NCBI GenBank assembly: GCA_018822805.1
Contig: JAHJJU010000091.1
Span: 1-41,328, forward strand
Direction: 5' to 3'
Origin: a bacterium
GTDB lineage: Bacteria > Campylobacterota > Campylobacteria > Campylobacterales > Sulfurovaceae
Length of the DNA stretch: 41,328 bases
Shown: piece by piece, positions 1-41,328 of the stretch
How positions within the stretch are numbered: position 1 is the first letter of the stretch
Layout: each line of letters begins with the position of its first letter
The notes under the pieces: model-generated
The model's database searches: none
What the model was told of the DNA's origin: nothing
Seen by the model: only the letters and a program-made list of their open reading frames with translations
Made by a program: the position numbers and the translations under genes

Positions 1-140
1 TCTTAGGATGAGAATGGTTTTAGCTAGGCTTCAACGAAAAACTATTAAGTTTTCTAAGTCTTGGGAGAGGCTTGAATATTCTGTGAACCTTGTCATTAAT
101 CGTTATAATCGTCAACTACTTTGAGATGCATGACCCAATA
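1..140. mobile_element. Right end of an insertion sequence (approximate boundary)
   Basis: The transposase stop at 124 is followed within about 15-25 bases by sequence that reads as normal YdcF-like coding on the minus strand (before about 155). The IS end should therefore lie near 125-150. The heptamers CCCAATA (134-140) and TATTGGG (142-148) flank one base at 141 as a perfect palindrome at this junction. The outer end and any target duplication lie outside the window, so the exact terminus is not fixed. Confidence 0.45.
2..124 (+). CDS. IS1-like transposase, C-terminal fragment (cut by window edge)
   Basis: The window opens inside an open frame that reads about 40 residues and stops with TGA at 122-124. 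The fragment contains ARLQRKTIKFSKSWERLEYS and ends NRYNRQLL. The pattern R-x-x-RKT-x-x-[FY]SKS followed by an amphipathic helix is what I recall for the C-termini of IS1-family transposases. The catalytic core lies outside the window, so activity cannot be judged. It runs tail-on into the truncated YdcF-like gene on the other strand, which fits insertion of an IS into that gene. The family call rests on one short motif; another DDE family is possible. Confidence 0.6.
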   Translation, partial: LRMRMVLARLQRKTIKFSKSWERLEYSVNLVINRYNRQLL

Positions 141-385
141 TTATTGGGTATTTTTTCCAGTTTAGCGTATTGATTTTCAAGAGGTGCTAAAAGTAGATTG
201 GCTACGGGTGCGTAGGTGACCAAGGCAATCCATATAAAACTCATAAGTAAAAAATGTTTTGCTTTTTTGATCTTTTCTTTGTGTAAAAACCACAGTCCAA
301 GCAGTGCTAGAACCATACCAATGGTTAGAGGCATGAGTAGAAATGAAATCACTTTTTTTAGGATAAAACCTATACCTAAACTCAT
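116..385 (-). pseudogene. YdcF/ElyC-like DUF218 membrane protein, truncated by IS
   Basis: The 89 residues start MSLGIGFILKKVISFLLMPL. Two hydrophobic segments (about 5-35 and 43-68) are followed by APLENQYAKLEKIP. This is the usual N-terminal membrane region of YdcF/SanA/ElyC-type DUF218 proteins, where the next residues normally begin the cytoplasmic or periplasmic domain with a DxxxVLGG-like strand. Here the frame instead runs into IS-like sequence (NNIGSCISK) and stops. Family members are commonly around 250 residues, so roughly two thirds is missing. The start overlaps the cobU stop by four bases, so it was the last gene of the cobalamin operon before disruption. The family assignment comes from the N-terminal pattern only. 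Confidence 0.6.
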
Positions 386-876
386 TTTAATCTCCTTGCG
401 ATTCCCAATTTTACTTCATAGACTTCATCACAGCGTAAAGCCAGTTTCTGTCCAATAATTCCCGATCTATCCACAAATTGACGACTCTCTTCATCCATAG
501 GAATCACTCCGGAATGTACATCATTCAGCACAAAGACAATATTGGCATTTTTACTAAAAAGCGTATCGAGTTGTTCAAAAAGCTCTTCGATTTCTATATC
601 TAACGTATTGAGTATCCACATTGAGATACAATCAACTAAATAAGTTTGCTCTGCTTCTATAACCTTTGTCAAATTAAATGGCTCTTCAATAGTGATAAAC
701 TTCTTTTGCCGTTGAGCTTGATGTCTGCTAACACGCTCTTGCATTTCACTGTCACCATAGTTATTGATATAGGTGGCGATATAGCAGGGTTTTGTATCGG
801 GTGAAATTTGGAGGGTTTTTTGTTCAGCCAAGAGGCTCTTACCTGATTTTTGACCTCCGTAATAGAGAATTTTCAT
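382..876 (-). CDS. cobU: Adenosylcobinamide kinase / guanylyltransferase (CobU/CobP)
   Basis: This bifunctional enzyme phosphorylates adenosylcobinamide and then transfers GMP from GTP to give adenosyl-GDP-cobinamide, a step of nucleotide-loop assembly. The P-loop GGQKSGKS is at residues 7-14. ERVSRHQAQR carries the expected guanylylation histidine (H52), and LVDCISMW supplies the Walker B-like strand. The C-terminal block (SRQFVDRSGIIGQKLA) matches the family's R..D..G..NQ..A pattern. At 164 residues it is slightly shorter than typical CobU (about 180). It abuts cobT (stop and start adjoin at 876/877), so the two are translationally linked. Together with the btu genes this points to salvage of imported corrinoids. 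Confidence 0.9.
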   Translation of the reverse strand: MKILYYGGQKSGKSLLAEQKTLQISPDTKPCYIATYINNYGDSEMQERVSRHQAQRQKKFITIEEPFNLTKVIEAEQTYLVDCISMWILNTLDIEIEELFEQLDTLFSKNANIVFVLNDVHSGVIPMDEESRQFVDRSGIIGQKLALRCDEVYEVKLGIARRLK

Positions 877-1935
877 CTATGCTAAAAAAAACTCAACTTG
901 TTTGGTAATGCTTTCTTTAGAAATACCATTTAAAAAGCCATACATCAAAGCCCCACCGGCTCCAACACCCTCTTTGGCTTCACCTTGATCATAAAGTTTC
1001 AGGGCAGGGTGACTACTTAATGAAAAGTCAAAATCAGTATAGTAAGCGTTGATAGGAAAATGAAGCAGTTCAAGTAGGGTTTTAATGTCACTCTTTTCAT
1101 CTTCTGCAACCCATTTGGTGGTACAAAGAGCCAAGTTAGAGGTCTCCATGGTTCCACCCATGAGTTTGAGTATTTTATTGACTATCAGTAGAACAGATGC
1201 CATTTGGGTTCCCCCTGCCAGTACAATTTTGGTTTGGTTGTTGAGTCCCAAGATAAATCCGGCATTAAAGATGAGCATGTTGTCGGCTACTTTGCCTAAA
1301 ATAGCAAAAATATCATCTTTGGGTGCAATGTGTGAGAGGGCTAGTTTTAGAGTGTTTTCACGAATGTCATTAGGAACTTCTTTGAAGGAACTAGAGAAAC
1401 ACGCTTTAACTTTATGGCGTAGTCCAATGGCTGTTGCCATGGCTGTGGTGGTACCACTCGGAACCGATTCACCTAAAATAAGGTATTCATCTTGACAGTG
1501 ATAGCTTTGACCAAACTCAACCCCTTTTTGAAAAACCTCTTGTGCATCAATAGCAGCACCTTTGGCAATACTTTGGCTGGGTTCAATGTCAAAAGTATGT
1601 AGTTTAAAGTAGTCTATTTTGGGTTTGACCTCTAACCCTAAATCTAAAAGTTCTACCCGACCATAAGGGGCTAAAAGCTGAACAGCTCGGGTAATCAAAG
1701 CAGGAGTAGGTACACCTTTTGGTGTTTCGGCGATGTTGTCCAAACTTCGTACCTCACCTGTACAGACAAATTCGCTATCCAGAGTAGGGGTTAGGTGAAT
1801 CATTCCAGGAATTCCAGCTTGGGTAATACCTGTGATGTTTGCTGTTTTGCTGTTGCTAAGTGCCAACATAAAGGTGGCTTTTTTACCTCTAAGTGACTCT
1901 ATAAAATCTATCTTTCCGATGATGGGTTGTATCAT
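877..1935 (-). CDS. cobT: Nicotinate mononucleotide-dependent phosphoribosyltransferase CobT
   Basis: CobT makes the alpha-ribazole phosphate lower ligand from a base such as dimethylbenzimidazole and nicotinate mononucleotide. The 352 residues carry the core GESVPSGTTT (155-164), a Gly-rich segment around 226-250 (NAGFILGLNNQTKIVLAGGT) and an EGVGAGGAL block near residue 320, where the catalytic glutamate of CobT lies. Divergence from E. coli CobT is clear; it resembles the subfamily common in cyanobacteria, archaea and Campylobacterota. It sits between btuC and cobU on the same strand, with 39 bases separating it from btuC. No genes for lower-ligand base synthesis are nearby, so the base may be imported or made elsewhere. 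Confidence 0.88.
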   Translation of the reverse strand: MIQPIIGKIDFIESLRGKKATFMLALSNSKTANITGITQAGIPGMIHLTPTLDSEFVCTGEVRSLDNIAETPKGVPTPALITRAVQLLAPYGRVELLDLGLEVKPKIDYFKLHTFDIEPSQSIAKGAAIDAQEVFQKGVEFGQSYHCQDEYLILGESVPSGTTTAMATAIGLRHKVKACFSSSFKEVPNDIRENTLKLALSHIAPKDDIFAILGKVADNMLIFNAGFILGLNNQTKIVLAGGTQMASVLLIVNKILKLMGGTMETSNLALCTTKWVAEDEKSDIKTLLELLHFPINAYYTDFDFSLSSHPALKLYDQGEAKEGVGAGGALMYGFLNGISKESITKQVEFFLA

Positions 1936-1974
1936 GTTTTTCTCTTTTGATATTTGAATAAGGAATTATACCAA

Positions 1975-2916
1975 TTAATTTCGCTTCCTCATAATCAAAT
2001 AGACAAAAAAAGGCCCACCCAAAAAGGCTGTAATGATTCCAATAGGAATATCGGAATTACTCCCTAAGTTACGAGCAATCAGATCACTTAACACTAAAAA
2101 GACTCCTCCATAAAAAAAGATAGGCAACATCAGTTGTTCAGCAGATTTTTTATAGATGGTTTTTACGATATGAGGAATAATTAACCCCACAAATCCAATG
2201 GGTCCTGTGATACTTACACAAACCCCCACTGCAACAGAGACAGCAACGAGTAGAACCGTATTGACGCGTTTGACCTCTACCCCTTTTAAGTAAGCATAGT
2301 CATTGGAGGTAAGTAGCAGTTTTAACTCCTTTTGGTACCACCAAGAGAGCAGAAGTAGTCCTACACTTGCCAACAGAATAGGGATGGTATTGTTGAGTCC
2401 TATCACATCCACCGACCCCATGGTAAAACGGATAATCTCAAAACTCTGTGACTCATCACTCAGGTAAAAGAGTATCATCAATGCTGCATTGTAAAAAAAG
2501 GCAAGGGCAATTCCCACCAATAAAAGAGAATTGGTCTGATAGGATTTAAGCCGTAGAGTCAGAGCAAAGAGAATCACTACCGTTAGTAAAGCCCCTAAAA
2601 AACCAAACAGTGAAAGCAAAGAGCCAAACCCAAACACCACAGCAAACGCCACCCCAAGCGTACTACCACTCGCCACCCCAAGCGTGTAGGGTGTTCCCAT
2701 GGGGTTTTTAAAAAGCGACTGAAAAATCAATCCACCAAGAGCCAAAATAGAACCGGCAAAAAACGCCACAATCACCCGAGGCAGACGAATATCCCAAAAG
2801 AGTTTGTAGTCTACAGTTGTAGGATTGTCTAGTTTGTAGAGTTCTATGGGGATTTGTCCGAAGAAAGGGGCGAGGGTGATAGCGATAAATGAAAGTAAAA
2901 GCATAAAATATTTCAT
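1975..2916 (-). CDS. btuC: Corrinoid/iron-siderophore ABC transporter permease (FecCD family)
   Basis: This is an inner-membrane permease of 313 residues with many hydrophobic segments spread along its length. Family signatures are visible: DIRLPRVIVAFFAGSILALGG near the N-terminus, FQSLFKNPMGTPYTLGVASG, and GPIGFVGLIIPHIVK in the C-terminal half, which carries the L-loop that contacts the ATPase. It is slightly shorter than E. coli BtuC (about 326). It overlaps the upstream ATPase gene by four bases (ATGA type) and lies in a cluster with BtuB, BtuF, CobT and CobU homologues. Corrinoid is therefore the most likely substrate, although the FecCD fold alone would also fit iron siderophores or haem. 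Confidence 0.85.
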   Translation of the reverse strand: MKYFMLLLSFIAITLAPFFGQIPIELYKLDNPTTVDYKLFWDIRLPRVIVAFFAGSILALGGLIFQSLFKNPMGTPYTLGVASGSTLGVAFAVVFGFGSLLSLFGFLGALLTVVILFALTLRLKSYQTNSLLLVGIALAFFYNAALMILFYLSDESQSFEIIRFTMGSVDVIGLNNTIPILLASVGLLLLSWWYQKELKLLLTSNDYAYLKGVEVKRVNTVLLVAVSVAVGVCVSITGPIGFVGLIIPHIVKTIYKKSAEQLMLPIFFYGGVFLVLSDLIARNLGSNSDIPIGIITAFLGGPFFVYLIMRKRN

Positions 2917-3605
2917 AAGTTCACCATTATATATTCATCTACTTTTTGTACGGAAGAGGCAAAAAAGTGGTCAAGATTAGAGGGGTGAAAAAATCTCTCT
3001 GAAGTGTCAAAAAAGCTAATTTTCCCATCTTTAATATACAAAATTTTGTATCCCAAACGGTAGGCTAAATTTAAATCATGGGTGATAATGATTTTACTTT
3101 GAAAAAGTTTACTTTTTAATAGAGCGTAAACATCACGACTCTTTTTTGGGTCTAGGTTTGCTGTAGGTTCGTCAAATATCGTGATGCGTGCATTGTGTAA
3201 TACAGCCGATGCCAACATGGTAAGCTGTTGTTCACCGGAGCTTAGTTGTTGACAGGGTTTGGTTTTTAGATGTTCAAGCTCTAAAAGTTTGAGTATATTT
3301 TTAGAAGCTAAAAGCGTATGCAAACGGCTTAAATCAAGATACTGCTCTAAGGTAAGATACTCATCAAAAATCTCCAGTTTTGCAGGAATGTAGTTTATAA
3401 GTTTGGTGCGTTCTTTGGTTTTAAGTTGGGTGATTTTTTTTCCGTTGATGGTCACATTATTGGACGGTGTAATGCCACAAAGCACTTTGGCTAACGTTGA
3501 TTTACCTGCACCATTTGACCCCAGTATGATAAGGTTTTCATGTTGTTTTAGGTGGAAGCTTATATCGGTCAAGATGTTACTGTTGTGGTTTTTTATGGTT
3601 AGCAT
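2913..3605 (-). CDS. btuD: Corrinoid ABC transporter ATP-binding protein (BtuD-like)
   Basis: The cytoplasmic ATPase drives the BtuC-like permease. In 230 residues it carries Walker A GSNGAGKST (29-37), the ABC signature LSSGEQQ (121-127), Walker B ITIFDEP (141-147), the D-loop NLD and the switch histidine in IITHDLN (H176). The start ATG at 3605 lacks a strong SD sequence (upstream reads TAAGACATTAAA), which may reflect coupling or a join made by the cassette inserted just upstream. Only 21 bases separate it from the HEPN-like gene. In the ancestral arrangement it probably followed btuF directly. Confidence 0.88.
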   Translation of the reverse strand: MLTIKNHNSNILTDISFHLKQHENLIILGSNGAGKSTLAKVLCGITPSNNVTINGKKITQLKTKERTKLINYIPAKLEIFDEYLTLEQYLDLSRLHTLLASKNILKLLELEHLKTKPCQQLSSGEQQLTMLASAVLHNARITIFDEPTANLDPKKSRDVYALLKSKLFQSKIIITHDLNLAYRLGYKILYIKDGKISFFDTSERFFHPSNLDHFFASSVQKVDEYIMVNL

Positions 3606-3626
3606 TTTAATGTCTTAAAATGAATA

Positions 3627-4898
3627 TTATTTGTCTTCATACTGTTTAAATTCTACAAATTTTTTGACAATTTCTTCACTACTTATGTCCCAATTATCTA
3701 TTTTTTGACACATTTCTTGCCACCATAGAGACACCGTTATATAGGAAAAAAGCATCTTAGTAGATTCTAAATGTGTTAAAGGTTTATTTGGATGAGCAAC
3801 CTTGTTTCTATAGTTTTTTAATAGTTCAATAGAGGTATAAATTGTTTTAGGAAATAAGACAGAGTTTTCTTTTTGATTAATATTTTGCTTATTAGATTTA
3901 TCACCTTTTTCTATTTCTTTAGCAATAATTCGTAATGCTGAAACAATTTTTTTTTCGTTATCTGAAAGAGTTTCTTGTGATAATTCTCGGCATAAATCAA
4001 ATATTTTAGTAAATCCTTTTTTAGAAGTAGTGTTTCCTAAAGAAGAATTATTGCTTCTTAGAATACTTTTAACTTCTTTTTCAATTTCACTAAGGAGACC
4101 ACCTAATGATTGTATATTAGTAGTTTCTTTATGAAATAAATAAGTATAAACTTCACGGAGCTTGACTTCAACTGCATGACCAATTTGTATCATACAACTT
4201 TCGTAAGAATGAACTTTATAGTTTGGATTTAAAGGGTCACTAGGTTGATTTAATTCTTCAAGTAAGTGAAAGTGTAACTTTATAGATTCTCGAAAGTAAT
4301 TCTCTTCTTTTTGATTTAAAAATATATAGCTTCTGTTATCTAATAGATTATAAATATAAAAATTTGTATAAAAAAAGTATGGATAATATATATCTTCTTC
4401 TGAACGTATTTTTATTCTTTGCTGTAAAGATGCATAACCTATATCATTAAAAGTTTTTTCTAAAAAAGTAATTACTTCTTCATTTAGAGATAAAACTGTA
4501 AAAGTTCTGTCTATTGAATAGTTTGGAAATTTTTTAATAAAAAAGATTCCTTTACTAGATATAAAAAAACCATTTTCTATCCTTAAGTTTTCCCTAATTT
4601 TTGATACTTCTTGCTTAAACTTTTGAAGCAGGATGGCGTCTTGTGCAAAATCTCGAGAAGTTCCGACTATATCATTTAAAACTTGATAAGGCTTACTGTA
4701 ATATTCCCTTTCTTGAAAGTTATTATAGGTATGTTTTTTTGTTACATTATGCTTCTCAACATAATATTTTACAAGAGATTCTTGATTCTCTAGATTAGAT
4801 TTAATCTGAAAAGTACTTTCCCATAAACCTGTATTTATAGGATTTTCAAGATATTTCTCAATTCTTTTTATTTCATTTTCATTTATATTAACATTCAT
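3627..4898 (-). CDS. HEPN-motif protein of unknown function, possible defence effector
   Basis: I do not recognise a named family for the whole 423 residues. The N-terminal two thirds is Lys/Asn/Phe-rich and predicted soluble. The C-terminal part (about 230-400) looks helical: CMIQIGHAVEVKLREVYTYL at 235-254, then KNYRNKVAHPN at 361-371. RNKVAH (R364, H369) fits the R-x4-H signature of HEPN nucleases, often written RNxxxH. HEPN proteins are frequent RNase toxins or sensors in abortive-infection and toxin-antitoxin systems. The SD AAAGGAAAT lies upstream of ATG 4898. Its neighbours are a PIN toxin and its antitoxin, and the group interrupts the btu operon in the same orientation. The motif may be structural only; a nuclease role is inference. 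Confidence 0.5.
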   Translation of the reverse strand: MNVNINENEIKRIEKYLENPINTGLWESTFQIKSNLENQESLVKYYVEKHNVTKKHTYNNFQEREYYSKPYQVLNDIVGTSRDFAQDAILLQKFKQEVSKIRENLRIENGFFISSKGIFFIKKFPNYSIDRTFTVLSLNEEVITFLEKTFNDIGYASLQQRIKIRSEEDIYYPYFFYTNFYIYNLLDNRSYIFLNQKEENYFRESIKLHFHLLEELNQPSDPLNPNYKVHSYESCMIQIGHAVEVKLREVYTYLFHKETTNIQSLGGLLSEIEKEVKSILRSNNSSLGNTTSKKGFTKIFDLCRELSQETLSDNEKKIVSALRIIAKEIEKGDKSNKQNINQKENSVLFPKTIYTSIELLKNYRNKVAHPNKPLTHLESTKMLFSYITVSLWWQEMCQKIDNWDISSEEIVKKFVEFKQYEDK

Positions 4899-5088
4899 CT
4901 TAAGTTTTTATTTCCTTTTTTCTAACTTTAGCAAATATGATAAAGTTTTGTTTTTATAAATTAGTTTTATATTTTATCTCTTTATCGTTAGGTTTTTATA
5001 AAAAATGATAAGTTGTTTGTAATTTGTATGATTCAGAAGAGATATCAAGCCTTTCGGCAACAGCTAAATAGTATGCCAATTTGATTTA

Positions 5089-5117
5089 ACGGTGGGTTGG
5101 AAACGCCACCCTACGGG
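5089..5117. repeat. REP-like palindrome beside the PIN toxin gene
   Basis: On the minus strand the core reads CCGTAGGGTGG, then a 10-base loop, then CCACC. The five-base arms are 5091-5095 and 5106-5110. The CGTAGG-type head followed by a palindrome is shared with 8652-8674, 11516-11541 and 33141-33198. It lies directly after the stop of the PIN gene, between it and the HEPN-like gene, and could act as a transcript-end structure. Confidence 0.5.
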
Positions 5118-5534
5118 TTATTCATCAATATAAAGTACAGTAAATTCATTGGGTTTCAGTACATCAATATCAGAGGTTTCAAAATCTTTTTTGTTACGAC
5201 TAATAATTAAATCAGCTTTGATTTTCTTCGCACAAAAATATTGTACTCCATCTTCAAAGTCTTTAAAATCTGAGTTGTTGGCATCTTCAATAATTGTACT
5301 ACTTGCACAAATAACATTATATTGCTTGGTCATAAAGTCAATCTTCTCTTTTATCTCATCATTTGAAAATTCTTTTTTGAGTATGTATGCAATATTAATG
5401 ATTGAAATATCATTTAAATATATTTCTATCTCCCTGTTTTCTAGAAATGAAAAGACTCTATTTGCAAAACCATTATCTCTTTTGAGGTAGCTATCTAAGA
5501 AAACATTGGTATCGATATAGACCCTAAAACTCAT
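5118..5534 (-). CDS. PIN-domain RNase toxin (VapC-like)
   Basis: PIN-domain toxins cut RNA with a cluster of acidic residues. This 138-residue protein begins with the PIN strand VYIDTNVFLD (D8). Its later block DFEDGVQYFCAKKIKADLII supplies D95 and D108, followed by SRNKKDF. The spacing matches PIN_3-type proteins. The usual glutamate in the second motif (family pattern xxEIAYIL) is replaced: the protein reads SIINIAYIL, with N47 at that position, so activity may be altered. It overlaps the upstream antitoxin gene by four bases, typical of a toxin-antitoxin pair. Confidence 0.82.
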   Translation of the reverse strand: MSFRVYIDTNVFLDSYLKRDNGFANRVFSFLENREIEIYLNDISIINIAYILKKEFSNDEIKEKIDFMTKQYNVICASSTIIEDANNSDFKDFEDGVQYFCAKKIKADLIISRNKKDFETSDIDVLKPNEFTVLYIDE

Positions 5535-5875
5535 AAATAACCTTTAGAGATAAAATACTCATCTCTAATTTCATTAATTGACTTATTATTATAATGTTTC
5601 TTCAGTCTTTTAGCTATCTCATCCCTAAAAAGAGTCATCTCTTTAGCTCTCTTACTGTGTGTCGGATTTGAAGCCAGTATTTTTTTATGAAGCTCAGGAT
5701 GAATTCCAAACTCTTTTGCTTTTTCAGAATTATCTTTGCATATTTGATTTGATGGTAATTGATTTAATTTTAAATTTTTTTCCAAAAAAGAGAGAATCAT
5801 CTTTTTTGTATGCTCTATTCCAACCTCTTTGATGTATTGTTCTATAGAGGGGTCTTCTACTTGTATGGTTATCAT
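5531..5875 (-). CDS. Antitoxin partner of the PIN toxin
   Basis: This is a charged protein of 114 residues. Its N-terminus (MITIQVEDPSIEQYIKEVG) resembles the strand-helix opening of ribbon-helix-helix antitoxins. The C-terminal half is basic and helical, with THSKRAKEMTLFRDEIAKRL, and could wrap the toxin. The role is assigned mainly from position: it is directly upstream of, and overlaps by four bases, a PIN gene, and it has its own promoter. The SD AAGGAG is seven bases from ATG 5875. Autoregulation by the toxin-antitoxin complex is usual for such pairs but nothing here proves it. Confidence 0.65.
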   Translation of the reverse strand: MITIQVEDPSIEQYIKEVGIEHTKKMILSFLEKNLKLNQLPSNQICKDNSEKAKEFGIHPELHKKILASNPTHSKRAKEMTLFRDEIAKRLKKHYNNKSINEIRDEYFISKGYL

Positions 5876-5882
5876 GGTGTTT

Positions 5883-5922
5883 CTCCTTTTTTGTTTTATT
5901 GTTTTTGATTATATCAAAATTT
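5883..5922 (-). promoter_or_regulatory. Promoter and SD of the antitoxin-toxin pair
   Basis: On the minus strand an extended -10 element, TGATATAAT, lies with its TATAAT at 5913-5908. It is about 33 bases upstream of the antitoxin ATG and is followed by AAGGAG at 5888-5883. The pair can therefore be transcribed independently of btuB-btuF. No clear -35 box is visible. Confidence 0.55.
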
Positions 5923-5946
5923 TCTTATCCAGCATAAAGAATATTT

Positions 5947-6780
5947 TTATGGATTGACGGCTTTTTCTTTATACGCTTCCAACACTCCACGAAAATCTTT
6001 CAAAAACAAAACCAACCTATCACTAGGAAGTCCTGCGTAGTTGTGGGGGTTGATGTAGATGGCTTTGGTTTTAGTGGCTGAAATGGGGAGTTCTAGCCAT
6101 GGTTTTATGAGGGCTTCATCTGTTATATTGTCACCTTGGTCTCGGGCTAAGAGCAGAACAATATCTGGGTTACAGGCGATGATGTTTTCCATGTTGAGTA
6201 CGGGTTGACCTTTTCGGGTGGATTGTAGGGCGTTGGTGTTGCCACTGATATTAATGATTTCATCGTAGTAGAGGTTTTGACCTGCTACAAAGATGTTTTT
6301 ACTTAGGTCGGTATTGCGTCCAAAGACGATGAGGATTTTTTTGTTGCTTACAATACCCTTTAGTTTTTCTAAGGCGTTGTCAATAGTATCAACAATTTTT
6401 CGAGCCTTCTGCTTTTGGTTGACTACAGCACCTATCTCTAAAATAGCCTCTTTGATATTGGAGAGCTTATCGATTTTTATTACTTTGGTTTTTATGCCTA
6501 AGCGTTGCAGTTTCTGGCTTAGCTGTTGGTTGTTCTGTTGCATAATGACCAGTGTTGGTTTTAGGGCAATAATTTTTTCTAAACTGGGGCTAAAATAGCC
6601 ACCCACCTTGGGAATGTTTTTTGATGCCTCCGGGTATAAACAGTAGTCGGTGTTGGCAACGATTTTATCTCCAGAATCCAAGGCAAAGAGAATTTCATTG
6701 ATGGCTGGGCTTAGGGCTATGATGCGTTCAGTACCCCAAAGGGTCTGAACGGTCAAAAGTATGAGAATTATTGTTTTCAT
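5947..6780 (-). CDS. btuF: Periplasmic corrinoid-binding protein (BtuF-like)
   Basis: This substrate-binding protein hands corrinoid from the TonB receptor to the BtuCD transporter. The 277 residues start with a signal peptide (MKTIILILLTVQTLWG, cleavage near 16-18). The class III binding-protein fold follows: RIIALSPAINEILFALDSGD, then VGGYFSPSLEKIIALKPTLV, and a second lobe with ILIVFGR and NPDIVLLL. Its TAA-to-ATG spacing from btuB is one base, so the two are cotranscribed. The downstream btuC and btuD genes are separated from it by the three-gene HEPN/PIN cassette. Iron-complex binding proteins share the fold; the B12 assignment rests on the neighbours. Confidence 0.85.
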   Translation of the reverse strand: MKTIILILLTVQTLWGTERIIALSPAINEILFALDSGDKIVANTDYCLYPEASKNIPKVGGYFSPSLEKIIALKPTLVIMQQNNQQLSQKLQRLGIKTKVIKIDKLSNIKEAILEIGAVVNQKQKARKIVDTIDNALEKLKGIVSNKKILIVFGRNTDLSKNIFVAGQNLYYDEIINISGNTNALQSTRKGQPVLNMENIIACNPDIVLLLARDQGDNITDEALIKPWLELPISATKTKAIYINPHNYAGLPSDRLVLFLKDFRGVLEAYKEKAVNP

Positions 6781-6781
6781 C

Positions 6782-8629
6782 TTAGTAGGTTAATTTCATT
6801 CCGGCATAAACGGCTCTTGGACTGGTGACATAGCCTTCAACGGTTTGGTAATATTTATCTGTAATGTTGTCGACTTTTCCATAAAGGCTCATGTGTTTGT
6901 CTACTTCATAGTTGGCCGTGAAGTTGGCGATGGTGTAGTTGCCTGTGTTAATATCAGTGGTACTGTAGTCAGGGTTAAATCTTAGGTCGTCTCTTTTTCC
7001 AATGTATTCGCCATTGATACCCAGATGTAGATTTTCAATTCCATAATAATCAATCGCCACTTTAATGCTCTCTTTTGGTCTTCGTTTTAAGTCTTGACCA
7101 TTTTTATCTTTGGCATCAAGATTGGTATAGTTGGCTCCAAGCACTACTTCATCAAAAAGTGTTGTATTGTATGCAATTTCATACCCTTTGATTTTTGAGG
7201 TACCTTCAATGTTGTCATAGCCTCCATTATCCCAAGCAATAAGGTTATCAATCTCTTGATTGAAATAGCTTAGGGTTAAATTTTTATATCCAAGGTTAAC
7301 ATCATAAGATTTAATCTCTTCGGGCTGTAAATTAAGGTTTGATGCTCCCCAAGGGTTTAGTATCTCAATAATAGAGGGGGTATTGTAAGCTGTACCATAG
7401 TTTGCACCGATGACCAATCCAAAATTTGTAGGGTGTTTGATACCTATTTTCCCTGTTGTTTTATTGTCAAAGTGGTCATATTTATCATATCGAAGAGATT
7501 CTGTCACTATGGTATTGGTTGCTAACTTGTTACTGTTGGTTACAAATATTCCTTTATTGCTGTATTTATCTTTATTGGTTGCTGTTGCCGTATTGACATA
7601 ATCAACCGTAGTGGTTTGATGACCAGCTCCAACCATTAAAAAGTCATTTTCTAAGTATTGAACGGTGTCGGTTAATTCACTGTTGGTAATTTTACCGTTA
7701 AAGTTTTTTACATTTTCACCCCATGGGCTTCCTACGGTACCAATCTCTTCTCTAGTAAAATCAGAAATTTCATGTTTTAGTGCTATACGATGATTGTTGA
7801 TTTGATGTACATAGTTAATATGGGAAAGCTTTGTGTTGATGTCGCTTTTCATATTTTCATCATTGGGGCTTGAGGTATCATATTGAGCTAAACCATCTAT
7901 ACTGGTATGTCCAACGTCAAGTTTTCCATTTTCAAATAGATGAATACCTGCTTGAATAGAAGCTGTTTTATTGGTATATCCATCATCTTCAAATTGATTT
8001 AACGCTTCACCTTTTGGTACTTTGGTTGTAAATCCACTACTGTTCAGTTGAGTATAGTTGGTTTTAATATAAAAATTTTTGTTTTGATATGAGAGAGCAC
8101 TTTTTAAATGAGAAGTATTAAAACTACCATACTCTTGTGATGCATAAAAGTTAATGCCCTCTTTGGCCTGTTTGGTAATAATGTTAACAACCCCGGCAGT
8201 TGCATCGGCACCCCATATACCACTTTGAGCACCTTTAATTACTTCAATCTTTTCAATATCAGTAATCATTAAATGTTCAATTAAAGCTCCTGTAGTATTA
8301 GAGGGGTCTTGGTATCGTACACCATCCACTAAAATGAGTGTATGTTTTGAGTCCATACCTCTTAATCTCAGAGAAGTAGTTTGTCCTAGTCCCCCATTAG
8401 AGGTAAAACTAATCCCTGCCAAGCTATTAAGTGCTTCGGTTACGGTTGTGTAGTGTCGCTCTTCAATCTCTTGAGCTGTAATGACATCGATATTGGAGGT
8501 GACATCTTGAATCTTTTGTGTTGTTTTGGTGGCAGAGCTAACGCTAATGTCTTCTAATTTTTCATCAGCGATGAGGTTCGTGTTTAGTAACAGTGTGGTG
8601 AATAGACTGAGTTTTATTGTTGTGTTCAT
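6782..8629 (-). CDS. btuB: TonB-dependent cobalamin receptor (BtuB-like)
   Basis: This is an outer-membrane receptor of 615 residues. A signal peptide (about 1-21) precedes the plug domain (about 35-155), with IDVITAQEIEERHYTTVTEA, SLRLRGMDSKHTLILVDGVR and IEVIKGAQSGIWGADATAGV. The rest is a 22-strand-type beta-barrel of alternating polar and aromatic residues, ending with the outer-membrane signature AGMKLTY (terminal aromatic). The length is typical of BtuB. It leads the btuB-btuF unit. No cobalamin riboswitch is recognisable in the 230 bases upstream, so control must be by another route, or was missed. Confidence 0.87.
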   Translation of the reverse strand: MNTTIKLSLFTTLLLNTNLIADEKLEDISVSSATKTTQKIQDVTSNIDVITAQEIEERHYTTVTEALNSLAGISFTSNGGLGQTTSLRLRGMDSKHTLILVDGVRYQDPSNTTGALIEHLMITDIEKIEVIKGAQSGIWGADATAGVVNIITKQAKEGINFYASQEYGSFNTSHLKSALSYQNKNFYIKTNYTQLNSSGFTTKVPKGEALNQFEDDGYTNKTASIQAGIHLFENGKLDVGHTSIDGLAQYDTSSPNDENMKSDINTKLSHINYVHQINNHRIALKHEISDFTREEIGTVGSPWGENVKNFNGKITNSELTDTVQYLENDFLMVGAGHQTTTVDYVNTATATNKDKYSNKGIFVTNSNKLATNTIVTESLRYDKYDHFDNKTTGKIGIKHPTNFGLVIGANYGTAYNTPSIIEILNPWGASNLNLQPEEIKSYDVNLGYKNLTLSYFNQEIDNLIAWDNGGYDNIEGTSKIKGYEIAYNTTLFDEVVLGANYTNLDAKDKNGQDLKRRPKESIKVAIDYYGIENLHLGINGEYIGKRDDLRFNPDYSTTDINTGNYTIANFTANYEVDKHMSLYGKVDNITDKYYQTVEGYVTSPRAVYAGMKLTY

Positions 8630-8651
8630 TTTTTTCCTTGATATGCATGGT

Positions 8652-8674
8652 CGTAGGGTGCAATTTATTGCACC
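8652..8674. repeat. REP-like palindrome upstream of btuB
   Basis: CGTAGG leads into a perfect eight-base stem, GGTGCAAT (8657-8664) and ATTGCACC (8667-8674), with a two-base centre. It is the same head-plus-palindrome design as three other sites in the window. It lies in the leader between the candidate 58-aa ORF and btuB, so it may cap or separate transcripts there. Confidence 0.6.
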
Positions 8675-8686
8675 AAAATTATAGGT

Positions 8687-8863
8687 TTATAGTAAATAGT
8701 AAGCGTGCAGATAGGGAGGGGAAGTTTTGTACTCTTGATATGCAAAAGCGTGCTTATGATACTGGTGATTACTGTCAATGGTACACAGTTTAAAAAGGGT
8801 AGAATACATGGCTATGGTAGCCAGTGAAAAGTAACCCCGTTTGTAGCCTCGTAGATGTTTCAT
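8687..8863 (-). CDS. Candidate 58-residue ORF upstream of btuB
   Basis: An uninterrupted frame of 58 codons begins at ATG 8863 and ends with TAA at 8689-8687. The product starts MKHLRGYKRGYFSLATIAMY and is His/Tyr-rich, with a short hydrophobic stretch near 12-27, one Cys and a His-x-x-x-His-x-His cluster around 33-39. I recognise no family. No good SD precedes it; a TAGAAT hexamer six bases upstream could give a nearly leaderless mRNA. It lies in the btuB leader in the btu direction, which makes a small B12- or metal-linked protein or a leader peptide conceivable. It could equally be a chance frame. Confidence 0.3.
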   Translation of the reverse strand: MKHLRGYKRGYFSLATIAMYSTLFKLCTIDSNHQYHKHAFAYQEYKTSPPYLHAYYLL

Positions 8864-8920
8864 GTGCGAATTCTACTTAAATATGCTTACAGTTGCTTTG
8901 AGCTTTTAGCTAGCATAAGT

Positions 8921-8948
8921 TATAATCGTCACAATTTAAACGTAGGAG
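8921..8948 (+). promoter_or_regulatory. -10 box and SD that fix the start of the M23 peptidase
   Basis: TATAAT at 8921-8926 is followed by the SD AGGAG at 8944-8948, five bases before an in-frame TTG (8954). These place transcription and translation starts downstream of the longer open frame that begins at 8855. The ATG at 8950 is out of frame. Confidence 0.6.
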
Positions 8949-8953
8949 TATGC

Positions 8954-10159
8954 TTGTCAAAGATAAGTTTATTGAGGGTTGGGCTACTTTTATTGGTGCT
9001 TTCTACCTTCACATTCGCTGCAAAAGTGAAACATTCTGTATGGGAAAAAGGGCTTAGTTTTGAGCAGTATCTTAAAAAATATCAGGTACCTGAAGAGGTT
9101 TTAGAAAGTCTAGACGGAGAGGATGCTCTTTTAGTCTCTGATGTAGAAAATACCAAACGTTACTATGAGCTAATAGCCAGTAATGGGGTTCTTTTACAAG
9201 CACTTATTCCCGTTGGAGAAGAGTTACAACTTCATCTTTTTAAAACACCTAAAGCGTATAAAATTGAAGTTATACCCGTTGCTTACCAAAAAAACACCTA
9301 TGTCTCTCTTCTCTCTGTTGAAAAGAGTCCACACGCTGACATTATTAATAAGGTGAAAAATAGAGGTCTTGCAACCGAGTTTACACGTCTGTTAAAACAC
9401 AGTGTTAATTTTCGTGGTATTCAAAAAAAGGATAAAGTAGCCATTGTCTATACCCAAAAGATGCATTTAGGACAACCTATTGGTGTTCCAAATATTAAAG
9501 TAGCCATGTTGGAGTCTCGTAAAAAGAAACATTATGTCTTTAAACATACAGATGGCAAATACTATAATGAAGAGGGAAAAGTTCTGGTACAAAAGTACAT
9601 GAAAAAACCTTTGAATCATGTAAGAATTACGTCACATTTTACGAATAGACGTTTTCACCCCGTTTTAAAACGTTGGAAAGCACATTTGGGTACCGATTTT
9701 GGTGCGAGAAGAGGAACACCGATTTTAGCTGCAGCAGATGGAAAAGTGATCTTTTCCGGTTGGCAAGGAGGCTATGGGAAGGTGATTAAGATTCAACATA
9801 AAGATGGTTATGTAACCCTTTATGCTCATCAAAGTCGATTAAAATCGAAAACCGGTCAACGTGTAACGCAGGGACAAGTAATAGGTTACGTTGGAACTAC
9901 AGGTCGAAGTACGGGATCTCATTTACATTTTGGATTGTATAAAAATGGACGAGCCATTAATCCTATGAGTATGGTAAAATTCTCAACGGGTGGATTAACA
10001 GGCAAGGATAAACGTGCTTTTTTAAATAGAAAGAAAAAATATACAAAAATAATTAATAAAATTTTTGATGACAATATGCCTTCACATGTTTGGAATACGG
10101 TGAATGAAATTGCTGTCTCACCTGAAATGAAAACCTATTATAAAAATCGAGGCTGGTAA
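8954..10159 (+). CDS. Secreted M23 (LytM-type) peptidoglycan endopeptidase
   Basis: This zinc metallopeptidase is expected to cut peptide cross-links in peptidoglycan and shape the cell wall. I take TTG 8954 as start because AGGAG lies five bases before it and it yields a clean signal peptide (SKISLLRVGLLLLVLSTFTFA); the open frame extends further to 8855 without a sensible N-terminus. Numbering from TTG, the 401 residues contain an N-terminal regulatory region and the M23 domain: zinc ligands H244 and D248 (HLGTDFG), YAH with H292, and HLHFG with H323 and H325. All catalytic residues are present. This architecture resembles the helical-shape endopeptidases Csd/Pgp of Helicobacter and Campylobacter, but I cannot assign orthology. 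Confidence 0.88.
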   Translation: MSKISLLRVGLLLLVLSTFTFAAKVKHSVWEKGLSFEQYLKKYQVPEEVLESLDGEDALLVSDVENTKRYYELIASNGVLLQALIPVGEELQLHLFKTPKAYKIEVIPVAYQKNTYVSLLSVEKSPHADIINKVKNRGLATEFTRLLKHSVNFRGIQKKDKVAIVYTQKMHLGQPIGVPNIKVAMLESRKKKHYVFKHTDGKYYNEEGKVLVQKYMKKPLNHVRITSHFTNRRFHPVLKRWKAHLGTDFGARRGTPILAAADGKVIFSGWQGGYGKVIKIQHKDGYVTLYAHQSRLKSKTGQRVTQGQVIGYVGTTGRSTGSHLHFGLYKNGRAINPMSMVKFSTGGLTGKDKRAFLNRKKKYTKIINKIFDDNMPSHVWNTVNEIAVSPEMKTYYKNRGW

Positions 10160-10164
10160 TCAAC

Positions 10165-11478
10165 CTACGATTTTTTTTCTACTTTTAACGCTTCAGCTAT
10201 CAACTCCAACGGATTTTTAAAAATGGTTTCTACCTCTGCATGGTTCATCGCTTCACTTAGCTGAACACGACAAGCAGAACACTCAGCCGATACATAATGT
10301 GCTTTGGTCTCTTTAATCATTGCTGCTTTTGGTTTTCCTGCTGCTTGTGCAAAATGAAATTTTTCGGTTTGCATGGTTACACCACCAAAACCACAACAAC
10401 GGTTCGGATCACTCATCTCTACTAGAGGATAGTTTGGTTTTAAAAGGTTCCGTGGCTGTTCATAGATACCTTGTACTTTTCGAGCATGACATGGGTCGTG
10501 GTAGGTAACAGCTGTCGTAAATTGACCTTTCTCTTTTAAAAGGTTTTGCAGTTCTGTATTATCATCGAGCCATGCAGTCGCCATGTGCATTTTTTCACCT
10601 ACTTTTTTTGCACGAGCTTCCCAATCAGGCATATCATGATTTTTGAAAAAGACTTGCCAATCATGTTTCATCATCGCCGAACAGGTTGCTTCCGGAATCA
10701 GCATGGCATCACACTCATCCATAAAACTTTCAAAGTATTCAATATTCGCTTTGGTCATACGCTCTACAGAATCCACAGCCCCTGTAAAGTAGGCAGGAGC
10801 TCCACAACATTTTTGATCTTTTGGTATGAAGATGTCGATGTTTAACTCTTTTAAAATATCAACCAAGCTGTCCCCGATACCTACATAGTTGTAGTTGGCT
10901 AAACAACCGATAAAGAGGGCAACACGTATGTTCTTTTGCTCTTGAATGGGTGCAGGTATCTCTTGGGGGTAAGCGTTTAAAAAACTCACTTTAGACATAG
11001 AGGGGAGTAATCGTCCTTTTTTGACCATGGGCAGTGAGAATCTTGCTCGGAGTCCTCGACCTTTATCATCTTGGGCTAAGGCACAGGTCTTGAACATAAA
11101 GCCAAACTTCATGACCATATCCATCACTTTACGATGTTCTAAAAGATAAAATGCGATGCGTTTAAACCATGCAATTCCAAATTTATCAGCGATATCAGCA
11201 CGTACCTCTTCAATCACCATATCGGTTGCCAATGAATTAGGACAAACGTCTACACAATTGGTACATAAAAAACAGCTCTCAAAAATATTTTTGGCATTTT
11301 TATCGAGTTCTAGATTTCCCTGTTTGTATTGTCCAAGCAGTTCAATAAATCCACGTGGAGAGGTAACTTCATCGGCATTGACTTGGTGAATGGTACAAAC
11401 GGGGATACATTTTCCACATTTGACACACTCATCAGAGGTTGCTTGAAAATTAAAAATGTCGTTTGGAGTTTTGTTCAT
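10165..11478 (-). CDS. Fe-S oxidoreductase subunit with two CCG domains (GlcF/GlpC-like)
   Basis: This is an electron-transfer subunit of 437 residues. Two [4Fe-4S] ferredoxin motifs lie at C18/C21/C24/C28 (CVKCGKCIPVC) and C69/C72/C75/C79 (CFLCTNCVDVC). Two cysteine-rich CCG domains follow, with CCGAPAYFTG at 224 and CCGFGGVTM at 361. The order matches GlcF (glycolate oxidase), GlpC (anaerobic glycerol-3-phosphate dehydrogenase) and LutA/HdrD relatives. No flavoprotein dehydrogenase subunit is adjacent, so the substrate cannot be named; glycolate or lactate oxidation is the usual annotation in this phylum. It converges with the M23 peptidase gene with only a few bases between. Confidence 0.85.
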   Translation of the reverse strand: MNKTPNDIFNFQATSDECVKCGKCIPVCTIHQVNADEVTSPRGFIELLGQYKQGNLELDKNAKNIFESCFLCTNCVDVCPNSLATDMVIEEVRADIADKFGIAWFKRIAFYLLEHRKVMDMVMKFGFMFKTCALAQDDKGRGLRARFSLPMVKKGRLLPSMSKVSFLNAYPQEIPAPIQEQKNIRVALFIGCLANYNYVGIGDSLVDILKELNIDIFIPKDQKCCGAPAYFTGAVDSVERMTKANIEYFESFMDECDAMLIPEATCSAMMKHDWQVFFKNHDMPDWEARAKKVGEKMHMATAWLDDNTELQNLLKEKGQFTTAVTYHDPCHARKVQGIYEQPRNLLKPNYPLVEMSDPNRCCGFGGVTMQTEKFHFAQAAGKPKAAMIKETKAHYVSAECSACRVQLSEAMNHAEVETIFKNPLELIAEALKVEKKS

Positions 11479-11515
11479 TTTGTTTCTTTATAATATTTAT
11501 TTTATGCATGTTAGT

Positions 11516-11541
11516 GTCGGGCAGAGGGCAGCCCGACCTAC
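11516..11541. repeat. REP-like palindrome between hemN and the Fe-S gene
   Basis: Perfect seven-base arms GTCGGGC (11516-11522) and GCCCGAC (11531-11537) enclose eight bases and are followed by CTACGG. On the minus strand this reads CCGTAG, then the palindrome, the same design as at 8652 and 33141. It lies three bases beyond the hemN stop, in the only GC-rich spot of this intergenic gap, and may end or stabilise the hemN transcript. Confidence 0.6.
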
Positions 11542-11543
11542 GG

Positions 11544-12914
11544 TTATACTGTTTTGGAAAATGCTTTTTTACTTTGAGCATATTTTTTCATGTAAGCATC
11601 AAACGGCATGGCGATGTTTCGTATGAGTAGGGTTCCTGTTTGGCTGACCGATATTTTATCATCGGTGATGGTGACCAAATCAGCATCAACAAACTCTTGC
11701 AACGCTTCAAGGGCATCTGCAAAATAGTTTTTAAAATCAATATGATGCTCTTGTTCAACCCGTTTCATATCGATTGAAAAGTTTGCCATCAGCTCCATAA
11801 TAACAGCTTTTCGTAAAAAATCATCGTCACTCAGTACCACACCCCGTTCAAAAGGGAGTTTTCCTGCATCTAACGCTTCTTCATATTGGTGCATCTCTTT
11901 GGTGTTTTGAGCATAATAACGCTCTCCTTCACCGATGCTGGTTAGACCAATGCCTACCAAATTTGCACCACCCCTTGTGGTATACCCTTGAAAGTTCCTA
12001 TGGAGTTCACCTTTTTCAATCGCTCCAAAAAGTTCATCTTCCGGTTTGGCAAAGTGATCCATACCGACCATTTTATAGCCATGTTTTTCAAAAAAGTCAA
12101 TGGTGTATTGAAAAATTTGTAGTTTTACATCGGGGGTTGGTAGGGTGGTTTCGTCAAATTTACGCATGGTCTTCATAAGCCAAGGTACATGGGCGTAGTT
12201 AAATACGGCGACTCTATCGGGGTTCAATTCAGTAGAAAGCTCTAAGGTCTTTTGAAAGCTCTCTAGGGTTTGGTAGGGTAGACCATAAATAAAGTCCGTA
12301 TTAATTGAGGTGATGCCATATTTACGAGCCAACTCAACGGCATTTTTAGTCAAAGTCAAAGGTTGAATACGGTGAATCTCTTTTTGCACTTTATCATCTA
12401 AATCTTGTACCCCAAAGCTGATACGATTAAAACCGTGTTGTCGAAAGACTTTCATATGCTCTTCATTAAAAAATCGTGGATCAATTTCACACGATATCTC
12501 AGCATCACTGCTCCAGTTGGGAAATTTTGATTTAATGTAGGTGACAATCTCATCGAGTTCAAATGCTTTGTAAAAAGTGGGTGTTCCCCCACCAAAGTGA
12601 AACTGAATCACTTCACGTGTGGTGTCGATGTGTTGGGCTAAAAGGTCAATCTCTTTTTTTAGGTACGCTACATAACGGCTTAGCTTCTCCTCTTTAGAGG
12701 TAAAAACCACATTACACCCACAAAAGTAACATGCTGACCGACAAAATGGTAAGTGGATATAAAGCGAGAGCTTTTCAGTAGAATTTTCTAAAAAATCGAT
12801 GTAGGTATCGTATTTAAAATCACTATTAAACTCTAAAGCCGTAGGGTAGGAAGTATATCGTGGTCCTGGTTTAGAGTATTTGCTAAACTTTTCAAAATCA
12901 ATACCATTATTCAT
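11544..12914 (-). CDS. hemN: Oxygen-independent coproporphyrinogen III dehydrogenase HemN
   Basis: This radical-SAM enzyme converts coproporphyrinogen III to protoporphyrinogen IX in haem synthesis without oxygen. The 456 residues match full-length HemN. The cluster motif is [16 protein letters not shown], with C58, C62 and C65 binding the [4Fe-4S] cluster and C67 as the conserved extra cysteine. [10 protein letters not shown] supplies the SAM-binding GGGTP, and the C-terminal HemN domain is present. The substrate-binding N-terminal YTSYPTA block is also conserved. It overlaps argF by eight bases. hemB is also in the window but in a separate unit. Confidence 0.95.
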
Positions 12915-13863
12915 TATTCATTGTTCCTTTTTCATTAACATTGTCTCTGTGTTGGTCAAGCCAAACCATAATTCCCTTTTGGGCATGCAGTCTATTTTCA
13001 GCTTCTAAGAAAATCTCATCAGCATGTTTTTCAAATATTGCTTCACTTACCTCATAGTCACGGTACGCTGGTAAACAGTGTAAAAAAATGGCGTTTTCTT
13101 GAGCCAATGACATCAAACTGGCATCTACCATGTAGCCATTAAAGGCTTTGATGCGTATCTCTTTTTCATTCTCTTGACCCATAGAGACCCACGTATCGGT
13201 GGTAACCACATTGGCATTTTCTACAGCTACTTTTGGGTCAGAGCCAAAGGTGATTGTTGCGCCACTCTCTTTGGCAATTTCTAACGCCTCTTGAACAATG
13301 ATCGGGTCAGGTTCATATCCTTTTGGTGTGGCTACTCTAAGCTCAAAACCGAGTTTCGCAGCCAACATGAGCCAAGAGTGGGTCATGTTGTTGTTACCAT
13401 CACCGACAAAAGCTACAATAGGTTCTATAATACCACATTCAATTATGGTCATATAATCGGTTATCAATTGAACAGGGTGATAAGAGTCGGTAAGACCATT
13501 AATAACAGGTACAATTGAGTGGGCTGCAAACTCTTCAAGTTTACTGTGTTCAAAGGTACGAATCATGACCATATCAACCATACGAGAGATAACACGGGCT
13601 GTATCTTTCATTGGTTCACCACGACCCAATTGAATATCGTTAGATGATAAGAACAAGCCAACACCTCCAAGCTGATAAATACCTGTTTCAAAACTAACAC
13701 GTGTTCGGGTTGAGCTTTTTTCAAAAATCATACCCAGTGTTTGGTGTTCCATGTAAGGTACAAACTTTTTATTTTTTGTCTGTGCTTTAATCTTTTGAGC
13801 TAAGGTAATCATCTCTAAAAGTTCTTTTTTGGTGAAATCTTTTAGGCTTAAAAAGTGTCTCAT
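12907..13863 (-). CDS. argF: Ornithine carbamoyltransferase
   Basis: ArgF joins carbamoyl phosphate and ornithine to make citrulline in arginine synthesis. The 318 residues contain the carbamoyl-phosphate motif SSTRTR (50-55), [11 protein letters not shown] (127-137), the ornithine-binding DTWVSMGQE (223-231) and the HCLP catalytic loop (262-265). It starts at ATG 13863, and its C-terminus runs into the hemN start (eight-base overlap), so the two form a small operon. Pairing arginine and haem genes looks like local genome packing. Arginine could feed the agmatine pathway encoded further along the window. Confidence 0.95.
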
Positions 13864-13920
13864 TGGGAGTTCCTATTGATTTACTAATCTAATATAGTAA
13901 GTAATTATAATTTAAAGGAA

Positions 13921-13942
13921 AACATTTTACCATGAAAATGTT
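13921..13942 (-). terminator. Hairpin terminator after the metallophosphoesterase operon
   Basis: Perfect eight-base arms AACATTTT (13921-13928) and AAAATGTT (13935-13942) enclose six bases. Read on the minus strand, the stem is followed by TTCCTTT. It lies just past the stop of the SPFH / four-helix / phosphoesterase unit and upstream of the argF promoter, as expected for a Rho-independent terminator, although the stem is AT-rich. Confidence 0.5.
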
Positions 13943-13957
13943 ACAAAGAAATTAATA

Positions 13958-14791
13958 CTAAAAATCAAAGAGAAGGTTATAGGTTTGTGTTCCTGATTCT
14001 TGTTTATTTTGAAAGGGGACAGAGTCAAAACGTAAGCTCTCTTCGGCAATAATGGCACAGCTTAAATGGTCACCGTAAATAGCAGAGGTATCAATACAAA
14101 TTTTATTTTTATATTGCCTAATATCGGGTTGAGAAAGGTGCCCAAAAATATGATAATGTTGATTGTCTTTGGCTTCTTGATGAGCATAAGGGATTAAATC
14201 ATCGAGTTTGATACCTTTATGTTTACTGCGAGAAATACATTTAACCATTTTTGATGAAGCTTCATCTGTATCTTGTGTCAAAAATTTTTCAGGGCAGGGA
14301 GCATGGGTTAATGTGGCTGAGAAATGTTCATTGTAGGCATATTTTAACCAAATGAAACATTCATCATAGAGTTCTAAAAAGAGTTTTTTTAAACGGCTAT
14401 TTTTTTCTAAAAGTGCTACTGTATTGTAGTATTTTTCCTTCTGATCCAATCGTTTAGGTGTTGTTTCTAGAGTTGGATCATTGGTGATGTATCGATATAC
14501 CATCTCTTCATGATTACCTCTTATAAGATAGAAACGTTTTTGATCTTGATTAAGATGGCAAAAGTTTTGATGGATAAATTCAATGGTTTGGGTTAGTTTT
14601 TCTTCACTGGCTTTGTCAATAAAATCACCTAATAAAATAATGGATTTATGTTTATTGTGATCATTGGATTCTATGTAGCCTTTTGAGTTGATAAAAAACC
14701 CCTGTTTACTTAAGAGCATTTTGAATTCATCAATACAACCATGCAGATCACCTACGATGATATACTCACTATTAGAAGGAAGTAGCATCAC
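13958..14791 (-). CDS. Calcineurin-like metallophosphoesterase
   Basis: This phosphoesterase of 277 residues has the dinuclear metal-binding motifs in order: GDLHGCIDE (14-22; D15, H17), LLGDFIDK near 53-60, RGNHEEM near 106-112, and later histidines in THAPCP and IFGHLSQ. The spacing resembles PrpE/ApaH and Ser/Thr phosphatases of the PPP superfamily, so diadenosine tetraphosphate or phosphoprotein hydrolysis are candidate reactions; the sequence does not choose between them. It directly abuts the four-helix membrane protein gene upstream, and both follow the SPFH gene, so a membrane-associated role is possible. Confidence 0.75.
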   Translation of the reverse strand: MMLLPSNSEYIIVGDLHGCIDEFKMLLSKQGFFINSKGYIESNDHNKHKSIILLGDFIDKASEEKLTQTIEFIHQNFCHLNQDQKRFYLIRGNHEEMVYRYITNDPTLETTPKRLDQKEKYYNTVALLEKNSRLKKLFLELYDECFIWLKYAYNEHFSATLTHAPCPEKFLTQDTDEASSKMVKCISRSKHKGIKLDDLIPYAHQEAKDNQHYHIFGHLSQPDIRQYKNKICIDTSAIYGDHLSCAIIAEESLRFDSVPFQNKQESGTQTYNLLFDF

Positions 14792-15220
14792 TTAGAGAAT
14801 ACCACCGGCAATTCCAATATCTTTTCGTGCTGCATTAAGTTCAATAATAAATCCACCTGTTGCATCAATAAGTGACATCATTGCTAAAATAAGGAAAGTT
14901 GCATTTTGTGCCCATGAAACCATGAAAAACATAACAACAAATACAATAGCAACCACAAAGCTTAATAGGGTTTCTGATGCCCCAAATTTACTGGCTGTTG
15001 CAGCTTTTGCAATTTCTACGAAGAGTGCTAGTGAACCAACAATCAAAAATACCTCTTTCACTCTTAAAACAAATGCTCGATCTTGACTGATATGGTGAGT
15101 TAGCACGATTGAGTTTAGATCAATACTCTTTAATGCACCTACATAATCATGTCCTAAATGTAACCCTACATATGCAAGTAAAACCCATGTAAATGTAGAC
15201 ATTCCTGTAATAAAAAACAA
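14792..15220 (-). CDS. Four-helix inner-membrane protein of unknown function
   Basis: The 142-residue protein has about four hydrophobic helices (roughly 7-24, 52-72, 82-104 and 105-125). A conserved-looking loop contains VLTHHISQDRAFVLRVKEV, and the C-terminus is IELNAARKDIGIAGGIL. I choose TTG 15220 as start because AAGGAG lies about five bases upstream; the next Met (ATG, residue 7) has only a poorly spaced AGGA. It is in an operon between the SPFH gene (15 bases upstream) and the phosphoesterase (abutting). No family name comes to mind. The charged loop between helices 1 and 2 may face the cytoplasm. Confidence 0.6.
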   Translation of the reverse strand: MFFITGMSTFTWVLLAYVGLHLGHDYVGALKSIDLNSIVLTHHISQDRAFVLRVKEVFLIVGSLALFVEIAKAATASKFGASETLLSFVVAIVFVVMFFMVSWAQNATFLILAMMSLIDATGGFIIELNAARKDIGIAGGIL

Positions 15221-15235
15221 ATCTTCTCCTTTTTT

Positions 15236-16138
15236 TTAATTTTCTTTTGTATTGTTAGTAATACGTGACATATATTCAGCATTCATAATTTTTTCCATAG
15301 GTTGTTGTATGTCGGCAGGATATAAAACAAATTTTGAATTGCTAGAAGATGATAATTCTTTCATGGAGTCAATATATGATGTTGATGTTAAGAATTGCAT
15401 TATCTTTTCATCTGATATATTAGGCATTAAGTCTTTTAAATTTTTTATGACTTTATAGGTTGCTTCAGCACGTTTTTCAATTAGAACACGTTCTCCATCA
15501 GCATGAAGTTCATGAACAGTATGATCTCCTTGGGCTTTAAGAATGGCAGCTCTTTTTTCTTTTTCTGCAACAATCTCTTTTTCCATTGATGCTTTAATGG
15601 ATGCAGGAGGAGTTATACTTTCAAATTTAACCAAAACTATTTGAATCCCCCAACGCTCACAATCCTCTTTCATATGGTTACGTATCTCATTAGAAACTTG
15701 ATCTTGTTGTTTTTGAATATCACTAAAGTTCATTTGACCTAATTTATTAAGGGTACTACTCATAACCAAGCTCTCTACGGCAGCTTTATAATCTTCTATA
15801 TCCATAATTGCTTTAATGGGATCGACTATTTTAAAAGAGGCAATCATATCTACAACCAAGTTAATATTGTCCTTTGAAATAATTTCTTGAGGAGGTGGAT
15901 TACTTGATTGTTCCTTTAAGCTAATTTCACCAACGACTACTTCAATTCCAAAAGGAATATAATGATTTAGTCCTTCTGTAATAACTCTATCTTTTCCTAA
16001 ACGGTTATCAATAACCAGTGCTTTTTGCGAATCTACAATGATAACAGGTAAAATCCCTTGAAAACCAATAGTATAGTGAATGATTACTACTGCAGAGATA
16101 ATGAAAAAAATCCCTGCTATTGAATATAATGATTCCAT
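15236..16138 (-). CDS. SPFH/Band-7 membrane scaffold protein
   Basis: SPFH proteins (stomatin, prohibitin, flotillin, HflK/C) form oligomeric rings that organise membrane patches and proteases. The 300 residues have an N-terminal membrane segment (about 5-25) and a Band-7 domain from VDSQKALVIDNRLGK to about 185, with the typical ISKDNINLVVDMIASFKIVD. A helical stretch rich in E/K/A follows (EKEIVAEKEKRAAILKAQGD). The C-terminal region is Ser-rich. The SD AAAGGATA is well placed for ATG 16138. No NfeD or FtsH partner is adjacent; instead it heads an operon with a four-helix membrane protein and a phosphoesterase. Confidence 0.82.
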   Translation of the reverse strand: MESLYSIAGIFFIISAVVIIHYTIGFQGILPVIIVDSQKALVIDNRLGKDRVITEGLNHYIPFGIEVVVGEISLKEQSSNPPPQEIISKDNINLVVDMIASFKIVDPIKAIMDIEDYKAAVESLVMSSTLNKLGQMNFSDIQKQQDQVSNEIRNHMKEDCERWGIQIVLVKFESITPPASIKASMEKEIVAEKEKRAAILKAQGDHTVHELHADGERVLIEKRAEATYKVIKNLKDLMPNISDEKIMQFLTSTSYIDSMKELSSSSNSKFVLYPADIQQPMEKIMNAEYMSRITNNTKEN

Positions 16139-16309
16139 TATTTATCCTTTTTTTAAGTTTTTGAACATTTGGTCATAGATAAGAATATAATTATAGCAAA
16201 CAAATAGACAACTTTTGTAGCGAAATATGAAAAAATATGATTTAAAAGAGATCTTAGTAAAATTTATGTTAGAATAACCGTGTTAAATTTAAAAATTAAA
16301 AGGAACGTT

Positions 16310-16816
16310 GTGTTCAATAATAAAGCAGAGGAAGAAGCTGATTTTTGTGAAGCTTATAAGTCTCAAATACTTAATGTTAATAAAGATGAGAAATCATCTA
16401 CATTCAGTTCTGTTATAAAGATCATAACTATTTTAATACTACTTGCAATTATTGTTGCTGTGTCAATTTATAGTTATAATTATTTTACAAATGCAGGTAA
16501 AATGGACGATGATGTAGTACCACCTGTTTCTGTTCAGACACTTGATGACGATGAATTAAAAGTTACCTTAGAAGATGAGGCTCCCAACAAAGTTGATAAG
16601 AAAGAAGCTAAAATTGAAGAGCTGGATATTGATAAAATAGCCAATGATGTCAAAGTTGCTATTGCACAAAAAGAAGAGAAAGAGTCGAATAAGAGTACAG
16701 ATAAAGAAGTTAAAAAAGAGATAGAACCTCTTAAAGTTCCAACAGGTGATGTCCAATCTGCTTACATAGAAGAGCTAGCAAAACTTACCGAAGAGCTCGA
16801 TAAAGAGAGAGAGTAA
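16310..16816 (+). CDS. Single-span membrane protein with acidic C-terminal tail, unknown
   Basis: This hypothetical protein has about 168 residues when started at GTG 16310, chosen because the SD AAAGGA ends five to six bases upstream; a longer frame from 16280 adds ten residues with no SD. It has a cytoplasmic N-terminus (MFNNKAEEEADFCEAYKSQI), one membrane helix (IKIITILILLAIIVAVSIYS, about residues 36-55) and a long, charged E/D/K-rich tail predicted to be disordered or coiled coil. No catalytic motif is visible. It is divergent from the SPFH gene and convergent with hemB. Confidence 0.65.
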   Translation: MFNNKAEEEADFCEAYKSQILNVNKDEKSSTFSSVIKIITILILLAIIVAVSIYSYNYFTNAGKMDDDVVPPVSVQTLDDDELKVTLEDEAPNKVDKKEAKIEELDIDKIANDVKVAIAQKEEKESNKSTDKEVKKEIEPLKVPTGDVQSAYIEELAKLTEELDKERE

Positions 16817-16832
16817 GAAATCTCTCCTTCAC

Positions 16833-17804
16833 TTAACTGTTTAATAATGCAGCTACCTCTTTAGCATGATAGCTGATAATAATGTCAGCACCTGCACGTT
16901 TAAACCCTATCATGGTTTCCATCATTACTTTTTCATAATCAATCACACCGGCTTTGGCAGCCATTTTTAACATGCTGTATTCACCACTTACATTATAGAC
17001 AGCCAAAGGCAATGAACAGTTTTCTTTAATGTCACGTACGATATCTAAGTAAGCAAGAGCCGGTTTAACCATTAAAATATCAGCTCCTTCTTTCTCATCA
17101 GCGATACTTTCTAAAATAGCCTCTTTTCTATTGGCCGGATTCATCTGATAGGAGCGTCTATCTCCAAAACTTGGACTGCTTTCTGCTACATCCCTAAAGG
17201 GTCCATAATAGGCTGATGAAAATTTAGTAGAGTAAGACATAATAGGTATATGACTAAAACCTCCACCATCAAGACCTTCTCTAATGGCTGTTATCATACC
17301 ATCCATCATTCCTGAAGGGGCAATCATATCGGCACCGGCTTTGGCATGAACCACGGCTTGTTTTTGCAGGTTCGTTAATGTAATGTCATTATCAACCGTT
17401 TCTAAAATCGGGTCAAGAACACCACAGTGTCCATGGTCGGTGTATTCACAAAAACATAAGTCGGTAACTACAAACATATCCGGATGTTCCTCTTTAATGG
17501 CTCGAATACTTGAAGCGATAATTCCATGGTCACACATAGCATCAGAGCCAACAGAGTCCTTAGTATCAGGAATACCAAAGAGAATAATAGAGAAGATACC
17601 AAGATTTTTAAGGACGGTGCACTCTTTTAGAGCTTCATCAATACTCATCTGAAACACACCCGGCATGGAGTCTACTTCTTTTTTAATTCCTTCACCACTT
17701 TTAATAAAGAGTGGATAGATAAAGTCATCGACTCTTAAATGGGTCTCTTGTAAGAGGTCTCTTAGGACAGGGTTGAGTCTTTTTCGTCTAAATCGTGTAA
17801 ACAT
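16833..17804 (-). CDS. hemB: Delta-aminolevulinic acid dehydratase (porphobilinogen synthase)
   Basis: HemB condenses two 5-aminolevulinates to porphobilinogen in haem and corrinoid-precursor synthesis. The 323 residues carry the metal-binding [12 protein letters not shown] (C117, C119, C127: the zinc-type triad), the Schiff-base lysines K194 ([14 protein letters not shown]) and K247 ([10 protein letters not shown]), and [12 protein letters not shown]. The cysteine triad implies a zinc-dependent enzyme. It starts at ATG 17804 and is divergent from ribA across about 70 bases that must hold both promoters. Confidence 0.95.
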
Positions 17805-17857
17805 TTTTATTACCTTAAATAAGTTTTGGTTATTTTATCACTATTACAATTATAAAT

Positions 17858-17874
17858 TGATATAATTTTGCCCA
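17858..17874 (+). promoter_or_regulatory. Extended -10 promoter directly at the ribA start
   Basis: TGATATAAT, with TATAAT at 17861-17866, ends seven bases before ATG 17874. Transcription from it would begin at or one base before the start codon, and no SD sequence precedes the ATG. This suggests a leaderless ribA mRNA. Confidence 0.5.
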
Positions 17875-18440
17875 TGAGACAAATTGATATTTCCCAAGTG
17901 GCAAAACTACCAACCAAATATGGTACATTTAACATTCAAGCCTTTAAAGAAGGTGCTAAAGAGCATTTAGCTATTTTTACCGATGATTTAAGTGATAACC
18001 CCATTGTTCGAGTACATTCAGAGTGTTTAACCGGGGATGCTTTAGGTTCAAAAAAGTGTGATTGTGGAGAGCAATTAGCCTTTTCTCAACAGCTTATTGC
18101 ACAAGAGGGTGGCATGATTATTTACCATCGTCAAGAGGGAAGAAACATAGGACTTTTAGGTAAAGTCAATGCCTATGCTCTGCAAGACAAAGGTTTTGAT
18201 ACCGTAGAGGCAAATCATCAGTTAGGCTTTAAAGCCGATGAGCGAACGTATGAAATTGTTGAGACGATTTTAGAACATTTTAATATTAAAAAAATTCAAC
18301 TTTTAACCAATAATCCAAGTAAGATTGAGTCGTTGAAGAATATTGAGATTACCAAACGTATTCCTATTTTAATTCAATCAAATCCTTATAATGAAGAGTA
18401 TTTGCAAGTTAAAAAGGATCAGATGGGACATTTACTGTAA
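17874..18440 (+). CDS. ribA: GTP cyclohydrolase II
   Basis: RibA opens GTP to 2,5-diamino-6-ribosylamino-pyrimidinone phosphate, the first step of riboflavin synthesis. Started at ATG 17874 (an upstream in-frame TTG at 17868 lies too close to the -10 box), it has 188 residues. The zinc-binding region HSECLTGDALGSKKCDCGEQL supplies C51, C62 and C64. HRQEGRNIGLLGK and LLTNNPSKIESL complete the GTP-binding set. It is a stand-alone enzyme without a fused RibB domain. Its stop overlaps the rsmG ATG in TAATG, so rsmG is translationally coupled. Confidence 0.94.
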   Translation: MRQIDISQVAKLPTKYGTFNIQAFKEGAKEHLAIFTDDLSDNPIVRVHSECLTGDALGSKKCDCGEQLAFSQQLIAQEGGMIIYHRQEGRNIGLLGKVNAYALQDKGFDTVEANHQLGFKADERTYEIVETILEHFNIKKIQLLTNNPSKIESLKNIEITKRIPILIQSNPYNEEYLQVKKDQMGHLL

Positions 18441-19033
18441 TGCGTATATTAAAGAAAATTTTAGAATCAGAAAAAATTGAAGTTAGTGAATTACAACTAT
18501 TTCAACTAGAAACCTTTACCTCTCTATTACAAGAGTGGAATAAAATTCATAACCTAACCGGAGCTAAAAATCTTAAAGATATTTATCCCAATATTGTTGA
18601 TGCCCTTTACCCTTGTACCTTTATAGAAAGACCATTTTCTATTTTAGATGTAGGAACAGGAGCAGGTTTTCCGGGAATGATGTTGGCAATTGCTTATCCT
18701 GATGTAAAAACGGTATTGTGTGAACCACGTCATAAACGGGCTTCTTTTTTAAAGTACATCGCTATGGAGTTAGAGCTTTCTAATGTTGAAGTGGTTAAAA
18801 AACGCGTTGAAGATTATGTGGATGAACCATTTGATTTGATCAGTTCACGTGCTGTAACCGATACTAAAATGTTACTGGAGTTAAGCAAACATCTACAAAA
18901 AGAGCAGACACGATATTTGTTCTATAAGGGTGAACAAGTTTTCTCGGAACTTGAATCGATTGATGTTGATTTGAATTATGATATAACCCTGAAGAATCAA
19001 CGAAACTATTTATATATAAAAGGATTATCGTGA
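18440..19033 (+). CDS. rsmG: 16S rRNA (guanine-527-N7)-methyltransferase RsmG
   Basis: RsmG methylates G527 of 16S rRNA using SAM. The 197 residues carry EWNKIHNLTGAK, the SAM-binding ILDVGTGAGFPGMMLAIAYP (about 68-87), EPRHKRASFL and SSRAVTD, all typical of the family (formerly GidB). It begins within the ribA stop and ends overlapping the GTG of the next gene by four bases, so ribA, rsmG and the small cysteine protein form one tightly packed operon. Confidence 0.94.
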   Translation: MRILKKILESEKIEVSELQLFQLETFTSLLQEWNKIHNLTGAKNLKDIYPNIVDALYPCTFIERPFSILDVGTGAGFPGMMLAIAYPDVKTVLCEPRHKRASFLKYIAMELELSNVEVVKKRVEDYVDEPFDLISSRAVTDTKMLLELSKHLQKEQTRYLFYKGEQVFSELESIDVDLNYDITLKNQRNYLYIKGLS

Positions 19034-19272
19034 TATTAAAACTGATTATTTTTCTTCTTGTTGCAGGATTTGTATATCGATTTTTTGGTGGAAAGATTCC
19101 TTTTATTGATAAAAAACCTCTTTCAAAAGAGGAGCATGAGTTTGGACAAATAGAGGCAACGTCAGAGTGTGCTCATTGTGGTACCTACATGACGGAAGAT
19201 GATGCATTGATTTATCATCGAAAAGCTTACTGTTCAAATGAGTGTTTAGAAGCTTCAAAAAAATTGAAATAA
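19030..19272 (+). CDS. PP0621-like small membrane protein with four-cysteine motif
   Basis: The 80-residue protein starts at GTG 19030, overlapping the rsmG stop by four bases. One N-terminal membrane helix (about 3-19) is followed by a short soluble tail with C47-x2-C50 and C68-x3-C72 (ECAHCGTYM and HRKAYCSNEC). The pairs probably bind zinc, as in the PP0621/MYND-like short proteins common in proteobacteria. The function is unknown. It is coupled to rsmG and followed 19 bases later by another short gene. Confidence 0.72.
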   Translation: MILKLIIFLLVAGFVYRFFGGKIPFIDKKPLSKEEHEFGQIEATSECAHCGTYMTEDDALIYHRKAYCSNECLEASKKLK

Positions 19273-19291
19273 TGATGCTTAAAGTACGCCT

Positions 19292-19660
19292 ATGAAAATT
19301 TTTGGACATTCTTGGATAGCAAGTGAACCTTTTTATAAGGTTTACTCTATTGAAGAAATCAGATCAACTCCTTCTAACAGTTTATTACAACTAGCGTCAC
19401 TCTCTTCCTCATTAGAATTAGCACAATATTGTCAAGTTAATCATCTACGGTATATGCTTGAAGTTCAGAACATTAAAGAGGCACTGTTTGCAAATCTTTT
19501 AGGTGCAACATTTATTCGCTGTCAAAAAGGGTTGGCAGAAGCATTAATGCCCATAGCACAAAATTATCTTTTTGATACACAAGTATTAGCAGAAATTTCA
19601 GATGAAGAAGAGATAGAAATTTTGGCAAAAGCAGGGGTTGATGGGGTGATTTTTAAATAA
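19292..19660 (+). CDS. Conserved hypothetical protein, 122 residues
   Basis: The soluble protein of 122 residues begins [20 protein letters not shown] and contains [20 protein letters not shown] and [18 protein letters not shown], ending [11 protein letters not shown]. The alternating helix-strand pattern suggests a small alpha/beta domain, perhaps a TIM-barrel-like fragment given the closing AGVDGVIF strand; no active-site motif is evident. It follows the cysteine protein by 19 bases on the same strand and overlaps the convergent alr stop by eight bases. I recall similar unnamed proteins in this phylum but no function. Confidence 0.7.
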
Positions 19661-20657
19661 GCACCCGTTCAATATCAGTATGTAATTGTGTTAGAATCTC
19701 ATAAGAGATGGTTTGAACTTGTCTCCCTGCACTTAAAGCATCATTCATAATGCAAACTTCTTCTTTTTCACTCTCTAAAATAATATAATCCATAGAGACA
19801 CGTCCCAACATAGGTAAGCCTTCAGCTGTAACAAATGGTTTCATACTGTTGCTTCTCATCCATCCATCTCCATAACCTAAGTCGTAGGTTGAAATGGTCA
19901 TATTTTTGGGTGCAATAAACTGACCACCATAGCCCACACGCTCGCCCTTTTTTAGCTTCCTGGTAGCAACTTTTTTTGCCCACAGTGAAAGAACGGGTTT
20001 TAACTCTAATGTTTTGTAAACATCAGGAAGCTCATTGTAGCCATAAGCTCCAATACCTAAACGGATAAGATCTTTATTGCTACAGGTTAGACGTAAAGCA
20101 GAGGCTGAATTGTAAGCATGAAAACGAATATCTGTAAATCCAAAGGCTGTAACACGTTGTTTGACTTCATTAAAGTTTTTTGTTTGCCAAAAGAGTTCTG
20201 AGCTTAGTTCATCAGCTGAACGGTTATGGGTCATGACCCCTTTAAGTATGAGCCCTTTTTCTTGTATGTGTTTAAGTGCTGTTTCCAATTCACTCATAGC
20301 GACACCATTTCGGTGCATTCCTGTGTCGACTTTGAGTTCTACGGTAGCGCCCTGTTTGGCTTTTACTATATCCTTTAAGCTGTTGAGTGTAAAGGAACAT
20401 TGTTTGTCAACAAAGGCTTCATCACCTAGAATGAGTATTTGGTTAAAATAGGGTTTAATGATTTTGGCTTCAACATGGTTACGAACCACAGCTTGAGTTA
20501 ATCCAAACTCTTGTGCAAGTTGTGCCATAAGTTCCAGCCCATGCCCATAAGCATTGTCTTTTAAGACGATAGCAATATTCTTTTTAGAGCCACTTTTTAG
20601 TGCAAATTGGTTAAGATTATGAAAAAAATTTTGTTTGTTTATTTTTATAAATGCCAT
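19653..20657 (-). CDS. alr: Alanine racemase
   Basis: Alr interconverts L- and D-alanine for peptidoglycan. The 334 residues show the PLP lysine in [10 protein letters not shown] (K33), [21 protein letters not shown] and the C-terminal VGYGGQF and GRVSMDYI blocks that shape the active-site tyrosine region. It is slightly short for the family (about 350-360) but all motifs are present. It is divergent from aguA across a 42-base gap and convergent with the preceding small gene. Confidence 0.93.
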
Positions 20658-20699
20658 GTGGGATTATAGCTAATCTTAACAAAATATTAAGGAATAGAG

Positions 20700-21710
20700 A
20701 TGAGAATAGTACCGGCCGAATGGCAAAAACAAAGAGCCGTATTAATGGCATTCCCCCATCAAAATAGTGATTGGGCAGATGATTTACAAGGGGCATTAAC
20801 GCCTTTTATACGCATCGCTCAAGCCATTGCCTATGCAGAACCTGTTTATATAGTTTGTGATAATACAGAGAATATTTCTGATATGTTTTGTTCGACGCAG
20901 AATATGAGTTTTATTGAGATAGCAACGAATGATACGTGGACGAGAGATTATGGGTATATTTCGGTAGAAGAAGAGGGTGAATTAAAATTACTTGACTTTA
21001 CTTTTGATGGTTGGGGTGGTAAGTTTGAAGCCTCATTGGACAATACTGTGAATAAAACATTACATAAAAAGGGATATTTGGGAACCACACCATTAGAGAG
21101 CATTGATTTTGTGCTTGAAGGTGGTTCAATAGAGTCCGATGGTGAGGGGACTATTTTGACCACAACCGAGTGTTTGTGTAATCCTAACCGTAATGGTGGA
21201 TTAACTAAAGAGGCAGTTGAAAAAAAATTAAAAGAGTATTTGGGAACGAAAAGAGTACTTTGGCTTGACCATGGGTATTTGGCCGGGGATGATACCGACA
21301 GTCATATTGATACTTTGGCTCGTTTTGTCTCTGTTGATACCATTACGTATGTTCAGTGTTTGGATGAAGAAGATGAACATTATGATGCATTAAAAAAGAT
21401 GGAAGATCAATTAAAAACTTTTAAAACATTTGAAGGCAAGGCATATACCTTGGTTCCTTTACCTATGGCATCAGCTAAGTTTGATGATGAAGGAAATCGT
21501 TTGGCTGCAACGTATGCTAATTTTCTTATTACAAATGGGGCATTGATTTATCCGACGTATAGTGTTAAAGAGGACAAAGAGGTTCATGAAATTTTTAAAA
21601 GTTTGTTTCCGGATAAAGAGATTGTTCCTATAGAGTGTAGCCGTTTGATTGAACAGGGTGGAAGTCTGCACTGCTCTACAATGCAAATTCCGTCGAACTC
21701 AGGTTATTAA
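20700..21710 (+). CDS. aguA: Agmatine deiminase
   Basis: AguA hydrolyses agmatine to N-carbamoylputrescine and ammonia, the first step of arginine-derived putrescine synthesis. The 336 residues carry the guanidine-modifying enzyme features: PAEWQKQRAVLMAFPH at the N-terminus, NDTWTRDYG with the catalytic acid, VLEGGSIESDGEGTILTT, HGYLAGDDTDSHID with the catalytic His, and the nucleophilic cysteine in GGSLHCSTMQIP (C325). A peptidyl-arginine-deiminase-like relative is the alternative, but aguB about 900 bases downstream on the same strand supports agmatine. A CAP-domain lipoprotein gene on the other strand lies between them. Confidence 0.9.
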   Translation: MRIVPAEWQKQRAVLMAFPHQNSDWADDLQGALTPFIRIAQAIAYAEPVYIVCDNTENISDMFCSTQNMSFIEIATNDTWTRDYGYISVEEEGELKLLDFTFDGWGGKFEASLDNTVNKTLHKKGYLGTTPLESIDFVLEGGSIESDGEGTILTTTECLCNPNRNGGLTKEAVEKKLKEYLGTKRVLWLDHGYLAGDDTDSHIDTLARFVSVDTITYVQCLDEEDEHYDALKKMEDQLKTFKTFEGKAYTLVPLPMASAKFDDEGNRLAATYANFLITNGALIYPTYSVKEDKEVHEIFKSLFPDKEIVPIECSRLIEQGGSLHCSTMQIPSNSGY

Positions 21711-21725
21711 GCTTTTTCAAATACC

Positions 21726-21795
21726 ATTGCTCAGCACCTTATAATCTGAAAGGTATGCGTAAATTTTTAGGTTATTAGTAAAGGTGCCGAGCAAT
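21726..21795. other. Long-loop inverted repeat between convergent genes
   Basis: ATTGCTCAGCACCTT (21726-21740) pairs with AAGGTGCCGAGCAAT (21781-21795) at 14 of 15 positions, around a 40-base loop. It sits between the convergent aguA and CAP-lipoprotein genes. It may be a two-way transcript end or a small structured RNA; there is no proper U-tract. Confidence 0.5.
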
Positions 21796-21809
21796 AGCAT
21801 CTTTACTGT

Positions 21810-22409
21810 TTACTGACGTTTACTTCCAAAATTTTGTGTCCAGTAGATACCATAGGTACTCTCTTCTCTGGTAACAATGGCAACCCCAACTTCGGTATAT
21901 TTATCACTCATGATATTGCTACAGTGTCCGGGGCTTGCCAACCAAGCCTCCATCACTTCTTCTATAGACTGTTGTCCTCCGGCAATGTTTTCTCCTACAG
22001 AATAGTAGCTACCATACCCATTAGCAAGAATACGTTCATTAAAAGCACTTGGTGAGCCATTTCCTGTAATATCATAGTCTGTACCGGAACCGTAATGAGA
22101 AAAAGTATTACTGTATGCAAGGTCGGTACTGTGTTCTAATGCAGAAGCATAAAGTTCTTCATTCCAATAGAGTGGAGGTACCGGACCTACCACACCATAG
22201 TTCGAATCATCAGGATAACAGTCCCGTTGAACAGAACGTGCTTCATTAATAGCATTTAACAATTCTTGTTGATTTAAACTAATTTTAGTATAGTCCTTTG
22301 TTTCTGATAAAACTGTTGTAGAGTTTCCTGATGTGCCACCACAACCAGAAAATAGTGAAATTATCAAAATAAGTGAATAAGTTTTGTTTTTTAAAAATTT
22401 GTTAAGCAT
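21810..22409 (-). CDS. CAP/SCP-domain lipoprotein
   Basis: This is an exported lipoprotein of 199 residues with a signal peptide and lipobox FSGC (C23). The CAP-superfamily (SCP/PR-1) domain has QQELLNAINEARSVQRDC, a metal-site histidine in the HYGSG segment, GENIAGG, EAWLASPGHCSNIMSDKYTE and YWTQNFG. Bacterial CAP proteins are extracellular or periplasmic with poorly known roles. It is transcribed alone, convergent with aguA and divergent from aguB; the 209-base AT-rich upstream gap holds both promoters. Its position splits the aguA-aguB pair. Confidence 0.85.
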   Translation of the reverse strand: MLNKFLKNKTYSLILIISLFSGCGGTSGNSTTVLSETKDYTKISLNQQELLNAINEARSVQRDCYPDDSNYGVVGPVPPLYWNEELYASALEHSTDLAYSNTFSHYGSGTDYDITGNGSPSAFNERILANGYGSYYSVGENIAGGQQSIEEVMEAWLASPGHCSNIMSDKYTEVGVAIVTREESTYGIYWTQNFGSKRQ

Positions 22410-22593
22410 GTTATCTCCTTTACTTGTTTTAGTAGTATAACAATATAAAACTTAAAATAATATTTAACAAAAAAAATTAATTTTCATTGTTTTTGGTTTT
22501 TATTCTTATTTTTTGCTAAAAATTGTTATAAAGTTTAAAAAATAAGAAAAGTGCTTATTTGTTTAATATTATCAATATATTTTCTATTTATGC

Positions 22594-22613
22594 TAAAATA
22601 AATTAAAAAAGGA
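22594..22613 (+). promoter_or_regulatory. aguB promoter -10 and SD
   Basis: TAAAAT at 22594-22599 lies about 20 bases upstream of the aguB ATG (22619) and is followed by the SD AAAAAAGGA (22605-22613). The rest of the gap (22410-22590) is very AT-rich. It also contains a seven-base hairpin at 22540-22560 (AAATAAG with CTTATTT) of unknown meaning. Confidence 0.4.
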
Positions 22614-22618
22614 AAAAA

Positions 22619-23491
22619 ATGAAAGTTGCATTGATTCAAAAAAAGTATTATGGTAACACCGAAACTACGGTTAAGGAAACTCTTAGGAGTATAAAAACAG
22701 CTTCTGTGAAAGGTGCCGACTTGGTGGTGCTACAAGAGTTACATCAAAATGAATATTTTTGTCAAAGTGAAGATACAAAATTTTTTGATTATGCTAATAA
22801 TTGGGAAGAAGATGTCAAATTTTGGGCATCAGTTGCAAAAGAGAATACTGTTGTGTTGGTTACCTCATTGTTTGAAAAACGAACAGCCGGACTTTATCAT
22901 AATACAGCTGTTGTATTTGAGAGAGATGGAACGGTTGCAGGAAAATATAGAAAGATGCATATTCCTGATGATCCCGGGTTTTATGAGAAGTTCTACTTTA
23001 CTCCGGGTGATTTAGGATTTGAGCCGATTCAAACTTCGGTAGGAAAATTGGGTGTGTTGGTCTGTTGGGATCAGTGGTATCCTGAAGCAGCACGACTTAT
23101 GACTCTGAAAGGTGCTGAGTTACTTATTTACCCTACAGCTATTGGTTGGTTTGATGAGGACAGTGACGAGGAGAAAGCTCGACAACTTGAGAGTTGGATT
23201 ACCATTCAACGTGCTCATGCCATTGCCAATGGTGTACCTGTTTTGTCATGTAATCGTGTGGGCTTTGAAAAAGATAGCTCAGGAGTCATGGATGGCATAC
23301 GTTTTTGGGGAAACTCTTTTGTTTGTGATCCACAAGGTTCAATGATCGCAAAAGCCGGAAATGAAGATGAAAGCATACTCTATGCAGAGATTGACCATGA
23401 GCGTACCAAAGAGGTACGTGATATTTGGCCATTTTTACGTGACAGACGAATTGATGCTTATGGTAACGTGTTAAAACGCTATTGTGATTAG
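22619..23491 (+). CDS. aguB: N-carbamoylputrescine amidase
   Basis: AguB converts N-carbamoylputrescine to putrescine, CO2 and ammonia. The 290 residues belong to the nitrilase superfamily, with the Glu-Lys-Cys triad visible: E40 (LVVLQELH), K112 (KYRKMHIPDD) and C149 (GVLVCWDQWYPEAARLM). EYFCQ, FYEKFYFTPGD and FLRDRRIDAYG are characteristic of this subfamily. It starts at ATG 22619 after an AAGGA SD. With aguA it completes arginine-decarboxylase-dependent putrescine synthesis; the decarboxylase is not in this window. Confidence 0.93.
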   Translation: MKVALIQKKYYGNTETTVKETLRSIKTASVKGADLVVLQELHQNEYFCQSEDTKFFDYANNWEEDVKFWASVAKENTVVLVTSLFEKRTAGLYHNTAVVFERDGTVAGKYRKMHIPDDPGFYEKFYFTPGDLGFEPIQTSVGKLGVLVCWDQWYPEAARLMTLKGAELLIYPTAIGWFDEDSDEEKARQLESWITIQRAHAIANGVPVLSCNRVGFEKDSSGVMDGIRFWGNSFVCDPQGSMIAKAGNEDESILYAEIDHERTKEVRDIWPFLRDRRIDAYGNVLKRYCD

Positions 23492-23558
23492 TAAAGCTTC
23501 TATCGATTATATTTATTATAATTTGATAGAATAAATAAAAAATATGTTGGAGTAGAGT

Positions 23559-24053
23559 ATGAGTTATGAAATATCAAAGGTACAAAAAGGTGAGAATGTT
23601 CATTATAAGAGACCATCTCCTGAATTTTATGAGGCAGTAGGTGGAGAAGAGGGAATGCGTGTCTTAATGTATGATTTTTATGACATTATCTATGAGAGTG
23701 ATATTGCTAACTTCTTTCCTCAAGATGAGGAGGAGTTTGCAAAAATTAAAGAGAAAAATACCAAGTTTTTTATAGAGCTTTGTGGTGGACCAAAAGTTTA
23801 TGAAGCCGATAGACAGGGTATGGAACTTAATGAATACATGATTCGTCTTCATGATGACTTCTCTATTTATGAAAAATCACGTTATGAATGGTTGGGATGT
23901 ATGGAAGAGGCTCTACGCAAAGTGGATATGGAACAGAGAATTAAAGATGATTTTTGGGATTATCTAGAAAAGTTTTCAAAATTAACGGTCAATACTTTTT
24001 CTGATGGTAGTAAATATTATGCTGCATATCAGCCGGATGCTGAGGAGAAATAA
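23559..24053 (+). CDS. Globin-like (truncated haemoglobin type) protein
   Basis: The 164-residue protein has a globin-like pattern. YEAVGGEEGMRVLMYDFYDIIYESDIANFFP covers the A-E helices, with the first phenylalanine/tyrosine pair. KNTKFFIELCGGPKVY follows, then the likely proximal histidine H98 in MIRLHDDFSIYEKSRYEWLGCMEEAL. The GG-EEG and GGP turns resemble the glycine motifs of truncated haemoglobins. Possible roles are oxygen or NO handling. The tail beyond 140 is extra. It lies 67 bases after aguB and 47 bases before the DUF898 gene on the same strand. Confidence 0.75.
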   Translation: MSYEISKVQKGENVHYKRPSPEFYEAVGGEEGMRVLMYDFYDIIYESDIANFFPQDEEEFAKIKEKNTKFFIELCGGPKVYEADRQGMELNEYMIRLHDDFSIYEKSRYEWLGCMEEALRKVDMEQRIKDDFWDYLEKFSKLTVNTFSDGSKYYAAYQPDAEEK

Positions 24054-24100
24054 ACCCGTAATATGATACAATCTATACCACTTATATCGAAGGACATAGA

Positions 24101-25234
24101 ATGGAAGAGATTGTAGCTCAAGAAAACAAAATTGTAGAAGAAACGCAGTATAAATCATTTGTATTTGAAGGAACAGGTAAAGAGTACTTTCGTATATGGA
24201 TTGTTAACATCGCTTTGACCATTTTAACGCTCGGTATTTATTCTGCATGGGCGAAAGTACGAAGTAATCGTTACATGTATGCCAATACATATTTGAATGG
24301 TTCAAATTTTGAATACAATGCTGATCCGATTCGTATTTTGATTGGTCGGATTATTGTGGTTGGTTTCTATGTTTTGTTTGTGGTATTTAGTCAATACCTA
24401 TTTATGTTTGAAGTTGCTGCAGGTATTGCTATTATGGCGTTTTTAGCAATGCCTTGGTTGGTTCGACAAGCTGTCTCTTTTAAACTTCGAAATACCTCTT
24501 ATCGTAATGTTCCTTTCCGTTATACAGGAAGAACACGTGATTTTTATGTTTTTTTCTTACTGCATGGACTGCTTAATATTTTTACGTTTTTTTTGGCTTT
24601 TCCTTTCTCTTATGTACGTTTTAAAGAGCTTGTTTTACATCATGCCCATTATGGTCATGGCACGTTCTCTTTTAGAGGAAAAGTTCAGAATGTGTATGAA
24701 ATTTATTTTTCGATTATCGGGTGGACAATGTTGTTCCTTATAGCTATGGCTCTCATTATTGCTGTGCTAGGGGGCATATATGGCTCTTCTTTCGGGGCTG
24801 AAGAGATGATCATGTTGTCCGGTGGAGGTTTAGAAGAAGAGGGTGCCCAATTGGGTGTCGGTTCGATAATGACGGGGATGGTCACTTTTGTGATGCTTTT
24901 AATCTATTTGCCCATTATTTTTGGACAAAAAGGTTTAAGTGATGCCTATTTTTCAAACTATGTTCGCAACCATACGAAGTTGGAAGAGGCACCTTTAAAA
25001 GGAGAGATGAACCCTTTTAAATTGGCATGGATATCCATTACAAATGCGTTAGCGATTATCTTTACTTTGGGTTTGCTTTACCCATGGAGTAAAATACGTT
25101 ATTTAAAGTATAAGTTGGAACACACCTCGTTTGCTTGTACGGATTATGATCAATTTGAGTCTCATGGTTATGAAAAAGGTTCGACAGTAGGTGAAGAGAT
25201 GATGGACTTTTTTGATTTAGGTATAGGACTATAA
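24101..25234 (+). CDS. DUF898 (YjgN-family) membrane protein
   Basis: This is a polytopic inner-membrane protein of 377 residues. Two related segments stand out: FEGTGKEYFRIWIVNIALTI with LGIYSAWAKVRSNRYMYANT near the N-terminus, and MNPFKLAWISITNALAIIFT with LGLLYPWSKIRYLKYKLEHT near the C-terminus, a tandem duplication of the DUF898 unit. Several membrane helices lie between. Its stop is one base before the ATG of the M48 peptidase gene, so they are coupled. DUF898 proteins often neighbour M48 peptidases, but their biochemical role is unknown. Confidence 0.85.
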   Translation: MEEIVAQENKIVEETQYKSFVFEGTGKEYFRIWIVNIALTILTLGIYSAWAKVRSNRYMYANTYLNGSNFEYNADPIRILIGRIIVVGFYVLFVVFSQYLFMFEVAAGIAIMAFLAMPWLVRQAVSFKLRNTSYRNVPFRYTGRTRDFYVFFLLHGLLNIFTFFLAFPFSYVRFKELVLHHAHYGHGTFSFRGKVQNVYEIYFSIIGWTMLFLIAMALIIAVLGGIYGSSFGAEEMIMLSGGGLEEEGAQLGVGSIMTGMVTFVMLLIYLPIIFGQKGLSDAYFSNYVRNHTKLEEAPLKGEMNPFKLAWISITNALAIIFTLGLLYPWSKIRYLKYKLEHTSFACTDYDQFESHGYEKGSTVGEEMMDFFDLGIGL

Positions 25235-25235
25235 A

Positions 25236-26240
25236 ATGTTTATTGATGCTGTATTGTACGATGGTCGAAGTTCTAAAGAGCATCAGGTTGTTATAGAGTT
25301 TACTCTTGAGCGACGTGTTTTAATTCCCTCTTGCAAGATTGATGTTGCTCTTGATGAAGTACGTATTGAGTCTCGATTGGGAAATACGCCAAGAGTATTG
25401 AGCTTTCCTAATGGTATACGTTGTAAAAGTAGAGAAAACGATAAGATTGATCAACTCTTACGTGATTTTGGTTTAAGTAAATCAAAAGCTTATAAAATAG
25501 AAAGTTCATGGGGCTTAACCATGGGTTCTATTGTTATTACCATAGGTTTTATTTGGTTTATGTTAACTGTTGGTGCGAATTTTACGGCTAATGCGTTGGC
25601 TTCTGTTTTACCTCAAAGTACACTGAGTGAAGTGAGTGATATGACGATGAGTCAATTAGAAGAGCATTATTTAAGACCTTCAAAACTCAGTGATCGTCAA
25701 GAGAAAATTATACAAGAACATTTTGATAAATTGACCCAAGGTGAATCGGGTTATAAGTTGCACTTTAGATCTTCTCCTGAAATGGGTCCCAATGCATTTG
25801 CTTTGCCTTCCGGAGACATTGTTCTCACCGATCAATTGGTGGCATTGAGTAGGGACAATGAGTTTAGAGATATTTTAGGAGTTTTGGCACATGAAAAGGG
25901 TCATGTGGTAGAAAAACACTCTTTACGTATGGCAATTAAAACGGGTATTGCCGGAGTGATTGTTGGATACATAGCCGGAGATGTATCGGTGATTGCTACG
26001 ACCATTCCTACCATATTAATTAACAGCAGCTACAGCCGTGAGTTTGAACGTGAAGCCGATGCTCATGCCGTTAAAGAGTTGGAAAAGCTTGGGGTTTCTA
26101 CTAAATATATGGCAAGACTTTTTGAAGTGTTGGCTAAAAAAGCCGGTGAGTCTGAAAACAACAGTAGCATTATGGGAATGATGGCATCGCATCCATTAAC
26201 TTCGGAACGTATAGAATATTTTAATTCTCATGCGAATTAA
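25236..26240 (+). CDS. Membrane-anchored M48 metallopeptidase
   Basis: This zinc protease of 334 residues begins with a soluble N-terminal domain (1-90). A membrane helix (about 96-115) follows, then an M48 domain with HEKGH (219-223) as zinc ligands and catalytic Glu, and the third ligand in SREFEREADAHAV (about 267-280). SNAFALPSG-like NAFALPSGDIVLTDQLV precedes it, as in LoiP/YcaL/BepA. The C-terminal SHPLTSERIEYF is typical. The catalytic domain is probably periplasmic. It is translationally paired with the DUF898 protein, which may be its partner or substrate. Confidence 0.88.
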   Translation: MFIDAVLYDGRSSKEHQVVIEFTLERRVLIPSCKIDVALDEVRIESRLGNTPRVLSFPNGIRCKSRENDKIDQLLRDFGLSKSKAYKIESSWGLTMGSIVITIGFIWFMLTVGANFTANALASVLPQSTLSEVSDMTMSQLEEHYLRPSKLSDRQEKIIQEHFDKLTQGESGYKLHFRSSPEMGPNAFALPSGDIVLTDQLVALSRDNEFRDILGVLAHEKGHVVEKHSLRMAIKTGIAGVIVGYIAGDVSVIATTIPTILINSSYSREFEREADAHAVKELEKLGVSTKYMARLFEVLAKKAGESENNSSIMGMMASHPLTSERIEYFNSHAN

Positions 26241-26280
26241 CGAATTAAATTAAAATATTAACAAAGATATTAGCCTTTTT

Positions 26281-26311
26281 CTCCTATACTTAAAACACAT
26301 AATTATAGGAG
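26281..26311 (+). promoter_or_regulatory. Hairpin that would cover the SD of the lipoprotein gene
   Basis: CTCCTATA (26281-26288) is a perfect complement of TATAGGAG (26304-26311), which includes the SD five bases before ATG 26317. An mRNA starting upstream could hide its SD. However, TATACT at 26285-26290 is itself a good -10 box, and an RNA starting near 26297 would lack the left arm. Confidence 0.4.
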
Positions 26312-26316
26312 AAAAT

Positions 26317-27177
26317 ATGAAATCTACAAAATTATTAGCAACCACAAAACTATTGGCAAGTATGGGATTGGCTACATTGCTTTTAACAGCATGTGCAAAA
26401 CAAGCAACTACACCTACTGAATATCCTGAAGATGTAACAAAACCAAAATTAACACAATATGAACTCAATGTGATTTCTGAAAAAATTTATCAAAATGAGA
26501 CTTCCGGAAATCCTGAACATCTAATGTTTTGGTCAACCAATGAAGATTTTGCTTCTTTGGGTATTGGTCACTTTATTTGGTATCCGGCAGATCAACCAAA
26601 ACGTTTTGATGAGACGTTTCCGGCTATGATTGATTATTATGTGGAAAACAAAGTAGAAATTCCTGCTTGGCTCCACCATGCACGTAAAAATGGTGCACCA
26701 TGGAAGAATAGAAACATTTTTGAAAATGCACGAAACGATAATGAATTTAAGCAATTAAAAAATTTATTAATGAATACCAAAGCTCTACAGACGCAGTTTT
26801 TCTTTGACCGATTACACGCATCTATTCCTGAGATTGTTACACATGTAGCACCTCAATATAGAAAACATATTGTTGACAATTACAATGCTTTAGCAGCAAC
26901 AACAGGAGGTTGGTATCCACTAATTGATTACATTAACTTTAAAGGTAAAGGAATTAAAGAGACAGAGCGTTATAATAATCAAGGTTGGGGTCTGCTTCAA
27001 GTATTGCAAAACATGAGACCGGTACAAGCAGGTCCTGCTGCTTTAATTGAGTTTGCTCGTTCAGCTCAAATGGTACTTGAACGTCGTATTCAAAATTCAC
27101 CACCAAGTAACAATGAACAAAAATGGTTACCGGGCTGGACAAACCGTGTGAATGGATATAGAACACCTATTTTATAA
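26317..27177 (+). CDS. Lipoprotein with lysozyme-like fold, unknown function
   Basis: This exported lipoprotein of 286 residues has lipobox LTAC (C26). The mature part begins with a helix and IYQNETSGNPEHLMFWSTNE, then DFASLGIGHFIWYP. The E-x-SGN...SLGIGHF pattern recalls the catalytic Glu and following strand of lysozyme-type glycosidases, and similar unnamed proteins occur across proteobacteria. Later blocks (PAWLHHARKNGAPWKNRNIF, RYNNQGWGLLQVLQNMRP) are also well structured. Peptidoglycan hydrolysis is plausible but unproven. It is a single gene with its own promoter and a strong SD. Confidence 0.68.
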   Translation: MKSTKLLATTKLLASMGLATLLLTACAKQATTPTEYPEDVTKPKLTQYELNVISEKIYQNETSGNPEHLMFWSTNEDFASLGIGHFIWYPADQPKRFDETFPAMIDYYVENKVEIPAWLHHARKNGAPWKNRNIFENARNDNEFKQLKNLLMNTKALQTQFFFDRLHASIPEIVTHVAPQYRKHIVDNYNALAATTGGWYPLIDYINFKGKGIKETERYNNQGWGLLQVLQNMRPVQAGPAALIEFARSAQMVLERRIQNSPPSNNEQKWLPGWTNRVNGYRTPIL

Positions 27178-27198
27178 TCTTCATTCTACTCTCTTTTT

Positions 27199-27216
27199 CC
27201 CATCATTTTTGATGGG
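27199..27216. terminator. Hairpin between the lipoprotein and sensor-kinase genes
   Basis: CCCATCA (27199-27205) and TGATGGG (27210-27216) form a perfect seven-base stem with a TTTT loop, between the convergent ends of the two genes. Neither strand has a proper U-tract after the stem, so it is only a probable transcript-end structure. Confidence 0.4.
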
Positions 27217-27228
27217 AGTCTACATGGA

Positions 27229-28455
27229 TTATAACTTCAACTCAAATACATTATTACCATTTTTATGGTAGTAGCTTAACGTATATTTTAAACGTTGTGC
27301 AATATTGTTCACAATATAGAGCCCTAACCCAAAACCACTGTTTCTCTTTTCTTCTTGGGTGAAGGGTTCAAGGTAGTAAGAAAGTGGATGTTCTAAGCTT
27401 TTTCCTGTTGAGATAACTTTAATACTTGACGGGTTTGTGATAATGGTGGCTTTTTCATCATCGCTGTACTTGAGTGCATTATCAAGAAGATTTTTAATGG
27501 CTAGGGTTAAGAGTTTTGTGTCTGTAACCAGCGTTTCTCCTTGGGTTTGAATGGTAAGTTTACTTCGATCACAGAGTAATAGAGCAATGCTATCGTCAAT
27601 AATATCATCTATTTTTGCTTTGTTCATGTGGGGTTGAAAGTTTTGTGTGGTCAGACGTTCAACATGTGCCAGTTCAGCAATGAGTTCATTCATCCGTTCA
27701 AAAGCCCGAATGAGTGTCTGCTTACTACTTCCTTCTTCTACCATTTCAATGGCAATACGCCCCCGTGTTATGGGTGTTTTAAGTTCATGCATCATGTTAC
27801 GCATAAAGAGATTTTTTGAATCAAGCAGGGTACGTATGTGGTGTATGGCATTATCAAAACTTTGTGCAATTTTCCCTATTTCGTCATTACTTTTTTGGGT
27901 AATTTTGATGTTCATGTTTCCCTTAGCAAACTCTTCTATCTGTTTATTTAGTTTTTTAAGAGGTGAAAGTTTTCTAATAATGGCAACATAAAGAAAAATA
28001 AATAGAATGGCAATGAGCATGGCGATCAAAATGGTAATTTGAATACGTAAGTTTTCAGACTGATTATCTTTAAGCATAAGGTTGTATCCGTAGCGTTGAA
28101 GATAGATGTATTTGTTTTCACCAATAGCAAAGATTTGCATACGTCCATAGACCGATTCACCTTCAAAAACAACCGTTCCTTTACTTAAAATAAGTAGACG
28201 GCTCTCATTAATTGAGACAGGTTTTACCTGAAAGTTTTCATAAAATCGTTCTTGTTCCTCTTTAGAAGGATTGAGCTGGGCTGTGGAGAGAAGGAGATTT
28301 GAGATAAGTTTGTAACGGTTAAGTTCATCAAGTCGTTGTCGCTCTTTGTCCCAAGAAATAAAGAGAAACAGTGCTATCAAAAGTAGAGAAAGTACCAGTG
28401 CAAAGAGGGTGTTAATAAAGGCATTAACCGATATGTTTCTCATAATGTTTCGCAC
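27229..28455 (-). CDS. Sensor histidine kinase, ArsS-like
   Basis: This membrane kinase of 408 residues has membrane helices at about 11-34 and 139-160, enclosing a roughly 100-residue periplasmic sensor region. A HAMP linker (about 160-210) is followed by the HisKA phospho-acceptor H223 in FMRNMMHELKTPITRGRIAI. The ATPase domain contains NLLDNALKYS (N box) and the glycine box FGLGLYIVNNIAQ. The HELKTPI-RGR sequence matches the ArsS-type acid-response kinases of Helicobacter and Campylobacter as I recall them. It starts within the stop of its response-regulator gene, so the pair is coupled. The stimulus here is unknown. Confidence 0.85.
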   Translation of the reverse strand: MRNIMRNISVNAFINTLFALVLSLLLIALFLFISWDKERQRLDELNRYKLISNLLLSTAQLNPSKEEQERFYENFQVKPVSINESRLLILSKGTVVFEGESVYGRMQIFAIGENKYIYLQRYGYNLMLKDNQSENLRIQITILIAMLIAILFIFLYVAIIRKLSPLKKLNKQIEEFAKGNMNIKITQKSNDEIGKIAQSFDNAIHHIRTLLDSKNLFMRNMMHELKTPITRGRIAIEMVEEGSSKQTLIRAFERMNELIAELAHVERLTTQNFQPHMNKAKIDDIIDDSIALLLCDRSKLTIQTQGETLVTDTKLLTLAIKNLLDNALKYSDDEKATIITNPSSIKVISTGKSLEHPLSYYLEPFTQEEKRNSGFGLGLYIVNNIAQRLKYTLSYYHKNGNNVFELKL

Positions 28456-29132
28456 TAAATTTTCTCAGTTAATAGGTATCCGATACCTCGCACAGGTTTA
28501 ATATAGGATGTTTTGTTATCAATAAGTGAAAGTTTTTGACGAATACGTGAGATGATAACATCAATATTTTTAATGGAACTGTTGTCATCAATATGTTCAC
28601 TTTCATAAAGCAGTTGTTCTCTTGAAACAGCTGAATTTTTATGTTGAATTAAAATGGATAAAATATCATATTCTGCAGCTGTAAGTTCGAGCAATATATC
28701 TTTAAAGATAATGTGCCGTGCTTTGGTATTGAGTTCAAAAAGTGTATTTGGAGTCTCTTTCTCTTTACTGTTGTTGGTTCTTCTTAAAATGGTTTTAATT
28801 CGTGTGACCAATTCTCGTGGATCATAAGGCTTAGGCATGTAGTCATCGGCACCTCGCTCCATAGCGATTACTTTATCGGTAATGTCATCTCGTGCTGATG
28901 AAACAATAATAGGGATAGAAGAGTGTGCACGTATTTTAGGAATAATTTCAAGTCCATCAATTCCCGGAAGTGTCAAGTCTAAGATTAGGAGATCAAAATT
29001 ATGTTGGGTAAGTAAAGAGAGTCCCATATACGGTTCTTCTGCAGCCATGACGGTAATGTCAAATTTATTAAGATACTCGGTGAGAATTTGAGAAATCTCA
29101 TAATCATCTTCAATCATTAAAATTTTTATAAT
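28455..29132 (-). CDS. OmpR-family response regulator with probable ATT start
   Basis: This transcription regulator pairs with the kinase encoded next. The receiver has the acidic pair in MIEDDYEI, phospho-acceptor D52 in LLILDLTLPGIDG, Ser/Ala in SSARDD and Lys in YMPKPYDP. The winged-helix DNA-binding domain ends SYIKPVRGIGYLLT. The first ATG (29117) lies mid-way through the first strand and 21 bases after the only SD. The in-frame codons upstream spell I-I-K-I-L, and ATT at 29132 is six bases after AAGGA, so I extend the gene to ATT. No ATG, GTG or TTG is available before the in-frame stop. An ATG-initiated form would be 220 residues; this one is 225. Confidence 0.85.
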   Translation of the reverse strand: MIKILMIEDDYEISQILTEYLNKFDITVMAAEEPYMGLSLLTQHNFDLLILDLTLPGIDGLEIIPKIRAHSSIPIIVSSARDDITDKVIAMERGADDYMPKPYDPRELVTRIKTILRRTNNSKEKETPNTLFELNTKARHIIFKDILLELTAAEYDILSILIQHKNSAVSREQLLYESEHIDDNSSIKNIDVIISRIRQKLSLIDNKTSYIKPVRGIGYLLTEKI

Positions 29133-29193
29133 AACAAATCCTTAAAATTGGTATAGAGTAATCATAACATGAGAAGCGTTAAAAGTAAGAACA

Positions 29194-29317
29194 AAATGTC
29201 ATCAACATTGCTCACGAGGGCTATTACAAAGGAGGTCTAAATATGTTCTATCAAGGGAGTATATTTCAAAGGAGTTCAATTACATACTTAATCTCGTGAA
29301 CAATGTTGATGACATTT
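29194..29317 (+). ncRNA. Candidate hairpin RNA element with internal small ORF
   Basis: Two 25-base arms (29194-29218 and 29293-29317) are complementary at 24 positions and enclose 74 bases. The right arm is followed by CTTTTTGTT, like a terminator tail on the plus strand. The loop carries three SD-like motifs: AAAGGAG at 29228 and 29268, AAGGGAG at 29253. The element lies between the response-regulator and lgt promoters. It could be a small RNA, a type I toxin-like unit or a MITE-like insertion; no target duplication is visible. Confidence 0.45.
29243..29299 (+). CDS. Candidate 18-codon ORF inside the hairpin element
   Basis: AAAGGAGG (29228-29235) is a perfect SD placed seven bases before ATG 29243. 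The frame encodes MFYQGSIFQRSSITYLIS and ends with TGA at 29297-29299, inside the right arm of the stem. The start lies in the loop, so translation would be possible while the stem is formed. The peptide is short and only moderately hydrophobic. No family is recognised. The SD is stronger than that of most genes here, which is the main reason to list it. Confidence 0.35.
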   Translation: MFYQGSIFQRSSITYLIS

Positions 29318-29396
29318 CTTTTTGTTGACAGTATTATAAGGAATCACTATTAATACTCAAACAATGGATTATTAATGAATAGTTAATGGTCTAAGA

Positions 29397-29433
29397 TGTT
29401 ATACTTCGCGTAATTTAAGTTTTATACAAAGGA
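29397..29433 (+). promoter_or_regulatory. lgt promoter and SD
   Basis: The extended -10 TGTTATACT (TATACT at 29400-29405) is followed by SD AAAGGA (29428-29433), five bases before ATG 29439. A TTGACA at 29325-29330 lies further upstream and could serve a second promoter. Confidence 0.45.
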
Positions 29434-29438
29434 ATCTT

Positions 29439-30275
29439 ATGGAGTTTTGGAATCACATCTATGAGCATTTTAATCCGGTTGCTGTTGATTTTGGATTTAT
29501 ATCGGTACATTGGTATGGCATTATGTATATCTCTGCTTTACTTGTGGCACTTTGGTTTGCAAAATGGATTATCAAAAGAGATGCCATGCCTATTCCTGAT
29601 GATACCATTGATAGCTATTTTATATGGATTGAAGTGGGTATTATTTTAGGAGCACGTATTTGGTACATTCTTTTTTATGATTCGAATACACTCTTTTATT
29701 TTACTCAACCATGGCAAATTTTTAATCCTTTTTCAAATGGTGAGTTTGTTGGTATACGGGGTATGAGTTACCATGGTGCTGTAGTGGGAGCTGCCATTGC
29801 CTCTTACTTGTTTGCCCGAAGAAATCCAGGAGAGATTTATAAAATTCTTGATGTTGTGGCATTGGCAGTACCTGTTGGATTTGTTTTTGGAAGAATTGGA
29901 AACTTTTTAAATCAAGAATTGGTTGGACGAGCTACAGATGTACCATGGGGAATTTATGTTGATGGTGTTTTACGCCACCCATCTCAACTTTATGAAGGCT
30001 TTATGGAAGGTATTGTGGTTGCGATATTGATTTATATCTATCGTAAATATAAACGATTTGATGGTGCTTTGATTGGTATCTATGGAATTCTTTATGGTAC
30101 AGCTCGATTTGTGGCTGAGTTTTGGAGAGAGCCGGACAGTCAATTGGGGTATCTCTATGGCGATTGGCTTACCATGGGACAATTACAAAGTCTTATTATG
30201 ATTGGGTTAGCAATTGGACTCTATTTTACATTTCAAGTGTTTTCAAAAAAGCATCAAGTCACAAATAAACTGTAG
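29439..30275 (+). CDS. lgt: Prolipoprotein diacylglyceryl transferase
   Basis: Lgt transfers diacylglycerol from phosphatidylglycerol to the lipobox cysteine of prolipoproteins in the inner membrane. The 278 residues contain about seven helices. The family signature is GRIGNFLNQELVGRATDVPW (151-170, with the key Arg), MSYHGAVVGA (H112) and RHPSQLYEG (179-187). It would process the lipoproteins encoded at 21810 and 26317. It stands alone downstream of the hairpin element, with its own promoter. Confidence 0.94.
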   Translation: MEFWNHIYEHFNPVAVDFGFISVHWYGIMYISALLVALWFAKWIIKRDAMPIPDDTIDSYFIWIEVGIILGARIWYILFYDSNTLFYFTQPWQIFNPFSNGEFVGIRGMSYHGAVVGAAIASYLFARRNPGEIYKILDVVALAVPVGFVFGRIGNFLNQELVGRATDVPWGIYVDGVLRHPSQLYEGFMEGIVVAILIYIYRKYKRFDGALIGIYGILYGTARFVAEFWREPDSQLGYLYGDWLTMGQLQSLIMIGLAIGLYFTFQVFSKKHQVTNKL

Positions 30276-30342
30276 AACTTACAGAGGTATTTATATTTTA
30301 ATTTAATTAATAATGTTTTATTTTATGTAATTATAATGATGT

Positions 30343-30370
30343 TATAATCTATGATAAAATTTAGGAGTTA
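30343..30370 (+). promoter_or_regulatory. Promoter of the beta-barrel protein gene
   Basis: TATAAT at 30343-30348, with a second TATAAT at 30332-30337, lies about 28 bases upstream of ATG 30376 and is followed by a TTAGGAG SD. No clear -35 box is visible, as is usual for this phylum. Confidence 0.5.
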
Positions 30371-30375
30371 TTTTT

Positions 30376-31053
30376 ATGAAAAGATTAAATATATCATTAA
30401 TGGCTATTTTAACAATGAGTAGTTTTGTTTATGCAGGTGGAGACATTATGCCACCTGTAGTTGAAGAAGAAGTCATTGCCGTACCTGTTGAACCGGTGGC
30501 ACCGGTAGTTGTTCCTATTGTCCCTCCAAAAGATATTGATGTGAATGGTCTTTATGTTGCTTTGGGACTTACAGCAGCACGATTTGATCCAAATTGTACT
30601 TGTGCCAATGGTAGTGCTGCACCAAGTGATAAAACAGTTGGTCTTATTGGACGAGTCGGTTATGACGTTAACCAATATGTAGGGGTTGAAGCCAGAGGTA
30701 TTCAAACCAATTGGAAATCTGATGGTGGAAAAATTAAACATATCGGAGCGTTCTTAAAACCGATGTATCCAGTATCAAACGATGTAAATGTTTATGCTTT
30801 GGGTGGTTATGCAAAAACAACAACTCAAGGAGATTTACGTCGTGTTGATGCCAAAACATTTGCATGGGGTGCAGGTTTAGAGTACGATTTGAGTACTGAT
30901 GTTCCTAAAGAAGGAAAATATGACAGAGCATTTGATGGTTATGGTGATCAAGAGGGTGGTTTTGGACTCTTTGCTGATTATGAAAGATTGGTTCAAAAAT
31001 CCGGATCTCCGGATCTTGATACCATTAATTTTGGTTTAACATACGACTTTTAA
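30376..31053 (+). CDS. Outer-membrane beta-barrel protein (OmpA/OMP_b-brl type)
   Basis: The 225-residue protein has a signal peptide (about 1-20, ending VYAGG) and a Pro/Val/Glu-rich linker (about 25-52, repeated VEPVAPVVVPIVPP). An eight-strand-type barrel follows: GLYVALGLTAARF, TVGLIGRVGYDVNQYVGVEARG, VYALGGYAKTT, WGAGLEYDLS, FGLFADYERL and the C-terminal TINFGLTYDF with a terminal aromatic. C78 and C80 in PNCTCANG are unusual for such barrels and may form a disulfide or bind metal. Function is unknown; porin-like or structural. It ends at a terminator hairpin shared with the convergent transporter gene. Confidence 0.82.
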   Translation: MKRLNISLMAILTMSSFVYAGGDIMPPVVEEEVIAVPVEPVAPVVVPIVPPKDIDVNGLYVALGLTAARFDPNCTCANGSAAPSDKTVGLIGRVGYDVNQYVGVEARGIQTNWKSDGGKIKHIGAFLKPMYPVSNDVNVYALGGYAKTTTQGDLRRVDAKTFAWGAGLEYDLSTDVPKEGKYDRAFDGYGDQEGGFGLFADYERLVQKSGSPDLDTINFGLTYDF

Positions 31054-31054
31054 T

Positions 31055-31087
31055 TATTAAAAAAGGGTAGAGATAAACTCTACCCTT
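31055..31087 (-). terminator. Rho-independent terminator for the panB-ruvB-transporter operon
   Basis: Perfect ten-base arms AAGGGTAGAG (31063-31072) and CTCTACCCTT (31078-31087) with a five-base loop. On the minus strand the stem is followed by TTTTTAATAATT. It overlaps the transporter stop and may also stop plus-strand transcripts from the barrel gene. Confidence 0.75.
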
Positions 31088-32114
31088 ATAGGGTTTCTTT
31101 CCCATAGAGGTTAATATAGACTCTGGATATGGCAATTAAAAACGATGTAATGGCTGGACCTAAAATCATTCCCCAAAATCCATAGGAACTCATTCCTGCT
31201 AAAATAGAGAAAAAAATGAGCAGTTCATTAATTTTAACTGAACTGTGTAGTACGTCATCTTTAATGTATTTAATAATCATTGGTTTTATAAAGGTATCAG
31301 CAATGATTGATATGACAACAATAGAGTAGACGGCAATAACAATAGCTGTATTGGTATTAAGCGTACTCCATGCAAAAAGAGATACCGGCACCCAAACTAC
31401 AGCACCACCAATAATCGGTATGAGCGAGGCAAATCCATAAATAACGCCAAAGAGTAGACCATTAAAGCCAAAATATGAGCTCATTATCCCAAAAAGCAAT
31501 CCTTCGAAAATGGCTGTAACAATAATGGAGTAGAAGACAATCTCCATGGTTGATGAGATCTCCGTTAAAATCTTATGTCCCTCTTCATCACGCATGGGTA
31601 GAAGTTCACGCATGAGTAAGAAAAGTTTTTCAGCATAAAGATTTAAAACATAGTAAAAGACAATCACAAAAAATACATTTTTAATAAAACCAAAGCCTTG
31701 ACTACCGGCTTTTGTAATGGTTGCTGTTGAGGTTTTAATAAGTTCTAAAATCTTCTCATTGTTAAGGTTCTCCTGAACCCATTCATCTAAAACAGGGATA
31801 CCCTCTGCCAAAGAGGAGAGTTTCATGGTGGTTCGGGTAATAATCTCAGCATCAATCGCAGATATATATTGAACTCCAATGGTTGCAATGTAGATGATGG
31901 GTACAAATAGAATGATAAAAAGAAGAAGACTGAGTAGGATTGCTGACAAATGTCCGGATTCGATACGGGTAGATAAGTTCTGGTGAATGTTGGCTGTTGC
32001 CATGGTTAGAAGCAGGGCAACAATCATGGACAATAAAAAAGGTTGATAAATACTGTAAGCACCTAGGAGGGCTAGGGCAAAGAGTATGGCAATAATGGAG
32101 TCGGTTCTTTTCAT
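31086..32114 (-). CDS. AI-2E/PerM-family membrane transporter
   Basis: This is a polytopic inner-membrane protein of 342 residues with about eight hydrophobic segments. The N-terminal pairs (about 8-40 and 58-82), a hydrophilic middle ([20 protein letters not shown]) and the C-terminal [29 protein letters not shown] match the family consensus, where the last sequence is the characteristic motif. Members export AI-2 or act as Na+/H+ or permease-like proteins; the substrate cannot be read here. It overlaps ruvB by four bases and ends the operon. Confidence 0.82.
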
Positions 32115-33118
32115 AACAGCTTATCCGAGAGGGGTACGGTTAGTCTAAAATGGGTGTATGATTTTTCAGTTGCAATCCTTCCTCTGGATGTTCGTTCGAT
32201 GTATCCATTCGCTAAAAGATAGGGTTCAAGTACATCTTCTATGGTTCCTTCATCTTCACTTAAAGCAGCTGCAATGGTGCTTAATCCCATTGGTCGCCCT
32301 TTTGCCGAGACGAGTAGTTCAAGCAATCGTATGTCCTCTTCATCGAATCCTATCTCATTAACACCCAATTGGTCTAGACCATATTGAGTGGTATTGAGGT
32401 GAATCTCTTTTTCATTGGCAACTTCTGAAAAATCTCGAATTCTACGCAGGAGTCTAAGTGCCAGTCTCGGTGTACCACGACTTCTTTTGGCAATCTCATA
32501 AGCTGCTTCATTTCTGGTTATTTTATTTAGTTTAATGGAGGCTAAACGCACAATCTCTCCCAACTCTTCAGCTGTGTAGAATTGCATTCTAAAGTGCATA
32601 CCAAATCGTTCACGTAGAGGGTGAGAGAGCATTCCGGCACGTGTAGTTGCTCCAATTAAGGTAAAACGAGGAAGATCAATTTTTACCGTTTGTGCAGCAG
32701 GCCCTGAACCAATGATAATGTCTAACCTAAAATCTTCCATCGCTGAGTAGAGTATCTCCTCAATGGCCGGGGACATTCGGTGAATTTCATCTATGAAGAG
32801 TATGTCTCCCTCTTCTATGTTGGTCAGTACGGCTGCTAAATCTCCTGATTTTTCTATCATGGGAGCAGCTGTGGTTTTAATGTTGGCACTCATCTCCGTT
32901 GCAATAAGGTTTGCAATGGTTGTTTTTCCTAAACCCGGAGGACCAAAAAAGAGAATGTGATCAAGTGCTTCAGCTCTTTTTTTACTGGCTTCTATAAATA
33001 CTTTTAAATTCTTTTTTATTTGTTGTTGCCCAATGTATTCATCCCATGATGAGGGACGTAAGGAGACTTCTTCTATATATTCATTATCAAATTTTTCTAT
33101 GTCTACGATGCGTTCCAT
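32111..33118 (-). CDS. ruvB: Holliday junction branch migration helicase RuvB
   Basis: RuvB is the AAA+ motor of RuvAB, moving Holliday junctions during recombinational repair. The 335 residues include Walker [11 protein letters not shown] (58-66), Walker [11 protein letters not shown] (about 106-115), sensor ATTRAGML, arginine finger region [16 protein letters not shown] and the C-terminal winged helix RTSRGRIAT. It starts at ATG 33118, just after a perfect 23-base inverted repeat that separates it from panB. It is cotranscribed with the membrane transporter gene. Confidence 0.96.
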
Positions 33119-33140
33119 GATATTATCTCAATTTTATTTT

Positions 33141-33198
33141 GTAGGGTGTCAATTTATTGCACCGTGTTATTATATGGTGCAATAAATTGACACCCTAC
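33141..33198. repeat. Perfect 23-base inverted repeat between panB and ruvB
   Basis: Arms 33141-33163 and 33176-33198 are exact reverse complements, separated by 12 bases. Each arm begins with GTAGGGTG and ends with a TTGCACC-type block, so it looks like two head-to-head copies of the REP-like unit seen at 8652. The resulting RNA hairpin would lie at the panB 3' end. Confidence 0.75.
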
Positions 33199-33206
33199 CT
33201 ATATCT

Positions 33207-34019
33207 TTAATAGGTATATTCCTCACTTGGAAATTCTCTATTTTTAACCTCTGTAGTGTAGTTGTTAAGATGTTCTCGTATAAGTGCTGCACCATTGCAG
33301 TACTGTTTTACAAATTTTGGTTTAAAATCTTCAAAGAAACCAAACATATCAGACCATACTAAAACTTGTCCATCAGTGTCGATACCTGCACCAATACCGA
33401 TGGTAGGAATGTTTACAGCTTCAGTGATGGCTTTGGCAGCTTCACTTTTTACACCTTCCACTACAATAGCAAAAGCACCAGCAGACTCTAAGGCTCGTGC
33501 ATCTTCAATCAAAGAAGCGATGTCGGTTTTGTCTTTACCTCGTATTTTATACCCACCATCAGATCGTAAAAACTGTGGCATTAATCCTATGTGTCCTAAA
33601 ACAGCGATAGAGTTATTGGTTAAGGCTTTAACAATGTTTGCACGTTCTTTTCCACCTTCTATTTTAACAGCCTGAGCATTCGTCTCTTGATAAGCACGAG
33701 TAGCATTTTTAACAGCATCAATCTCATTGGTATAGGAACCAAAAGGCATGTCTAAAACAATCAATGGTAAAGAGGCACCGTTACAGACAGCTTGAGTATG
33801 ATAAATCATCTGATCCATTGTTGCTGAGAGGGTGTCTTCTTTTCCTAAAAAACTCATATTTAAACTGTCACCAACCAAAATCATATCGACATTGCCATCA
33901 AAAAGTTTTGCAAAGAGTGCATCGTATGCTGTTACCATTGTGATGGGGTCAACACCTTTCATTTTGGCAATTGTTGTTAAAGTTACTTTTTTTGCAACTT
34001 TTTCCGTATGAATACTCAT
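33207..34019 (-). CDS. panB: 3-methyl-2-oxobutanoate hydroxymethyltransferase
   Basis: PanB makes ketopantoate from alpha-ketoisovalerate and methylene-tetrahydrofolate in pantothenate synthesis. The 270 residues have MVTAYDALFAKLFD, the metal-binding ILVGDSLNM, the DMPFGSY block, AVKIEGG, VLGHIGLMPQ and IGIGAG. It is typical in length. It is separated from ruvB by the inverted repeat and divergent from trpA. No other pantothenate gene is present. Confidence 0.95.
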   Translation of the reverse strand: MSIHTEKVAKKVTLTTIAKMKGVDPITMVTAYDALFAKLFDGNVDMILVGDSLNMSFLGKEDTLSATMDQMIYHTQAVCNGASLPLIVLDMPFGSYTNEIDAVKNATRAYQETNAQAVKIEGGKERANIVKALTNNSIAVLGHIGLMPQFLRSDGGYKIRGKDKTDIASLIEDARALESAGAFAIVVEGVKSEAAKAITEAVNIPTIGIGAGIDTDGQVLVWSDMFGFFEDFKPKFVKQYCNGAALIREHLNNYTTEVKNREFPSEEYTY

Positions 34020-34064
34020 TCTTTCTCTACCTTATATAGATTAATTTAACCATTTTATCAAAAA

Positions 34065-34106
34065 AATGTATAATATCACTATTAATTTAGAAAAGAGTTT
34101 ATATTG
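34065..34106 (+). promoter_or_regulatory. trpA promoter and TTG start
   Basis: The extended -10 element TGTATAAT (34065-34072) lies 31 bases before the TTG start at 34104. The nearest SD-like sequence is AAAAGAG, which is weak. The start TTG gives the expected N-terminus MKNLVAYITTGYP. Confidence 0.45.
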
Positions 34107-34844
34107 AAAAATTTAGTTGCATATATTACTACGGGTTATCCTTCATTAGCATTTACGGTAGATATGGCATTGGCTTTAGCTGATGCCGGTGTCGATACCT
34201 TGGAATTGGGTATGCCATTCTCTGATCCTGTGGCAGATGGTCCTGTTATTGAAAAAGCAAACTTAAAAGCTTTAGAAAATGGTTTTAAGCTGGATCATCT
34301 TTTTGAGGCTTCTAAACAGATAGCTCCTCATATTGATACTTTGTGGATGGGATATTTTAATCCTTTCTACCATAGAGGCATGGATTTTTTCATTGATAAA
34401 GCTAAACAGAGTGGAGTGAATGGATTTATCATTCCGGATTTACCGTTTGAAGAGGCATTGCCTTATAAACCTATGATGAAAGAAGCCAATTTAAGTCTTA
34501 TAGATTTTATTGCTCCAACAGACAGTAAAGCAAGAATTGAACAAATTGTTAGGGATGCAGAAAAGTTTATTTACCTTGTTGCTTATGCAGGAATTACAGG
34601 AGCAGGGCAGAGTGAAGATTTACAACCAATTATTACTGATATTAAAGAATTTACAAAAACTCCTGTTTATGTTGGTTTTGGTGTAGATCAAAATACAGCC
34701 AAAGAGAAAGCTAAAGGGGTAGATGGAGTTATCGTCGGTTCGGCATTTGTCAAAGTGTTGCTCGATGACAGTTTAACCGATACTCAAAAAATTCAAAAAG
34801 TAGCAACTTTAGCGAAAGAAATCAAAGAAAAAATTAATGAGTAG
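34104..34844 (+). CDS. trpA: Tryptophan synthase alpha chain
   Basis: TrpA cleaves indole-3-glycerol phosphate to indole and glyceraldehyde-3-phosphate. The 246 residues contain the catalytic acids in LELGMPFSDPVADGP (E34 and D45, equivalent to E49 and D60 in E. coli), IIPDLPFEE, the phosphate-site YAGITGAGQ and VGFGV. It starts at TTG 34104, making the N-terminus about 15 residues shorter than E. coli TrpA. It stands apart from other trp genes in this window, so trpB must lie elsewhere. Confidence 0.93.
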   Translation: MKNLVAYITTGYPSLAFTVDMALALADAGVDTLELGMPFSDPVADGPVIEKANLKALENGFKLDHLFEASKQIAPHIDTLWMGYFNPFYHRGMDFFIDKAKQSGVNGFIIPDLPFEEALPYKPMMKEANLSLIDFIAPTDSKARIEQIVRDAEKFIYLVAYAGITGAGQSEDLQPIITDIKEFTKTPVYVGFGVDQNTAKEKAKGVDGVIVGSAFVKVLLDDSLTDTQKIQKVATLAKEIKEKINE

Positions 34845-34933
34845 CAAAGAAACGATCAGAAACACCCTAAAATCCAAACTTTATTATGATAGTATGTTAT
34901 AAAAGTTTTAAATATAAAAATTAGGATTTATTT

Positions 34934-35161
34934 ATGAGAAATCAATCAGCTTTAGAAGAGCTTAATACAAAAATCTCTCTATTTATGGACACTTACCATA
35001 GATTAAAAGATGAAAATATGAAACTTTCTGTTGAGTTAGGTATGGTAAAAGAAAAACTTGAAGCACAGAAACAAGAGATAGATAGACTTAAAGAAGATGA
35101 AGAGTTAAGAGGTATGGAGATAGAGGACATCACACAAAAGATTGTAAAAGTTCTCTCTTGA
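34934..35161 (+). CDS. Small coiled-coil protein, ZapB-like in form
   Basis: The 75-residue protein is almost wholly predicted coiled coil (LEELNTKISLFMDTYHRLKD, then VKEKLEAQKQEIDRLKED, with heptad leucines). It has an acidic, Met-rich C-terminus. Size and form recall ZapB and similar cell-division-associated coiled coils, but sequence alone does not establish this. Its 3' end overlaps the -35 box of the tmRNA promoter. It has its own AT-rich promoter after trpA. Confidence 0.6.
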   Translation: MRNQSALEELNTKISLFMDTYHRLKDENMKLSVELGMVKEKLEAQKQEIDRLKEDEELRGMEIEDITQKIVKVLS

Positions 35162-35186
35162 CATAAATATTATTTCGTGATATAAT
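35158..35186 (+). promoter_or_regulatory. Consensus sigma-70 promoter of ssrA
   Basis: TTGACA (35158-35163), exactly 17 bases, then TATAAT (35181-35186): a perfect consensus promoter, rare for this phylum and fitting a very abundant RNA. It overlaps the stop of the coiled-coil gene. Transcription would start near 35193, leaving a leader of about 39 bases to be removed by RNase P. Confidence 0.8.
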
Positions 35187-35231
35187 ATTTATTCCTCAGT
35201 AGATAATATTCAAAATTATTTACGAGAATAT

Positions 35232-35607
35232 GGGGATGACTTGGTTTCGACTAGAGTAGTCGGAGTTATGTGCATGTCGGACTGAGCAGCTCCGTTATAC
35301 GGCTCAAACGCAATAACTGCAAACAATACAGATTACCGTCCAGCTTACGCAGTAGCGTAAGTCATTAACCCCAACTCTGTTGGAGGACTGCCTCTCTAGT
35401 AAGTGTCATCTTAGCTAGATTTTGAGGTATAACATCTGATGACTATGCACGGTAGAAGCTACGCTACAGTGTGAGAATCTTAGCTCGTCTTGTAAAGTTT
35501 TGGGTGTGGTACAAAACAAGATTAAACCTAACAACATCATCTAAGCATGTAGAGTCATAGCACTAGCTATTTTAGGACTGGGGTTCAATTCCCCACGTCT
35601 CCACCAA
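35232..35607 (+). ncRNA. ssrA: Transfer-messenger RNA (tmRNA)
   Basis: tmRNA rescues stalled ribosomes and tags the unfinished protein for degradation. The 5' end GGGGATG pairs with CGTCTCC before the 3' ACCA, forming the acceptor stem. The T-arm is TGGGG-TTCAATT-CCCCA. The tag frame runs from GCA 35319 to TAA 35358-35360 and encodes ANNTDYRPAYAVA, a Campylobacterota-type tag. Pseudoknot-forming segments fill the middle. CCA (35605-35607) is encoded. The gene is a one-piece form. Its 3' end is a common integration site for islands, and a restriction-modification island follows. Confidence 0.96.
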
Positions 35608-35715
35608 ATTTCTAAATCTAACAGTTTCATTGCACTTATCTTTGATTGATTTTCATTCGATGTACCATTAGTACATCTTACGAAAAGCCAACCAAATCTA
35701 AATACAAGTAAACTA

Positions 35716-35750
35716 TTAGCTATAGGGAATTGAACCCTAGACCCAAATAT
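35716..35750 (-). other. Inverted, degenerate copy of the tmRNA 3' arm
   Basis: On the minus strand, TAGGG-TTCAATT-CCCTA (35739-35723) keeps the T-arm geometry, and the 13-mer GGGTTCAATTCCC is identical to the tmRNA. Allowing GGTCTAGGG for GGACTGGGG, 17 of 19 bases match. It lacks an acceptor stem and CCA, so it is not a tRNA gene. It sits between ssrA and the unknown 288-residue gene. Confidence 0.5.
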
Positions 35751-36617
35751 TTAAGAGGTTTGATAATTGAAATTTTCCATTAAATATTGTTTAGCATATT
35801 GAAAAAAGTGTTTTTCTATTGCTTTAAGCTCTTTGTGATCTCGTCTAAGTTTATTGAAGTCACGTAGAAATGTATCAAAACTACAGTTTTCCAATGCTTC
35901 ATTATCTGAAAATAAAAATAGATGAAAGTTGTCAAAAGTCTCTTTTTTATTAACAATTCTATAAGTTCTGTTTTTCATATTTTTTAGGACATACTTTTTG
36001 ATTTTTGGGTGTAGTATTTCATATTCAAAAACCATCATGAATTTACGGAATGCTTTTAGCTCTTTCTCTCTTCCATAAGCTTTAGTTTTACTCTTCATGG
36101 TACTAAAGTATTCTTTTTTACCCGTTAATGGATTTTTACTTTTTTTCTTGTTTTTAATGAATTTTATTTTAGTTGTATGAGGATAGAGTCCTTGTTCAAA
36201 CTTTCTTAATTGTTCAGATATATTGTCAGAAATATAGGAATTTACTGAAAAAATCTCAGCATAAATCAGTTTTTTCTTTTCGATTAATCGACACCAATCA
36301 CCAAAAAGATAGAGTTTATAAGTTTTATCAAGATGTGTCTGTCCATGTTTCTTTTGATAAGTATATTGTTCTTTGTCCCACTGTTTTAAGTTTTTATAGG
36401 TGGCTAAATCTTTGTTTGTAGAGCCATATTCATTTATGGTAAATCTATCTTCTCCAAAACCTACTCTTTTTTGATTTTTTAAAAGAACTCTATATCGCTC
36501 ATAGTCACTTAGCAAACTCCAAAGTTCATCTTTTTGTTCACTATTTAATTTTTTATAGAAGGTAATATTTTTTGACAACTGTTTCTCTATGAAATCTACT
36601 TTTTTTCTTTTTATCAT
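35751..36617 (-). CDS. Lys-rich protein of unknown function in the ssrA island
   Basis: I recognise no family in the 288 residues. The protein is strongly basic and predicted soluble and mostly helical. Visible parts are an N-terminal helical region (IEKQLSKNITFYKKLNSEQK), YKLYLFGDWCRLIEKKKLIYA in the middle, a Lys/Asn linker near 155-175 (KNKKKSKNPLTGKKEY) and a C-terminal helical domain with LRDFNKLRRDHKELKAIEKH. No nuclease or ATPase motif is clear. A nucleic-acid-binding role would fit the charge. It lies between ssrA and a small HTH gene in the minus direction, divergent from the type III R-M genes, so an accessory or defence role is possible. Confidence 0.6.
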   Translation of the reverse strand: MIKRKKVDFIEKQLSKNITFYKKLNSEQKDELWSLLSDYERYRVLLKNQKRVGFGEDRFTINEYGSTNKDLATYKNLKQWDKEQYTYQKKHGQTHLDKTYKLYLFGDWCRLIEKKKLIYAEIFSVNSYISDNISEQLRKFEQGLYPHTTKIKFIKNKKKSKNPLTGKKEYFSTMKSKTKAYGREKELKAFRKFMMVFEYEILHPKIKKYVLKNMKNRTYRIVNKKETFDNFHLFLFSDNEALENCSFDTFLRDFNKLRRDHKELKAIEKHFFQYAKQYLMENFNYQTS

Positions 36618-36672
36618 TTTTTAGACCTTGTTATAAATTGTTTGTTGTGTATTATAACTAAAGTAGTACAGT

Positions 36673-36855
36673 TTATTGTTCCATTTCTTTTTTCAACCTC
36701 TCTAACTCTTCATAATTCTCTTTTGATTTTTTAACTGCCTCTTCAAAAGCAAAACCTAACATAATGATTTTGTAGAGGTTGGGTTTGTTTTTTCTCCAAT
36801 TTCTTAGAGTTTTTGGGTCTAAATCAAGGTAGATAGCTTTATCTCTTTGTGTCAT
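36673..36855 (-). CDS. Small helix-turn-helix protein, putative regulator
   Basis: The 60-residue protein starts MTQRDKAIYLDLDPKTLRNWRKNKPNLYKI. The KAIYLDLDPKTLRNWRK segment fits a helix-turn-helix in which the second helix contacts DNA, with a short helical tail (KKSKENYEELERLKKEMEQ) for dimerisation. It is divergent from mod across a 150-base gap that contains a perfect 14-base palindrome (36952-36965). This suggests it may control the restriction-modification genes or its own, as C-proteins do, but type III systems do not normally need one. Confidence 0.6.
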   Translation of the reverse strand: MTQRDKAIYLDLDPKTLRNWRKNKPNLYKIIMLGFAFEEAVKKSKENYEELERLKKEMEQ

Positions 36856-36951
36856 TTTTGACCTTTTTAATGCAAAAGGTACATAAAGTTTAATGAGTAG
36901 AAAACACGGGATAAAATACCGTTTTATATAGATTATAAAGTAATTTATCCC

Positions 36952-36965
36952 TATTAAATTTAATA
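36952..36965. promoter_or_regulatory. Palindromic candidate operator upstream of mod
   Basis: TATTAAATTTAATA is a perfect palindrome 41 bases before the mod ATG (37007), in the intergenic region shared with the HTH gene. A second short repeat, CGGGATAAAATACCG, lies at 36907-36921. Either could bind the small HTH protein; AT-rich palindromes can also arise by chance. Confidence 0.35.
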
Positions 36966-37006
36966 AGAGGTAATATATTCCCTAAAAAAGTAAAAAACGG
37001 GGAAAT

Positions 37007-38695
37007 ATGATACTGCCACAAATTGAACACATTGAAAAACTATTTAAAACAAACAGTAAATTTACCGATAAAGAGGGAAAGCTTTTTATTCCCAAAATTC
37101 TTGATGCCATTGATAAGATAGATAAAGATTTAGTCAAGCTTATTATGAGCGATGAAAAAGCCAAAAAACAATTTTTTATAAGCATAGATGATGTTTATGT
37201 GTTAAATCAAAATGACCTGATAGAGTTTTTTACCATGAATGAGTATTTTAACCACTCGTTTACAAGCTACACCAATAAAATAGGGCTGATAAAAAAAGAC
37301 AATTTCATTAAAAAGTTTGATGATGTGGTGTTGGCATTTCCTTATAAAGATTGTGTTTTAGAGGGTGGACAGACAAAAGATGATGAGAAAAATAGTGAAG
37401 TCTTCTACAACGCTATTATAAGCCGTGATGAGATAGACCGACTGTTAGAGCCTAAAGTGTTAACCCATATTAAAAGATTTGACAAAGATGGAGAACATGA
37501 AGTAGAGGAGATAAAAGAGGATGACAATCTGATAATAAAAGGAAACAACCTTTTAGCGTTGCACTCTTTGAAAAAACGTTATGCAGGGAAAGTTAAACTC
37601 ATTTACATCGACCCACCTTATAATACTGGAAGTGATAGTTTTGGGTATAACGATAGTTTTAATCATTCTACATGGCTTACTTTTATGAAGAACAGATTGG
37701 AAGTGGCTAGAGAATTTTTGAGTGAGGATGGGGTTATATTTGTAAGCATAGATGATAATGAACAAGCATATCTAAAAGTTTTAATGGATGAAGTTTTTGG
37801 AAGAGAAAATTTTGTGGCAACAATTATCAAACAATCGAAAGTTGGTGGTGGTAGTGATACAAAGCATATAGTACAAGAGCATGAATATATTATAGTTTTT
37901 GCAAAAACTATCAATAATTTATCTAAAATGTATATAGCACATGACAAAGAATACTTGAAGAGATACAAAGAAAAAGATGAAAATGGATATTATTTTTGGG
38001 ATACATTTGCAAGACCTGGGCTTAAAAATCCAATAAATTATGATATTAAAATGCCAGATGGAACAATACTGAATGGAGATTGGATACGCTCAGAAAAGAG
38101 ATTTCAAAATGATTATAAAAATGGTGATATGCGATTGCTGAAAAAAAATGATGGACAATGGACTGTTCATTTCAAACAAAGATTAAACATAAATGGCAAA
38201 AAACCTAGAAGTATAGCATTAGATTTGGGAGGAACAATCGAAGGAAAGAAAGATTTTATGAGTTTATTTAATAATAGCTCTATAGTATTTGCATATCCAA
38301 AATCTGTTAAAACAATAAGGCATCTTTTGGAAATTATTAATGATAAAGAATCTTTAGTTCTTGACTTCCATGCAGGAAGTGGCACGACTGCTCAAGCAGT
38401 ACTTGACCTAAACAAAGAAGATGGGGGTAATCGTAAATTTATCCTTATTGAGCAGATGGACTATATAGAGGATATTACTTGTGAAAGAGTTAAAAAAGTG
38501 ATAGAAAATAATAATCAAGGTGATTTTATTTATGCCGAACTAAAAGCGATACATAATTTTTCTCATAGTCCCATAGGTCAACTCAATAAAAATATGCAAT
38601 ATTTACCCATTAGTGAAATAGAAGATGAAGAGTACGCCATAAGCCAAAAAGAGATAGTCATTAATAAAAAGTTTTATGGGATTGATGATGAGTAG
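37007..38695 (+). CDS. mod: Type III restriction-modification DNA methyltransferase (Mod)
   Basis: Mod recognises the target sequence and methylates adenine, and is also needed for cleavage by Res. The 562 residues show a beta-class N6-adenine methyltransferase order: catalytic DPPYNTG (202-208) before the SAM-binding DFHAGSGTT (453-461). The specificity region should be in the middle (about 270-440). The N-terminal extension (1-160) is typical of the family. The SD GGGGAAA precedes ATG 37007. No long homopolymer or short tandem repeat is present, so this Mod shows no obvious phase-variation tract. It overlaps the res start by a few bases. Confidence 0.92.
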   Translation: MILPQIEHIEKLFKTNSKFTDKEGKLFIPKILDAIDKIDKDLVKLIMSDEKAKKQFFISIDDVYVLNQNDLIEFFTMNEYFNHSFTSYTNKIGLIKKDNFIKKFDDVVLAFPYKDCVLEGGQTKDDEKNSEVFYNAIISRDEIDRLLEPKVLTHIKRFDKDGEHEVEEIKEDDNLIIKGNNLLALHSLKKRYAGKVKLIYIDPPYNTGSDSFGYNDSFNHSTWLTFMKNRLEVAREFLSEDGVIFVSIDDNEQAYLKVLMDEVFGRENFVATIIKQSKVGGGSDTKHIVQEHEYIIVFAKTINNLSKMYIAHDKEYLKRYKEKDENGYYFWDTFARPGLKNPINYDIKMPDGTILNGDWIRSEKRFQNDYKNGDMRLLKKNDGQWTVHFKQRLNINGKKPRSIALDLGGTIEGKKDFMSLFNNSSIVFAYPKSVKTIRHLLEIINDKESLVLDFHAGSGTTAQAVLDLNKEDGGNRKFILIEQMDYIEDITCERVKKVIENNNQGDFIYAELKAIHNFSHSPIGQLNKNMQYLPISEIEDEEYAISQKEIVINKKFYGIDDE

Positions 38696-41267
38696 TATTT
38701 TGTATGAAGAGATACAAACAGCCTTTAAATTTGCACCAAAACCCGAAATACCAAAAAGCATCAGTGCCAATTTAAAACAGATGCTTAGACCCTATCAGGT
38801 TAAGGCATTAGAGAATTTTATATTTTATAATGAAAACCAAGCCTATCAAAACATCAAAAACAAACACCTACTTTTTCACATGGCAACGGGAAGTGGAAAG
38901 ACCAATATTATTGCCAGTACTATTTTGTACCTTTATGAACAAGGGTATCGGAACTTTATCTTTTTTGTCAATACCACCAATATCATCACCAAGACCAAAC
39001 AGAATTTGGCAAACAAATATGCCTACAAATACCTCTTTACGGAGCAGATAGTCATTAATGATAAAAAAGTAGAGATCAATGTGATAGAAGATAGTTTTGA
39101 AAATAGTAAAGCAGATGATATAAACATTATGTTTACAACTGTTCAGAAACTTCATAGTGATTTGTTTACCACCGTCAAAGAGAACAGCATTACTTATGCT
39201 GATTTTGAAGATAAAAAGATAGTACTTATAGCCGATGAAGCCCACCATCTCAACAGCAACAAAAAGAAAAACAGTGATGCTCAAAAAGAGGCAAGTTGGG
39301 GAAATACCGTTGAGACACTGTTAAAAACCAACAAAGAAAATATACTGCTAGAGTTTACAGCCACAGCAGAGGTTCAGAGTCATGCCGATATAGCCAAACA
39401 TTATCACGATAAAACCATTTTTAATTACGCCTTTCCCGAGTTTAGAGCCGATGGGTACTCTAAAGAGGTGGCACTCATTCAGAGTGGATTTGATGAAAAA
39501 TTCAGAATTTTACAAGCCATTATGATAAGCGAATACAGACAAATTGTTGCAGAGAATGAAGCGTTGAATTTTGCACTCAAACCCATCGTGATGTTCAAAA
39601 ACCCCAAAGGGATTAAACATATAGATAAAAACTTAGAAGCGTTTAACCAACTCATTGAGAGATTAAGTGTCAAAGATATTGATGAAGTTTTTTCTTTGTC
39701 AGAGGTAGATGCCATAAAAGAGTTAAAAACCCATATCAAAGAGAATGTAGAGCAGTTTGTAACACGACTTCAATTTTCATTTGCACCCAATAAATGTGTA
39801 AAGATTTATAGCACTTCTGCTGATAAAGAAGCAACACTCGAACTGCTGAACAACCTTGAAGATGAGCATAATCCTATTCGTGTAATTTTTGCTGTCAATG
39901 TTTTAAATGAAGGTTGGGACGTTTTGAATCTGTTTGATATAGTCAAGCTTGATGAAGCCACAAAAAACCCTGCAAGTACAACCAGTGAAGCCCAACTTAT
40001 AGGACGTGGTGCAAGGTATAATCCTTTTAGTTACGGTGAAGAAGACCGATATAAAAGAAAGTTTGATAGCGATTTAAACAATCCGTTTAGAATGATGGAG
40101 ACGATGTATTTTCACAGTGTGAACCAAAATGATTATATTCAAAAACTTAAAACCACACTCACCAACATGGGAATCTTTGACCCCAAAGAGGAAGAGCAAA
40201 CGGTTACCCTTAGACTCAAAGAGAGTTTTGAAAATCATGATTTGTATAAGGAAGGGGTTGTTTATGTCAATGCCAAAAAGAGGATAGACAAAAAGAAAAT
40301 TATTAATGGAATCAACCATTATATGGCTTCGTACAAACATCAAACACACCATGTAGACCAAAGCAGTAGAGAGATTAAATTTTTGGATGATACGGTTGAG
40401 GAGATAAAGTATAAAGCCCCTATGATTTATAAACTAAGTGACTTTAACCCCGATATTGCAAGGGTTGCCATTAATAAAAAGCCATTTTTTTATTTTGCCA
40501 ATCTCAAACGTTATTTCCCTAACTTAAAGAGTATCAAAGCCTTTATAGCCGATGAAGATTATTTAGGAGGCGTAGCGTTTAGCATACAGAGTACAGCAGA
40601 TTATGAACCCAGCGATAATGATAAACTATTTTTTATCTCAAAACTTTTAGAAGAGATAGAATCAAGTGTTATCAAAAATTCACAAGAGTTTGAAGCAACG
40701 CAAGAGTTTTTTCCTGTACGCATTAGCAGTAAAATACCCAAAGAGAAAATTTTAAAACTCAAGAGTGACAGTAAAATAGAGATAGATGAAGATTGGTATG
40801 TCTTTGAGGGGCATGGAGGAACGAGTGAAGAAAAGTTTTTTGTAGGCTTTTTTTACAGTATGATGGGAAGTTTAAAAGAGAAGTATCAAGATATAAAACT
40901 GATACGAAATGAGAAAGCGTTTAATATTCATAGCCTTAGTAAAAACAGAAATGCCGATAAATTTGAACCCGATTTTGTTTTGTTGTTGCAAGATAAGGAG
41001 CAATGTTATCATCAAATCTTTATAGAACCTAAAGGTGACCATTTATTAGAGTTGGATAAATGGAAAAATGATTTTTTACTCGACATATCTGAACTGACCA
41101 AAAACAATAAAATGACATTGGCAAGTGTGAATAAAAAAGATGAATTAATACGCTATGAGAACCGATGCTATAAAATTTACGGGTTGCCTTTTTATAACAA
41201 AACTTTAGAAGATGATTTTAAACAGAAATTTAAATCATTGGTTATGACTTTAAGTGAGGTGCATTAG
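38688..41267 (+). CDS. res: Type III restriction enzyme subunit (Res), helicase-nuclease
   Basis: Res is the ATP-dependent translocase and endonuclease that acts with Mod. I use ATG 38688 (MSSILYEEIQ); the frame is open to ATG 38676, which would overlap mod more. Counting from 38676, the SF2 motifs are Walker A MATGSGKT (69-76), DEAH in LIADEAHH (187-190), NVLNEGWDV and QLIGRGARY (motif VI). The nuclease domain near the C-terminus has PDFVLLL followed by IFIEPKGDH, a PD-ExK arrangement. All expected motifs are present and the gene is intact, so the system is probably active. It ends 61 bases before the window edge. Confidence 0.92.
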   Translation: MSSILYEEIQTAFKFAPKPEIPKSISANLKQMLRPYQVKALENFIFYNENQAYQNIKNKHLLFHMATGSGKTNIIASTILYLYEQGYRNFIFFVNTTNIITKTKQNLANKYAYKYLFTEQIVINDKKVEINVIEDSFENSKADDINIMFTTVQKLHSDLFTTVKENSITYADFEDKKIVLIADEAHHLNSNKKKNSDAQKEASWGNTVETLLKTNKENILLEFTATAEVQSHADIAKHYHDKTIFNYAFPEFRADGYSKEVALIQSGFDEKFRILQAIMISEYRQIVAENEALNFALKPIVMFKNPKGIKHIDKNLEAFNQLIERLSVKDIDEVFSLSEVDAIKELKTHIKENVEQFVTRLQFSFAPNKCVKIYSTSADKEATLELLNNLEDEHNPIRVIFAVNVLNEGWDVLNLFDIVKLDEATKNPASTTSEAQLIGRGARYNPFSYGEEDRYKRKFDSDLNNPFRMMETMYFHSVNQNDYIQKLKTTLTNMGIFDPKEEEQTVTLRLKESFENHDLYKEGVVYVNAKKRIDKKKIINGINHYMASYKHQTHHVDQSSREIKFLDDTVEEIKYKAPMIYKLSDFNPDIARVAINKKPFFYFANLKRYFPNLKSIKAFIADEDYLGGVAFSIQSTADYEPSDNDKLFFISKLLEEIESSVIKNSQEFEATQEFFPVRISSKIPKEKILKLKSDSKIEIDEDWYVFEGHGGTSEEKFFVGFFYSMMGSLKEKYQDIKLIRNEKAFNIHSLSKNRNADKFEPDFVLLLQDKEQCYHQIFIEPKGDHLLELDKWKNDFLLDISELTKNNKMTLASVNKKDELIRYENRCYKIYGLPFYNKTLEDDFKQKFKSLVMTLSEVH

Positions 41268-41328
41268 GTAGCTTTTTCTCTCTAAAATTATTAATTGTAA
41301 TATTCTTAAATATAGTATATAATATTAA
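41268..41328. other. AT-rich tail of the window
   Basis: After the res stop there is a short run of AT-rich sequence with TATAAT-like hexamers near the end (41314-41323). No gene or repeat can be supported here; it is probably the promoter region of the next gene. Confidence 0.3.

Follow-up and report, generated by a model that had tools for sequence, protein, structure and literature searches.

A conserved hairpin upstream of lgt in a member of the Sulfurovaceae is probably a minus-strand gene for a small RNA with anti-Shine–Dalgarno motifs and a predicted response-regulator promoter

The window analysed here comprises the 41,328 nucleotides of contig JAHJJU010000091.1 (assembly GCA_018822805.1) from a bacterium of the family Sulfurovaceae. 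A two-component system is encoded on its minus strand by an OmpR-family response regulator (RR; 28455–29117), presumed to be an activator, and a sensor histidine kinase (HK; 27229–28455), which was assigned to the ArsS family (CprRS/ArsRS-type systems) with a score of 402 bits against NF038389 (cut-off 250 bits). The pair is presumably orthologous to CprRS. A candidate −10 box of the RR-HK operon itself (TATGAT, 29161–29166, minus strand) was picked by eye and reads TANNAT in most relatives. The divergent neighbour is lgt (29439–30275, plus strand; TIGR00544).

A hairpin element lies at 29193–29318 between the RR gene and lgt. Its plus strand folded with −46.2 kcal/mol (z = −7.6), a value equalled by none of 200 shuffles, and the element is thus real and much stronger than chance. 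It is built on a 25 bp inverted repeat in which 29194–29218 pairs with 29293–29317 (96% complementary); the single mispair, C·A on the plus strand, is a G·U pair on the minus strand. An initial annotation had described this stem together with a Shine–Dalgarno (SD) sequence (AAAGGAGG...ATG), an 18-codon open reading frame (ORF; 29243–29299, plus strand) and two further SD-like motifs, all of which are present, and had proposed an independent small transcription unit, a proposal that the conservation of stem and loop supports.

Genome search gave one copy of the element in its own genome. DNA search recovered it in 28 genomes of the genus at 74–97% identity, a covariance model matched 28 of the 34 genus genomes, and in all cases with a checkable neighbour the element was positioned upstream of lgt, so that this hairpin has been kept in most of the genus. 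Among 175 family genomes the covariance model gave no convincing match apart from these 28; one match outside the genus (L161) fell on a protein-coding region and was judged to be due to chance, and plasmid searches gave chance matches only. In two relatives (L049 and L051) neither degP nor the RNA element lies between the RR gene and lgt. Two contigs of one draft assembly (G002, C16 and C64) both terminate within the hairpin, and the missing element in some draft genomes may therefore be an artefact. In the alignment the loop is near-invariant and more conserved than the stem, which varies with compensation: 97% of the stem cells are paired, nine pairs are changed on both sides and no shuffle was as good. 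The expected conservation in relatives therefore holds for the stem and fails for the ORF, which across the 28 sequences has ten lengths between 3 and 32 codons, with frame-breaking indels, and is judged to be no gene.

As judged from the sequence, the element works most likely from the minus strand, opposite to that initially annotated; the RNA was assigned to this strand because the promoter, the G·U asymmetry of the stem and three sibling genes (see below) all place it there. Explicit stem pairs were counted for this question and minimum-free-energy pair counts were discarded because they are confounded by loop pairing. There were 48 cells with G·U on the minus strand (A·C on the plus strand) versus 21 with G·U on the plus strand, two positions supplying part of this asymmetry. 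The RNAalifold consensus fold was −28.8 for the minus strand versus −21.9 for the plus strand, and in a plus-strand reading two pairs in the middle of the stem are lost, one in 16 and the other in 12 of 24 sequences. The U-rich tail noted earlier exists, but it is equally U-rich on both strands (mean 8.5 T of 14); it therefore does not set the direction and was dropped as strand evidence. On the minus strand the window RNA lacks a strong intrinsic terminator, and in some relatives the U run is missing there, so that the RNA could run on into the RR gene.

The coordinates first given for the element stop short of a minus-strand −10 box (TATAAT, ATTATA on the plus strand; 29333–29338), which is invariant in 27 of 27 sequences with variable flanks, and of a fourfold repeat (29349–29387, minus strand; ATTAAC, ATTAAT, ATTGTT and ATTAAT at exact 11 bp spacing), which is conserved in relatives and is predicted to be a response-regulator site. 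Four RTTAAY repeats at 11 bp spacing are a layout typical of OmpR-family sites. The adjacent two-component system is thus the likely regulator, so that the neighbours, contrary to the earlier statement, do explain the element. The repeat region is the common upstream region of the RNA and lgt: at 29350–29405 the repeats are followed by a TATACT-like plus-strand −10 box of lgt, and the response regulator may control lgt too. In one relative (L254, G005:C47) the regulator box directly precedes an lgt reading frame that is truncated at its N-terminus, a deletion or an assembly join being possible causes.

The small RNA gene is placed at 29190–29327 on the minus strand, with a start at about 29327 predicted from the −10 box and a 3′ end predicted near 29190 or tens of bases beyond it. 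The RNA forms one long hairpin whose stem, 26 bp by alignment and folding, has its 5′ arm at 29293–29318 and its 3′ arm at 29193–29218. The predicted loop contains three anti-SD motifs, CUCCUUUG, CUCCCUUG and CCUCCUUUG, located from sequence and alignment: motif A (CUCCUUUG, 29267–29274, minus strand) is presented by an inner hairpin (AGUAUGU/AUAUACU, 29258–29288, minus strand, from folding), motif B (ACUCCCUUGAU) lies at 29250–29260 and motif C (ACCUCCUUUGUAAUA), of which the CCUCCUUUGUAAUA part is invariant, at 29222–29236, both on the minus strand. Together with its flank, motif C is the complement of a complete start region, UAUUACAAAGGAGGUCUAAAUAUG; this explains the perfect SD and the start codon that had been read on the opposite strand. 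The earlier suggestion of an anti-SD titrator was right in an unintended sense, since the transcribed strand carries anti-SD motifs and not SDs. In Rfam the window region gave weak microRNA/snoRNA noise only, and covariance models, that of LhrC included, gave no gathering-threshold match in the sibling loci; the RNA family was not found described in the open-licence literature. The family is apparently undescribed; in function it belongs to a known kind, but its architecture and host range are its own.

The 55-base promoter pattern RTTAAY-N5-RTTAAY-N5-RTT-N8-RTTNAY-N10-TANNNT (up to two mismatches) occurred at exactly four sites in the genome of the window, and its reversed control at none. 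These are the window element, the degP leader (C31) and two intergenic regions (C52 and C55); at all four the same strand continues into a structured RNA whose loops are rich in C and carry CUCC, and the direct repeats stand at a fixed distance from the −10 box in every copy. GACCUCCUUUGUAAUA is common to the C55 and window RNAs, and AUGAAAGAU begins three of the four RNAs and can close with a later CUUUC. The RNA before degP (L191, G000:C31:11501–13124) has GAAAG/CUUUC ends and C-rich loops, and a small RNA may be part of the degP mRNA or be freed from it; the two intergenic genes (L193, G000:C52:15315; L194, G000:C55:43359) carry no annotation. A slightly altered pattern matched 68 of 175 family genomes and 33 of 34 in the genus (control 0), almost every genome of the genus having one to eight promoter sites. 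CUCC lies within 170 nt downstream in 62 of the 64 genus sites with enough sequence, being absent from two promoter-like sites (the second sites in L248 and L254); the means over the 64 sites were 3.08 for CUCC and 0.05 for GGAG, with a CUCC background of 0.34. The mean unpaired probability of CUCC was 0.90 versus 0.48 elsewhere, so that these RNAs carry several CU-rich sites in loops or single strands, as in LhrC. GAAAG and CUUUC ends occur together in 57 of the 64. In other genera of the family CUCC follows 29 of 30 sites, often as CUCCUUGUUU.

Across the order 74 of 399 genomes contained the pattern, with one control match. In a further family (f8) it precedes short RNAs (L335–L354, L357 and L358) that combine a hairpin and UCUCCUCCU or UUUCCUUG with an intrinsic terminator bearing a long T run. 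Some of them are arranged in tandem, with copies about 195 bases apart, and a distinct subgroup has UUUCCUUGUGU in place of CUCC. The same box also precedes degP-RR-HK operons in this family, the products of which are 58–61% (RR) and 40–41% (HK) identical to those of the window, so that an independent lineage links the box and this regulator through its operon structure. In the sister genera the gene order is lgt, degP, RR, HK, and in the genus of the window the RNA occupies the place of degP, which is located elsewhere and preceded there by a box of its own. The degP-RR-HK order of the sister genera and f8 is presumably comparable to the CprRS–htrA gene order of Campylobacter jejuni.

Several other explanations of the element were weighed. 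An unlikely one is that the minus-strand hairpin is a cis-acting leader, i.e. the 5′ untranslated region of the RR/kinase operon serving as an attenuator or RNase III site, with no action in trans. The RR start codon follows about 75 nt past the hairpin on the same strand, the terminator signal is weak in some relatives and the sibling C31 is situated directly within the degP leader; however, a separate −10-like box precedes the RR gene, the genes that C52 faces lie on the other strand, f8 has copies that stand alone and end in full terminators, and a leader would have no need of three unpaired, near-invariant anti-SD motifs. It is considerably less probable that the hairpin acts at the DNA level as a MITE or as a replication or recombination hairpin. 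A perfect inverted repeat and the breaks in the G002 assemblies would suit such an element, yet it is a single copy in the same, orthologous place in 28 genomes, its loop is conserved beyond its stem and a promoter is attached to it.

Two explanations require the plus strand. The initial annotation had listed among its possibilities a small mRNA whose SD and ORF yield a type I toxin-like peptide or form part of a dual-function RNA, and the SD and ATG are indeed conserved, with MFYQGSI in most sequences. We regard this as very improbable, if marginally less so than a DNA-level element: besides the frame-breaking length variation, which in L030 leaves a stop after three codons, synonymous sites are conserved like the rest, no conserved plus-strand promoter was seen by eye and the siblings share CUCC and not an ORF. 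The least credible alternative is a GGA-rich, CsrB-like RNA that titrates CsrA, as the three CAARGGAG repeats on the plus strand could suggest. The strand evidence is contrary, and CsrA is absent from 37 of 37 genus and family genomes and present in 18 of 23 others, so that a CsrB/C-type titrator would require an unknown GGA-binding protein and is otherwise refuted.

The element is therefore best explained, with good though not complete confidence, as a minus-strand gene for a trans-acting small RNA that would be activated by the response regulator and would block ribosome-binding sites through its anti-SD motifs. In the proposed mechanism an OmpR-family RR, most likely that at 28455–29117 with its partner kinase of the ArsS family (a pair akin to the Campylobacter envelope system CprRS), would bind the four 11 bp-spaced repeats and activate, rather than repress, a promoter that possesses a −10 box only. 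The minus-strand transcript would fold into a long hairpin that shields both of its ends and displays the three C-rich motifs, which would base-pair at the ribosome-binding sites of target mRNAs and so prevent translation without Hfq; Hfq is absent from 41 of 41 genomes. Since the genome contains four such RNAs, induction of degP by the regulator would go along with simultaneous repression of several mRNAs, and the copy inside the degP leader means that one transcript may serve both as protease mRNA and as repressor. We lean slightly towards a broader scheme in which a CprR/ArsR-type RR drives, in much of the order, both degP-RR-HK and fast-evolving, multicopy, Hfq-independent anti-SD RNAs, with one copy in the degP leader and, in this genus, one in the degP place beside lgt.

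Target prediction covered about a fifth of the genome, within which exported proteins were not enriched among the predicted targets (P 0.13–0.58). The top-ranked duplexes in this part involved two adjacent ORFs (L201) that appear ccoN/ccoO-like (cytochrome-oxidase-like) by eye. Porin-like genes with extended complementary matches were found in relatives L131, L132 and L305; TTACAAAGGA sites precede porins, but HU, a nuoA-like gene and further genes have them too. Pairing through the anti-SD sequence alone is unspecific.

Few small RNAs of the Campylobacterota have a known regulator. If the proposal is true, the order would have its own Hfq-free equivalent of the RNAs that other bacteria use in envelope stress, and members of the family can be searched for directly with the 55-base pattern and tested in cultured species. 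The C. jejuni RNA CJnc230 blocks ribosome-binding sites through a single-stranded anti-SD sequence (PMC11187230) and is thus another Campylobacterota RNA of this kind, but it is under flagellar control, is a single copy and has one short CCUU motif. CprRS contributes to the control of the C. jejuni envelope genes htrA, peb4 and lspA (PMC4518328); the association of an RR and kinase with envelope genes such as htrA resembles the degP-RR-HK order of the sister genera and f8, whereas excerpts of the reports on that regulon mention no small RNA (PMC4518328, PMC7887314). The streptococcal csRNAs are controlled by CiaRH, whose RR binds the 11 bp-spaced direct repeats TTTAAG-N5-TTTAAG, and their sequences complement ribosome-binding sites as well as start codons (PMC8186281, PMC3091779). 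They share with the present family the several similar RNAs, the 11 bp-spaced repeats before the promoter and the complementarity to ribosome-binding sites; here, however, the repeat is RTTAAY, present four times, the fold is different and the bacteria are unrelated. The precedent studied most thoroughly is LhrC: in Listeria monocytogenes its five copies (LhrC1–5) are all LisRK-dependent and pair through three redundant CU-rich sites (UCCC), located in loops or single strands, with the SD region, which they block, Hfq being required neither for stability nor for target pairing (PMC4132741). The likeness lies in multicopy RNAs under one envelope-stress two-component system, predicted in the present case, with CU-rich sites in loops. 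The RNAs described here differ in having no Rfam match and a Gram-negative campylobacterotal host, in that the window RNA is one long hairpin and its siblings are two hairpins between GAAAG and CUUUC ends, and in that one copy resides within the degP leader; the same solution of a two-component system, multiple copies and CU-rich anti-SD loops would thus have arisen outside Listeria and the streptococci.
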